A stretch of 41,826 nucleotides of DNA. Source: a virus. A model generated the notes under the pieces. That model was not told the origin of the DNA. It saw nothing but the letters and a program-made list of their open reading frames with translations, and ran no database searches. Shown one piece after another: positions 1 through 41,826 of the stretch. The stretch is taken from positions 1 to 41,826 of IMG/VR virus record IMGVR_UViG_3300025266_000013. One strand, 5' to 3'. Made by a program: the position numbers and the translations under genes. Within the stretch, counting starts at the first letter, position 1. Each line of letters opens with the position of its first letter.

Positions 1-296
1 AGATGGACTACGTTATTCGTGAGATTGCTAAGAGCATGAACCTTGATCCAGACAAAGTGACTAACTCTATGCAGGACGCTGCTATACAGGCAGAGATACT
101 CAAAGCCTTCCAAGCGCCTCCACAGCCACCTATGGCTCCTGAAGGTGTCCCTGGTCCTGAAGGTGGTGCTCCTGCTCCACAAGGCGCTCCTGCTGGCGCT
201 CAGGTACAAGACCCTACGGGTGCAGGTGGCGGTACTCTAGGCACAGGCGTTGCCCCTACTCCTGGCGAACAAGGATTCAGCGGTAATGTCGCTTAA
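1..296 (+). CDS. Portal protein, C-terminal end (partial)
   Basis: The reading frame is open from the left edge and stops at 294-296, so only the last ~98 residues are visible. An N-terminal helical stretch (about residues 1-38 of the visible part) is followed by a low-complexity tail rich in Pro, Gly, Ala and Gln. Portal proteins of marine podoviruses often end in such a disordered tail. The portal forms the dodecameric DNA entry and exit ring at one capsid vertex. The call rests mainly on position: it lies directly upstream of a small protein, a large virion protein, the scaffold and the capsid, as in T7-like and HMO-2011-like phages. The Met at position 3 is probably internal, not the true start. 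Another head protein is possible because no portal core is visible. Confidence 0.55.
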   Translation, partial: MDYVIREIAKSMNLDPDKVTNSMQDAAIQAEILKAFQAPPQPPMAPEGVPGPEGGAPAPQGAPAGAQVQDPTGAGGGTLGTGVAPTPGEQGFSGNVA

Positions 297-474
297 GAGC
301 TTTGTAAACAATAAAGTAGAATGGGATGCATTTAACACAGAGTTAGATGAGTGCATCTCACAGCAACACAAAAGTATTGAGAATATATCAGATCCTATAG
401 AGTTGTATCGCTCTCAAGGTAGGATTGCAGCGTATCGTAACTTAAAGTACTTGAGGGATAAAGTTAATGGTTGA
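286..474 (+). CDS. Small conserved phage protein after portal, 62 aa
   Basis: This small, helical, charged protein of about 62 residues has no motif I recognise. Short proteins of this kind, with an ending like 'RNLKYLRDKVNG', commonly sit just after the portal gene in marine podoviruses. The frame is open further upstream to a TTG at 250, but I chose the ATG at 286. It has an AAGGA Shine-Dalgarno at 271-275, and using it leaves only a short overlap with the portal stop at 294-296. The gene overlaps the next one by 8 nt (ATG at 467), so the three are probably translationally coupled. A role in head assembly is possible from position alone. Confidence 0.7.
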   Translation: MSLKSFVNNKVEWDAFNTELDECISQQHKSIENISDPIELYRSQGRIAAYRNLKYLRDKVNG

Positions 475-3400
475 CATAAATGATCAAACAGAAAAAGCTT
501 TTAGTTTAGATGCTTTCCTTGGTCTTGACAAGCCAGTTAATAAAGTAGGTGGAGTGTCCACAAAAAGTGCTCCAAAACCTGTCAATGCACCTGTTGGCAA
601 GCAGTCTTTCAAACTAACAAAGGAGGATAAAAGCCTACTACTTGACTTTGTTCCTGTTGTTGGTGACATTAAGGGTGCTTACGAGACAGTAGATATGATC
701 TCTAGTGAGCTTGAAAAAGAAAACCCTAACTACTTCTTGATTGGTATTCTAGGAGGTGTTGGCGCTGTAGCTACTATTATTGGACTAGTTCCAGGCGCAG
801 GTGATGTTGCTCAAAAAGCACTAATGGCAGGGGCAAGAAGTGTTGCTAGTGGCGCTAAAGCTGCTGGGCGTGGTGTTGTTGATTTAGCACAACGTGTAGA
901 GGTTGACCCTAACGCTATGGGCAGTATGGGTGGCAATATAATGCTTTCTGTATTTCCTCCCGCTGAAAATGCTGCTCGTACACAGATAGCTGGTACTCTT
1001 CCTACGTATAAGAAAGCAGATACCCTACTAAAGAATCTATCAGGTGAAGGTAAAACCCTAGACTTTGGTGCAGGTTTAGGTCTATCAAAGAAAGAGCTTA
1101 ACTTTGATACATATGAGCCTTTTCCTAAAGGTGACTTTACACCTGACTTTAATAATCCTGCCGATATACCCTCAAACTCGTATAAGAAAGTCACTAATCT
1201 AAATGTACTAAACGTAGTACCCCGTAAAGTTAGAGATACTATCGTACAAGATATTGGACGTGTGCTTGAGCCTAATGGTAGAGCCGTTATAACTACACGT
1301 GGCAGGGATGTGATGGACGCCAAGGGTACAGTTGGCCCAGAACCTATGTCTATTATAACCTCTAGGGATACTTACCAAAAAGGTTTTACTCAACCTGAAC
1401 TTAACTCCTACATAACAGAAACGCTGGGCAAAGGATTTAAAGTAACTAATAATAAGCTTGGTGCGGCTGGCGTTACAGTACATAAGCTACCTACAAAAAA
1501 CTTTAACGAAGGCGGTATAGTAATGAATGATAAACCTAAGTACCCTGACGCTGCAGTTGTTGATAAAGACAACCAAGAGATAGGATTTAGCCTTGGAGGT
1601 AATCTCTTCTTAAATGAACAGGGAGAGAATAGCCTTAGAAAAAGCTCTCTTGATATACCAGAAGGAGAAAAGGTTTCTACAAAAGAAGGCTCTATGTTTA
1701 CGAGGTTCAGTTTAGGTAGTGACTTAGATAATTTTATAATTGATATGAGTAACAAGATAGGCGATAAAATAGATGTAGACTTAGGATCTGCTGCCTTACG
1801 CTATAAAATAGGGGATAACTCTAATATATACATTGAAAACATAGGTTCTGATGCACCAAGCATAGGCTATAGGTTTTCTAAGAGATTTAACGAGGGTGGT
1901 TTAAATATGAGTGAAGAAGATCAGATGCAAGATATGCTTGTAAGTAATCCTGAACAGGGTATGGCTGAAACAGTAGACCCAGTGTCAGGCAATGATGTAC
2001 CACCAGGCTCTCTCCCTGCAGAGGTACGTGATGATGTACCTGCACAGCTAAGCGAAGGTGAGTACGTTGTACCTGCTGACGTAGTGCGTTACTTTGGTGT
2101 TAAGGCATTTGAAGATATGCGTATGCAAGCTAAGCAAGGTATGGCTGATATGGACGCAGAAGGACGTATTGGCGGTGACCCTATGCAAGAAGAAGCGTTA
2201 CCCTTTTCTGATGAAGAACTTATGACTGTAGATACACCTGAAGATGACACTATGGCTATGATGAATGAGGGTGGTGTAGTGTATGCTGCTAATGGTGTAG
2301 ATATACCTCCTGGCGTTATAGTTGATAACCCCTATGGCGGCGGTTATGGATTAGACCCTAATGACCCTACCCAAGTTGTTTCTGGTATACAAGGTGGATT
2401 AACTGGTACTGGTTATGAGTATAAAACCTATTATAATGCTGCAGGTCTTACAGTTGTTATACCTTTCTTTGATGGTGTAGCACAGGCAATGATACCAGAG
2501 GGCTATGCATCTGAAGCACCTAAAGCAGAGGTAGCACCAAGTTCAGGATCAGGCGGTAATGATGCTTCTGATGGCTTTGCACGGGCTGCTAAAGATAGAA
2601 ATACGCCAGACCCTGTAGACTATACTAAGTCTAAGGACCCTGCTGAACTACAAAAAGCTATTGGTAGTTATTATAGTAGAGGTAATAAATTAGCAAAAAA
2701 CTTAGGTTTTGCTATAAACCCTCTTGCTGGTCTAGGCATATATATGGTGGAAAAAAATAACCTTAAGAACATACAGTCTAGTGTTAATGCTTTACCAGAT
2801 GGGGAAGAAAAGACTAATTTAGAACTGTTATTAGATAAGGACAAAGGAAAAGAGTTAAGAGCAGAAACTTATGAAACAGGAGGGGGCTTTAAATCCTTCT
2901 TGGCTGATATATTTGGTGTTGGCAAGGATGAAGTGTCTGATGCTGAACCTTCAGATAACACACCTACGTATAAGTATAACACTAAATACAATACCTTATC
3001 TTCAGATGGCGCTAAAATAGGTGGTATTAGCTTAGGATCTGAGCGTGACGCATATGAACGTGCTGTAGAATCAGGTGATGATAATGCAGTTTTTCACTAT
3101 GAAGCTATTGATTCCCATCGTCAAAGGCAGAACGAGTATGCTGCATCTAATGAAGGTAAAGATCCAAAAGATTGGACGGGTGGTTCAGGTATGTCTGAGT
3201 CATCTAAAGAACAAGCTCAAAAATATGGTGGTAGTGTCGCTCAGGCACGTCAAGGGGGATCGCAAAGGACAGGTGGGGCTTTTAGTTCATTTGAAACTTC
3301 AGCCCAGCAAACACAAAGAGAGGATGAAGAGGATAATGGCGTACCTAAGAATAAAGGCGGTCTAGTACAACGCCCTAAGAAAAAGAAGAAAAACAAATAA
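467..3400 (+). CDS. 977-aa multidomain virion protein with methyltransferase-like domain
   Basis: This is a large mosaic protein in the head gene block. Residues 60-115 are a hydrophobic segment with a 'VPVVGD...VPGAGD' pattern, similar to membrane-proximal segments before toxin or effector domains. Residues ~175-342 look like a class I SAM-dependent methyltransferase: motif I 'LDFGAGLG' (198-205), an acidic strand end around D214/E217, 'VTNLNVLNVVP' (242-252) and 'IGRVLEPNGRAVI' (263-275). FNEGG linkers follow at 346-350 and 474-478, and MNEGG at 599-603. 'VPAQLSEGEYVVPADVVRYF' (524-543) resembles the 'VPA-L-GE-V' motif of tape-measure proteins. The C-terminus is a Lys-rich tail (KKKKKNK) after an NKGG motif. 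The gene overlaps its upstream neighbour. It is probably a packaged protein, possibly injected with the DNA. Methyltransferase activity and its substrate are unproven. Confidence 0.65.
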   Translation: MVDINDQTEKAFSLDAFLGLDKPVNKVGGVSTKSAPKPVNAPVGKQSFKLTKEDKSLLLDFVPVVGDIKGAYETVDMISSELEKENPNYFLIGILGGVGAVATIIGLVPGAGDVAQKALMAGARSVASGAKAAGRGVVDLAQRVEVDPNAMGSMGGNIMLSVFPPAENAARTQIAGTLPTYKKADTLLKNLSGEGKTLDFGAGLGLSKKELNFDTYEPFPKGDFTPDFNNPADIPSNSYKKVTNLNVLNVVPRKVRDTIVQDIGRVLEPNGRAVITTRGRDVMDAKGTVGPEPMSIITSRDTYQKGFTQPELNSYITETLGKGFKVTNNKLGAAGVTVHKLPTKNFNEGGIVMNDKPKYPDAAVVDKDNQEIGFSLGGNLFLNEQGENSLRKSSLDIPEGEKVSTKEGSMFTRFSLGSDLDNFIIDMSNKIGDKIDVDLGSAALRYKIGDNSNIYIENIGSDAPSIGYRFSKRFNEGGLNMSEEDQMQDMLVSNPEQGMAETVDPVSGNDVPPGSLPAEVRDDVPAQLSEGEYVVPADVVRYFGVKAFEDMRMQAKQGMADMDAEGRIGGDPMQEEALPFSDEELMTVDTPEDDTMAMMNEGGVVYAANGVDIPPGVIVDNPYGGGYGLDPNDPTQVVSGIQGGLTGTGYEYKTYYNAAGLTVVIPFFDGVAQAMIPEGYASEAPKAEVAPSSGSGGNDASDGFARAAKDRNTPDPVDYTKSKDPAELQKAIGSYYSRGNKLAKNLGFAINPLAGLGIYMVEKNNLKNIQSSVNALPDGEEKTNLELLLDKDKGKELRAETYETGGGFKSFLADIFGVGKDEVSDAEPSDNTPTYKYNTKYNTLSSDGAKIGGISLGSERDAYERAVESGDDNAVFHYEAIDSHRQRQNEYAASNEGKDPKDWTGGSGMSESSKEQAQKYGGSVAQARQGGSQRTGGAFSSFETSAQQTQREDEEDNGVPKNKGGLVQRPKKKKKNK

Positions 3401-3456
3401 ACGAGGACACCCAGTAATGATGCTGGCCCCTAATAATAATAATAAGGAAACAAACT

Positions 3457-4371
3457 ATGGCTGAAGCCCAAGCACAAGAAACTACGTATATCAAGAACAA
3501 CCGTAATGCAGAACGTATTGCAAGAGAAGAGGCAGAGCTTAAAGAGCTTATGAGGAATCATGTCGGAGCAGAACAAGAAGAATCCGATAGCGAGGGAACT
3601 CAGGAAGCCCAAGTTCAGGATGAGAGTAATCCCGAACAAGAAGCTACCCAAGAGGCATCTGAAGCACAAGAAGCAGATGACGCAAGCCTGACGGGTGAAG
3701 AGCGCAGCTATAAGAAACGTTACGCAGATATACAAAAGCACTTGGCTAAAAAAGAGTCAGAGTTTAAAGACCGCATAGGAAGCCTTGAAGGTCAGCTACA
3801 GAAGGCTGCTAAAAATGAGCTTGTACTACCTAAGACAGATCAGGACATTGAAGCTTGGTCAAAGAAATACCCTGACGTAGCATCCATTGTTGAGGCTATC
3901 GCAGACAAGAAAGCGCAAGAGCGCTCAAGTGACTTAGACAACCGTATGCAGGAGCTAGAAGAGCTACGTGTTACGGCTAAGAAAGAAAAAGCAGAAGCAG
4001 AGCTAATGAGCTTTCACCCTGACTTTAAAACTATTCGTAGTGATGACGCATTCCACAACTGGGCAGGTGAACAGCCTAAGTGGGTACAAGATGCTTTGTA
4101 TGAGAACCTAGATGACGCTAAGTCAGTTTCTCGTGTGATTGACTTATACAAGTCAGATAACAATATCACTACTAAGAAAGGTAACACTAGCGATAAGGCA
4201 GCAGCAAGCTCTGTCAAAGCTAGAACAAGGAATACTCCTGAGACTGACGATACTGCAGCACAGTGGCGAGAATCTCAAGTGAGTAAAATGTCTGTTCGTG
4301 AATATGAAAAGCATTCAGATGCTATCATGGAATCAATTCGCAGCGGAAAATTTGTCTATGATATGAAATAA
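3457..4371 (+). CDS. Capsid assembly scaffolding protein
   Basis: This is a 304-aa acidic, highly charged, mostly helical protein placed directly before the major capsid gene, the usual place for a podovirus scaffold. Residues ~40-75 are a Glu/Gln/Ala-rich disordered stretch. Coiled-coil-like segments lie near residues 80-115 and 145-185. The C-terminus ends in a basic helix ('SIRSGKFVYDMK'), fitting the helix that scaffolds use to bind coat subunits. Scaffold proteins guide procapsid assembly and leave or are degraded before DNA fills the head. An AAGGAAA Shine-Dalgarno lies just upstream of the ATG. The function is inferred from context and composition rather than a sequence signature. Confidence 0.8.
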   Translation: MAEAQAQETTYIKNNRNAERIAREEAELKELMRNHVGAEQEESDSEGTQEAQVQDESNPEQEATQEASEAQEADDASLTGEERSYKKRYADIQKHLAKKESEFKDRIGSLEGQLQKAAKNELVLPKTDQDIEAWSKKYPDVASIVEAIADKKAQERSSDLDNRMQELEELRVTAKKEKAEAELMSFHPDFKTIRSDDAFHNWAGEQPKWVQDALYENLDDAKSVSRVIDLYKSDNNITTKKGNTSDKAAASSVKARTRNTPETDDTAAQWRESQVSKMSVREYEKHSDAIMESIRSGKFVYDMK

Positions 4372-4374
4372 CTA

Positions 4375-4402
4375 TTGACAAACAGATAATTGTAGATATA
4401 AC
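4375..4402 (+). promoter_or_regulatory. Sigma70-like promoter for major capsid gene
   Basis: TTGACA (4375-4380) is followed after 16 nt by TATAAC (4397-4402), a perfect -35 and a one-mismatch -10. It starts just after the scaffold stop codon and faces the capsid gene. The same hexamers, spacing and downstream bases (TATAACTAnCTTT) occur in front of the SSB-like gene on the other strand at 36367-36394. Start of transcription would be near 4409, giving a leader of about 160 nt. This is a prediction from sequence only. Confidence 0.7.
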
Positions 4403-4403
4403 T

Positions 4404-4570
4404 ATCTTTACACAAGCCGAAAAGAACTACCCATTTGACTATAGGACCACACTAATAGGGGTTGCGCTACCTCTACAAGTATGATACCCTAAAAAGAACG
4501 GCCCTCTTCATTCGGATATGAATGTGTAACTATATTAACCAGCCATTCATCATCTAAAGGAGAATATAAC
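4404..4570 (+). promoter_or_regulatory. Long structured leader of the capsid mRNA
   Basis: This is part of the longest non-coding stretch in the window (4372-4570). Two hairpins can be drawn. The first is a 7-bp stem at 4456-4462/4469-4475 with loop TGCGCT and one G-U pair. The second is a 5-bp stem CATTC/GAATG at 4509-4513/4520-4524. The GAATG arm could instead pair with a second CATTC(A) at 4544-4549, close to the Shine-Dalgarno AAAGGAG (4556-4562), so two folds compete. No known riboswitch was recognised. A role in message stability or in tuning capsid translation is an inference. Confidence 0.4.
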
Positions 4571-5641
4571 ATGGCTTTTACATCAACAGCAGGGTACGGG
4601 AACTTACCAAATGGTAACTTCAGCCCTATCATCTACAGCAAACAGGTACAGCTTGCGTTTCGCAAGAGCGCTGTAGCTAATGCTATTACTAACAATGATT
4701 ATTTTGGTGAGATCGCAAACCAAGGCGATACCGTTAAAATTATGAAGGAACCAGAGGTTTCTGTTAAGCAGTACACTCGTGGTGCTCAGATCACAGCACA
4801 AGATCTTGACGATGAAGATTTTCAGCTTGTGGTAGACAAAAGCAACTACTTTGCTTTCAAGATTGACGATATCGAAGAGGCACACAGCCACATAGATTTC
4901 ATGCAACTTGCAACGGATCGTGCAGCATACCGTTTAGCTGATCAAATGGACCAAGAATGCCTTGGCTATTTGTCTGGTTACAAGCAGTCTGCTTTACATG
5001 CTGATGCAGATGCAGTCAATGACGTAACAAACGGCACACTCGCTGTAGATACTGCTGGTACTGACGAATTGTTGACAACTATGAAGCTACGCAAGGATTC
5101 ATTTGGTAACATAACAACAAGTTCAGCAGGGGATCACTCTATTCCTTTGACACCTCGTTTTGGTGGCGCTACTGCTGCAAGCACATCTGTTGCATCACCT
5201 TTGCAGGTTATTGCACGTATGGGTCGCTTGCTTGACCAACAGAATGTAGACTCTCGTGGTCGCTGGCTGGTCTTGGACGCTGTATTTATGGAACTCTTGA
5301 AAGACGAAGATTCACGAGTATTAAATGCAGATCAGGGTGGCTCAGGTCTCCAGAATGGTCTTGTATTGAACAACCTACACGGCTTCCGTATCTATCAGTC
5401 AAATAACCTACCTTCAGTGGGTACAGGCTCAGGTACGTCAGGTTCAGCTAACCAGGACACTAACTACGGTGTGATTGTTGCTGGCCATGATTCAGCAGTT
5501 GCTTCTGCAGAGCAGATCAACAAAGTTGAGTCATATCGTGACCCAGACTCATTTTCCGACATTGTTCGTGGAATGCATCTATACGGCAGGAAGATTCTTC
5601 GTCCAGAAGCAATCGTAACTGCTAAATATAACGCAGCGTAA
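4571..5641 (+). CDS. Major capsid protein
   Basis: This is a 356-aa protein directly after the scaffold gene, with the strongest promoter and ribosome-binding site (AAAGGAG) of the arm in front of it. Length and layout fit an HK97-fold coat protein of HMO-2011-like phages. It has an N-terminal arm with 'QVQLAFRKSAVANAITN', a central 'GDTVKI' strand region, an Ala/Asp-rich domain, and a C-terminal 'GRKILRPEAIVTAKYN' strand typical of phage coats that end in a beta-strand of the P domain. It would form the icosahedral shell. No protease gene or cleavage site was recognised next to it, so maturation without proteolysis is likely, as in other podoviruses. Confidence 0.88.
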   Translation: MAFTSTAGYGNLPNGNFSPIIYSKQVQLAFRKSAVANAITNNDYFGEIANQGDTVKIMKEPEVSVKQYTRGAQITAQDLDDEDFQLVVDKSNYFAFKIDDIEEAHSHIDFMQLATDRAAYRLADQMDQECLGYLSGYKQSALHADADAVNDVTNGTLAVDTAGTDELLTTMKLRKDSFGNITTSSAGDHSIPLTPRFGGATAASTSVASPLQVIARMGRLLDQQNVDSRGRWLVLDAVFMELLKDEDSRVLNADQGGSGLQNGLVLNNLHGFRIYQSNNLPSVGTGSGTSGSANQDTNYGVIVAGHDSAVASAEQINKVESYRDPDSFSDIVRGMHLYGRKILRPEAIVTAKYNAA

Positions 5642-5655
5642 GGGAGGATAAACTT

Positions 5656-6138
5656 ATGGCTACTTTAACTACATTTTTAGCACCCACTCGTGGAGCAGGT
5701 AATCCTTCACGGAAGCCTTACATGATTGAAAACACTCTTGACCTCACTGCAAGTGCGGTTGATTGTTCAGCTGGTGACATTATTCAGGCTCTTACTATTC
5801 CTGGTAATACTGTCATTCTATGGGCAGGTATTCAAGTAATGGAATCTGCTACTATGAACACAGGTTCTAACGCTACTGCTATTCTTGGTACAGCGGTTGA
5901 CCCTAACGAGTACGTAGCTGCGTTTGATATTGATGGTGCTGCAGATCTTGCATATGCACCAACAGTAGCTCAAGCAGGTGTCCTTGTCAATGCTGTTGCA
6001 GATACAATGGACGTAACCTTTGCGGGTGACGGTGCAACCTTCAGCGCAGGTAAACTACGTGTTTACTGTATGTTGATGGATGTCTCTGAAGTCGGAGACC
6101 ATACTGCTCAAACAGTAGATCGTGATACACTGGCTTAA
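5656..6138 (+). CDS. Small head protein, possible capsid decoration
   Basis: This is a 160-aa protein rich in Ala, Thr, Gly and Val with a beta-strand-like pattern and few charged residues, 14 nt after the capsid stop. Such small beta-rich proteins beside the coat gene in marine podoviruses are usually virion components, often head decoration or head fibre proteins. The sequence has no catalytic motif and no signal peptide. A GGGAGGA Shine-Dalgarno lies in the short gap before the ATG. The gene ends before a hairpin terminator, so capsid and this protein form a short transcription unit together. The structural role is inferred from position and composition. Confidence 0.65.
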   Translation: MATLTTFLAPTRGAGNPSRKPYMIENTLDLTASAVDCSAGDIIQALTIPGNTVILWAGIQVMESATMNTGSNATAILGTAVDPNEYVAAFDIDGAADLAYAPTVAQAGVLVNAVADTMDVTFAGDGATFSAGKLRVYCMLMDVSEVGDHTAQTVDRDTLA

Positions 6139-6150
6139 TTGCTAAACTAA

Positions 6151-6180
6151 GGGGGGCTGGGTAACTAGCCCCTCTAACTT
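6151..6180 (+). terminator. Hairpin terminator after capsid unit
   Basis: GGGGCT (6153-6158) pairs with AGCCCC (6167-6172) around an 8-nt loop. The stem can be extended by G-U and G-C pairs to 6151/6174. It is followed by a weak T tract (TAACTTT). It would end or reduce transcripts of the capsid unit before the tail genes, leaving partial read-through. Confidence 0.6.
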
Positions 6181-6200
6181 TGCTCAAAGGAAGTTCTTTC

Positions 6201-6920
6201 ATGGCTACATACATCACTCTAGTAAATCAATTACTCAGACGCATAAATGAGACAGAGCTAGACGCAGCTGGGTCAGGTTTTGGAGATGTACGTAACTTAC
6301 AAGCACTTGCCAAAGATTCTATTAATTCAAGCATAAGAGAAATATTACAAATATCACAGGAGTGGCCCTTCACTCTTACTACTAATACACAAACATTAGT
6401 TGTTGGTACGGGTGTGTATGACTTTCCTGCAGACTTATCAAAGGTAGATTGGGATACTTTCTACATTAAAAAGAACGAAACACAACAGAACGAACCTCGT
6501 AAGCTTCCTGTAATTACATTTGCAGACTACCTACGTAGCTTTAGACCTATAGAAGATATTGGCGGCGCTACGTCTAGGTCTGTACCTCTGCGTATTTACC
6601 AGACACAAGATTCTAAGTTTGGTGTTACACCCATTCCAGATGCTGCCTATGATATTGAGTATCGCTACTATTCTTTTCCCGCTGACCTAACAGCATTTAA
6701 TGATGTGTCTGTTATACCTCAAAGGTTTAACACAGTTGTTATTGATGGGGCTATGATGTATCTTATGCGTTTCCGTTCCAATGATCAGAGTGGGCAGATC
6801 CATGAGAAGAAGTTTATGGATGGCATTGATAACATGCGGCGTCTACTACTAGATACACCTTTGTATATAACTTCTACTGTAACAGGTAGGCATTTCAACT
6901 CTGTAACTGGTGCTCAATAA
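6201..6920 (+). CDS. Tail adaptor (head-to-tail connector, gp11-like)
   Basis: This 239-aa protein matches in size and pattern the tail tubular A / adaptor proteins of podoviruses (T7 gp11 type). A helical N-terminus ('YITLVNQLLRRINE') is followed by a beta-rich middle ('VVGTGVYDFPADL') and a helical end with 'DGAMMYLMRFRSND'. These adaptors form a ring under the portal and join it to the nozzle. I chose the ATG at 6201 because AAAGGAA lies just upstream. An upstream TTG at 6180 would add seven residues without a ribosome site. Its stop overlaps the next start as TAATG, and the next gene encodes the likely nozzle partner. Confidence 0.75.
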   Translation: MATYITLVNQLLRRINETELDAAGSGFGDVRNLQALAKDSINSSIREILQISQEWPFTLTTNTQTLVVGTGVYDFPADLSKVDWDTFYIKKNETQQNEPRKLPVITFADYLRSFRPIEDIGGATSRSVPLRIYQTQDSKFGVTPIPDAAYDIEYRYYSFPADLTAFNDVSVIPQRFNTVVIDGAMMYLMRFRSNDQSGQIHEKKFMDGIDNMRRLLLDTPLYITSTVTGRHFNSVTGAQ

Positions 6921-9064
6921 TGGCAGAACAACTATCCACGTTTGCTACGCCTTGTAGTGGTGGACTTTACAACAACCTAGACCCTCTTACTCACGGCGGT
7001 CAGTTTGCTGGATCAGCGTATAGATTAATAAACTATGAACCCTCCCTTCAAGGTGGGTATAGACGTATTAGCGGTTACTCAAGATCTTATGGCGAACTTA
7101 CAGGAGACTCAACTAACAGCGTCCCTGTTTTAGGTGTCCATGTTTCCGCTGATGTACAGCAAGGTATATTTGGTGCAAGAAAACCTGCTAGTGGAAATAA
7201 CTACCTGCATTGGTATAACCATTACTACACGGTTGTTGTAACCAGTGGAGAGGGTACGGACCTTACAGTAGGTGAAAAAGTTACGGGTGTTGTAAGCGCT
7301 GCTAATTCCGCAGGTGTAGCGGCTACAGGTACAGTAGTATCTACTTCATCTAACAGCGTTGTTATTAACTTCGGAAGACTGCCCAGCACAATATTTGTTA
7401 CAGGTAACATTATTACAGGTGGTACATCTGAAGAGGCCACTACAGTTACGGCAACTCCTACAGTTATAGGCTGGACTGCTGTAGACTCTAGCTTAGTTGC
7501 TAACGATAGGAACGGCGTATGTGCCGCACAAACAACTAGTGGCGCTGCTAACTTAGTTATTAATGGTGCGTTACACTCAAGCAACACAATTAACTTTACT
7601 ACTGCTGCATCCTTACAACCTAGAAAGGTTACTATCTTTTCTGCTGGTGGTGACGTATCTGGTGTATCCTTTACTATTACAGGCACAGACTACTTAGGTC
7701 AAGCTCTTGTTGAAATAGTAACAGGTCCAGCTGCGGATGCTACAGTAACAAGCACAAAATTCTTTAATACTATTACACAGATAGCTGCAGGTGGTGCTGT
7801 TACAGGTAATATTGAGGTAGGCTCTGGTGCAGGTCAGTATAGACCTGTTGCTCCTACTATGACAGGCGTAACACAAGTGCGCTTTGAAGACTTTAACTGG
7901 GGTTCTCCTAAGTTCGCATTGGTTGATGGTATTAATCCCGCAGCTACTTACGATGGTAGCAACTTCATACAGATTACAGATAGTAATGCCCCTACTTCGC
8001 CCTCTCTATCAGCCGCTTTCAACAATCACTTATTCTTAGCTGGCGATTCTTCAGCCCCTTATCACATACACTTTAGCTCACCTGTAGCTGAAGCAGACTT
8101 TACCCCTGCTAATGGTGGAGGAGTAATTAATGTAGGTTTTAAGATAACTCAAATTAAAGCCTTTCGTGATCAGCTATATATTTTTGGTGCTAATAATATT
8201 AAACGACTAGTGGGTGATAACCAAGCTAACTTTGTGCTACAGAATGTAACAAGTAACTTAGGCTGTATAGCACCTGACAGCGTAGTAGAGTTTAACGGAG
8301 AGATTATCTTTCTAGCGCCTGATGGTGTACGCCCTGTATCTGCTACAGATCGTATCGGGGATATTGAACTTTCAACCTTATCCAAACCCATTCAAGCTAT
8401 CTTTGAGGACTACACTACAAATGAAGACCTGTCTACAATCAAGACAGTGGTACTCAAAAAGAAGTCTCAGTTCCGCATGTTCTTTCAAGACCAGGATTCA
8501 TTAGGTCTTATAGGAGGTATTAGGCGTAGTGCTCAAGCTGGGCAAGGCTTTGAGTTTTCTCAGATTGTTGGTATAGAAGTTAATCAAGTTGCAAGTGGTT
8601 ATATAGATAAAGAAGAGTTTGTTATCCACGGAGATTCCTCTGGTTTTGTATCACGCCAAGAAGTAGGAACTGATTTTAATGGCGCTGATATATTTAGCTT
8701 CTTTCAGTCTCCTTTTATCTATATGGAAGATCCAGAGGTACGTAAAACTATCTACAGTATTAATACTTACATGCGGTCAGAGGGTTTAGTTAATATAGCA
8801 ATGGGCGTTGAGTACGACTATGGTGATACATCTTTAACTCTAGCCTCAGACTACGCCATAACCACACAAGGCGCTGCAGCTTTCTATGATAAAGCTAAGT
8901 TTGATTCAGAAGAGATATATGATGGCAACCCTTCTCCTATCAAGTCAACAAGCGTATCAGGTTCAGGTAAATCAGTGTCAATCAAATATGTAACAAATGG
9001 AACAGACCCTAGCCACACTATTCAGGCTTTTTCTGTTACTTACGGACTAGGGGACAGGAGATAA
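6920..9064 (+). CDS. Tail nozzle protein (gp12-like)
   Basis: This 714-aa beta-rich protein has the N-terminal pattern of podovirus nozzle/tail tubular B proteins: an early 'GGLYNNLDP' and then 'LINYEPSLQGGYRRISGY'. Such proteins form the lower tail tube through which DNA leaves and hold the fibres. Residues ~100-270 are an insertion rich in Thr, Val and Gly with strand-like repeats. The later part ('HFSSPVAEADFTP', 'FGANNIKRLVGDN', 'FLAPDGVRPVSATDRI') resembles the propeller-like body of this family. It overlaps the adaptor gene by TAATG, supporting coupled production of two ring partners. The role is known for the family but not tested here. Confidence 0.75.
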   Translation: MAEQLSTFATPCSGGLYNNLDPLTHGGQFAGSAYRLINYEPSLQGGYRRISGYSRSYGELTGDSTNSVPVLGVHVSADVQQGIFGARKPASGNNYLHWYNHYYTVVVTSGEGTDLTVGEKVTGVVSAANSAGVAATGTVVSTSSNSVVINFGRLPSTIFVTGNIITGGTSEEATTVTATPTVIGWTAVDSSLVANDRNGVCAAQTTSGAANLVINGALHSSNTINFTTAASLQPRKVTIFSAGGDVSGVSFTITGTDYLGQALVEIVTGPAADATVTSTKFFNTITQIAAGGAVTGNIEVGSGAGQYRPVAPTMTGVTQVRFEDFNWGSPKFALVDGINPAATYDGSNFIQITDSNAPTSPSLSAAFNNHLFLAGDSSAPYHIHFSSPVAEADFTPANGGGVINVGFKITQIKAFRDQLYIFGANNIKRLVGDNQANFVLQNVTSNLGCIAPDSVVEFNGEIIFLAPDGVRPVSATDRIGDIELSTLSKPIQAIFEDYTTNEDLSTIKTVVLKKKSQFRMFFQDQDSLGLIGGIRRSAQAGQGFEFSQIVGIEVNQVASGYIDKEEFVIHGDSSGFVSRQEVGTDFNGADIFSFFQSPFIYMEDPEVRKTIYSINTYMRSEGLVNIAMGVEYDYGDTSLTLASDYAITTQGAAAFYDKAKFDSEEIYDGNPSPIKSTSVSGSGKSVSIKYVTNGTDPSHTIQAFSVTYGLGDRR

Positions 9065-9067
9065 AAT

Positions 9068-12000
9068 ATGGCAGGTTATTCAAGGCAGTCTACTTCAGAC
9101 ATCGTACCCACAGCTGTTGTTAAGGCTGCACCTATTAATGCAGAGTACAATAAACTAAGAGATGCTTTTACTTTTAGTGATTCTGCAACTACAGGTCACA
9201 GGCATGATGGAGATAGTGATGAAGGTTCACATGTACCTTTAATTGCAGATCCAGACGGTTTAAATAAAATAGTCGTTGATACTGGTAATAATAGACATGG
9301 TGTCTTTGTTGAAGTAGGCGGCTCTGCAGTAGAGCAGATACGTATTTCAGATGGTCTTATAGCCCCTGTCACTGATAGTGATGTTGATCTAGGTGGATCA
9401 ACTTTAGAGTTTAAAGACTTATACCTAGATGGCACTGCTCATATTGACACGCTAGACGTTGATGCAAACGCTGGTATTATTGGTGCGCTTACCGTAACGG
9501 GTGTCACCGCCCTCAACGGCGGCTTGACTATGGACAGCAACAAGTTTACCGTTGCAAACACCAGTGGTAATACAGCCATTGCAGGTACGCTTGCAGTAAC
9601 TGGCGCTACAACCTTAGCTGCTACTTCATTTGGTGATGCTAACATTACTAACGTGGGTAATATTGCTCTTGATAGTATTACGGCTGATGGTTCAACTATT
9701 ACAATTACTGGAAATACTACCTTCGCTGATGGTGCTTTTGACTTTAACATTGCTTCACACGATACTTCAAATGGTTTAAAACTAGGTGGCACATTAGTTA
9801 CATCAACCGCTGCAGAACTTAACATCTTAGATGGTGTCACATCCACTACAGCAGAACTAAACATACTTGACGGTGTAACATCTACAGCTACCGAACTTAA
9901 CTTGCTTGACGGTGTTACTGCTACAACTGCAGAGTTAAATTATCTTGATGTAACTACACTTGGTACATCTGAAGCATCTAAAGTTGTTACAGTAAATGCT
10001 AGTGGTGACTTGATTGTACCCGACAGTGATAAGTTTAACTTTGGTGCTGGCAGTGACATGGCACTGTACCATGATGGAACTAACTCTTATATCACCAATA
10101 AAACAGGTGCGTTAAAGGTTGCTACAGAAACATCTGGCATTGCAATAACCATTGGTCACACTACATCAGAAGTAACAGTAGCAGATAACCTTACAATTAC
10201 AGGTAACTTAACTGTTGGCGGTACACAGACGGTAGTTGATACTGTAACTATGAATGCAGCTAATGCTATTGTGTTTGAAGGTGCTACTGCTGACGCTCAT
10301 GAAACTACACTGACAATCGTTGATCCAACGGCAGATCGTACAATAAACCTACCCAACCAAAGTGGTACTGTTCCAGTACTGGCTGCAGCAAGTAACACAG
10401 CTATTACCGCTACACCTGCTGAGCTAAACATAATGGATGGCGGCACTAGTGCAACCTCTACTACATTAGCTGATGCTGATCGTGTCGTAGTTAATGACGC
10501 AGGCACGATGAAGCAGGTCGCTATGAGCGACATCAACGGTTACATGCAGAATAACTTGAACACGCAAGCAAATCTAACTACAGTTGGTGCGCTTAATGCT
10601 GGTTCTATCACGTCAGGCTTTGGTACTATTAACATAGGGTCTTCCGCCTTCACAACTACAGGTGCGGTAAACTTTGGTTCTCTGAATGACGGTACTATTG
10701 GAATTACAGCGTTTGTCGATGAAGATAATATGTCATCTAATAGTGCTACTCTTGTACCTACGCAGCAGAGTGTTAAAGCTTATGTGGATGGCATTTCCGC
10801 AACAGCTAATAACGTATCAGGTCTTACCGCTACAGGTGCAGAACTTAACATACTAGACGATGCTACGGTTACTACAGCAGAGCTTAACATTCTTGACGGC
10901 AGTGAAACTACACAAGCTACAGTCACTCTGGTCGGCACAGACGGTGTTGTAATCTCAGATGCTGATGTAATGAAGCAGGCACTTGTATCCGACTTTGATA
11001 CATTTATGGCAAGTACAACTAAAACTCTTACCAACAAGACCTTGACAAGCCCTACACTTAACGGTACAATTCTTGTTAGTGATGGTTCAAACGACTTGAA
11101 CATTGCTTCGCATGATGGTAGTAATGGTCTAAAGCTTGGTGGTACACTAGTTACCTCAACAGCTGCTGAGTTAAACTACAATGATACAGGTGCTGCAGTA
11201 GGTACTGTTGTAGCCAGTAAGACTGTAACAGTAGATGCAAACAAAGATGCTTCAAGCTTTCGTAACATTACAATGGCAGGAGACTTATCTATTGGTGGTG
11301 ACGTTATTACCGTCTCTAATGCTGATCTTGACTTAGCCCCACATGGAACAGGTACAGTTGTTGTAAGAGGTAATACTAACTCAGCTGCAATAGTCTTTAA
11401 CTGTGAAAGTAATAGCCACGGACAAAAAGTGTTTGGACAGCCACACTCTGCAGGTGTTACAAACACTTTAATGTTACCAGCAGGTGCTAACTCAACACTA
11501 TTATCTCGTGTTTCTGTAGATACGCTTACTAATAAAACTCTAACATCACCTAAAATTAATGAGGATGTAGCAGTAACATCTACTGCAACGGAACTAAACA
11601 TTTTAGATGGGGTCACTAGTACTACTGCTGAGCTAAATATCTTAGACGGTGTTACTTCTACAGCTGCTGAGCTAAATATCTTAGACGGTGTTACTTCTAC
11701 AGCTGCTGAGCTAAATATCTTAGATGGTGTAACTTCTACAGCCGCAGAGATAAACTTAATTGACGGCGACACAGCAAGAGGTACAACTGCTGTAGCATCA
11801 GGCGATGGCATACTAATCAATGACGCTGGCACAATGCGAATGACCAATGTTGATACAGTTTCAACATACTTTGCAGGTCACAGTGTTGGTGGTGCTAATG
11901 TAGTAACCACAGGTGCTTTGAATAGCGGATCAATTACTTCTGGCTTTGGTACAATTAATATTGGCTCCTCTGCCTTCACAACTACAGGTGCGGTAAACTT

Positions 12001-12178
12001 TGGTAGTTTAGCAGATGGTACAATTACCGTAACTGCATTTGCAGATGAAGACGATATGTCAAGTGACTCAGCTACGTTAGTGCCAACACAACAGTCGGTA
12101 AAAAAGTATGTAGACGATTCCGTTGCAACTGCAGCAAGTAAAGGCTTTGCTATTGCCGCAGCAATAGTATTTGGATAA
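9068..12178 (+). CDS. Tail fibre protein with AELN repeats
   Basis: This 1036-aa fibre follows the nozzle gene. The N-terminus ('INAEYNKLRDAF', 'TGHRHDG') is the conserved virion-attachment head seen in marine podovirus fibres. The body carries thirteen 'AELNxLD' type repeats with a 13-residue unit (TSTAAELNILDGV). They fall in four places, with the longest runs at 9799-9957 (four copies) and 11572-11770 (five copies). A ~65-residue block around 'ITSGFGTINIGSSAF' and 'LVPTQQSVKxYVD' occurs twice. 'LNIASHDxSNGLKLGGTLV' also occurs twice. The protein ends 'AIAAAIVFG' with no recognised self-cleaving chaperone domain. It should form a trimeric fibre that touches the host surface. AGGAG precedes the ATG. 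Confidence 0.85.
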   Translation: MAGYSRQSTSDIVPTAVVKAAPINAEYNKLRDAFTFSDSATTGHRHDGDSDEGSHVPLIADPDGLNKIVVDTGNNRHGVFVEVGGSAVEQIRISDGLIAPVTDSDVDLGGSTLEFKDLYLDGTAHIDTLDVDANAGIIGALTVTGVTALNGGLTMDSNKFTVANTSGNTAIAGTLAVTGATTLAATSFGDANITNVGNIALDSITADGSTITITGNTTFADGAFDFNIASHDTSNGLKLGGTLVTSTAAELNILDGVTSTTAELNILDGVTSTATELNLLDGVTATTAELNYLDVTTLGTSEASKVVTVNASGDLIVPDSDKFNFGAGSDMALYHDGTNSYITNKTGALKVATETSGIAITIGHTTSEVTVADNLTITGNLTVGGTQTVVDTVTMNAANAIVFEGATADAHETTLTIVDPTADRTINLPNQSGTVPVLAAASNTAITATPAELNIMDGGTSATSTTLADADRVVVNDAGTMKQVAMSDINGYMQNNLNTQANLTTVGALNAGSITSGFGTINIGSSAFTTTGAVNFGSLNDGTIGITAFVDEDNMSSNSATLVPTQQSVKAYVDGISATANNVSGLTATGAELNILDDATVTTAELNILDGSETTQATVTLVGTDGVVISDADVMKQALVSDFDTFMASTTKTLTNKTLTSPTLNGTILVSDGSNDLNIASHDGSNGLKLGGTLVTSTAAELNYNDTGAAVGTVVASKTVTVDANKDASSFRNITMAGDLSIGGDVITVSNADLDLAPHGTGTVVVRGNTNSAAIVFNCESNSHGQKVFGQPHSAGVTNTLMLPAGANSTLLSRVSVDTLTNKTLTSPKINEDVAVTSTATELNILDGVTSTTAELNILDGVTSTAAELNILDGVTSTAAELNILDGVTSTAAEINLIDGDTARGTTAVASGDGILINDAGTMRMTNVDTVSTYFAGHSVGGANVVTTGALNSGSITSGFGTINIGSSAFTTTGAVNFGSLADGTITVTAFADEDDMSSDSATLVPTQQSVKKYVDDSVATAASKGFAIAAAIVFG
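9799..9957 (+). repeat. AELN repeat array 1 in fibre gene
   Basis: Four consecutive 13-codon repeats of the form S/T-T-x-A/T-E-L-N-x-L-D-G-V-T. They are diverged at the DNA level, so they are older than the downstream array. Confidence 0.8.
11572..11770 (+). repeat. AELN repeat array 2, near-identical 39-bp units
   Basis: Five 39-bp tandem units. The GAG of each AELN falls at 11630, 11669 and 11708, exactly 39 nt apart, and two adjacent units are identical at the DNA level. This points to recent duplication or slippage, which would lengthen the fibre shaft in 13-residue steps. Confidence 0.85.
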
Positions 12179-12189
12179 AGGATAAATAA

Positions 12190-12552
12190 ATGGCCGTAGT
12201 AAATCTAATCAACGTAGCAACTATCACACCCGTGATGGCGGCTGGCGCAGTAACAACAAGTAGAGCATCTATCGTTGATGTTGCTGCTGATAAAGTTGCT
12301 AAAATAAACTCACTAATTATTGCTAATATTGATGGCTCTAATGCCGCTGATATTACAGTGGAAGTAAGTATAGACAATGGTTCAAACTATGTTGCCATAG
12401 CTAAAACTATATCTGTACCTGCTGATGCAACCTTAGTTGTCGTAGGTAAAGACAATGGGTTTTACTTGGATGAGACAGACATTCTTGCAGTGACAGCTTC
12501 TGCAGCCAGCGACCTAACATACTTGGTTAGCTACGAATTAATGACAGACTAA
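12190..12552 (+). CDS. Small tail-associated beta protein, 120 aa
   Basis: This 120-aa protein is almost all beta-pattern (alternating Val, Ile, Ala, Thr) with few charges, containing 'DITVEVSIDNGSNYVAIAKT' and 'DNGFYLDETDILAV'. It resembles small beta-sandwich proteins found next to tail fibre genes in marine phages. AAGGAT precedes the ATG at a short gap after the fibre gene, so it is probably co-expressed with the fibre. It could be a fibre accessory, a hinge or an assembly factor. No catalytic motif is seen, and I do not recognise a named family. Confidence 0.6.
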   Translation: MAVVNLINVATITPVMAAGAVTTSRASIVDVAADKVAKINSLIIANIDGSNAADITVEVSIDNGSNYVAIAKTISVPADATLVVVGKDNGFYLDETDILAVTASAASDLTYLVSYELMTD

Positions 12553-12562
12553 GGATTAATTA

Positions 12563-13765
12563 ATGTCTAATGGCAAAGGCGGCTTTATAGGACAGGACGG
12601 GCTGAACGCCCCTGACGAACCGACAGATGTTACAGTTACGGCTGATAATGAATCAGTTAATGTATCATTTACTGCTCCTACTGATGCAGGTACGTCTGCT
12701 ATCACAGGCTTTAGGGCGCAAGTAGATGGCATAGGTACGTCTGGTACAAGCTCACCTCTTGTAGTTACTGGCCTTACTAACGGAACATCTTACACTGCTA
12801 ACGTTTGGGCTATTAATGCTTTTGGTACATCTGCCCCCAGTGATGCTAGTGCTAGTTTTACTCCAAGTTTGGATAGAATATTACTTATGGGTGGAAGGCA
12901 AACAAATAGCTTTACAAATGTTAACATTATTGAATATATAGTTCCTTCTACAACTGGTAATCCAACAGATTTTGGTGATTTATTAAGCACTGTATACGAT
13001 GCACACGATGGAGCCGCAGGTTCAAAAACAAGAACATTACTTATTAGTGGCTATAATTCAGCAGGTAGCATTATTAATGTTATTCAATACGTAAATCCTG
13101 CTTCTACTGGAAATGCCACAGATTTTGGTGATACAAACTTGTCATCATCATATGGCTCTGGTGCTACATCTAATGATACAAGGGCTATCTTTGGTGAATC
13201 AGCTACTGTACGTATAAGCTACGTTACTATTGCATCTACAGGCAATGCTGCAAACTTTGGCAATTCTTCAGAAGAAATGGAAGGAAGTTCTGCCTTTGCG
13301 TCCTCTACAAGAGGTGTCTTTGTTATAGGAAAAGGTGCCACTAATAATCCATCAAATATATTAGAATATGTTACGATAGGCACTACAGGAAATACTACGG
13401 ACTTTGGTAATTTAACACAGTCAAGAATTAATCAAACAACAGGGAGTAGTGGAACTAGGGGTATAATTGCAGGAGGTTCGGGCGGAGGTAATTTTTACAA
13501 TATTATGGATTATGTAACTACAGCATCCACTGGAAATGCTTCGGACTTTGGTGATTTAAGTGTGGCTAGGCAGTCTATTGCAGGAGCAGGAGGTACAACT
13601 AGATCAGTGTTTTTTGGTGGTAGGACAAACTCAGATCCATACTTTATAAATAACATAGAATATGTAACTACAGCTACTGCAGGTAATAGTGTAGATTTTG
13701 GAGATATATCGGTTATTAGAGGGCAATCAACTTGTGGCTCTGCAGATCATGGAGGACTTCAATAA
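12563..13765 (+). CDS. Tail protein: FN3 domain plus six-blade propeller-like repeats
   Basis: This 400-aa protein is likely part of the tail tip. Residues ~17-100 read as a fibronectin type III domain ('PTDVTVTADNESVNVSFTAP' through 'GLTNGTSYTANVWAINAFGT'). Six repeats of about 45-50 residues follow, each with a start like 'TRGVFxGG', then 'NxIxYVTxASTGNATDFGDL'. The C-terminus 'ADHGGLQ' carries a last GG that could close a ring, as the strand from the first blade does in kelch propellers. Beta-propellers and FN3 domains bind carbohydrate or other surface molecules. The stop overlaps the next ATG as TAATG, and the Gly-Gly codons form the next gene's Shine-Dalgarno. It is the first of the cassette of related genes up to 15927. 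Confidence 0.75.
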   Translation: MSNGKGGFIGQDGLNAPDEPTDVTVTADNESVNVSFTAPTDAGTSAITGFRAQVDGIGTSGTSSPLVVTGLTNGTSYTANVWAINAFGTSAPSDASASFTPSLDRILLMGGRQTNSFTNVNIIEYIVPSTTGNPTDFGDLLSTVYDAHDGAAGSKTRTLLISGYNSAGSIINVIQYVNPASTGNATDFGDTNLSSSYGSGATSNDTRAIFGESATVRISYVTIASTGNAANFGNSSEEMEGSSAFASSTRGVFVIGKGATNNPSNILEYVTIGTTGNTTDFGNLTQSRINQTTGSSGTRGIIAGGSGGGNFYNIMDYVTTASTGNASDFGDLSVARQSIAGAGGTTRSVFFGGRTNSDPYFINNIEYVTTATAGNSVDFGDISVIRGQSTCGSADHGGLQ

Positions 13766-13767
13766 TG
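13751..13767 (+). promoter_or_regulatory. Dual-coding Shine-Dalgarno and TAATG junction 1
   Basis: GGAGG (13751-13755) encodes the terminal Gly-Gly of one protein and lies exactly 9 nt before the ATG at 13765, which overlaps that protein's stop. Confidence 0.7.
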
Positions 13768-14322
13768 CCCAATTATCAAGGTGTATGGAGCCTCTCAACA
13801 CAATATCAGTACAATACAGATTGGCAAGCAGATAATGTAAGTCCAGCAAGAGTAGCAGCAACAATAGCAGCCAGAGGTTTGTTTCATTTAGGTGAAACAG
13901 CAAACGGTAATGTAAACATAATAGAGCAACTTAATACAGTTTCTGCAGGTAACTCTACAGACTTTGGAGATAGAACGGTGGCTGCAACTGCTGCTGGTGC
14001 TTTGGCTTCTGCTACAAGAGGTGTGTTTGCTGGTGGTGCATCTAATACTAATGTAGTAGATTTTGTTACAATAGCCTCTGCAGGTAATGCCATAGACTTT
14101 GGTAATTTAGCTGCTGCAGCACAAGGCACGTCAGGTCTATCCTCTGCAACTAGAGGTGTATTTGGTGGGGGTTATACAAATGATGAAATTAATACAATTC
14201 AATACATAACTATTGCTAACACTGGTAATACTACAGATTTTGGGGACTTAACTCAAGCAAGGTATATACTGAGTTCTTGTGGATCACCTACTAGAGGAAT
14301 ATTCTCAGGGGGATTAGCATAA
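13765..14322 (+). CDS. Propeller-like tail protein, first half of a split gene
   Basis: This is a 185-aa protein with a short header ('GVWSLSTQYQYNTDW') like the one in the 361-aa paralogue at 14842. It has three full repeats ('NSTDFGDR', 'NAIDFGNL', 'NTTDFGDL') and begins a fourth with 'TRGIFSGG', then stops at 'LA'. The next gene starts in the -1 frame with the remainder of that fourth blade ('NTTDYITIASTG'). The two together give six blades, the same number as both full-length paralogues. I place the start at the ATG 13765 because of the GGAGG at 13751; an upstream ATG at 13732 has no such support. It may be a split gene, a phase-variable gene, or two separately made halves that pair. Confidence 0.7.
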   Translation: MPNYQGVWSLSTQYQYNTDWQADNVSPARVAATIAARGLFHLGETANGNVNIIEQLNTVSAGNSTDFGDRTVAATAAGALASATRGVFAGGASNTNVVDFVTIASAGNAIDFGNLAAAAQGTSGLSSATRGVFGGGYTNDEINTIQYITIANTGNTTDFGDLTQARYILSSCGSPTRGIFSGGLA

Positions 14323-14324
14323 TG
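14308..14324 (+). promoter_or_regulatory. G5 tract and TAATG junction 2 (split-gene point)
   Basis: GGGGG (14308-14312) encodes the Gly-Gly before the stop and ends 9 nt before the ATG at 14322, the same spacing as the other junctions. It is also the point where adding one G, or a -1 slip, would join the two flanking frames. Confidence 0.6.
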
Positions 14325-14729
14325 GCTAGAGTTAATACTACGGATTATATAACTATTGCATCTACAGGTGATGCTTCAGACTTTGGGGATTTAACAACAC
14401 AAACGCAAGGGTGTGCAGGAGCATCTTCTTCTACTAGAGCTTTAATTGGCGGTGGTGCGACAAATGTTGAATCAGTTACAATAGAATATTTTACTATATC
14501 TTCTACAGGAAACGGTACTGACTTTGGTGATTTGACTGCAGGAAGACAAGCTATAGCAGCTTGTTCAACCTCATTAAAGGGCATATTTGCAGGGGGTACT
14601 GGTAGTAGATCAAATATAATAGATTTTGTTACTATAGCTACTACAGGTGATGCTACAGACTTTGGAGATTTAACTATTGCTTCTGCCTATGGGTCAGGTT
14701 GCTGTGGATCACACGGAGGTATAGCATAA
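14322..14729 (+). CDS. Propeller-like tail protein, second half of a split gene
   Basis: This 135-aa protein begins in mid-blade ('TTDYITIASTGDASDFGDL') and carries three repeats, ending 'CGSHGGIA' as the full-length paralogues do. It lacks the header that begins the other family members, so alone it looks like the C-terminal half of a six-blade protein. The start ATG overlaps the upstream stop (TAATG) and lies 9 nt after a GGGGG tract that could act as Shine-Dalgarno. Its own terminal Gly-Gly codons (GGAGG, 14715-14719) form the ribosome site of the next tiny gene. It could be expressed as a separate subunit or as a frameshift fusion with the upstream half. Confidence 0.65.
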   Translation: MARVNTTDYITIASTGDASDFGDLTTQTQGCAGASSSTRALIGGGATNVESVTIEYFTISSTGNGTDFGDLTAGRQAIAACSTSLKGIFAGGTGSRSNIIDFVTIATTGDATDFGDLTIASAYGSGCCGSHGGIA

Positions 14730-14731
14730 TG
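14715..14731 (+). promoter_or_regulatory. Dual-coding Shine-Dalgarno and TAATG junction 3
   Basis: GGAGG (14715-14719) encodes Gly-Gly of the terminal HGG motif and sits exactly 9 nt before the ATG at 14729, which overlaps the stop. Confidence 0.7.
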
Positions 14732-14842
14732 TCGTACAAACAAATGACAGGCAACACGGCTTCATTCGGTGATCTGACAAATAATAATGCTTCTACTGCT
14801 AACGATTTTTCGTTGTCTAACTCCCACGGAGGACTATCCTAA
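14729..14842 (+). CDS. 37-aa remnant or mini member of the propeller family
   Basis: This 37-residue frame begins 'MSYKQMTGNTASFGDL' and ends 'SNSHGGLS'. It keeps one 'FGDL' element and the family's terminal HGG motif but has no complete blade. It has a proper ribosome site (GGAGG, 9 nt) and TAATG overlaps at both ends. It may be a collapsed copy that lost its blades by deletion between repeats, or a short linker cassette that keeps translation moving from gene to gene. Whether the peptide is stable or functional cannot be told from sequence. Confidence 0.5.
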   Translation: MSYKQMTGNTASFGDLTNNNASTANDFSLSNSHGGLS

Positions 14843-14844
14843 TG
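14828..14844 (+). promoter_or_regulatory. Dual-coding Shine-Dalgarno and TAATG junction 4
   Basis: GGAGG (14828-14832) encodes Gly-Gly of 'SHGGLS' and lies exactly 9 nt before the ATG at 14842, which overlaps the stop. Confidence 0.7.
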
Positions 14845-15927
14845 CCTAAAAGATTTCTTGGCAACATAATGACAGATACTCCGACAGCACCTGCTGGCAA
14901 GTTAATTAGTAGTGCAGCATCTGGCGTGTGGTCACTTGATGAAGCACTGAGCTACACCAAGGTTGGGCTGTGGCCTAATGCAGCTAACCTTGTCCCAAGA
15001 GCCTTGTTTGCTGGTGGTAGGGAGACAGCTGGAAACTTCCCGAAAAATCAAAATGTAATAGAGTATGTTACAATAACTACCACTGGAAACGCTAATGATT
15101 TTGGTGATTTAGCATCTCTCACTCAAGATCATGGGGCGTTTTCCTCAAGCATCAGAGCTGTTTTCTTTGGCGGAAAATCCCTTGCTAGTGGCACAGGCCA
15201 AGGCAGTTTAACCAATGTTATACAGTATGTAACAATATCTTCTACAGGAGATGCTGCAGATTTCGGAGATTTAACAGGAGTTATCAAAACCCCCGCAGGT
15301 GTGTCATCAAACACCAGAGGCGTTAGGGTTGGAGGACATGATCCTAATATTGGTCCTATAAATGTTGTGGATTATGTGGCTATTGCTACCACAGGAAATG
15401 CTACAGACTTTGGTGATTGGGGTAGTGATATTTACGACGCCTATAGTTGCAACTCCAGCACTAGAGGTATAGTTTCTGGTGGCGCCGGCGGCTCAGCGCT
15501 GCTTGATGCAATTCAATACATAACCATAGCTTCTGCTGGAAATTCTACAGATTTTGGTGATTTAGGTAGTGCTATTTACAACGCCAGCACTGGTATTGTT
15601 TCTTCCGCAACTAGAGGTATTGTAGCTCTGGGTGGGCGAGAGGCTAATAGCAACTATGTCAATACGATTGAATATGTAACTATAGCTACAACTGGAAATT
15701 CTACAGATTTTGGTGACCTAACAGTAAATGTTAGAGAAGGTGCTTCAGCTTCTTCAACTGTGAGAGGATTACAAGCAGGAGGAGTAGATAGCGGCACTAA
15801 TGCAGTAAATAGTATTCAATATATTACAATAGCTTCTGTAGGAGATAGTACAGATTTTGGAGACCTAACCTTGGCTAGATATCGTTTTGCGGGTGCTTCT
15901 AGCTCTCACGGCGGCATAGCAGCCTAA
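14842..15927 (+). CDS. Six-blade propeller-like tail protein, 361 aa
   Basis: This intact family member has an N-terminal header ('ASGVWSLDEALSY', then 'RALFAGG') followed by six repeats of about 47-50 residues, each 'xRGxxxGG ... NxIxYVTIATTGNATDFGDL'. It ends 'SSHGGIAA', which could complete the first blade as in kelch-type rings. A receptor- or glycan-binding role at the tail tip is inferred from fold expectation and from the position after the fibre. In this last member HGG is encoded by CAC-GGC-GGC, not GGAGG, and the next gene does not overlap it. That suggests the GGAGG codon choice in the upstream members is kept for its ribosome-binding role. Confidence 0.75.
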   Translation: MPKRFLGNIMTDTPTAPAGKLISSAASGVWSLDEALSYTKVGLWPNAANLVPRALFAGGRETAGNFPKNQNVIEYVTITTTGNANDFGDLASLTQDHGAFSSSIRAVFFGGKSLASGTGQGSLTNVIQYVTISSTGDAADFGDLTGVIKTPAGVSSNTRGVRVGGHDPNIGPINVVDYVAIATTGNATDFGDWGSDIYDAYSCNSSTRGIVSGGAGGSALLDAIQYITIASAGNSTDFGDLGSAIYNASTGIVSSATRGIVALGGREANSNYVNTIEYVTIATTGNSTDFGDLTVNVREGASASSTVRGLQAGGVDSGTNAVNSIQYITIASVGDSTDFGDLTLARYRFAGASSSHGGIAA

Positions 15928-15947
15928 TAATAACAATGGAGAAAACC

Positions 15948-16796
15948 ATGAAAGATACGATACAAGAAACGGCACTAGCCACAGTAGACCTTAACATTCA
16001 GCTTCCATCTGCGAAGCCTGAGTACAAGTCTATGCTGGCTAACATTGCTGAGAAGGCCCCTGCAATTGCACAGGCGTCTAGCAACTTCTACAAGTCTCAC
16101 TCGCAGATGATGAGTGTCACACTAGACGTAACTGCAATCACGCCTATTCGTTCTGTGAAGCATTCACTGGCTGAGATTGAAAAGACTAAAGCTGCTCTGC
16201 AAGAGGGCTACTTCAGTATGAAGAAGAAAGAAGTAAAGCTGAAAAAGCTAGAACGTAAGCTGGCTGCAGAGACAGATGATCTTGAGCAAGAGTTGCTAGA
16301 GATAAAGATCAACGAGATGCAGGCACAAGCTGCTAGTGGTCGTGGATATGTAGAGGCTGCTGTTCGTAAGCTTAACTTCTTCACCAACCAGTACGACAGC
16401 TTAATGAAGAAGCTTGGTAAGGATGAGCTTACAGAAGCTGACTACGAGTTAGAAGAAGTTAAGTATCACATTATGACTTGCATGAAGCAGGCTCTTAATA
16501 GTGCTAGACCACGCAATGGTGTAATTGATGAAGGTAACATGATATACTTGTTTGACCTTGGCATCAATGCAGCACAGGCACAGCTAGAAGTCATGTCGTA
16601 CCTTAACTGGGAAAACGAATTAGTTAAAGAAGGTAAAGCCCCAGAGCATCACCACACGGTGCAATGGCTAGAAGCTTGTGCAGACAAGTGGGCGCATTGC
16701 CCTAGTGATTTTGCAGAGAGCCGTGGCTTTGTAATATATGACGAAACATCACTGACAAACACACCGCTGCTAGAGGATAATAAAGATGCCACATAA
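15948..16796 (+). CDS. Conserved tail-region protein with coiled coil, 282 aa
   Basis: This helical protein of 282 residues has a Lys/Glu/Leu-rich stretch at about residues 75-125 ('KKKEVKLKKLERKLAAETDD') that should form a coiled coil. The C-terminal part has a His cluster ('PEHHH') and Cys residues but no motif I can name. Proteins of this type are found downstream of tail fibre genes in several marine phage groups, so an assembly or chaperone role for the tail proteins is possible. An ATG at 15936 is also in frame, but it has no ribosome site, while the GGAGA within it (15938-15942) is well placed for the ATG at 15948. The gene overlaps its downstream neighbour by 11 nt. Confidence 0.65.
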   Translation: MKDTIQETALATVDLNIQLPSAKPEYKSMLANIAEKAPAIAQASSNFYKSHSQMMSVTLDVTAITPIRSVKHSLAEIEKTKAALQEGYFSMKKKEVKLKKLERKLAAETDDLEQELLEIKINEMQAQAASGRGYVEAAVRKLNFFTNQYDSLMKKLGKDELTEADYELEEVKYHIMTCMKQALNSARPRNGVIDEGNMIYLFDLGINAAQAQLEVMSYLNWENELVKEGKAPEHHHTVQWLEACADKWAHCPSDFAESRGFVIYDETSLTNTPLLEDNKDAT

Positions 16797-17139
16797 AGTT
16801 GTAAAATACCGCCTAACATCAGAAGGTACTATCCCTACATGGCTGACCTTTGGGGTTCCACAAGGCACAGGCGGGATGTATGCCGTTGCTGACCCTAATA
16901 CAGCAAGCCCACAGGATTGGATTATGCTGGGTATATCTGACGATGGCGCAGACATATCAGATGCTATTGCTGAGATTACTAGCAAGGATGATCTGACTAC
17001 TTACCTGACCAGTATAAGTGTTGTGGATGGTGTACAAACATGGACAGCAGGCGAGGATGAAGATGGTAATGATATAGCCTTTGTTCCTGCTACTGCTGCT
17101 ACAACTATCTGGGATGACTTAGACGCCCTTAATGCTTAA
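16786..17139 (+). CDS. Small tail-associated protein, 117 aa
   Basis: This 117-aa acidic protein has a beta-rich N-terminus ('KVVKYRLTSEGTIPTWLTFG') and 'GGMYAVADP', then an Asp-rich end. It overlaps the preceding coiled-coil gene by 11 nt, indicating shared expression. I do not recognise a family. Size and position suggest a virion or assembly component rather than an enzyme. The frame ends 44 nt before the next start. Confidence 0.55.
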   Translation: MPHKVVKYRLTSEGTIPTWLTFGVPQGTGGMYAVADPNTASPQDWIMLGISDDGADISDAIAEITSKDDLTTYLTSISVVDGVQTWTAGEDEDGNDIAFVPATAATTIWDDLDALNA

Positions 17140-17183
17140 CGAAACTTTAATTGACTTGACACCTAAATAAAATGAGTTAAGCT

Positions 17184-17438
17184 ATGAGCCAAGTAACCAT
17201 CTCACATGATGAATTAGAAGCAATGCTGGATCGTGCAGCTAGACGTGGAGCTAAGGAAGCTCTGCGTTCTATTGGCCTACTAGATGGTGATGCACACAGA
17301 GACATTACAGAGATGAGAAGTTTAATAGAAGCATGGCGTGATACACGTAGAGCCTTTTGGACAACAACAATAAAAGTATCTACAGTAGCAGTACTGACAT
17401 TCATTGCTGGTGCTGTATGGATGACGGTAAACAAGTAA
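17184..17438 (+). CDS. Small single-pass membrane protein (DUF6127-like)
   Basis: This 84-aa protein has a charged helical N-terminus ('ELEAMLDRAARRGAKEALRS') and one membrane span at about residues 62-81 ('TIKVSTVAVLTFIAGAVWM'). The pattern 'DRAARxGAKEALxxxGL' followed by 'WRDxRRAxWxT' and a C-terminal membrane helix resembles a family I recall as DUF6127, which occurs in phages and is of unknown function. It lies at the start of the block that contains the lysozyme-domain and holin-like genes. A part in lysis or in anchoring ejection proteins is possible. A holin role is less likely than for the gene at 22230. Confidence 0.6.
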   Translation: MSQVTISHDELEAMLDRAARRGAKEALRSIGLLDGDAHRDITEMRSLIEAWRDTRRAFWTTTIKVSTVAVLTFIAGAVWMTVNK

Positions 17439-17450
17439 GGTAAAAAAGAT

Positions 17451-20400
17451 ATGGCTAAGCAGTTTGGTGGTTTCACACCTGAACAACTAGGTAAGATTGA
17501 CCCAGCTATGGCAGGAATGCAGGCTGATGAACAAGTGAAGTACATGGCAGCTAATCCTGGTGTATCCTCTAGGGTAGGCAACATGGCTCAACAAGCTAAG
17601 AAGCGTATCTCTATGGCTAATGGAGGGGTAGTACGTGCTGCTGAAGGTGTTCTCCAAACATCTGGTAGCGGGAGGACTGGAGTACCTGATTGGGTGTCAC
17701 CACCACCTGAAGGGTCTACTAATACTCAAGCTCTTGTTGAACTTACAAACCCTACTACAGGGGAAAAGTATATGGCCCCAAGCGGAGGTTATACCTTAAA
17801 CCCAAAGTTTACTAAAGGTGGCGGTGATCTTGTAGGAGGACCAGCATTACCAAAGCCTATTATAGATGACCCTGTAACTACACCTCTTTACTCTGGTCCT
17901 ATGACAGCAGAAGTATCAAAGAACATTCTTAAGATGTCTACTGGTCAGATTGACGCAGACCTACAGTATGACTTTAATGGTGACGGTAAGGTTACTTCTC
18001 AGGATTCCTTAGCTGCTGCAAAGCAAGGTGTTGCCCAAGGTACAATAACAACAGGTCCAGATGCCGTTGGTGGCTTTGCAGATATACAATATGACCCTAC
18101 TACTGGATTACCTCCTGCCCCAGAATTGACAGACGAAAGTATTAACTCTGCTGTTGATACTGCATTTGAAAACCCTAACTGGAATGAGGGTACTACAGGG
18201 GTAAACGCTAATATTGGAGATGATCAAGCGTGGGCTAAGACTAGCGTAACTAATAATGCAGCTAATGCAGTTATCATGGCAGATCCTACAGACTACAAAC
18301 TAGTAAAGGTAGGCAGTTACTGGGAAGTACAATACTCTGATGGCACTTCCATTAATACGGGCCACAGAGACGCTAACATGGCTCTTGGACGTGCTAATGC
18401 TTTAGCAGCTTCATTTAAGGTTGCTGCTCCTTTAGTAGAAACTTATGCAGCAGAAGAAGCACAGTACCAGACTAACCTAAAACAATATCAAACTTATTAT
18501 GGTGTAGAAGCAGAAAGAAATACTGCTGATCCTAGTAAATCTTTAGAAGAGCAAACACAAGCTCTGGGTGCTGCACAAAACCTATTACAGACGTACACAA
18601 AACAATTAGCTAGTATGAAAGAGGATGACCCTCAAAGGGCTACTATACTAGGTTTTATTAAGGAGCAGGAACTTAAAATAGAGCAAGCAACAGCTGGTGT
18701 AAAACAGGCGCAAAGCCTTGCCACTGATGCTGCTAGGGCGGCTAGAAATGCACGAGTTGAAGCCTTTGCTAAAGATCCTACTGGAAGTGTTACTGATGCT
18801 GCAGTAGTAGACCGCATAGCCGCTGAAGACGTTGCTAAGGGTGAGATTGCTGCACTTACTGGAGATGCAGGAGAAGTAACTGATGTAATTGGTGGTGAAG
18901 TTATAGCAGAGGCTGACGTAGCAGACCCTACAGCAGTAGCTGCTAATACGTATACAGGTGAGTCAGTATTAGCAGACACTAAGAAAGAACTACTGGATGT
19001 AAAAGAAGCTGATTCGGATGGCCCAAGCCAAACAGTAGTTGGGCAAACTGGTGATATTAGCACTACATCTATAGCTGATGAGGCTATGCAAGTTGACACA
19101 CTAAAAATCCTTAAAGTAAAAGAAACTACTGATCTTCTTGTAGCCACAAACCAACTAGCAGAGTTTAAGGGTAAAGATTATGCTAAAGTTGTAGCTGACG
19201 TTGCTGTATCAGACACCCTTACTGAAGCTAAAGCACAGATAGAGACTGTAAAACTAAATGAGTTACCTACAGCACAAGTCATTGCAGAAGAAAACATGGC
19301 TGCAGCTAAAGCTATGCAGGATGAAGGTCTAACCTCAGATGCCATAGCCGTTGCTGCTAAACTTTCAAACTTTGCTGTAACTGACGGTACACTTGCCCTA
19401 GCTATGGAAGGCAGCGTACAAGCTTTAGATACTGTAGAAGGTCAACTCAGTAAGCTTATGAAGTCTTTTGATGATGGTACACCTTCTTGGGCTTCTGGAG
19501 CTATACGCGCCGCTAATGCAGCTATGGCTGGTCGTGGACTAGGTGCATCTTCTATGGCATCTGCAGCTATATTAACTGCTGCTATGGAGAGTGCATTACC
19601 TATAGCACAACAAGATGCTCAAGTCTTTAACAACATGAACCTAACTAACCTAAGCAATAGGCAGCAGGTTTCACTTAGTAATGCTGCAGCACAACAAGGT
19701 TTATCTTTAGCTAATCTTTCTAATCAACAACAAGCAAACCTGCAGAAAAGTGCTAATGCTTTTTCACTTCAAACACAGAACCTTTCTAATAGGCAGACTG
19801 TAGAGTTATCTAATGCACAGATACGTGCTACTTTACAAGGTAAAAACCTTGATAATCAACAGCAGTCCAACATTATTACTTCTGCAAGGTATGCTGAAGC
19901 AGCTAACATTAACCTTAGTAATAAGCAGCAAGCTTCCATGCAAGATAGTATGGGTGAATTGCAAACTAACTTGGCTAACCTGTCATCTAAGTCTCAGTCT
20001 TACATTACAAGTGCTAACCTTGAGGCTAACCTCCAAGGGCAGGTGCTTACTAATGATCAACAAGTAGCTGTCCTTAAGGCTGCAAGGTACTCTGAGTCAG
20101 CCAACATGACCTTCTCTGCAGATCAACAAAGAGTACTACACAACTCTTCCTTGATGCAGTCAATAGGTCTTGCTGAACTAAACGCACAACAAGCTGCTGT
20201 CCTACAGAATGCTGCTAACTCCGCTAGTATGGACATGGCTGACCTGTCTAACTTGCAACAGGCTCAGGTAGAGAATGCTAAAAACTTCTTGAATATAGAC
20301 CTAGCTAATCTCTCTAATGAACAGCAGACTATTATCTTTAAGGCTCAGGCAACACAACAAGCATTGCTGTCTGATCAAGCTTCTTTAAACTCATCTAAGC

Positions 20401-20918
20401 AGTTTAACGCAGCTAGTCAAAACCAAAAAGATCAATTTGATGAAAACTTAAAAACTCAGGTATCCCAGTTTAACGTAGAGCAAGGTAACGCAATGGAGCG
20501 TTTCACTGTTGAGCAAGGGAATGCCATAAGCACCTTTAACAAGTCACAAGAAAATGCTCGTGCTGAGTTCAATGCTAGTCAGGCTCTTGTAATTGAGCAG
20601 TCTAACGCAGTATGGAACCAAAGCATTGTAACTGCAGAGAATGCTGCTGCTGTAGCTGCTGCTGCTGCAAGTGCTCAAGCTGCTAATGAGTTCTCAGCCG
20701 CTGCTGCTGCTGCTGATGCACAAGCACAACGAGATCAAGTAAGCTTCTCTTTTCAGACTGCTAACAACAACGCAGATAGAGTTACATCACTAGCGGTGGC
20801 ACAACTGGCAAAGGATGGGGACAATTCAGCTGCAGCCGCAACTAAGAATGCTGCATTTGCTAGTGCTATTGGTGCAGTTGCTGGTAAGATTTTACCAGGC
20901 ATTATTAAAAAGTTTTGA
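17451..20918 (+). CDS. Large ejection/internal virion protein with 22-residue repeats
   Basis: This 1155-aa protein fills the place of T7-type internal core proteins. In order it has 'MANGGVVRAAEG' near residue 55, the GG linker shared with the 977-aa virion protein. A dockerin or EF-hand loop 'DFNGDGKVTSQD' lies at 174-185. A long Ala/Glu-rich helical part contains 'AGRGLGASSMASAAI' (~689-703). Eleven consecutive 22-residue repeats at 734-975 share 'LSNxQQ'. Seven 11-residue repeats at 984-1060 share 'xFNxxQxNA'. The C-terminus is Ala-rich and ends in a hydrophobic helix ('IGAVAGKILPGIIKKF'). Such 11/22-residue periods form long amphipathic helices, fitting a protein that is ejected and crosses or coats the cell envelope. 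The exact role is inferred. Confidence 0.7.
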   Translation: MAKQFGGFTPEQLGKIDPAMAGMQADEQVKYMAANPGVSSRVGNMAQQAKKRISMANGGVVRAAEGVLQTSGSGRTGVPDWVSPPPEGSTNTQALVELTNPTTGEKYMAPSGGYTLNPKFTKGGGDLVGGPALPKPIIDDPVTTPLYSGPMTAEVSKNILKMSTGQIDADLQYDFNGDGKVTSQDSLAAAKQGVAQGTITTGPDAVGGFADIQYDPTTGLPPAPELTDESINSAVDTAFENPNWNEGTTGVNANIGDDQAWAKTSVTNNAANAVIMADPTDYKLVKVGSYWEVQYSDGTSINTGHRDANMALGRANALAASFKVAAPLVETYAAEEAQYQTNLKQYQTYYGVEAERNTADPSKSLEEQTQALGAAQNLLQTYTKQLASMKEDDPQRATILGFIKEQELKIEQATAGVKQAQSLATDAARAARNARVEAFAKDPTGSVTDAAVVDRIAAEDVAKGEIAALTGDAGEVTDVIGGEVIAEADVADPTAVAANTYTGESVLADTKKELLDVKEADSDGPSQTVVGQTGDISTTSIADEAMQVDTLKILKVKETTDLLVATNQLAEFKGKDYAKVVADVAVSDTLTEAKAQIETVKLNELPTAQVIAEENMAAAKAMQDEGLTSDAIAVAAKLSNFAVTDGTLALAMEGSVQALDTVEGQLSKLMKSFDDGTPSWASGAIRAANAAMAGRGLGASSMASAAILTAAMESALPIAQQDAQVFNNMNLTNLSNRQQVSLSNAAAQQGLSLANLSNQQQANLQKSANAFSLQTQNLSNRQTVELSNAQIRATLQGKNLDNQQQSNIITSARYAEAANINLSNKQQASMQDSMGELQTNLANLSSKSQSYITSANLEANLQGQVLTNDQQVAVLKAARYSESANMTFSADQQRVLHNSSLMQSIGLAELNAQQAAVLQNAANSASMDMADLSNLQQAQVENAKNFLNIDLANLSNEQQTIIFKAQATQQALLSDQASLNSSKQFNAASQNQKDQFDENLKTQVSQFNVEQGNAMERFTVEQGNAISTFNKSQENARAEFNASQALVIEQSNAVWNQSIVTAENAAAVAAAAASAQAANEFSAAAAAADAQAQRDQVSFSFQTANNNADRVTSLAVAQLAKDGDNSAAAATKNAAFASAIGAVAGKILPGIIKKF
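19650..20375 (+). repeat. Eleven in-frame 66-bp (22-residue) repeats
   Basis: Eleven copies with no length variation, each beginning L-S-N-x-Q-Q or a close variant (L-D-N, L-T-N, F-S-A, L-N-A). DNA copies are diverged, so the exact period is held by protein selection rather than by recent duplication. Confidence 0.85.
20400..20630 (+). repeat. Seven in-frame 33-bp (11-residue) repeats
   Basis: Seven consecutive 11-residue units, for example QFNVEQGNAME and RFTVEQGNAIS. They follow the 22-residue array after an 8-residue spacer. Confidence 0.75.
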
Positions 20919-20945
20919 CCGATATGATAATAGGGAAATAATAAA

Positions 20946-22226
20946 ATGGCAGACACTAGCACTTCTGGTTGGTTTAACTTACTAGATCTAGACGAAAATA
21001 AAAGTATAGTAGCTCCTACTACTGTTCAAGGTAGTCGCTACAGCACAAACTCTCAAGGGCTTATGTCTAGTGATGTACGCAAAATGCAAGCTACTAAAGC
21101 TGACAGCGCTCCTACAGATATTTTAACAACTATAGTTAATAAGATTATAAATGGCTTTAGTGGAGACATAGAGGATCTAACGGATAGACCTGTGGCTGGC
21201 AGAGATGTAGCAAATGATGTATATAAAGAGTATGACAAGTTAGTAGGTGTAGACTCTAACATACTCTCAGATGCTGGTAAGTTATTCATGGATGCCACAG
21301 ACCCACCAGCACCAGCACCTGCGTCAGAAGATCCTGATCGTAAGTTCTATCAATCAGGTATACCTATAGAAGACCGTGTATTTGAGGCTGCTGATGAACC
21401 AGACCTTTCTGACTTACAGATCATGGACCCTGAAGGTATAGAGGATATGCCGCCTTTACCAAAAGCTGCCACTGATGATGGAGGTCTTATGAGTAAGCCT
21501 CTTACAGATGATGACATGGGGCTTCCTGAAGACAGGTCTACTACAGAGAAAGACATGGCCTTTAATACAGCCTTTGTTACTAAAATGGCTAAATCAGAAG
21601 GCGAAGTAGACCATATAGACAGTTTAGGTATACCAACACTAGGCTATGGTATTCTACCTGCAACAGCACGTAAGTACGGCTTTGACCCTGATAGTGCGGA
21701 GTACTCAGATAGAAAGGTATTAGCAGAGGCTGTTTATGATTCTATGTACAAAGAAGCTAAAACATCTTACTCTGATGTATTTACTAATCTTAACGAATCT
21801 CAAAAGATAGGTGTCTTATCTCTATACATTAATCTAGGGGAGTTACCTGACGGGGTAGTGACTGCCTTATCTAGTACTACGCCTGACTTTGATGCAGCAA
21901 GAGACTCTTTATCCACTGTTGTTTTAGGCTCTCCACGAGATGCTGCTGGCAATAGAAAAAAAGATAGTAACAAAAATACTATATACACCTCTAATAAAGG
22001 GTTATCTAAACGTAGGGCGGGTGAATACAACATACTTATGGAAGGTCAATCTGCGTTTATACCTGTAAAAACAGTTTCTGTGGAAGGTACTAAACAAACC
22101 CCTGTGTTTGTCTGGAAAGACAAGGATGGTAAGGAAATCCGTAGATACACACCTACTGTTACAGGCCAAGGAAAAGTATACCACGGATTAGATGATAGTA
22201 GCACTATGACAGACGTTAGCGTTTAA
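20946..22226 (+). CDS. Lysozyme-domain (GH24-like) protein, 426 aa
   Basis: The middle of this protein reads as a T4-type lysozyme active site. E218 in 'AKSEGE', D225 in 'HIDSLG' and T231 in 'PTLGYG' match the Glu-Asp-Thr triad, with the usual 6-residue step from Asp to Thr and the 'TxGxG' end. It would cut the peptidoglycan glycan chain. Before it lie ~200 residues of acidic, Pro-rich sequence with no signal peptide. About 100 residues after the lysozyme part are beta-rich. Most simple endolysins are much shorter (150-200 aa). The long N-terminus and its position among ejection proteins suggest a virion-borne lysozyme that opens the wall during DNA entry, but a role in lysis is also possible. 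Confidence 0.7.
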   Translation: MADTSTSGWFNLLDLDENKSIVAPTTVQGSRYSTNSQGLMSSDVRKMQATKADSAPTDILTTIVNKIINGFSGDIEDLTDRPVAGRDVANDVYKEYDKLVGVDSNILSDAGKLFMDATDPPAPAPASEDPDRKFYQSGIPIEDRVFEAADEPDLSDLQIMDPEGIEDMPPLPKAATDDGGLMSKPLTDDDMGLPEDRSTTEKDMAFNTAFVTKMAKSEGEVDHIDSLGIPTLGYGILPATARKYGFDPDSAEYSDRKVLAEAVYDSMYKEAKTSYSDVFTNLNESQKIGVLSLYINLGELPDGVVTALSSTTPDFDAARDSLSTVVLGSPRDAAGNRKKDSNKNTIYTSNKGLSKRRAGEYNILMEGQSAFIPVKTVSVEGTKQTPVFVWKDKDGKEIRRYTPTVTGQGKVYHGLDDSSTMTDVSV

Positions 22227-22229
22227 CAC

Positions 22230-22652
22230 ATGTTTGGTCTTCCCCTAGAACTTATCACTATGCTCTTCTCCACCATACTAGGCGCAGTCATGTCTATCTG
22301 GGGGCAGAACACTAAGAACAAAGCTAAGCAGCAAGAGATGATGATTAGTGGTATGCAGCAAGCCAGAGAGCATGGCAAGTCTGACGTACACTTTGCTTGG
22401 ACACGTAGGATCATTGCACTATCTTCAGTATTTGCTATTATAGTCTTGCCAAAGATGGTTGCTGTATGGTATCCTGAAGTAAGCGTTATCGTAGGCTACA
22501 CTGAAGTACATGGTGGCTTATTTAACTGGCTCTTTGGTGGTGACGGTACAGTACAATGGCAAGCAGCACGAGGCTTCGTAATAACACCACTAGACACACA
22601 TATAGTTTCAGCAATAGTCGGGCTTTACTTCGGCGCTGGCTTCACTAAATAA
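22230..22652 (+). CDS. Holin-like membrane protein, 140 aa
   Basis: This 140-aa protein has three hydrophobic segments: about residues 4-24 ('LELITMLFSTILGAVMSI'), 60-78 ('RIIALSSVFAIIVLPKMVA') and 118-137 ('LDTHIVSAIVGLYFGAGF'). A charged linker with Lys/Gln/Glu lies between the first two. Size, number of spans and position just after the lysozyme-domain gene fit a phage holin of the three-span type, which makes holes in the inner membrane to time lysis. The gene begins 3 nt after the upstream stop. I am confident it is a membrane protein. The holin role rests on context. Confidence 0.6.
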   Translation: MFGLPLELITMLFSTILGAVMSIWGQNTKNKAKQQEMMISGMQQAREHGKSDVHFAWTRRIIALSSVFAIIVLPKMVAVWYPEVSVIVGYTEVHGGLFNWLFGGDGTVQWQAARGFVITPLDTHIVSAIVGLYFGAGFTK

Positions 22653-22664
22653 GGTATACATAAA

Positions 22665-23249
22665 ATGGCAACTGCAGAAAGTTTCTTAGACGGTCCAATC
22701 CCAGGCCAATCTCTTACAGACACACCTGGCAACTGGCCTTGGGAAAAGCCACCACAGCTACATGAGTTAGAGGACGTAGCTAAGTACTACCTAGAAAAGC
22801 TAGGAGACCCAGAGGTTCTAGATGATCTTTCTGTGTTGTTTGATAACGGCGTACCACTATCTCCTTTCGTTAAGACAGTTGTGTCTGCAGGGTTTATGAA
22901 TGGCATTCACACCGTAGATGCAGGTACTCTTGTTGGTCCAGTAATACACGCTTTCCTTAAAGTCGCTATGACTGACTACGGCATAGATGTGCGTGACGAT
23001 ACATTCACTGCTAAAGAAGTAGCTACTGAGAGAGAAAAGAGCCGCCTTAAAATGGCTATTGACTTAGCTATGAAGAACAGCAAAGAGTCTGATGAGGATG
23101 ATCCAGGCATAGCTCTACTACAAGAATTACAGAACTCTGGAGCTAGTGAAGAACAAGCTGTTGAGCAAGAGCCAGAGCCTGAGACAGAAGAAGTAATAGA
23201 ACAAGAACCACAAGGCGCTGGTCTTATGTCTAAGGAGGAGCAGCTATGA
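22665..23249 (+). CDS. Conserved virion-associated protein, 194 aa
   Basis: This 194-aa protein has a Pro-rich start ('PIPGQSLTDTPGNWPWEKPP') that resembles proteins found beside internal virion genes of marine phages. A helical core ('DVAKYYLEKLGDPEVLDDLS', 'GPVIHAFLKVAMTDYG') is followed by a strongly acidic Glu-rich tail ('EEQAVEQEPEPETEEVIEQE'). It ends by overlapping the next internal-protein gene (ATGA). No enzymatic motif is seen. A role in assembling or filling the inner head core is possible. Confidence 0.6.
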   Translation: MATAESFLDGPIPGQSLTDTPGNWPWEKPPQLHELEDVAKYYLEKLGDPEVLDDLSVLFDNGVPLSPFVKTVVSAGFMNGIHTVDAGTLVGPVIHAFLKVAMTDYGIDVRDDTFTAKEVATEREKSRLKMAIDLAMKNSKESDEDDPGIALLQELQNSGASEEQAVEQEPEPETEEVIEQEPQGAGLMSKEEQL

Positions 23250-25309
23250 GTTTTGATGTACAAGCATTCCTAACAGGTTTTGCAGGAAGTGTTGCAGAGG
23301 ACATTGATCGCAAAGGCAAAGAAGCTCGTGAGTATGGAATAGAAGAGAAGCGTAGGGCAGAAGGTAATAAGGCTACCATCAGTCAGCGCAGAGCACGGGT
23401 ACAACAGGTGATGGGGTACACTAAGCTGTTGGAAGATCAAGGTGCATCTAGTTCTCAGATACAAGCTGTACTATCTTCTGGTCCTGAGCAGATACAAGTA
23501 CTAGCTAACAAGGTACAGAAAGCTGTAGCAGCTAATAATGGTCAGAAGCTAGGTACATCAGACATCACTGCTATGATTAGTATGCCTGAAAGTTTCTCAC
23601 CACTTGACATGGATCTAGATCAGTTTGTACAGCGTACTTATGGTGTATATGATGACCTTAATGCAACACAATCTGCAGCAGAAGATGTAAGTATATGGGA
23701 TATATTTACTGGCGATGCAGCTATGAAGAATGTAAACGCTAAGCTTAATACTACACCTATGTATGGGAGCCTTACAGCCCAAGACATTAATGAGATGGCA
23801 GCACAGAAAGACTATGAAGCTCTAGTGCCTTCTACTTTTGCTATGGTATCAGACTTTAAGGTATTTAATGGTGAGGCAATGCGTAGAGCCAATAACAACC
23901 TAGCAGACCTAAGAGCAGACCTAAACAGGAATGGCGAATACGAAACCGCTATGGATACTATAAATGAACTTGGAAGAGTACGTGAGGGTAATCCAGAGCT
24001 TGAAGAACAGTATCAAGCTGCTGTAATCGTTAAAGAGAAACTAGAGAAGCAATACTTTTCTCCTCACTTTATAAGTTTAGAGCAGGACTATGGACCACAA
24101 CTCTTATCTGGACCCCTTAATATACTTGCTCAAATGGGTCAGTATATGGGTGCTGACTATGTTAATGATTTACAGGAGGGCTATGGAGTAGGGTCAACTG
24201 ATAGCTTGGAAGCTACTAGCGAAAAGGCAGCAGAAATAAAGATAGAAGAAAAGATAGAACCTGTAGTTGGTGAGCCTGCTAAAAAAGTTGTGTACTCAAA
24301 TACAGCTTTTGGAAAAATAGTAGTAATGGAGGATGCAGAGGGACTTGTACTTGGGGCTAATATATTTAATAAGGATGGGACTCCTACTGAAGATACATTG
24401 GATGCAAAAACTGCAAAAGGAGCCATAGCTAAATTCTTTTCAAATGATGCAGGAAGCCAGCCAAAGGCTCCTCAAAACTTATCTACTTTTAGCCTAGAGG
24501 ACATGCCATCAATAGACTCTACTTCTATTACTAAAGAAGTATGGGATGACATGTCTAGGCCACAGCGTGAGGCTGCAGGGCTACCTGTAAGTAGTTTTAT
24601 GAGTGAGTTTGCCTCTACAGAAGATCTTGCAGCAGTAGACCTTAAGCGGAATGCTGACCCAAGTAGTAACTACTTAGTAGTACTTCCAGGCATGAACTTG
24701 AATAGACCTTACATGGTTTCGGGTTCTGATCTAGCTTACATACCTGATGCTGCAATTACAAGGTCCACCAATAGAGCAGTAATAAGTGAGATGACTGAAG
24801 AAGACGCTGCAGAACTTTCAGAAGACTCTCGTGCCTTTAAAACTATGCCTGGTAGTCGTTTAAGCAAGATGTATGGCACAGAAGGTAATACAGTTACGCT
24901 ACCCAAGGAGCTTACTGACGAAGAGAAAGCGGCTCAAGAGGCAGAAAAAGCTAAAGAAGAGCAAGCAGAGCAAGACGAAAAAGCTTTATCTAATAAAGAA
25001 AAATCGTCTAGTATCCCAATAAAAGATTCAGTTAGGAAAAAAGCAGCCCGTATGCTAGACGTACCTGTATCTACACTAGTAGAGATGCAAGATAAGGGTG
25101 AGTTGACTGAGATGGGACTAGCTTTGTTGGTAGACTCAGGCAATGACATGGTAGACTTCCTAGTAGAAAAGGGTGTATCTGATACATTTGAGGTATTCAG
25201 TCTGTTGAGCGAATGGGCAGACAAGAATAAAAAGATACTACCTATGAATAAAGCTTTCCTATTAACAACTGTAGGTAAAAAAGCTATGCGGGAAGTGAGT
25301 AATCAATAA
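23246..25309 (+). CDS. Internal virion / ejection protein, 687 aa
   Basis: This 687-aa protein with an Ala/Glu/Gln-rich helical N-terminus lies between other internal protein genes. A helical C-terminal part contains 'KKAARMLDVPVSTLVEMQDK' and a Glu/Ala/Lys-rich coiled stretch before it ('KAAQEAEKAKEEQAEQDEKA'). T7-like phages carry three such ejection proteins here (gp14, gp15 and gp16), and this one fits the middle slot in size. It overlaps both neighbours (ATGA upstream and TAATG downstream), so the three are made together. AAGGAGGAG gives a strong ribosome site. No enzyme motif was recognised. Confidence 0.65.
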   Translation: MSFDVQAFLTGFAGSVAEDIDRKGKEAREYGIEEKRRAEGNKATISQRRARVQQVMGYTKLLEDQGASSSQIQAVLSSGPEQIQVLANKVQKAVAANNGQKLGTSDITAMISMPESFSPLDMDLDQFVQRTYGVYDDLNATQSAAEDVSIWDIFTGDAAMKNVNAKLNTTPMYGSLTAQDINEMAAQKDYEALVPSTFAMVSDFKVFNGEAMRRANNNLADLRADLNRNGEYETAMDTINELGRVREGNPELEEQYQAAVIVKEKLEKQYFSPHFISLEQDYGPQLLSGPLNILAQMGQYMGADYVNDLQEGYGVGSTDSLEATSEKAAEIKIEEKIEPVVGEPAKKVVYSNTAFGKIVVMEDAEGLVLGANIFNKDGTPTEDTLDAKTAKGAIAKFFSNDAGSQPKAPQNLSTFSLEDMPSIDSTSITKEVWDDMSRPQREAAGLPVSSFMSEFASTEDLAAVDLKRNADPSSNYLVVLPGMNLNRPYMVSGSDLAYIPDAAITRSTNRAVISEMTEEDAAELSEDSRAFKTMPGSRLSKMYGTEGNTVTLPKELTDEEKAAQEAEKAKEEQAEQDEKALSNKEKSSSIPIKDSVRKKAARMLDVPVSTLVEMQDKGELTEMGLALLVDSGNDMVDFLVEKGVSDTFEVFSLLSEWADKNKKILPMNKAFLLTTVGKKAMREVSNQ

Positions 25310-28300
25310 TGGCTAATATTAACTTAGAAGACTTTCAGAGTAAGTACGGAGTAAAGGGTGCTTCTACTAGTATGTCTACTCAAACTGATAGAATGCTTAT
25401 TGATGAAGAGGAAGATGAGGAAGTATCACAGCCTAGAACATTGAGCTTAGACCAGTTTAAAGATAAGTATGGTCCCAATAACATCCAAGGTAAAGATGTT
25501 TCTGTAGACATGGGTACTAAGCTACGCAAGGATGACCTTAAGGCAGGTACAAACCTAGCAAAGATTAGACAGTATATGGTTTCCCGTAAGGGAGTGCAGT
25601 ACAATGAAAAAGATGGAGACTCTGTTGTAGAGGATTTCGTTGATCACATGCGTAGGTTTAACACTAACTTGGTGTCTACCTCTGGTGAGGTACGGCACAT
25701 AACCCAAGCTGATGAAGCCACTAAAGTCTTAGCTAAAGATGCATATGAGTTGTACGACAAGTTAGGTAATGTCTTTGTAAATGATGGCTTCTTTGGGGCT
25801 GTTGATGGCATTAAAGACTACATATTTGCTGCTGCTACAGATCCTACTAACTATGTAGGTGCGCTTACTGGTGGCATAAGTAAAGGTGTATCTCTTGGTG
25901 TTGGACAAGGAGCTAAACAGTTAGTGAAGAGGGCTGCGATAGAGGCTGGTAGAAATGCTATGAAGAATGGCGCTACTGCTCAAGCTGCAGAACAAGTAGG
26001 TAAGAAGGCAGCGGAAGGTGTCGCTAGGCGTCTAGTTGAAAAGGGCGTTAAAGGCCCTGCTGCTAAAGCATTGCGTGTACGAATAGCTGAGAGAGAAAAG
26101 CAAAACTTCCTACGACTAGCTAGAGGTAGGGGTAGAAAAGAATACCTTGATGGCCTTTCTAAGGATGCAATTAAGAAGTCCTTGTATGCTACTACAGCAA
26201 TAGACGCTACACTATCTATGGTCAATGACTATCAGATACAAAGTGTTATGCTAGACGTAGGCGCTCAAGAAGAGTACAGCTTTTTCCAGACAGGGTTTAG
26301 CTCATTGCTAGGTGCTGTAGGTGGGGGTGCTCAACTTGTAGGTGGTAAGTTTAAGGGTGCTAGTGGCTTAGGTGATACAAAGGCGCAGCTTAAAGAAGCT
26401 GGTATGAAGGCTGATATAGAGTCTGATATACAGTCAGCAATGCTGATAGCATTACCTGAAAAAGAAATAAGTAGAGTAACTACACACCTTAATAAAACTA
26501 TTGATGAGTGGGAAAAGAAAGTAAAACGTGGTAACAGTTTGTTTGAGACTAGCACGTTACCTGCAGAGCTATTGTACGAAATTATGCTTGGGCCTGACGG
26601 TAAGGGTGGCGTAGCTAAAGTATTCAAGGACAACGGTATGAAGCTTAACAAAAGCTTGCGTATCACAGATGTTATGACTAATGTTCTAAGGCAGATGCCA
26701 CAGGATGATATACAAAGCATAGCTAAACGTATGCAGCCTCTAGCTGGCTACACTTTAGGTGACACTACTGAGATTGCACAATCCCTGGGTGACTTCATTG
26801 CTGCTAAGGTAAGCAACGGTATGAAGCTAGGCAATGTTATGTCTCAGACACGTAAGTCTATAGATGTTGGCTTGGCTCATGGAACTAAAACTATGGATAA
26901 CATGGTGCGTAACCCTGCAACAAAAGAAGCACTAGAAAAGGAGTCTGAAAAAGTTAAACGCATGAAGCTGGGTGGATACACTCAGAGTGTTTGGCGTAGA
27001 CTTCTTGTGTCTTCCCCTGCTACATCAGCTATCAACGTTATGGGCTTTGGTCAGTTTTACGTAGGTTCTACTATAGCAGACTTAACTAGCATGACAGGGG
27101 CCTATACGGCTGGCCTAGCTATGGGTGGTACTTTAACCAAAGCAGGACGTGAATCATTGCGTATTGGCGGTGCATACAAGTCTATGCAAGCTCAGAAAAT
27201 GCGTAACTTAATGGACCCCTACACTACACACGATGCTTACATGAGTTTCTTAGATCAACATAAAGATGTAAAGAAAGTATTGTTTGAAAGTGTTACTGGT
27301 GGGGTTGAACGTAGTGGTGGTCGCTTTGGTATAGATCCCAACGCTAAGTGGTTTCAGAACGTAGAGAATGCTACTACAGCTATGAACAGGCTGACAGGTG
27401 TACGTATACAAGATACATTCACTAAGTCTCAGATGTTTATGAGTGAGATGGATAAGTACCTACGCCTTAAGAAAGGTAAGACACTTCAAGAGGTTCTGCG
27501 AGATGGTGACTTAGATAAGATTGACGATAGTGTTATAGGCAATGCCTTAGATAATACTATGAAGTCTGTTTACTCTAAGGACTACACTACAGATGATCAG
27601 CTTTTAAGCGCAGCAGCTAAGCAGATAGAAAACTTCTCTAACATACCTGTACTGGGTACTATACTTCCCTTTGGTAGGTTCTTTAACAACGTAATAGCTA
27701 CAGCATATCAGTGGAGTGTTGGCGGTGGTGTTGAAGCTATGTCAGCTATAGTTAAGTCAGAGAAGCGTAATATTGAAACAGTAGAGGCTGCAGCACGTAG
27801 CTTAGTGGGTATGTCATCTATTGGCCTAGCTATGCACTATGATGAAGAGAAGCAAAAGAAAGGCTTAGCTTACAATGAGATAGATGCAGGGGGTGGTACT
27901 ATTGTAGATGCTAAGAACACTTTCCCTTTCTCTGTATTCCTAGCTGCTGGGCGTATAGGTAACTTGAGTAAGCAGGGTGAGACTGTACCTAAAGAACTTC
28001 TACTGGAGATGGGTACTCAACTTGCTGTTGGTCAGTTTGCTCGTGATGCACAGTTTGGCAATGACATAAACAATGTATTAGATGTACTTGTGAATCAAGA
28101 AGACGGTGCTCGTAAAGCTTCTATGCTGTCCTTGTATAAAATGACAGGTAACTTCACTGCTGGCTTCACTCGCCCACTTGATGCTGTCAATAAACTTACT
28201 GGTTTCATTACAGACACAGACGCAGCTAAAGATGTACGTCAGGCAAAGGGTGGCGCTGTGTTCACACAGAGTGCTACTAAATACTTTGATAACATTCTGG

Positions 28301-28860
28301 AAGCCTTCACAGATAAGGCTGAGAGCGTTACAGGAGAAGAGTTGCGTGTTGCTACACGGGAGGGGTCTGTACAGGACGCCAATCCTTTATCTCGTATCTT
28401 TGGTGTAACGATAAAGCCAACTAGAACAGCTACAGAAATGGCGTACTCTATGTCTGAGATGCAGCCTTGGACTGCTAGTGAGAGATCTAATCTACCTGAG
28501 TATGATAAGATATTTAATACGAATATAGCACCTGTGTTAGAAGTCCAGATGCAACACCTTTTAAATAGTAAAATGTTTAAGTCTGCTGGGCTATCAGAGA
28601 AACGTATTATGCTTACTAAAACTTTATCTAAAGTAAAGACAGATGTTAGGACATCTCTTAGTAAGTATGGTACAGGGGATGAAGTTATTCTCTCTATTAG
28701 GAGAAAGGCTATGGGTTCAGGTTCAAAGAACCACAGAGACATTGCACTAAAGGCAATGAAAGAAAAGTTAAACTTCTCTGGGTCTATACAAGACATGTCC
28801 TACTCAGAGTTGCAGTACTTCATGGACTACGTAGACTACTTGAAAGATATATACGAGTAG
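25309..28860 (+). CDS. Large internal virion / ejection protein, 1183 aa
   Basis: This is the last gene of the plus arm, a 1183-aa protein in the slot of T7 gp16, the large ejected core protein. Two copies of a short motif, L-[ED]-x-F-x-x-K-Y-G, sit at the N-terminus (residues 4-14 and 45-55), with an acidic 'DEEEDEEV' between. Hydrophobic stretches include 'AINVMGFGQFYVGSTIADL' (~580-600) and 'SFFQTGFSSLLGAVGGGAQL' (~325-345), which could contact or span membranes during ejection. I see no lysozyme or transglycosylase motif, whereas gp16 of T7 has one. In this phage a neighbouring protein (20946) carries the lysozyme. The frame ends 10 nt before a strong terminator. Confidence 0.7.
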   Translation: MANINLEDFQSKYGVKGASTSMSTQTDRMLIDEEEDEEVSQPRTLSLDQFKDKYGPNNIQGKDVSVDMGTKLRKDDLKAGTNLAKIRQYMVSRKGVQYNEKDGDSVVEDFVDHMRRFNTNLVSTSGEVRHITQADEATKVLAKDAYELYDKLGNVFVNDGFFGAVDGIKDYIFAAATDPTNYVGALTGGISKGVSLGVGQGAKQLVKRAAIEAGRNAMKNGATAQAAEQVGKKAAEGVARRLVEKGVKGPAAKALRVRIAEREKQNFLRLARGRGRKEYLDGLSKDAIKKSLYATTAIDATLSMVNDYQIQSVMLDVGAQEEYSFFQTGFSSLLGAVGGGAQLVGGKFKGASGLGDTKAQLKEAGMKADIESDIQSAMLIALPEKEISRVTTHLNKTIDEWEKKVKRGNSLFETSTLPAELLYEIMLGPDGKGGVAKVFKDNGMKLNKSLRITDVMTNVLRQMPQDDIQSIAKRMQPLAGYTLGDTTEIAQSLGDFIAAKVSNGMKLGNVMSQTRKSIDVGLAHGTKTMDNMVRNPATKEALEKESEKVKRMKLGGYTQSVWRRLLVSSPATSAINVMGFGQFYVGSTIADLTSMTGAYTAGLAMGGTLTKAGRESLRIGGAYKSMQAQKMRNLMDPYTTHDAYMSFLDQHKDVKKVLFESVTGGVERSGGRFGIDPNAKWFQNVENATTAMNRLTGVRIQDTFTKSQMFMSEMDKYLRLKKGKTLQEVLRDGDLDKIDDSVIGNALDNTMKSVYSKDYTTDDQLLSAAAKQIENFSNIPVLGTILPFGRFFNNVIATAYQWSVGGGVEAMSAIVKSEKRNIETVEAAARSLVGMSSIGLAMHYDEEKQKKGLAYNEIDAGGGTIVDAKNTFPFSVFLAAGRIGNLSKQGETVPKELLLEMGTQLAVGQFARDAQFGNDINNVLDVLVNQEDGARKASMLSLYKMTGNFTAGFTRPLDAVNKLTGFITDTDAAKDVRQAKGGAVFTQSATKYFDNILEAFTDKAESVTGEELRVATREGSVQDANPLSRIFGVTIKPTRTATEMAYSMSEMQPWTASERSNLPEYDKIFNTNIAPVLEVQMQHLLNSKMFKSAGLSEKRIMLTKTLSKVKTDVRTSLSKYGTGDEVILSIRRKAMGSGSKNHRDIALKAMKEKLNFSGSIQDMSYSELQYFMDYVDYLKDIYE

Positions 28861-28866
28861 ACAAAG

Positions 28867-28894
28867 AAGAGGGGCCATTCGGCCCCTTTTGCTT
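28867..28894. terminator. Bidirectional Rho-independent terminator between convergent arms
   Basis: A GC stem AGGGGCC (28870-28876) and GGCCCCT (28881-28887) closes a 4-nt loop (ATTC). It is extended outward by A/G-T pairs and flanked by A-rich sequence on one side and TTTTGCTTTT on the other. It works on both strands, ending the virion arm message and the replication arm message where they meet. Confidence 0.9.
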
Positions 28895-28906
28895 TTATAG
28901 ACCTTC

Positions 28907-29476
28907 TTAAATAGCTCTGTCTGACTCAAACGTGTAGAGGCTCTTTATGATAGTAGCCTTTGTATCTTCACAGACAGAGGCACTCTTACTTAGGTTCTCC
29001 TTTGCAGGTATGACCTGTAAGTTACCACTCCAGTGTGGCCCACCATCATTGAGAGGCCACATATGATCTACATGGTGCTGTACTCCTGTGGCTTCGCTGA
29101 GGATGTTACGCAGCTTGTATGTCTTTACTAAGCGTTGCTTCTCATTAGGACAGTCCCGTAGGTGTACAGGTATCTGTTTGCGCTTTAAGGCTCTGCGTTT
29201 TGCTCCAGCAGCGTCCACAGAAGCCTTGTTGTTGCTATAATGAGACTTTTGATAGTCTGCCCAGTACTCTTTGTTTTCTTCTTGCCAAGACTTACTTTTG
29301 GAGAGCATTGCATCTCTATTATCAGCATAATAGGTCTTACTGTACTCTTTTATAAGATCCTTATTATTCTCTCGCCAAGTTTTCTTAAGGGCTTTCTTTC
29401 TTGCATCTTCAGCTTCATAGGAGTCTATGAGAGATTGACGGTAGGCTAGTCTTTCTGCTTTGTTCTTAAAGGTCAT
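28907..29476 (-). CDS. HNH homing-type endonuclease, 189 aa
   Basis: The C-terminal half carries an HNH nuclease: 'HHVDHMWPLNDGG' with H134/H135, D137 and H138, then 'NLQVIPAKENLSKS' with N152 and N161. The N-terminal ~95 residues are basic and helical, with repeats of 'ENNKD...YSKTYYADNRD' type that resemble the DNA-binding part of free-standing HNH proteins. The frame is open further upstream, but I chose the ATG at 29476 because GGAGGG lies 8 nt before it and it overlaps the phoH stop (TGATG). As the last gene of the arm, next to phoH, it fits a free-standing homing endonuclease. A terminase helper or DNA-degrading role cannot be excluded. Confidence 0.75.
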   Translation of the reverse strand: MTFKNKAERLAYRQSLIDSYEAEDARKKALKKTWRENNKDLIKEYSKTYYADNRDAMLSKSKSWQEENKEYWADYQKSHYSNNKASVDAAGAKRRALKRKQIPVHLRDCPNEKQRLVKTYKLRNILSEATGVQHHVDHMWPLNDGGPHWSGNLQVIPAKENLSKSASVCEDTKATIIKSLYTFESDRAI

Positions 29477-30192
29477 CACAAACCCTCCTTCATAAACACC
29501 TTGACCCACTCTGCGCATATACCACTACGCACAATGTCATCAATACCAAACTCAACTACTGGTGCATCTAGCATGTACTTCTTAGAGAGGTGTATGATCT
29601 TAGCTAGACCAGACGTACCCTTTAAGTCAGACTGCTGTATATCACCGTTGAGTACAATAGTACTACCTTCACCAACACGGGTGAGTAGCATCTTGATCTC
29701 TGGTATCTCAATGTTCTGTGCTTCATCTACGATAATGAATGCATCATCAAAGCTACGCCCACGCATGAGCGCCAGTGTAGCTACTTCGATGTTACCCGCC
29801 TTCAGTCCTGTATCAACAGCACCACGCCCTAGATGTTTAACCAGTACGTCTAACACAGGTAGCGCCCAAGGCTGAGCTTTCTCTTCAAGTGTACCTGGTA
29901 GGAAGCCTATGTCTTTACCTACAGCTACGTGGGGCCTAGTGATAACAATCTTGTCTATCTCTTTGAGGGTGTACAAGTCTGCAGCACATGTAGCAGTAAC
30001 GTAAGTCTTACCAGTACCAGCAGGACCAAGGATCAACACCTGTTTGCTACTGGCTATGGCATTAATTAGTTTGGCTTGGTTGTCAGTCTTAGGTACAATG
30101 CCAGAGGTAGGCTTAGAAGAGGCTCCCTTGTAAGTTGTCTTCCTTCGGGATCGGGTTGGCTTCTTTGGTGGCTCTAGTGTATCCGTGTTCAT
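29476..30192 (-). CDS. phoH: PhoH-like P-loop ATPase
   Basis: This 238-aa protein carries the PhoH signature: Walker A 'GPAGTGKT' (56-63), 'ITRPHVAVGKDIGFLPG' and Walker B 'IIVDEAQN' (153-160), then 'TRVGEGSTIVLNGDIQQSDL'. The first 35 residues are a basic, Pro-rich extension. PhoH proteins are common in marine phages. Their role is uncertain, with RNA-related helicase or nucleotide functions suggested and some bacterial forms induced by phosphate starvation. The N-terminus overlaps the upstream GIY-YIG gene by 80 nt, and the stop overlaps the HNH gene. The only in-frame Met near the start is at 30192, so the long overlap looks real. Confidence 0.9.
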   Translation of the reverse strand: MNTDTLEPPKKPTRSRRKTTYKGASSKPTSGIVPKTDNQAKLINAIASSKQVLILGPAGTGKTYVTATCAADLYTLKEIDKIVITRPHVAVGKDIGFLPGTLEEKAQPWALPVLDVLVKHLGRGAVDTGLKAGNIEVATLALMRGRSFDDAFIIVDEAQNIEIPEIKMLLTRVGEGSTIVLNGDIQQSDLKGTSGLAKIIHLSKKYMLDAPVVEFGIDDIVRSGICAEWVKVFMKEGL

Positions 30193-30694
30193 TTAAGTTA
30201 TCCAGTATTGTTATTGCCTGTTCTACCGACAGTTTAAACCACTCTCCCTTGGAGTCAAGCGACAAAGGTAAGGCCCTTGTGTGTGCCTCTTTCTCTGACA
30301 TACGCCTATCATTAGATGCAACAGAATGCTCTAATACAAAGTCACGCATAGGGCTGCTTGTTTGATATCCATTGAGCCTGTCCTCTGCATCAATAGCCAT
30401 ACCTATCTTAACCCACTCAGGCCATGCTTTATTAGTTATGACGTAGACGTAGCCCTCTTTGATAGAGTCTAACTTATAAGTACCAGCAAAGGCTGCGTCA
30501 TTAAACGTCTTGTACCTTCCTAGTTTATATAAAGGATGGTTTCTGGATATATGTTTACCATTAACATACATCCTATTATCATTGTCTTTCTTTTGACAAT
30601 TTGTACACCAGTATTTTTTTTGCCTTGCTCGTGACTCACTCCAATTAGAACCTAATTCTAAAGCGACATCACACACTGTACAACTTCTAATCAA
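30113..30694 (-). CDS. GIY-YIG endonuclease (T5orf172-like) with zinc ribbon
   Basis: This 193-aa protein has C5, C8, C30 and C33 as two CxxC pairs (a zinc ribbon) at the N-terminus. A GIY-YIG-like nuclease core follows: 'GYVYVITN' (81-88), 'WVKIGMA' (94-100) and R106 in 'AEDRLNGYQTSSP'. This is the pattern of the T5orf172 branch, often found as mobile nucleases in phages. It lies just upstream of phoH and overlaps its start by 80 nt, and it overlaps the glutaredoxin stop by ATGA. With the HNH gene on the other side, phoH is flanked by two nuclease genes, as expected from homing endonuclease spread. It could also act in host DNA breakdown. Confidence 0.75.
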   Translation of the reverse strand: MIRSCTVCDVALELGSNWSESRARQKKYWCTNCQKKDNDNRMYVNGKHISRNHPLYKLGRYKTFNDAAFAGTYKLDSIKEGYVYVITNKAWPEWVKIGMAIDAEDRLNGYQTSSPMRDFVLEHSVASNDRRMSEKEAHTRALPLSLDSKGEWFKLSVEQAITILDNLNEHGYTRATKEANPIPKEDNLQGSLF

Positions 30695-30927
30695 CGATCA
30701 TCTCCTTTTAGTAACTCCTTTAGTTCTGTATATCCTCCAATCAATTCACCTTTAGGTCCAAATATCTGTGGTACTGTAGTCATGCTAGTCCTCTTAAGTA
30801 AGGTTAGTACCCACTTAGAGCTAGGCAAATGTACGTTATATTCTGTGTAGGGAAAGCTTTTACCCTTTAATATAGCCTTAGCAGCATCACAGAAGTTGCA
30901 TTGCTCACGAGTTATGATAGTATACAT
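30691..30927 (-). CDS. Glutaredoxin
   Basis: This 78-aa protein has a dithiol active site C10-N-F-C13, the cis-proline motif 'TVPQIF' and 'GGYTEL' near the C-terminus, all typical of glutaredoxins. It would use glutathione or a host reductase to pass electrons to other proteins. The class II RNR gene lies upstream in the same message, so it may be the RNR's reductant, although class II enzymes usually use thioredoxin. A ribosome site AGGAGA precedes the ATG. Confidence 0.88.
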   Translation of the reverse strand: MYTIITREQCNFCDAAKAILKGKSFPYTEYNVHLPSSKWVLTLLKRTSMTTVPQIFGPKGELIGGYTELKELLKGDDR

Positions 30928-30946
30928 CTTGTCTCCTAGAGTTATG

Positions 30947-30969
30947 TAAGCAGTTTATACACTTGCTTA
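30947..30969. promoter_or_regulatory. Inverted repeat upstream of glutaredoxin
   Basis: TAAGCA (30947-30952) and TGCTTA (30964-30969) form a perfect 6-bp inverted repeat with an 11-nt A/T-rich loop in the short gap between the 52-aa gene and glutaredoxin. It could be an operator or an RNA hairpin that tunes the downstream genes. There is no T tract, so it is not a standard terminator. Confidence 0.35.
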
Positions 30970-30979
30970 GGTGAGGGGG

Positions 30980-31138
30980 CTACTCTTCTGGTGTTGAAGG
31001 CAGAACATACTCTATTACTTGTTCTACTACAGGTGTAGCTACTTCAATTGCTTTAGTGGCTGCAGGTACTACAACTTCTTCTACTACACCCATAGAGATG
31101 AAGAGTGTGACTAAGCCGATAAATAATGATTCTAACAT
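30980..31138 (-). CDS. 52-aa membrane peptide between RNR and glutaredoxin
   Basis: This small gene encodes 52 residues: a hydrophobic N-terminus ('LESLFIGLVTLFISMGVV'), then an acidic, Val/Pro-rich tail. AAAGGA lies at the right distance before its ATG (AAAGGAAATAAAAC-ATG), and it fills an otherwise empty 230-bp gap between RNR and glutaredoxin. The first ~18 residues could span or sit on a membrane. I do not recognise a family. A small membrane or signal-anchor peptide is the safest description. Confidence 0.65.
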   Translation of the reverse strand: MLESLFIGLVTLFISMGVVEEVVVPAATKAIEVATPVVEQVIEYVLPSTPEE

Positions 31139-31156
31139 GTTTTATTTCCTTTATGT

Positions 31157-33052
31157 TTATACTAGGTCTACGATTTCACAGGAGTCACCTGAACACGCTA
31201 ATGTCTGGCTACCTGCAGTGTTGTCTTCACTTTCATACTCTGAAAGCTTAGACCAGTCAATAGACTTTGGCATTAATGACTTAAGCATTGTATAGTCACT
31301 CTTGCCGCAGTCTTGGTAAGGAGCTTGTTGGTACGTATGATCATTGAATGGCAGGAATGATACGCCTGACATCTCATCAAAGTACTTGTACACAAAAGCA
31401 CCTACTTCAAACCACTCATCATTCTTCACATTAATAGTGACAGATGGTTTGTGTTCACACCAGTTACGCTGGTAGGCTAACCACATTTCAAGCTGCTCAA
31501 TAGCAGACATGTCAGCAGTACATACTGCGCCCTCTGGAGCCTTCATCGGAAAGCTAAACACCGTTGTTTGGTCAGGCTTGAATACCTCTGGTGCATTAGG
31601 GACGCCTTGATCCTTCATGAACTGTGTTAGAGGATCTTTGTTGTCACCACGTACAGTACGAATATAATAGGGTGAGTGCCTAGCGTGAATACCGCTACTG
31701 GAATCAACCAGTTGTGATACCGTACCTGAAGGTTTATTACAGCTGATAGCAGTAGAGACAGGGATGCCAAGGCGCTCAGCCCACTCAGCATTAGTAGCAA
31801 CAGCGATAGACTTAAGATGCTCAAGGGTCTTATCCAATCCTTTGTTCTTGAGTGTCATGAGTGGGTTATCCATGATACCTGTGAGTGACACGCCTAGTAG
31901 ACGCTCTTCTTCTGTGTTTGTCTGCCAAAGCTTACGCAAGTAAGGCATCTTAGTGAAGGTAGCCTGAATTGTACCTAAGATGGTAGCAAGACGTACTTTC
32001 TCTGATAGAGTATCAATAGTATCAGTAGCACGTACTACTACCTCTGTTAAATTACAAAACTGGTATGGGCGTAGGATGATCTCACTGCAAGGATTAGTTC
32101 CAAAGTCATAGTTAGGATCACGTCTACCATTCTTAGCTGCTTGCTTCTTAGATGCTTCACGGTTGAAGATACCACGCTCACCAGAGCCAGACTCAACCAG
32201 AGACATCCACTCACGCATAAACGACAGGCTATCAGGCTTCTCAGTGTAGGATACAGAGTTGTTAGCCAAGGCACGTTGTGGATTGTTCTCCCACCATGAG
32301 CCTGACTTAGCTGAACGCATACGATCATCTGATAGATTACTCAATGATATCATAGCACTACGGCGTACACCACCGACTACTACTACTTCACCAATCTTAC
32401 ACATGATGTCGTGACACTCAATAGAAGATAACTTTCTTTCTTCTGCTTTCTTAAATGTGTTGATAGTAAAGTTAAATAGGTCTACAAGTGGTGCTGGGCC
32501 ACTAGCCCTACCACCAAACGTTTTAAGCGGTGCGCCAGCTGCACGTACTTTAGATACGTCCCACGTTGGGATCTCACCACTATATAGGAGCGCAATCAAT
32601 TGACGCAAAGACTTAGCCCACCCCTCCTTACTATCCCTGACAACGATGTTAGTCTCGCTCTGGAAGAGTTGAGGCACCTCTGGAAGCTTAGTGATGAACT
32701 GCCTTTCTACACTGAAGCCAACGCCAGTGCCACAGAGGAGGATAAACATAGCCTCATCGAAGGACTTAAGGTCATCTACGGGTAGGAAGCTACAGTTATA
32801 CATACAGGTGTTGTCACGTTCTGCTGCTGAACCTGCTGTCATTAAGCTACGCATAGAAGGCATTACTTCTAAGCCCAGTATAGCTTGCTCTAGTTTATAC
32901 TTTGTCTCTGCGTCAACTAAGTCACGGATTATATTTACTGAGTATCGTGTTACTGTATCATCCCATGACTCCCGACCTTCACCGTCATAGTACTTAGCAT
33001 ACCGTGACTTGTGAATAAATGATTGGTAGTCTGTTGGTAGGTGGTTGTTCAT
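31157..33052 (-). CDS. nrdJ: Class II (B12-dependent) ribonucleotide reductase
   Basis: This 631-aa enzyme is a single-chain, adenosylcobalamin-dependent reductase of the Lactobacillus RTPR kind, making deoxynucleotides from ribonucleotides. Signs are 'NPCSEI' (N320, C322, E324), where C322 carries the thiyl radical. C87 in 'YNCSFL' and C333 in 'QFCNL' probably form the redox pair. 'GTGVGFSVER' lies at ~108-117. A C-terminal Cys pair ('CSGDSC') would shuttle electrons. It needs no oxygen and no small subunit; the host must supply B12. Typical family length is a little above this, with no visible truncation. It sits in one message with MazG and glutaredoxin, overlapping the upstream small gene by ATGA. 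Confidence 0.9.
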   Translation of the reverse strand: MNNHLPTDYQSFIHKSRYAKYYDGEGRESWDDTVTRYSVNIIRDLVDAETKYKLEQAILGLEVMPSMRSLMTAGSAAERDNTCMYNCSFLPVDDLKSFDEAMFILLCGTGVGFSVERQFITKLPEVPQLFQSETNIVVRDSKEGWAKSLRQLIALLYSGEIPTWDVSKVRAAGAPLKTFGGRASGPAPLVDLFNFTINTFKKAEERKLSSIECHDIMCKIGEVVVVGGVRRSAMISLSNLSDDRMRSAKSGSWWENNPQRALANNSVSYTEKPDSLSFMREWMSLVESGSGERGIFNREASKKQAAKNGRRDPNYDFGTNPCSEIILRPYQFCNLTEVVVRATDTIDTLSEKVRLATILGTIQATFTKMPYLRKLWQTNTEEERLLGVSLTGIMDNPLMTLKNKGLDKTLEHLKSIAVATNAEWAERLGIPVSTAISCNKPSGTVSQLVDSSSGIHARHSPYYIRTVRGDNKDPLTQFMKDQGVPNAPEVFKPDQTTVFSFPMKAPEGAVCTADMSAIEQLEMWLAYQRNWCEHKPSVTINVKNDEWFEVGAFVYKYFDEMSGVSFLPFNDHTYQQAPYQDCGKSDYTMLKSLMPKSIDWSKLSEYESEDNTAGSQTLACSGDSCEIVDLV

Positions 33053-33207
33053 TTCTCTAAGACCTCTATATTCTCTATAATTAAGCCATCTACATCGTAT
33101 AGCAAGGCTCTTATAACATCTGCAACTGCATCTTCATTTAACCCGTCAATAGGTAGAAAGTTTTCCTCTGGATCAACCTTAACCAATACGTTAACATGAA
33201 ACTTCAT
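33049..33207 (-). CDS. Small protein upstream of RNR, 52 aa
   Basis: This 52-residue protein starts 'MKFHVNVLVKVDPEE' and continues with an acidic helical part ('NEDAVADVIRALLYDVDG'). I chose the ATG at 33207 because AAGG lies 8 nt before it and it sits just after the MazG-like stop. A longer frame from 33255 would overlap that gene by 44 nt. It ends overlapping the RNR start (ATGA), so it is made just before the reductase. The sequence has an alternating beta-then-helix feel, with no motif I recognise. Confidence 0.6.
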   Translation of the reverse strand: MKFHVNVLVKVDPEENFLPIDGLNEDAVADVIRALLYDVDGLIIENIEVLEK

Positions 33208-33211
33208 AATA

Positions 33212-33565
33212 TTACCTTCTATCTCCACTGCCCTTGATAACACCTCGTTTAGCACGATCCTTTAGTTTAGACATGTTGATCTCCATTATCTGTTGCAGAT
33301 TACTGTCAAAGTAATTAGATATTGAAGTAGTGTAGAACAAAATATCTCCGCACTCGTAAAGGATGTCTCCTATGTTGAAAGTGTCATCTCTTAGCATACG
33401 CTTCATCTTACCGTGTAGCTCACCTACTTCTTCACAAAGACCTAGCAGGTTTTCCATTAACCTATCTTCTGGTTTTGTTACTATCATACTCTCTACAAAC
33501 TCTGAGTACTCTAGGGGGCTTACTGGCTCAGCGGTGAAACCATCTATGTCATCCTGTGTAATCAT
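33212..33565 (-). CDS. MazG-like nucleotide pyrophosphohydrolase
   Basis: This 117-aa protein has the MazG metal-binding pattern E45-E46-x-x-E49, then E71-x-x-D74 after 21 residues, in a helical protein ('LLGLCEEVGELHGKMKRML', 'YECGDILFYTTSISNYFD'). These enzymes hydrolyse NTPs or dNTPs and, in marine phages, have been linked to changing host alarmone levels, but substrate is often uncertain. It shares an ATGA overlap with the DUF3310 gene upstream and sits two genes before the class II RNR. Together they form a nucleotide-metabolism group. The family call is strong. The substrate is not known. Confidence 0.8.
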   Translation of the reverse strand: MITQDDIDGFTAEPVSPLEYSEFVESMIVTKPEDRLMENLLGLCEEVGELHGKMKRMLRDDTFNIGDILYECGDILFYTTSISNYFDSNLQQIMEINMSKLKDRAKRGVIKGSGDRR

Positions 33566-33816
33566 TTGTGTACCTCGCTCATAGTTTCTAGCATTTTATT
33601 TAAGTAGTACTGTGCCTTCTGCATATCTTCCACGGGCTTGTTCTTATACCTGTACCTGTGTTGATACTTAATCATATTACCTTGACAGTACGCTATGAAA
33701 CCCTGATTACCTAGTACCTGCTTGATGTAATCAATGCACTCTACGCCACCACCAAGATTGTAGTGCGCTGGTCTATTTACAGGATCATAGGTAGTGTTCT
33801 CTTCTAAGTCATCCAT
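33562..33816 (-). CDS. DUF3310 family protein
   Basis: This 84-aa protein carries the DUF3310 pattern 'NRPAHYN' (residues ~14-20), 'ECIDYIKQ' and 'GNMIKYQHRYRYKNKPVEDM', ending 'AQYYLNKML'. The family is widespread in phages with unknown function and is sometimes annotated as a nucleotide kinase-like protein, without firm proof. It overlaps the MazG-like gene by ATGA and lies 1 nt from the gene upstream. The context suggests nucleotide metabolism or host takeover. Confidence 0.85.
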   Translation of the reverse strand: MDDLEENTTYDPVNRPAHYNLGGGVECIDYIKQVLGNQGFIAYCQGNMIKYQHRYRYKNKPVEDMQKAQYYLNKMLETMSEVHK

Positions 33817-33817
33817 A

Positions 33818-34192
33818 CTAGCAGTCCCCTTTTGTCTTAGTCCACTTGTCTATTGTGTAGACGTTACCCACTTTAGTTACACTCTCTTTGTTATCATGTA
33901 CTCCACCAACTATGTCAAGGCCCAAAAGCTCATTTCTTCTCATCTCTACAATGTCATAGATTTCAGGGTGGTCATCTGATACAGAAAGAAAAGCTGTCAT
34001 CATAGTTAATACTTCTACCATGTGCCCCGTAACTTCTAAAGGTACATCACCATCTGAGTTCATGACCATGTTAGTTTTTATCTCACCATCCCAGCCATCT
34101 GCTGCATCCCAATCAATAGCTTGGATAATTAAAGCAACCTCACCTGGAGCTATGATTAGTGCTTCTTTGCCTTTCTTAGGTCTGTCACCCAT
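33818..34192 (-). CDS. Hypothetical protein, 124 aa
   Basis: I do not recognise this 124-aa acidic protein. It has 'EALIIAPGEVALIIQAIDWD' near the N-terminus, then a helical middle ('HMVEVLTMMTAFLSVSDDHP') and ends with 'YTIDKWTKTKGDC'. It overlaps the endonuclease I stop and is 1 nt from the DUF3310 gene, so it belongs to the same message. No catalytic or membrane feature is visible. Confidence 0.6.
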   Translation of the reverse strand: MGDRPKKGKEALIIAPGEVALIIQAIDWDAADGWDGEIKTNMVMNSDGDVPLEVTGHMVEVLTMMTAFLSVSDDHPEIYDIVEMRRNELLGLDIVGGVHDNKESVTKVGNVYTIDKWTKTKGDC

Positions 34193-34623
34193 TAACTTTT
34201 CCTCTTTACTTTAAGGGGTATTCTATCTGCTAGGATAGGCTTACCTCTTTCCTTAAGCCACTCTTTAGGGATAACTCTATGAGACCATAGTATGTTATTT
34301 TTGTCACACCACTCAAAGTATCTAGACTTAGCACCCTTGTACAGCTTACCCTTAGCATTGCTGAACACGAATCGTATGTCTAGCTCTGGGTGTTGCTTCT
34401 GTATCTCTAGGTGTTTTCGTCTGTCATCACTATCAAAGATACCCTTTGACTCTATTATGATGCCGTTGTCTAGTACAAAGTCAGGCGTATAGGTTCTATA
34501 TCTTAAGTCTTCCCACTCAATCTTTAGAGCCTCGTACCTAACTTTCTTCTGGTTCTCTTTGAGTACCGCAGCAATATCTTTCTCTAAACCGCTGCGGTAT
34601 CTTCCTTTATTGTGGAACTTCAA
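34192..34623 (-). CDS. Endonuclease I (T7 gp3-like Holliday junction resolvase)
   Basis: This 143-aa nuclease aligns by eye with T7 endonuclease I. It shows 'YRSGLE' with E14 (T7 E20), 'YTPDF' with D48 (T7 D55), 'IIESKG' with E58 and K60 (T7 E65, K67), then 'DDRRKHLEIQKQHPELDIRF' and 'KLYKGAKSRYFEWC'. All four catalytic residues are present. The enzyme cuts branched DNA such as four-way junctions and helps break host DNA and resolve replication intermediates before packaging. It overlaps the Cas4-like gene by 17 nt. Confidence is very high for the family and high for the role. Confidence 0.95.
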   Translation of the reverse strand: MKFHNKGRYRSGLEKDIAAVLKENQKKVRYEALKIEWEDLRYRTYTPDFVLDNGIIIESKGIFDSDDRRKHLEIQKQHPELDIRFVFSNAKGKLYKGAKSRYFEWCDKNNILWSHRVIPKEWLKERGKPILADRIPLKVKRKS

Positions 34624-35461
34624 TGTGTACGTAGTCTACCATTGGTGGCTCCTTAGCCTTAGACATTACAGAGGGAAGAGTCTGTAACTGAGGCCAACAA
34701 CGTTGTTTGTAATCACAGAAGCCACAGGCCCTACTAAGCTTTATGTTGCCTGTAGGCTTCTTATAGAAGGTCTCAGGCTCTGCCTCAAAGCAACGCTTGA
34801 AAGGTTTGTCTTCGTCAATGTAAGCTACTGTAGCCTTCATCTCATCTAAGACTTTCTCTTTGTCTACGTTAGCTGCAGAGACATACTTGAAGTCACCTGT
34901 ACCTTTATTGATTGCCCACCAGCCCCCTACAGGAGCGCCTTCTGCTTCTGCATAGCCTACAAGCTGTGGGATGTAACCAAACCCATCACCAGAGTTGAGT
35001 GCTTCAAAGCTGGCAAACTTGTTAGTGTAGGACCAAGGAGAGGTAGACTTAACGTCATCTACCTTACCGTCTAGCTTCATGTCGTACTCGCCATTGATCT
35101 TACGCCCATCTAAGTCAAGCGTAACCTTTGCATTGTCCTCAAAGTCAACGTCAGCACCACGTAGTAAGCCTTTAAACACAGCCTCTACAATGTCACCAAT
35201 CATCATCATCATTAAAAAGCGTGGCGGGAATGCTGTCTTGTACTCAGGCTCATTCTTATCAAACCAAAGCTGACAAGTAGGACGCCCAATGTTGGACATC
35301 CTTAACCTAAATGCATCCCGTGGACCTCCGTTGAACTGCTTATTCATTGCATCTCCAACATCAGACATAACCTTATCAATTATGCTTTGATCCATTCCTT
35401 TTTTACCAGCAAGAACAGAGTTCATGTAGCTGTGAAGGGATAGCTCTGCAGGATGCTCCAT
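34607..35461 (-). CDS. Cas4/RecB-like PD-(D/E)XK nuclease with Fe-S cysteines
   Basis: This 284-aa nuclease has the Cas4/RecB layout. C63 lies before the nuclease core and C246, C249 and C255 ('CGFCDYKQRC') follow it, giving four cysteines that can bind an iron-sulfur cluster. The core shows 'GEYD' (124-127) with D127, 'DDVK' (135-138) with D136 and K138, and the Q166/Y170 'QxxxY' motif. Such phage enzymes are exonucleases used in recombination or DNA breakdown. It overlaps the SSB-like gene by TAATG and endonuclease I by 17 nt, which places it in a recombination and DNA-processing group. No CRISPR array is present, so a replication or recombination role is more likely than spacer uptake. Confidence 0.85.
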   Translation of the reverse strand: MEHPAELSLHSYMNSVLAGKKGMDQSIIDKVMSDVGDAMNKQFNGGPRDAFRLRMSNIGRPTCQLWFDKNEPEYKTAFPPRFLMMMMIGDIVEAVFKGLLRGADVDFEDNAKVTLDLDGRKINGEYDMKLDGKVDDVKSTSPWSYTNKFASFEALNSGDGFGYIPQLVGYAEAEGAPVGGWWAINKGTGDFKYVSAANVDKEKVLDEMKATVAYIDEDKPFKRCFEAEPETFYKKPTGNIKLSRACGFCDYKQRCWPQLQTLPSVMSKAKEPPMVDYVHIEVPQ

Positions 35462-36330
35462 TACTCAAACTCCTCCACGTCAACAATAGAAGCAATGATT
35501 TCCTTTTCATAATCATCTACGTCCTGACGATTGTTCTCATCCCACTTAGCTAGGATGCCACTATTAGTAACTTCAACAAACTCTAAGAAGTCCTTGAGGA
35601 TTTCATTGTCACCCTCTTGTACATCTACGAGATCAGGTGCGCTGAACGTGTAGGACGCATACTGGTTGCCATTAGGTAAGTCATGTATACCTGCGCCTAG
35701 AGTTACGTTGTACTGGATAGGCAGCTTGTTCTTACGTGCTGTAGTAGAGATATAGCCATTCAATGCTTTGACGCTAAGCTTGTTCTTAACGTCTGTAACG
35801 AATGGCATATTAACGTAGTCACCTGTGATACTCTTACCATCTGCATCTGTAGCATCATCAAGAGTAATAAGACCAAAGACAACCATAGTACGGCTGATAG
35901 AACGAATAAGGTTCTTTGTAGTCTCTGATGTTGCATCCCAATCTTTGATGTAACCTGGACGCCCTAAGTTAAAGCCACCCTTAGTATCCTTGAAGTCACC
36001 CTTAAGATCAGTAGCCATTACTGTCTTGTTCATGGCGTTCAACTCACTGTCAAACTGTGTCCACTGCTGGCGGATAGCGAAGATACGGATCTTAGGGTTC
36101 TCTGAATAGATGGCTGTGTCTTCATCCAAGGTCAGCTTGTAAACACCTACAGGCATTACCTCTGTCTTGATTTTCTTACCAGCTACTTCCATCAGCCCCA
36201 TAGCTGCTTGGTGTACCTGTGTCAGCCGTGCTAGGGTTGACTTAGAAGATGGACTATTTGCATTAGCTACTCCCATCATTTCTGCTAGGGATTGACCTGA
36301 TTCATTTGCTACTGTTAGTTGTGTACTCAT
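35461..36330 (-). CDS. Probable single-stranded DNA-binding protein
   Basis: This 289-aa protein is first in its message after the polymerase and ahead of nucleases, the place of T7 gp2.5-type SSB in other podoviruses. The body is beta-pattern in the middle ('GVYKLTLDEDTAIYSENPKI', 'VTLGAGIHDLPNGNQYASYT') and the C-terminus is acidic ('DYEKEIIASIVDVEEFE'), as in many SSBs, whose acidic tail recruits partners. I see no clear OB-fold signature by eye, so this remains a contextual call; an annealing or recombination protein is the alternative. AAAGG precedes the ATG, and its own sigma70-like promoter lies at 36367-36394. Confidence 0.6.
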   Translation of the reverse strand: MSTQLTVANESGQSLAEMMGVANANSPSSKSTLARLTQVHQAAMGLMEVAGKKIKTEVMPVGVYKLTLDEDTAIYSENPKIRIFAIRQQWTQFDSELNAMNKTVMATDLKGDFKDTKGGFNLGRPGYIKDWDATSETTKNLIRSISRTMVVFGLITLDDATDADGKSITGDYVNMPFVTDVKNKLSVKALNGYISTTARKNKLPIQYNVTLGAGIHDLPNGNQYASYTFSAPDLVDVQEGDNEILKDFLEFVEVTNSGILAKWDENNRQDVDDYEKEIIASIVDVEEFE

Positions 36331-36366
36331 AGTTTTTCTACCTTTTTATCTATACTAAGAAAGTTA

Positions 36367-36394
36367 GTTATACATTAAACGTCAACTGTGTCAA
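36367..36394 (-). promoter_or_regulatory. Sigma70-like promoter for SSB-to-HNH message
   Basis: On the minus strand TTGACA (36394-36389) is followed after 16 nt by TATAAC (36372-36367), then TAACTTT. The hexamers and spacing equal those of the capsid promoter at 4375-4402. The -35 lies in the last codons of the polymerase gene. It would drive the SSB-like gene and the genes below it. Confidence 0.65.
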
Positions 36395-38423
36395 GCCAGT
36401 TGATGCCTATTTTTGCTTCTAATAGTAGAGGGACATTCATTGTTACACCGTATGCCTTCTCTACTAGATCGTTTAAGTCTTCATTCAAGTCGTTAATTAT
36501 CTGTATTACTTGAACTTCTTCGTCTGGGTGTATGTCAATTACTGTTGAGTCATGCACTGTATTCACTAAGCAAGATTGTAACGGTTTTAATCTATCTTCT
36601 AATTCATTCAGGACTACAGGAACTACGTCACCTGTTGCAAATCCCTGCACTGGATAGTTCTTAATCATAGTGAAGAATGTAGGTGTACCGTTAGCTCTCC
36701 TAGTAATGCCAGGAAATGCATACTGCCTACCTGACACGTTAGTAATCTTCTCTAGACGTATAGCCTCGTTGCCTAGACTCTTGTGCCACTTAGCTATACC
36801 CTTGTATTTGTTGATAAACTCTTCGTAGTAAGCAGCTTCTGCTTTGCTTCTACCATATCCACTAGCCCCGAAGAGGGGAGCAAACGTGTGTTCCTTTCCT
36901 TCTTGACGGGTAGTAGGCTGACCAGCATCAGAGATAACCTTGGCAGTGTAGCTGTGTACATCAAAGCCTGTAGCAATCTCTTCCATAGCTGTCTCATCCT
37001 GTGCTAGGAAAGCTGCTGTTCTAAACTCAAGCTGAGCAAAGTCTGCCTCACAAATCAGACCGCCATCCCAACGAGATATAAACACACGCTTTACTGGAAA
37101 TGTCCCTCCTCTTGGCATGTTTTGCATGTTAGGGTTTCTACCACTAAACCTACCTGTAGCTGTGATGTGTTGGGTAAGAGTGACATGGAGATAGGAGTCA
37201 CCTCTGGTATAGTCTGAGATACCTTCCACAAAGGAGCTAAGGTAGGAGCTAACAGCAGATAGCCTACGTAGATCACCAAGGAAACTGACAGCGTAATCCA
37301 ATCCCCTCGTTTTAGCATTTGATATGAGAACATCTAATTTATCCTTCCCTGTTCCAAAACCATTTGCACTGACCCAAGCCTTGTTAGGTGGGAAGAACCC
37401 TAGCCCTGCAAGCTTGTCTAGCTTTTTTAGTTGGTAGCCTCTAGCACTGCAATCTTTACAGTTGTTAGGCTTAGAGTAAGGCGTACCATCTTTCTTCTCC
37501 TTGAACGTCTTGCCCTTACCCTTACAAATAGGGCAGGTAAAAGCTTTGGTCTTGTATGTACGCTCTGTATTTTTAGTTACTACTTCTTTGAACTCAGCCC
37601 TATTGTTTACATAATCAAACAGGTCAACCCAAGTTTTCTTCTCATTGAGAGTGCAACTGTATACTACAGATGACATCTGCTCTGGTGAGTTGAGGTTTAC
37701 TGGTGTATCCCCCATAAGCATACGTACTTGTTTCGTAAGCCTCTCTTCTATAGCTATCTTCTCTTCTTCAAACTCTTTACGTACTAATTCTAAGGCAGGT
37801 TTATCCACCCTGACTCCCGACATGTACATTCTTGTAAGGGTTTTACAGGTTCTGAAGGTAACGTTTTTGACTCGTAGTAGGGAGTCGGACTCAGGCTTGG
37901 CGTAGTCAGCTTCGATTGCGAAGAACAACTCACGAGTGACATCAAGGTCGCGGCGCAGATAAAAGCTAAGCTCATCAAGAGGTATTTCATTTGTGTTATA
38001 CCCTTTCTTAAAGTACTCCTTTAAAGTATCATCTTTCTGGAAGTCTAGTTCACGGCGCTGGGCGCAACCGTCCATGCTCAGTACGTCTTTTTTTCCTCTC
38101 AGTAAAATATACTCAGCTAACATAGTGTCATATATGTCACCATCATACGTGAAGCCACACTCCCACAACCACATGAGGTCATGCTGTGCGTTGTGCATAA
38201 TTAGTAGAGTAGTCTCGTCTAGGATCAACTGTATCTGCTTAGCTTGTAGTCCAGAGTTATCTTTCTTTTCTACATGGTCTAACGTAAAGATGTTTGTTTC
38301 ATTAACGTTGTCTATATTCTGTGTACCTACTTGAGTAAGTGTATTGCTTGGCTCAAAGGGGTCCATGTGTAGCCTACCGTTACGTTTGGTAGTTGTGTTC
38401 TCAACGTCTAATACTAGTCTCAT
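36375..38423 (-). CDS. Family A DNA polymerase with inserted DnaJ-type zinc-finger half
   Basis: This 682-aa replicative polymerase has a 3'-5' exonuclease (D6/E8; N78/D82; Y155-D159) and a polymerase domain: motif A 'DFAQLE' (D461-E466), motif B R506-xxx-K510 with F514 and F518-G519, and motif C 'VHDS' (H624-D625). Between the two lies 'CPICKGKG' (C297, C300) and 'CKDCSARG' (C322, C325), half of a DnaJ central zinc-finger domain. This arrangement is a hallmark of the HMO-2011 phage group. F514 is the position that in E. coli Pol I is Phe762, a residue linked in marine phages to lifestyle. At the place of Tyr766 it has Phe (F518). It reads just after the helicase gene with a 12-nt gap. Confidence 0.95.
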   Translation of the reverse strand: MRLVLDVENTTTKRNGRLHMDPFEPSNTLTQVGTQNIDNVNETNIFTLDHVEKKDNSGLQAKQIQLILDETTLLIMHNAQHDLMWLWECGFTYDGDIYDTMLAEYILLRGKKDVLSMDGCAQRRELDFQKDDTLKEYFKKGYNTNEIPLDELSFYLRRDLDVTRELFFAIEADYAKPESDSLLRVKNVTFRTCKTLTRMYMSGVRVDKPALELVRKEFEEEKIAIEERLTKQVRMLMGDTPVNLNSPEQMSSVVYSCTLNEKKTWVDLFDYVNNRAEFKEVVTKNTERTYKTKAFTCPICKGKGKTFKEKKDGTPYSKPNNCKDCSARGYQLKKLDKLAGLGFFPPNKAWVSANGFGTGKDKLDVLISNAKTRGLDYAVSFLGDLRRLSAVSSYLSSFVEGISDYTRGDSYLHVTLTQHITATGRFSGRNPNMQNMPRGGTFPVKRVFISRWDGGLICEADFAQLEFRTAAFLAQDETAMEEIATGFDVHSYTAKVISDAGQPTTRQEGKEHTFAPLFGASGYGRSKAEAAYYEEFINKYKGIAKWHKSLGNEAIRLEKITNVSGRQYAFPGITRRANGTPTFFTMIKNYPVQGFATGDVVPVVLNELEDRLKPLQSCLVNTVHDSTVIDIHPDEEVQVIQIINDLNEDLNDLVEKAYGVTMNVPLLLEAKIGINWLDTVDV

Positions 38424-38435
38424 CCATCCATCCTC

Positions 38436-39659
38436 TTACGCCGTGTACTGACTACGATCTCCGTCTAGTTCGCAGTGTACGACACCATGCCATCCACCCT
38501 TAAGCTTATTCTTGGCTATGTTCAAGTGCCTTTGTTCATCTTGCTCATCTGCACCCTCAACTAACTTGTTACGAGAGATCAGGATCATTAGGTCAGCTTC
38601 ACTTGCCTTGCCTGTCTTACTGCCTTCCATCATACTCTGGTCAACGTAGACCTTACCTTCTGCATCTGCAGATAGCTGAGACATCCAGATGATAGCGCAG
38701 TTGTGCTGCTTGGCAATGTTACGTGCATGGATGGCTGCATCCTTGAGGTATACGTGTGAGTCAGAGCCACCCTTAGAGGCAAACTTGTCACCCATGTCCA
38801 GTACCACGACATCAGGGGAGTAAGCCTTAACAATAGCCTCTACCCATGCCATGTCCTTGCCTGTGCTGTCCTTAACAAAGATGTTCTCTGTGACAGGCTT
38901 GTAGCGCGCAGCAGCGAGTGCATAGTTGCCCTTAACCTCTTCCATTGACATAGTGGTAGCAGCGCTAAGATACCTCGCTCCTACGCGATGTGATGGCTCC
39001 TCATTACATAACACCATGCACTTAGCACCCTGCTCAGCAAAACCACCTGGCGCAGCTATGGTAGAAGCATGGAAGCTTGTCTTACCTGTGTTAGGTCTAG
39101 CTCCTACAATAATGAGATGCCCAGCGCTTATACCTTCTACTTTCTTTCTGAGTGACGGGATGTTCCATTTCCACTGGCACTCAATAGCGTTGGCCTTAAG
39201 CAAGGTATCAATAGACATATCATCCCAATCAACCTTAAGGTTAGGCATGAAGTCATCTTGATAGTTCTGTATCAGGTTACGCAGCGGCTCTAGGCTATGA
39301 TCACCACCATTGATGTACTCAAAGCCAATGTTAGCTACCTCTTCACCTACCACCTTCTGAAACATATTAGCCATTACTTCATTGGCAATACCCTGAGACA
39401 TAGCCTCTTCTTTGTTGATCCTACGAAAGAGATCCTTGTATGCCTCTTTGTTAGCAGTAGTTAAGGTGTTGTTACTAAAGAACAAAGCTTCTAGCTCTGC
39501 TACACTTAGATCTTTCTCGTAGGTCTCCATAGCGTAGTCAATGGTCTTCTTTAAAAGACGTATATCCTTAGTGAATAGTTTATCTGGGCAACGAACTCCT
39601 TTGTTGTTTTCATAGAACTCTTTATTTAAGAGCGTCTTGACAAGAGCGAACTCCATCAT
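38436..39659 (-). CDS. DnaB-type replicative helicase
   Basis: This 407-aa P-loop ATPase of the RecA/DnaB kind has Walker A 'GARPNTGKTS' (186-195), 'LCNEEP' with E220/E221 as a likely catalytic glutamate, Walker B 'VVVLDMGD' (284-291), and 'IIWMSQLSADAEG' as a DnaB-like H3 region. The N-terminal ~150 residues are a helical domain as in DnaB-type helicases. There is no primase part on this protein; the TOPRIM primase is a separate gene at 41447. AGGAAGG precedes the ATG, which overlaps the stop of the 55-aa gene upstream (TGATG). It would unwind DNA ahead of the polymerase next to it. Confidence 0.9.
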   Translation of the reverse strand: MMEFALVKTLLNKEFYENNKGVRCPDKLFTKDIRLLKKTIDYAMETYEKDLSVAELEALFFSNNTLTTANKEAYKDLFRRINKEEAMSQGIANEVMANMFQKVVGEEVANIGFEYINGGDHSLEPLRNLIQNYQDDFMPNLKVDWDDMSIDTLLKANAIECQWKWNIPSLRKKVEGISAGHLIIVGARPNTGKTSFHASTIAAPGGFAEQGAKCMVLCNEEPSHRVGARYLSAATTMSMEEVKGNYALAAARYKPVTENIFVKDSTGKDMAWVEAIVKAYSPDVVVLDMGDKFASKGGSDSHVYLKDAAIHARNIAKQHNCAIIWMSQLSADAEGKVYVDQSMMEGSKTGKASEADLMILISRNKLVEGADEQDEQRHLNIAKNKLKGGWHGVVHCELDGDRSQYTA

Positions 39660-39823
39660 GCGTACACCTTCCTGATCGTAACTATCTCGTGTTGCGTATA
39701 AGCTATCTCTACCTCAAGCTCTTTACGCTTAGGGGTCAGCTGTTTAGTAGTCTTTATAATTGAAATACGCTTGGCTTCTAGGTCAGATAACTGATCCTTT
39801 AGTTGTCTTAGGTTCTTACTCAT
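39656..39823 (-). CDS. 55-aa coiled-coil protein before helicase
   Basis: This small gene encodes 55 residues, mostly helical and charged ('LRQLKDQLSDLEAKRISIIK' and 'KRKELEVEIAYTQHE'), a likely two-helix coiled coil. It has AAGGAG before the ATG (10-nt gap) and its stop overlaps the helicase start as TGATG. The tight fit to both neighbours supports it as a real gene. A helicase loader or partner role is a guess from position. Confidence 0.7.
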   Translation of the reverse strand: MSKNLRQLKDQLSDLEAKRISIIKTTKQLTPKRKELEVEIAYTQHEIVTIRKVYA

Positions 39824-39826
39824 CTC

Positions 39827-40063
39827 TTAGTTCTCCTTATCTACTGCGTAGAACATACCTTCTGATCTAGTCATTGATATAAATAGATCTCTTAATTGCT
39901 GATACGACATGTACAACATCTGGTACTCATCTAAGTCATCATCAAACTGCGTAATGTAAACTGTATCATCTTCTCCTATAATCATTTCAACATCATTAAA
40001 GGCGTCACCCTCATCTAAACTGGTGATGACAGAAGCATCACTCTCAAACTCAACTGTGAACAT
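39827..40063 (-). CDS. Acidic hypothetical protein, 78 aa
   Basis: This 78-aa, strongly acidic protein begins '[20 protein letters not shown]' and has 'TQFDDDLDEYQMLYMSYQQL' in the middle. It may mimic DNA by its negative charge, as some phage anti-restriction or anti-nuclease proteins do, but nothing else supports that. It overlaps the next upstream gene by 14 nt and lies just before the 55-aa gene. No family recognised. Confidence 0.6.
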   Translation of the reverse strand: MFTVEFESDASVITSLDEGDAFNDVEMIIGEDDTVYITQFDDDLDEYQMLYMSYQQLRDLFISMTRSEGMFYAVDKEN

Positions 40064-40268
40064 TGTTTGCTTTTGCTCTCTCTATGGACCTCTTACGTTC
40101 TTCCTCATCAAACTCTCTTATGTCCTGCTCATCAAACTCTGTTGCATAGTTTAATTGCTTTTGCAACTCTGTAATCTTCTCGTTAGCTATCTTTAGCTCT
40201 CGTTGTAGATTCTCTATCTCACCACACATACTCATAACTTTTACCTCTAGTCTAGCTACATCAGTCAT
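40050..40268 (-). CDS. Coiled-coil hypothetical protein, 72 aa
   Basis: This 72-aa protein is a predicted coiled coil ('[20 protein letters not shown]', '[16 protein letters not shown]') followed by an acidic then basic tail ('[16 protein letters not shown]'). It overlaps its upstream neighbour by 8 nt and downstream by 14 nt. No family recognised. Like the genes beside it, it could be a small host-takeover or replication accessory protein. Confidence 0.6.
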
Positions 40269-40491
40269 TTGTTATTTTATCACGTTGTGCTTTCTGTATG
40301 ACCTCAAACTTATCAAACAGCTGCTCAAACTTCCACTGGTACAGCTGCTGCATACCCATCAGTGTATTCATCATTTCATCTGGTGTAGGGTAACGTTCAC
40401 CATCACCAATCTGTCTTAACACCGACTCAAGGTCATTGCAGACTGACCAGCAGTCCATGATGTGCGGCTCTAATTCATATAGATCAATCAT
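40261..40491 (-). CDS. Hypothetical protein, 76 aa
   Basis: This 76-aa helical, acidic protein contains '[20 protein letters not shown]' and '[20 protein letters not shown]'. It overlaps ThyX upstream and the coiled-coil gene downstream by 8 nt each, so it is part of a coupled chain. I recognise no family. Confidence 0.6.
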
Positions 40492-41179
40492 TGTTTTCCT
40501 CCTCAGTTAATGCATCCCATGATACAGGAAATAGTTCAAGCATCTTACGATCAATCTGTTGTGCTACTTCACGTGTTTCTGCCTGTGTATCTTTTTTACA
40601 CCGTAGGTTACACATGTCACTAAAGGCATCCAGAGAGCCGGACCAGTAAACCTCAGTCATGGTAGACTGCGGCAGCACCATACGTGCTTGCTCTGGTGCT
40701 ACCCCTGCTTTCAATAGTTGAAGGTATAGGGTCAGCGTGTCTTTCTTAAAGAGTTCCAAGATAGCCTCTCCATCTTCACCCCAATTAGAGTTAAAGTCAG
40801 TGGTCTTCAAGTCAACAACACCAGATGACCCCTGCTTCTTATCTACCGCCTTGCCACGCCATACCTTTGGTTTATAAAATTTAATATTTTCAGATGTGTA
40901 TCGCCTAGATATTTCGTTCCAACGTAGGAACTTATGCTTGACTAACTGTCTTGCTACAAACACTGGAAGTTGGACGTGAAAAGATGCAAAGCAATGTCCG
41001 AAGGGGCTGTAATGCTTATGCTTGGCGAGGTACTTGATTAGCTTGGCATCCTTAGCCTTCAGTGTTGGCGGACCCCAAGTATTCTCCTCCATCTCAGAAG
41101 TCTTACCAAAGCTTACCCGTGCAGCGTTAGCTACAGTTAAGTCATTGCCCATGTGCTCTATGTAAGTAGTTGTTATCAT
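40484..41179 (-). CDS. thyX: Flavin-dependent thymidylate synthase ThyX
   Basis: This 231-aa enzyme converts dUMP to dTMP using FAD, NADPH and methylene-tetrahydrofolate. The signature region is '[14 protein letters not shown]' (81-94), matching the ThyX motif RHRxxSxNExSxRY with changes (R to K at 81 and 83, and R86 at the motif Ser). '[20 protein letters not shown]' (56-75) and '[20 protein letters not shown]' are family-typical. It complements the RNR by feeding the thymidine pool for phage DNA. It overlaps small genes on both sides. Confidence in family is high. Effects of the motif changes are unknown. Confidence 0.92.
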
Positions 41180-41352
41180 GGTAGATTAACCTCAATACAC
41201 TGTAATGTTTCTGATGGATCATTTACTAAGACCCTTGCTCTACCTAGCGCACCACCACATAACGTCTTGTTATTAAATGTGTCCAAGTGATGATACCTTA
41301 TACCTTCATCTGGTACAAACTGCATCCATATTAATATCCATACTACGTTCAT
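41176..41352 (-). CDS. 58-aa hypothetical protein upstream of thyX
   Basis: This small gene encodes 58 residues starting 'MNVVWILIWMQFVPDEG', then 'HHLDTFNNKTLCGGALGRAR'. It has two Cys and a hydrophobic start that could touch a membrane. AAGGA precedes the ATG, and the stop overlaps the thyX ATG, so it is coupled to thyX. No family recognised. Confidence 0.6.
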   Translation of the reverse strand: MNVVWILIWMQFVPDEGIRYHHLDTFNNKTLCGGALGRARVLVNDPSETLQCIEVNLP

Positions 41353-41450
41353 TTCTTACATTCCTTAATCTCTACCTCTAGTTTAGCTATACGTTTTTCT
41401 AGTTCTTCTACTTTATTAGTCAGTTCATTTATGTAGTAGTTCTTATTCAA
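41349..41450 (-). CDS. 33-aa coiled-coil peptide with TTG start
   Basis: This 33-residue frame begins with TTG at 41450, supported by AAGGAG 8 nt upstream. It encodes a short charged helix ('NELTNKVEELEKRIAKLEVE') that looks like a coiled coil. Its start overlaps the primase stop (TTGA), and its stop overlaps the next ATG (ATGA). The tight packing on both sides supports translation, but no function is known. Confidence 0.55.
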   Translation of the reverse strand: MNKNYYINELTNKVEELEKRIAKLEVEIKECKK

Positions 41451-41826
41451 CCTACAAACTCCTTAAGCTTATCAATGTCAGACTCTAATGCATACTTTAT
41501 GTCATCGTCAAGACGTAAAGCACTAGTAGGTAGACCTGTCCATGACACAATCTCTCGTGTAAAGGTCAACGTCTTGGGTACAGCGTCAGGGTCTAGCGCT
41601 ACGATAACCCTGCTATACTCTCCAATCTTTGCCTTATGATCTTCAGTAAGTGATGTACCAAGCAAAGCCATAGCAGTTAGGCCAGGGCATACTCTCGCAG
41701 CTGTGATTGCACTTATTACATCCTCTACTACAAGTATAGTACCGTTTGGTATACCTATGCACTTCGTAAAGTAATGACCTAGACCAGAGTACCTGTACCA
41801 CTTAGGTATAGCACCATCTAAAGCTC
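41447..41826 (-). CDS. DNA primase, TOPRIM part (N-terminus outside window)
   Basis: The frame is open to the window edge, so only the last ~126 residues are visible. They hold a TOPRIM catalytic domain: 'LVVEDVISAITAAR' with the conserved Glu, then 'VIVALDPDAV' with the DxD pair. These bind metal ions in the primases that make RNA primers. 'GLTAMALLGTSLTEDH' between the two is also typical of the phage TOPRIM primases. The zinc-binding N-terminal half lies outside the window. The primase is encoded separately from the DnaB-type helicase at 38436, unlike T7 gp4 where both are on one chain. The stop overlaps the 33-aa gene start. Confidence 0.85.
   Translation of the reverse strand, partial: ALDGAIPKWYRYSGLGHYFTKCIGIPNGTILVVEDVISAITAARVCPGLTAMALLGTSLTEDHKAKIGEYSRVIVALDPDAVPKTLTFTREIVSWTGLPTSALRLDDDIKYALESDIDKLKEFVG

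Follow-up and report, generated by a model that had tools for sequence, protein, structure and literature searches.

Consensus sigma70-type promoters and a conserved structured leader RNA, probably a translational switch, at the capsid gene of HMO-2011-type phages

The DNA analyzed here (the window: 41,826 nucleotides, IMG/VR record IMGVR_UViG_3300025266_000013) carries a major capsid gene on the plus strand, preceded by a promoter and a structured 5′ leader, and, on the minus strand, a second promoter with the same hexamers ahead of a replication-arm gene (Table 1). The minus arm encodes a family A DNA polymerase, a DnaB-like helicase, ThyX and a B12-dependent ribonucleotide reductase. The product of the gene behind the second promoter, termed SSB-like in the preliminary description, has no Pfam or PHROG match, and its homologues are annotated as hypothetical in seven phage records. 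The capsid protein is at most 73% identical to the coat proteins of HMO-2011-type phages (Rhodobacteraceae, Puniceispirillum), and the capsid homology, the replication genes and the arm layout of this group are all present in the window. As the record spans 41.8 kb and the 13 named relatives searched whole span 52.7–56.2 kb, the window covers only part of an HMO-2011-type phage genome of ~55 kb. Beyond the capsid, known members (HMO-2011, the CRP phages, phiM6) share with it a homologous replication-arm gene, both promoters in all five genomes mapped, and the leader RNA in 13 of the 14 HMO-2011, CRP, Manatee Spring and phiM6 records; the difference is that the window's genome is incomplete. 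The relative G001 (55,772 bases) aligns with the window in 12 pieces longer than 300 bases, nine at 89–95% and three at 73–85% identity, and includes stretches absent from the window.

Table 1. Coordinates of the promoters, leader elements and neighboring genes in the window.
Feature	Position	Strand	Basis or detail
Capsid promoter	4375..4402	+	−35 TTGACA 4375–4380, N16, −10 TATAAC 4397–4402 (C at −7), then T
Predicted transcription start, capsid	4409..4410	+	Inferred from spacing, 7–8 bases past the −10
Capsid mRNA 5′ leader	4410..4570	+	Structured core (model match 4403–4528) and Shine-Dalgarno hairpin
P1 5′ strands (ACAC 4410–4413, CCGAA 4417–4421) and P2 5′ strand (AAGA 4422–4425)	4410..4425	+	Paired by hand in the window; P1/P2 covary in relatives
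Internal loop 1, long strand ACTAC	4426..4430	+	Short strand 4502–4504, CCC in the window
P4 (4442–4445 with 4488–4491), internal loop 2, apical stem with GCGC loop	4442..4491	+	Fold, covariation
UCUUC	4505..4509	+	4505–4508 is the P2 3′ strand in the core; 4505–4509 pairs with GGAGA (Shine-Dalgarno) in the minimum-energy fold
P1 3′ strands (UUCGG 4511–4515, GUGU 4524–4527)	4511..4527	+	Overlap AUGAAUG 4518–4524, the 5′ arm of the Shine-Dalgarno hairpin
Alternative hairpin 3′ arm CAUUCAU (4544–4550) and Shine-Dalgarno AAGGAGA (4557–4563)	4544..4563	+	Fold, sequence
Major capsid (coat) protein gene	4571..5641	+	PHROG 267, 1.7e-65; Pfam PF25209; annotated as coat protein in relatives
Gene behind the second promoter	35461..36330	−	Homologues in relatives
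Second promoter	36367..36394	−	−35 TTGACA 36389–36394, −10 TATAAC 36367–36372; next gene starts at 36330
DNA polymerase ORF	36375..38423	−	Family A

A search of both strands of the 41,826 bases for TTGACA-N(14–19)-TATAAC yields just two matches, each with a 16-base spacer, against a mean of 0.06 and a maximum of 1 in 100 dinucleotide shuffles, which bears out the matched pair of promoters first noticed in this sequence. When one mismatch is allowed at spacers of 16–17, two further sites appear, at 31668 (+) and 33890 (−), both inside genes, so that the claim of no other intergenic copy holds for the window. The sequence TATAACTANCTTT matches exactly at the two promoters only, and with up to two mismatches it is found 10 times against 9.12 expected; the wider string TATAACTAnCTTT is likewise exact in the window at these two places only, and the reported likeness of the bases following the −10 is real within the window. 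The placement of both sites exactly at gene boundaries proved only partly accurate. The capsid promoter does start three bases past the stop codon of the upstream ORF (3457–4371), but the leader separates the end of its −10 (4402) from the capsid ATG (4571); the −35 of the second promoter lies within the last codons of the DNA polymerase gene and the −10 alone is intergenic, so the conservation of this promoter is partly shared with coding sequence. The capsid start is predicted at 7–8 bases past the −10; section 5 of PMC8407463 gives six bases between −10 and start as the commonest spacing.

Conservation of the capsid promoter was assessed in 90 loci, comprising the 80 top-ranked among no fewer than 599 capsid relatives together with the 13 named phages and the window, minus four truncated loci (L013, L024, L035 and L048). 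With a scoring that favors C at −7, the best site matched all 12 hexamer bases in 71 of these loci, 11 in seven and fewer in 12. A scan blind to the last −10 base, applied to 168 loci (these 90 plus 78 pattern-match loci, some sharing contigs), located a site in 149; among the 96 distinct promoters, 95 carry C at −7, 95 carry T at −6 and 94 have TTGACA, with a spacer of 16 in 86 and 17 in 10. Several of the 19 loci lacking a site are short of upstream sequence, and four belong to CRP-212, CRP-738, CRP-3 and CRP-235. The second promoter, as TTGACA-N16/17-TATAAC, is kept in all 22 relatives' loci examined (of 27 fetched). In relatives the promoter is thus conserved as a unit while the spacers diverge. 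The similarity beyond TATAACT behaves differently: TAACTTT occurs in only two of seven distinct leaders of the second gene, the bases past TATAACT differ, and the extra shared bases AnCTTT are not conserved among relatives, whose capsid leaders vary there. A shared operator covering both start regions was rejected on these grounds.

The two sites do not form a unique pair either. Across 23 records, TTGACA-N15–18-TATAAY yields 45 matches against five for the reversed control pattern, with no match in CRP-212, CRP-738, CRP-3 or CRP-235. Five complete genomes of named phages each have the motif (up to one mismatch, or TATAAT) at four shared places, namely ahead of the replication-arm gene (33–37 bases from its start), ahead of the capsid gene, and twice near 53 kb on the structural strand, along with a few other matches, some of them intragenic. 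G001 contains two more perfect copies of TTGACA-N16-TATAAC, at 3928 (−) and 3040 (−), in a stretch absent from the window; its motif sites comprise both window-type promoters, a third ahead of the gene homologous to that behind the upstream 53-kb site, and a fourth ahead of another ORF. The search of relatives thus supported the conservation of the motif and removed the special status of the pair: since both promoters belong to a larger set, with four sites in each of the five named genomes, the idea of a lone matched pair was discarded. As a side observation, the two extra promoters of G001 lie on the minus strand within 2600–3990 (L123), where the second opens an AT-rich stretch full of TAGTTACTA-like repeats, which is perhaps an origin or regulatory region.

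With −35 and −10 hexamers at the 16–18 base spacing required of a sigma70 promoter, both sites are, judged by sequence, consensus promoters for the host's primary sigma70 polymerase and two of about four conserved in HMO-2011-type phages; they are presumably used in vivo. T7-type RNA polymerase (PF00940), the one polymerase family searched for, was detected in none of 15 records (the window and 14 relatives), although the T7 positive control was found. This agrees with the initial remark that no phage RNA polymerase gene is visible, and, together with the conservation of the motif between diverged spacers, supports the proposal that host sigma70 polymerase transcribes both blocks. Since transcription appears to be of the host type, neither a phage polymerase nor a shared regulator is needed. 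The base at −7 is informative in this respect. T is the usual −7 base in most bacterial groups, whereas alphaproteobacterial sigma70 promoters often lack it, and CarD has been proposed to compensate (PMC8407463); according to section 5 of that paper, over 60% of the promoters mapped in its alphaproteobacteria have no T at −7, and the four bases are on average about equally common there in the hosts studied. The phage sites resemble this −7A/C/G class in their TTGACA −35, TANAAN −10, spacing of 16–17 and absence of T at −7 (PMC8407463), and C at −7 in 95 of 96 distinct capsid promoters fits the host sigma70 of Alphaproteobacteria; they differ in nearly fixing C, although the sites are mutually related. 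Whether CarD drives promoters of this class, as proposed, could be tested directly on the near-fixed −7C. The match could also be explained by a regulator, from phage or host, that binds both promoters, given the identical 12 bases at the two sites and the near-fixation of −7C and −6T at capsid promoters (95 of 96 each), but what the two sites have in common is the very sequence that sigma70 contacts, and spacers and downstream bases differ both between the two sites and among relatives. We consider such a regulator highly improbable, and the originally suggested shared regulator or shared initiation sequence was not supported by the comparison, in which further copies of the motif appeared and the likeness past TATAACT was lost.

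Comparison of the ~160-nt leaders between the capsid promoter and the capsid gene provides good support for a conserved structured RNA, with conserved blocks flanking variable yet complementary stretches. The comparison was based on model R1, built from 16 CRP-9-like leaders with the window left out, which recovered the window leader at 34.2 bits (E 5.7e-5). Run against 74 sources totaling 646,515 bases, R1 gave 44 matches at E ≤ 1, every one of them at a capsid leader; six are repeats of a leader already counted or of a near-identical one, whole-genome pieces having also been searched. At E ≤ 0.1, R1 matched 53 of 71 non-redundant loci, and nine of the 18 it missed were matched by a second model, R2, at E < 0.1. 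In alignments fitted to the structure, the 53 sequences display two-sided changes in 31 of 32 pairs, with 88.0% of paired cells complementary (65.2% when shuffled, at most 46.4% when slid) and a covariation score of 0.542 (0.171 and at most 0.092, respectively). Ten sequences kept out of R2, chosen as R2 finds and including Sinorhizobium phage phiM6 and Rhizobium phage RHph_I3_11, reach 87.1% paired against 59.0%, covary at 24 of 31 pairs and score 0.629 against 0.191. P1 is the weakest helix, with 69.2% paired in these ten loci and 80.1% for its main part in the 53 sequences. G-U cells outnumber A-C cells by 120 to 58, as expected for an RNA of the coding strand, and the sense strand folds better in 38 of 53.

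The core established by this comparison is a long interrupted hairpin, P1–P5, that contains two copies of one asymmetric internal loop (ACUAC//CC) in opposite orientations. All 53 sequences have AC at the end of the long strand in both loops (consensus ACUAC or CAC), and the short strand is CC in 52 of 53 each, the loop 1 exception being the CCC of the window; a third, similar motif lies just past the promoter in 26 of 53 by a loose pattern. For P1 in the window the model alignment differs from the hand pairing given in Table 1, by which the predicted transcript and P1 would start with the same base. In 34 of 53 sequences the apical tetraloop (A3 alignment, columns 72–92) can pair with itself, being GGCC, GCGC or another self-complementary 4-mer; such a loop would allow kissing between two leaders.

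Of 27 records, 24 have a single copy of the leader RNA, always just before the capsid gene, and rhizobial phages also carry it; CRP-738 and the pelagiphages HTVC115P and HTVC103P gave no match among these 27. In all 80 IMG/VR pattern matches examined, of at least 120, the capsid start lies 108–197 bases downstream, and the promoter is present in 69 of the 70 pattern-match loci with enough upstream sequence. No copy was found elsewhere in the genomes, with one match per record and, in the window searched with filters off, a next best match at E 0.7. Two exact patterns of the CRP-9-like subgroup, which more divergent copies would escape, had no match among 84,980 genomes of bacteria and archaea. 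For the leader, no Rfam family passed its gathering cut-off, and none matched the leader's own strand up to E 5. Matches below threshold (E ≤ 5) were BjrC68 outside the leader (16.6 of 39 bits) and sR51 on the opposite strand of the window leader (13.6 of 38 bits). A tRNA or known RNA within the leader was rejected, as none was found at curated cut-offs.

Promoter and leader are separable and do not form a fixed unit, because MW202701 has an annotated endonuclease gene that parts the leader from a promoter-like site (spacer 18), and because phiM6 and RHph_I3_11 keep the leader with no adjoining TTGACA/TATAAC-like promoter (best sites 8 and 9 of 12 bases). In the MW202701.1 locus (L111), the HNH-type endonuclease gene overlaps the 5′ edge of the leader, which is kept; four further loci (L033, L036, L067 and L076) appear to have the same endonuclease arrangement when judged from sequence alone, the annotation being that of MW202701 only.

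In a predicted alternative fold, the 3′ strands of P1 and P2 pair instead with the capsid Shine-Dalgarno region, which would make the two folds mutually exclusive and sequester the Shine-Dalgarno. When the segment from the loop 1 CC to the ATG is folded, at least four of the six Shine-Dalgarno bases are paired in 45 of 53 minimum-energy folds, with a mean z of −2.4. Median Shine-Dalgarno accessibility is 0.17 in native leaders, 0.30 with shuffled upstream sequence and 0.50 with P1/P2 forced, and the native value falls below the shuffled-upstream value in 39 of 53 leaders. With P1/P2 forced, no more than 27 of 53 leaders gain over 0.3 in accessibility, and the median energy cost is 9.0 kcal/mol, so that opening would require assistance. 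Taken singly, the CRP-9, HMO-2011 and CRP-2 leaders have z values of −3.43, −2.34 and −2.16, and the window leader is not significant against its shuffles (z −1.19, 22 of 200 as good). The hairpin has two-sided changes in none of 16 pairs in the largest subgroup and is weak or absent in the HMO-2011/CRP-1-like subgroup; its stems differ between subgroups yet still pair. Folding energy and these different stems in other subgroups are what argue for the hairpin. For phiM6 and RHph_I3_11, folded as single sequences without shuffles, the same two-part layout including the Shine-Dalgarno hairpin is predicted.

Considering the overlap between core and hairpin, the leader is probably a translational switch of capsid production. 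We lean toward the view that the promoters are ordinary sigma70 promoters and that the capsid one starts a leader acting as a switch that is off by default; the default-off state is proposed because the P1/P2 3′ strands can also pair with the Shine-Dalgarno region. Host sigma70 polymerase would start the capsid mRNA at the capsid promoter, and the leader would fold into the P1–P5 core with its two inverted ACUAC//CC loops. The P1/P2 3′ strands would be double-booked, serving either the core helices or the hairpin over the Shine-Dalgarno, with the hairpin as the default, off state. P1/P2 might be closed by the core during transcription, or by a protein or other ligand gripping the paired internal loops; with P1/P2 closed, the Shine-Dalgarno would be free and the capsid translated. 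Co-transcriptional folding alone, with the core forming first and the hairpin later, could yield a burst of translation on fresh transcripts. We infer the default state, the direction of switching and the existence and nature of a ligand from these predicted folds: if core closure frees the Shine-Dalgarno, whatever keeps the core shut should switch capsid translation on. An assembly or host protein is favored over a metabolite, because the element is found at one gene only, and a phage assembly protein is our first guess for the ligand. A more specific version is offered tentatively and, in its full form, is rather doubtful. In it, either a coat or scaffold protein acting in phage assembly or an RNA-binding protein of the host would bind, possibly in dimeric form, to the two inverted ACUAC//CC loops, close P1/P2 and free the Shine-Dalgarno, while −7C would place the capsid and replication promoters in the CarD-dependent class.

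Other functions for the leader have to be weighed against such a switch. It might play a static part without any switching, either stabilizing the abundant mRNA of the capsid or increasing ribosome loading as a standby site. Capsid mRNA is required in large amounts, the core structure is strongly conserved, and the Shine-Dalgarno hairpin is weak in one subgroup and non-covarying in another, all of which would suit this explanation; a stabilizer, however, would not need the same strands to serve both P1/P2 and the Shine-Dalgarno hairpin, as they do in diverse subgroups including, by prediction, the rhizobial phages, and the two internal loops conserved in sequence suggest a binding site. We therefore regard static stabilization or standby binding as unlikely. 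The conserved unpaired bases of these loops and the riboswitch-like sequestering hairpin bring to mind a small-molecule riboswitch, which we judge very unlikely given that the element precedes the capsid gene only (80 of 80 pattern matches examined, of at least 120, and one copy per record), that the two exact one-subgroup patterns found nothing in the 84,980 bacterial and archaeal genomes, and that it falls in no Rfam family at the cut-off.

An effect on transcription has to be considered as well, since the leader lies downstream of the capsid promoter in 69 of 70 loci and is followed by a long series of ORFs on the same strand. An antitermination element, put-like or of a similar type, past a late promoter could enable host polymerase to read through this structural block. 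In HK022, put RNA antiterminators are RNA elements close downstream of phage promoters, and the capsid leader shares this position; it differs in that each record has one copy, at the capsid leader, and none past the other conserved promoters, and in that its alternative fold targets the Shine-Dalgarno. In MW202701, moreover, the endonuclease gene separates promoter-like site and leader, so that adjacency seems not to be required. Antitermination is accordingly quite unlikely in our estimation. The translational switch has closer parallels in leader RNAs that control translation, such as riboswitches, ribosomal-protein leaders and phage coat operators, which the capsid leader resembles in being a structured 5′ leader whose conserved core looks like a binding site and whose predicted alternative hairpin covers the Shine-Dalgarno; it is distinguished by its tie to one phage capsid gene, its two inverted copies of the same internal loop and the lack of an Rfam match at the cut-off.

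The promoters thus appear to be of an ordinary kind and the leader a new family of a known kind. Searches of the literature on promoters and leader RNAs brought up no description of such a capsid leader RNA, which does not prove its absence from print; in the passages searched of two papers on HMO-2011-type phages, the terms “promoter” and “terminator” do not occur, and “leader” is absent from one paper and “riboswitch” from the other. A structured RNA found before the capsid gene only offers a way of studying how these phages time capsid production, for which host polymerase alone apparently suffices. The group is reported to be dominant and to have a broad distribution (PMC9038755), and, if the proposed switch is correct, capsid timing in a dominant group of ocean phages and in related soil phages would be set by an undescribed RNA family. 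Since phiM6, which makes small plaques on the laboratory strain S. meliloti 1021 (PMC6256558), carries the leader element, the switch could be tested in a Sinorhizobium phage.

A minor observation concerns the DNA polymerase encoded beyond the second promoter, in which residues 291–333, located between the exonuclease and polymerase parts, weakly match the DnaJ central (zinc finger) domain (PF00684, E 0.0034, below the cut-off). The DNA polymerase of HMO-2011 presumably contains this same domain.

Follow-up and report, generated by a model that had tools for sequence, protein, structure and literature searches.

Phase-conserved hendecad repeats in a protein family of short-tailed phages suggest a coiled-coil rod

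An 11-residue (hendecad) repeat is kept in phase in all but one of 252 relatives of a protein encoded in a 41,826-nucleotide stretch of viral DNA (the window; IMG/VR record IMGVR_UViG_3300025266_000013), although the number of repeats differs widely between them. Our leading, still tentative interpretation is that the array forms a trimeric, phase-locked hendecad coiled-coil rod and that the protein is a virion component resembling tape-measure or pilot proteins.

Results

Organization of the repeat array

The layout of the protein and of its gene neighbourhood is given in Table 1. Residues 734-975 (positions 19650-20375) divide into eleven 22-residue units, i.e. 22 hendecads, with zero remainder, and are directly followed by seven 11-residue units (residues 976-1052, positions 20376-20606), again without remainder. 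An extra in-phase hendecad (residues 723-733) lies upstream of the first 22-mer, which brings the number of hendecads between the outer anchors to 30. Self-identity within the window array amounts to 80 matches at lag 22, against 29.7 +/- 5.1 in shuffled sequences (z 9.8), and to 56 matches at lag 11, against 30.8 +/- 5.1 (z 4.9). An earlier note on this DNA had described the repeats as perfect, which holds for length, phase and counts (11 x 22, 7 x 11) but not for sequence, the mean pairwise identity of the 22-mers being 0.29 for amino acids. Their DNA copies are indeed diverged, as that note had stated: nucleotide identity averages 0.40, and Tandem Repeats Finder detected no DNA array at the repeat region. 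A strict search for (L/F/V)(S/T)(N/A/S/K)xQQ matched seven of the eleven 22-mers.

Between the family anchors, the array falls into two segments. The core pattern of segment I is L1-Q5-(V/L/I/M)9 in every other row, with Asn at position 11. Segment II displays a Phe10-Asn11 pattern, and the seven 11-mers as originally counted begin one row before it, at 20376. Six Phe follow each other at 11-residue spacing in the window protein, and Phe is the most frequent residue at position 10 of segment II in the family (413 of 607 rows).

Outside the array, the first ~60 residues of the N-terminal region are conserved among near relatives only and the rest varies, with a mean column identity of 6% over 91 members. 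The putative dockerin/EF-hand loop scored E 0.013 and 0.0094, at 16.1-16.6 bits for a Pfam cutoff of 22.9. At the other end, glycine-zipper matches were found in the family tails and Gly is present in the hydrophobic tail segment of 89% of representatives; the hydrophobicity of the tail is modest, the best 17-residue window exceeding 1.0 (Kyte-Doolittle) in 42% of members.

Table 1. Coordinates of the hendecad-repeat gene, its parts and its downstream neighbours in the window
Feature	Residues	Positions	Strand	Remarks
Hendecad-repeat protein gene	1155 aa	17451..20918	+	ORF; relatives known
N-terminal region	1-637	17451..19361	+	Variable length and sequence beyond ~60 residues
Putative dockerin/EF-hand calcium loop	154-187	17910..18011	+	DFNGDGKVTSQDS; sub-cutoff Pfam match
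Conserved head domain	638-723	19362..19619	+	WAxGAxRxAxxxMAxRGLGASSMA...ALPIAxQDA; contains anchor A (A723)
Segment I	723-986	19617..20408	+	24 hendecads, anchor A to anchor C
Segment II	987-1052	20409..20606	+	6 hendecads, anchor C to anchor B
Conserved tail domain, predicted helical	from 1053	20607..20805	+	NAxWRR..TANTA...LWQ..RD (family motif); anchor W1055
C-terminal hydrophobic Gly/Ala tail		20829..20915	+	NAAFASAIGAVAGKILPGIIKKF; glycine-zipper-like across family
Neighbour	426 aa	20946..22226	+	Lysozyme-like by eye; no Pfam match
Neighbour, PIPGxSLT family	194 aa	22665..23249	+	
Neighbour, late-module protein	687 aa	23246..25309	+	
Neighbour	1183 aa	25309..28860	+	

Conservation of phase among relatives

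The phase was measured from the head motif ALPIAQQDA (A723) to the tail tryptophan (W1055), with N986 as an intermediate anchor. All 58 proteins of the first set, which covers ten copy numbers, have an A723-W1055 distance of 2 modulo 11. Without any change, the rule was then put to two newly retrieved sets, where it held for all 80 proteins of one and for 113 of 114 of the other. By subsegment, using N986, 251 of 252 and 252 of 252 relatives are in phase. Because the sets were drawn from overlapping collections and contain near relatives, single sequences do not count as independent events, and the number of different pairings of segment I and segment II lengths, 25, is the better count. In a leave-one-out register scan of 99 representatives, 611 of the 617 windows of eight hendecads came out at register zero. 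The six off-register windows all belong to the sole exception, L168, in which four residues are missing at the array start, turning a hendecad into a heptad, and whose hendecad count was rounded down. As a control, the N- and C-terminal flanks of these relatives were measured as well; their lengths scatter over all values modulo 11.

Relatives breaking the phase had been named beforehand as the observation that would speak against the proposal; with 251 of 252 in phase, essentially none was found. Where it could be estimated, dN/dS is mostly 0.07-0.27, indicating purifying selection on the array, and the constraint at the protein level anticipated in the earlier note is thus supported. Because in-register DNA recombination alone can yield 11-residue steps without selection, the absence of small indels in arrays whose copies have by now diverged too far for easy recombination weighs more, and together with purifying selection it is the stronger evidence for phase conservation.

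Copy number and rod length

Among the 252 relatives, the total number of hendecads spans 12 to 98 (values seen: 12, 13, 14, 15, 16, 19, 20, 21, 22, 24, 25, 27, 28, 30, 38, 48, 50, 51, 58, 68, 78 and 98), with most of the variation located in segment I. This segment mostly has 14, 24 or 44 hendecads in the clade of the window protein and 20, 30, 40, 50, 60, 70 or 90 in a clade of long proteins (L160, L242-L278), shared exceptions aside. In L012 and L268, blocks of ten hendecads can be seen to repeat, and the long clade contains blocks of 110 and 220 residues (identity peaks at lag 10 and lag 20). Once a 110-residue block exists, its recombination in register explains the later steps within a clade.

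Rod lengths were computed at 0.15 nm per residue for a straight helix, leading to 33 nm in HMO-2011 and about 50 nm in the window phage. Straight arrays of 68-98 hendecads would measure 112-162 nm, which exceeds the expectation for a podovirus head; such arrays would have to fold or kink, or else lie outside the head. In phages of a single host strain, FZCC0040, the arrays have 14 or 19 hendecads, which disfavours a length dictated by the host envelope alone.

Predicted fold and surface pattern

AlphaFold2 models from two alignments are helical throughout at low confidence (mean pLDDT 55 and 60), as is common for isolated long helices. Over 21,072 array residues we counted no Pro, no Cys and 1.2% Gly, while Ala, Gln and Asn make up 45.7%, with little charge. 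From these low-confidence models and this composition we infer a helical segment, in line with what the earlier note had proposed. The array thus displays the unbroken 11-residue phase, the lack of Pro and the predicted helix of a hendecad coiled coil. A beta-solenoid or a leucine-rich repeat, prompted by the conserved Asn and the 22-residue period, is disfavoured because of the zero Pro, the low Gly content and the all-helix models.

The family average displays two hydrophobic strips on opposite sides of the helix. Analysed apart, the segments show one main strip each, on different faces, with I/V7 and F10 of segment II lying on a different face from L1, Q5 and (V/L/I/M)9 of segment I; either pattern could plausibly serve as a hendecad core that includes a polar layer. 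We therefore dropped the two opposed seams as evidence for a barrel. Sequence searches of the PDB gave chance-level matches only and Foldseek found nothing significant in the PDB; its significant matches in BFVD look like family members or relatives.

The phage and its relatives

The best DNA polymerase matches are the Roseobacter phages CRP-603 (74%) and CRP-2 (73%), and from its DNA polymerase and repeat protein the window phage is classified as an HMO-2011-type podovirus, from a group of short-tailed phages that abounds in the ocean. Relatives of the repeat protein, clustered by k-mers, occur in phages of Roseobacter RCA strains, SAR116, Pelagibacter, Pseudoalteromonas, Aeromonas, Vibrio, Rhizobium and Sinorhizobium, on hundreds of IMG/VR contigs and in three binned genomes; some lie on contigs binned as Bacteroidota and Campylobacteraceae. 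The RCA relatives are podoviruses (PMC6918029); the label IVP-D in a legend of that article could not be linked to any gene and was set aside. Public annotation of the relatives is mostly 'hypothetical protein', and 'ejection protein' was the earlier note's own reading. No Pfam or PHROG family covers the core, no published description of the family was found among open-licence articles, and the open-licence literature on the relatives yielded no virion proteome.

Accessory domains and gene neighbourhood

A C-terminal Peptidase_S74 domain is present in 14 of 69 scanned members and absent from the window protein. By motif, it was found in 18 of 252 relatives, all with 14 hendecads. One member, L205, carries a collagen-like repeat, and N-terminal LysM domains occur in L073 (CRP-235) and L039; among 91 scanned N-terminal regions, LysM and collagen were each found once. 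Tail fibres bear S74 and collagen domains more often than ejected proteins do. S74/ICA domains assemble as homotrimers (PMC4690869, PMC8326128).

Downstream, a PIPGxSLT gene follows the hendecad gene in 192 of the 193 loci with enough sequence. The CRP-603 equivalent of the 426-residue neighbour is a Cell Wall Hydrolase (PF07486), and the Slicky01 equivalent of the 1183-residue neighbour matches the virion structural protein family phrog_30152 (2.1e-18).

By analogy, the S74 chaperones and the single collagen-like domain of the relatives point to a homotrimer, and LysM, the glycine-zipper tails, the hydrolase and the linkage to a conserved gene suggest envelope penetration. Gene position, LysM and glycine zipper would fit an ejection or trans-envelope role, and S74 with collagen would speak for a trimer more than for a wide barrel that conducts DNA. 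Overall, domains and linkage favour a trimeric rod in a DNA-delivery or penetration machinery, with the trimer transferred from relatives by homology and ejection and location presumed.

Comparison with known systems

About 5% of siphophage tape measure proteins have 11-residue repeats with aromatic markers (PMC3271669, PMC5099701), and in TP901-1 removal of whole repeats is tolerated better than that of partial repeats (PMC5099701). The hendecad protein has such a repeat with an aromatic marker, and shares with these proteins (Belcaid et al, 2011, PMC3271669; TP901-1, PMC5099701) helix, 11-residue units, a fixed Phe (here in segment II), variable copy number, hydrophobic regions and a gene in the structural module. 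Unlike them, it belongs to short-tailed phages without a tube to measure, has Gln/Asn-rich 22-mers and, in some members, S74 and LysM. Nor is its length proportional to the tail of a long-tailed phage: the tail of MQM1 measures 9.2 nm (PMC10410586), for an array of 26.7 nm. Pfam and PHROG searches of the core revealed no sequence relation to known tape measure families.

The H protein of phiX174 is likewise a helical phage protein with hendecads and many Gln/Asn, but its hendecads number only three and are followed by heptads, it forms a decamer, and its ssDNA phage is unrelated; hhalign gave a probability of homology of 0.2%, from single sequences and hence with limited power. The late block downstream (roughly 190, 500-800 and 800-1300 residues) is similar in order and size to T7 gp14-gp15-gp16 and P22 gp7-gp20-gp16, and hhalign comparisons with T7 gp14, P22 gp7 and P22 gp20, also of single sequences with limited power, showed no similarity. 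The ejection proteins of T7 and P22 are not known to contain such hendecad arrays. With the S74/ICA-chaperoned trimeric fibres (T5 pb1, endosialidase), subgroup II relatives share the C-terminal Peptidase_S74; unlike in those fibres, the chaperone adjoins a predicted helical hendecad shaft and not a beta structure, and the window protein is devoid of it. By analogy, the family plausibly works like tape measure or H-tube proteins, yet it is not a member of either by the features tested.

Discussion

The interpretation we prefer, with somewhat less than even confidence, is a trimeric, phase-locked hendecad coiled-coil rod in a tape-measure- or pilot-like virion protein. The segment would be a long, straight, unbroken alpha-helical rod built from hendecads in fixed phase, with a parallel homotrimeric coiled coil as its most likely form and recurrent Gln/Asn layers in its core. 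In HMO-2011-type phages and their short-tailed relatives, the protein would form part of the late structural module, be carried in the virion and exit before or together with the DNA. The rod would then cross the periplasm, the glycine-zipper tail may work at a membrane, and the accessory domains or the neighbouring hydrolase may work on peptidoglycan. We infer the virion location, the ejection and the envelope spanning from this gene context and these domains.

The same rod could instead be the shaft of an external trimeric fibre or tail needle, with S74 helping it to fold as a chaperone and with host or virion bound through the tip or the variable N-terminal region; we regard this as unlikely, though as the most probable of the alternatives. 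S74 and collagen are typical of trimeric phage fibres (PMC4690869), the hendecad gene comes after tail fibre genes, and rods of up to 98 hendecads (about 162 nm) are easier to fit outside the head. However, it is the C-terminal half, hydrophobic tail included, that is conserved here, whereas in fibres the N-terminus that attaches to the virion is usually the conserved part and the tip the variable one, LysM in two members suggests contact with peptidoglycan, and the excerpted description of MQM1, a phage with 16 hendecads, mentions no long needle beside the short tail (PMC10410586).

A wide alpha-helical barrel conducting DNA over the periplasm, like the phiX174 H tube, appears improbable. H also has hendecads, with a lumen lined by Q/N/R (PMC7354561), the arrays are low in charge and nearly half Ala, Gln and Asn, and the two opposite strips of the family average look as if each helix contacted two neighbours. 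These points are countered by the single main strip of each segment, on differing faces, by the trimers that S74 implies, by the lumen of a trimeric coiled coil, which is too narrow for dsDNA, and by the lack of relation to H in the single-sequence hhalign comparison.

Still less probable is that the 11-residue steps arise only from in-register DNA recombination and that the phase is structurally meaningless. The recombining 110- and 220-residue blocks of the long clade, with counts in tens, are what it predicts; yet the window copies share 40% of bases and form no tandem array, divergent relatives have nonetheless gained no small indel, the flanking parts of these genes differ freely in length and the array is under purifying selection. 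Finally, the apolipoprotein- or synuclein-like helix lying on membranes put forward in the earlier note, for which the 11-residue period and the predicted helix speak, is very improbable, as the hydrophobic moment of the window array (0.193) is not higher than in shuffles (0.182 +/- 0.019), lipid-discriminant windows are rarer (1.6% vs 10.6%), the array net charge is -7 and the hydrophobic face shifts by ~160 degrees from segment I to segment II.

The trimeric rod lends itself to a bolder proposal, which we consider unlikely as a whole: short-tailed marine phages may have a tape-measure or pilot system of their own, in which a trimeric rod growing by whole-hendecad steps and reaching ~160 nm delivers or guides the genome through the envelope, two lineages mainly using ten-hendecad blocks (110 residues, about 16.5 nm). 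Behind it stands the ten-block series of segment I (14, 24, 44 and 20, 30, 40, 50, 60, 70, 90). The hendecad protein and its PIPGxSLT neighbour are a near-invariant pair across phages of Alphaproteobacteria and Gammaproteobacteria, and the phase rule is a sharp and cheap prediction for each new relative. The quantised rod would provide a natural length series, from 22 to about 160 nm, for studying how short-tailed phages cross the envelope and what effect rod length has.

Gene neighbourhood of the hendecad protein

Of 193 loci, 192 have the gene for the PIPGxSLT protein somewhere downstream of the hendecad gene. The phage records carrying the PIPGxSLT protein and those carrying the hendecad protein form nearly identical sets. 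In the long clade of relatives (L160 and L242-L278), the product of the gene after the hendecad gene begins with MGFFSKxxKGxKK..., an amphipathic stretch of strongly cationic character; the slot of this gene is occupied in the window by the 426-aa protein.

Features of the array, its flanking domains and other repeats

Segment I of the long clade, the array part between anchors A and C, nearly always spans a number of hendecads divisible by ten (20, 30, 40, 50, 60, 70 or 90), and internal similarity likewise has maxima at 5-, 10- and 20-hendecad lags. Some 20-hendecad relatives carry, after a glycine-rich tail, a CWVAREVYG C-terminal domain in place of the S74 chaperone domain. The N-terminal region of the window's hendecad protein contains a possible dockerin/EF-hand-like calcium loop, DFNGDGKVTSQDS. 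One family member (L060 11104-13695, MW202701) is publicly annotated as 'huntingtin', a label that seems to come from reading too much into an automatic match. Elsewhere in the window, a 1036-aa ORF, probably encoding a tail fibre, contains two tandem repeat arrays.

Coordinates of features in the window and in relatives (L-numbers)
Feature	Location	Remark
Dockerin/EF-hand-like calcium loop, hendecad protein	window 17910-18011	Pfam match below cutoff
39-bp tandem repeat arrays	window 9800-9933 and 11625-11754	within ORF 9068-12178
PIPGxSLT protein, 194 aa	window 22665-23249	
Gene with cationic amphipathic start, long clade	L246 7816-8919; L268 6895-8091; L258 10011-11399	
CWVAREVYG C-terminal domain	L056 13044-15164; also L215, L219, L237, L241
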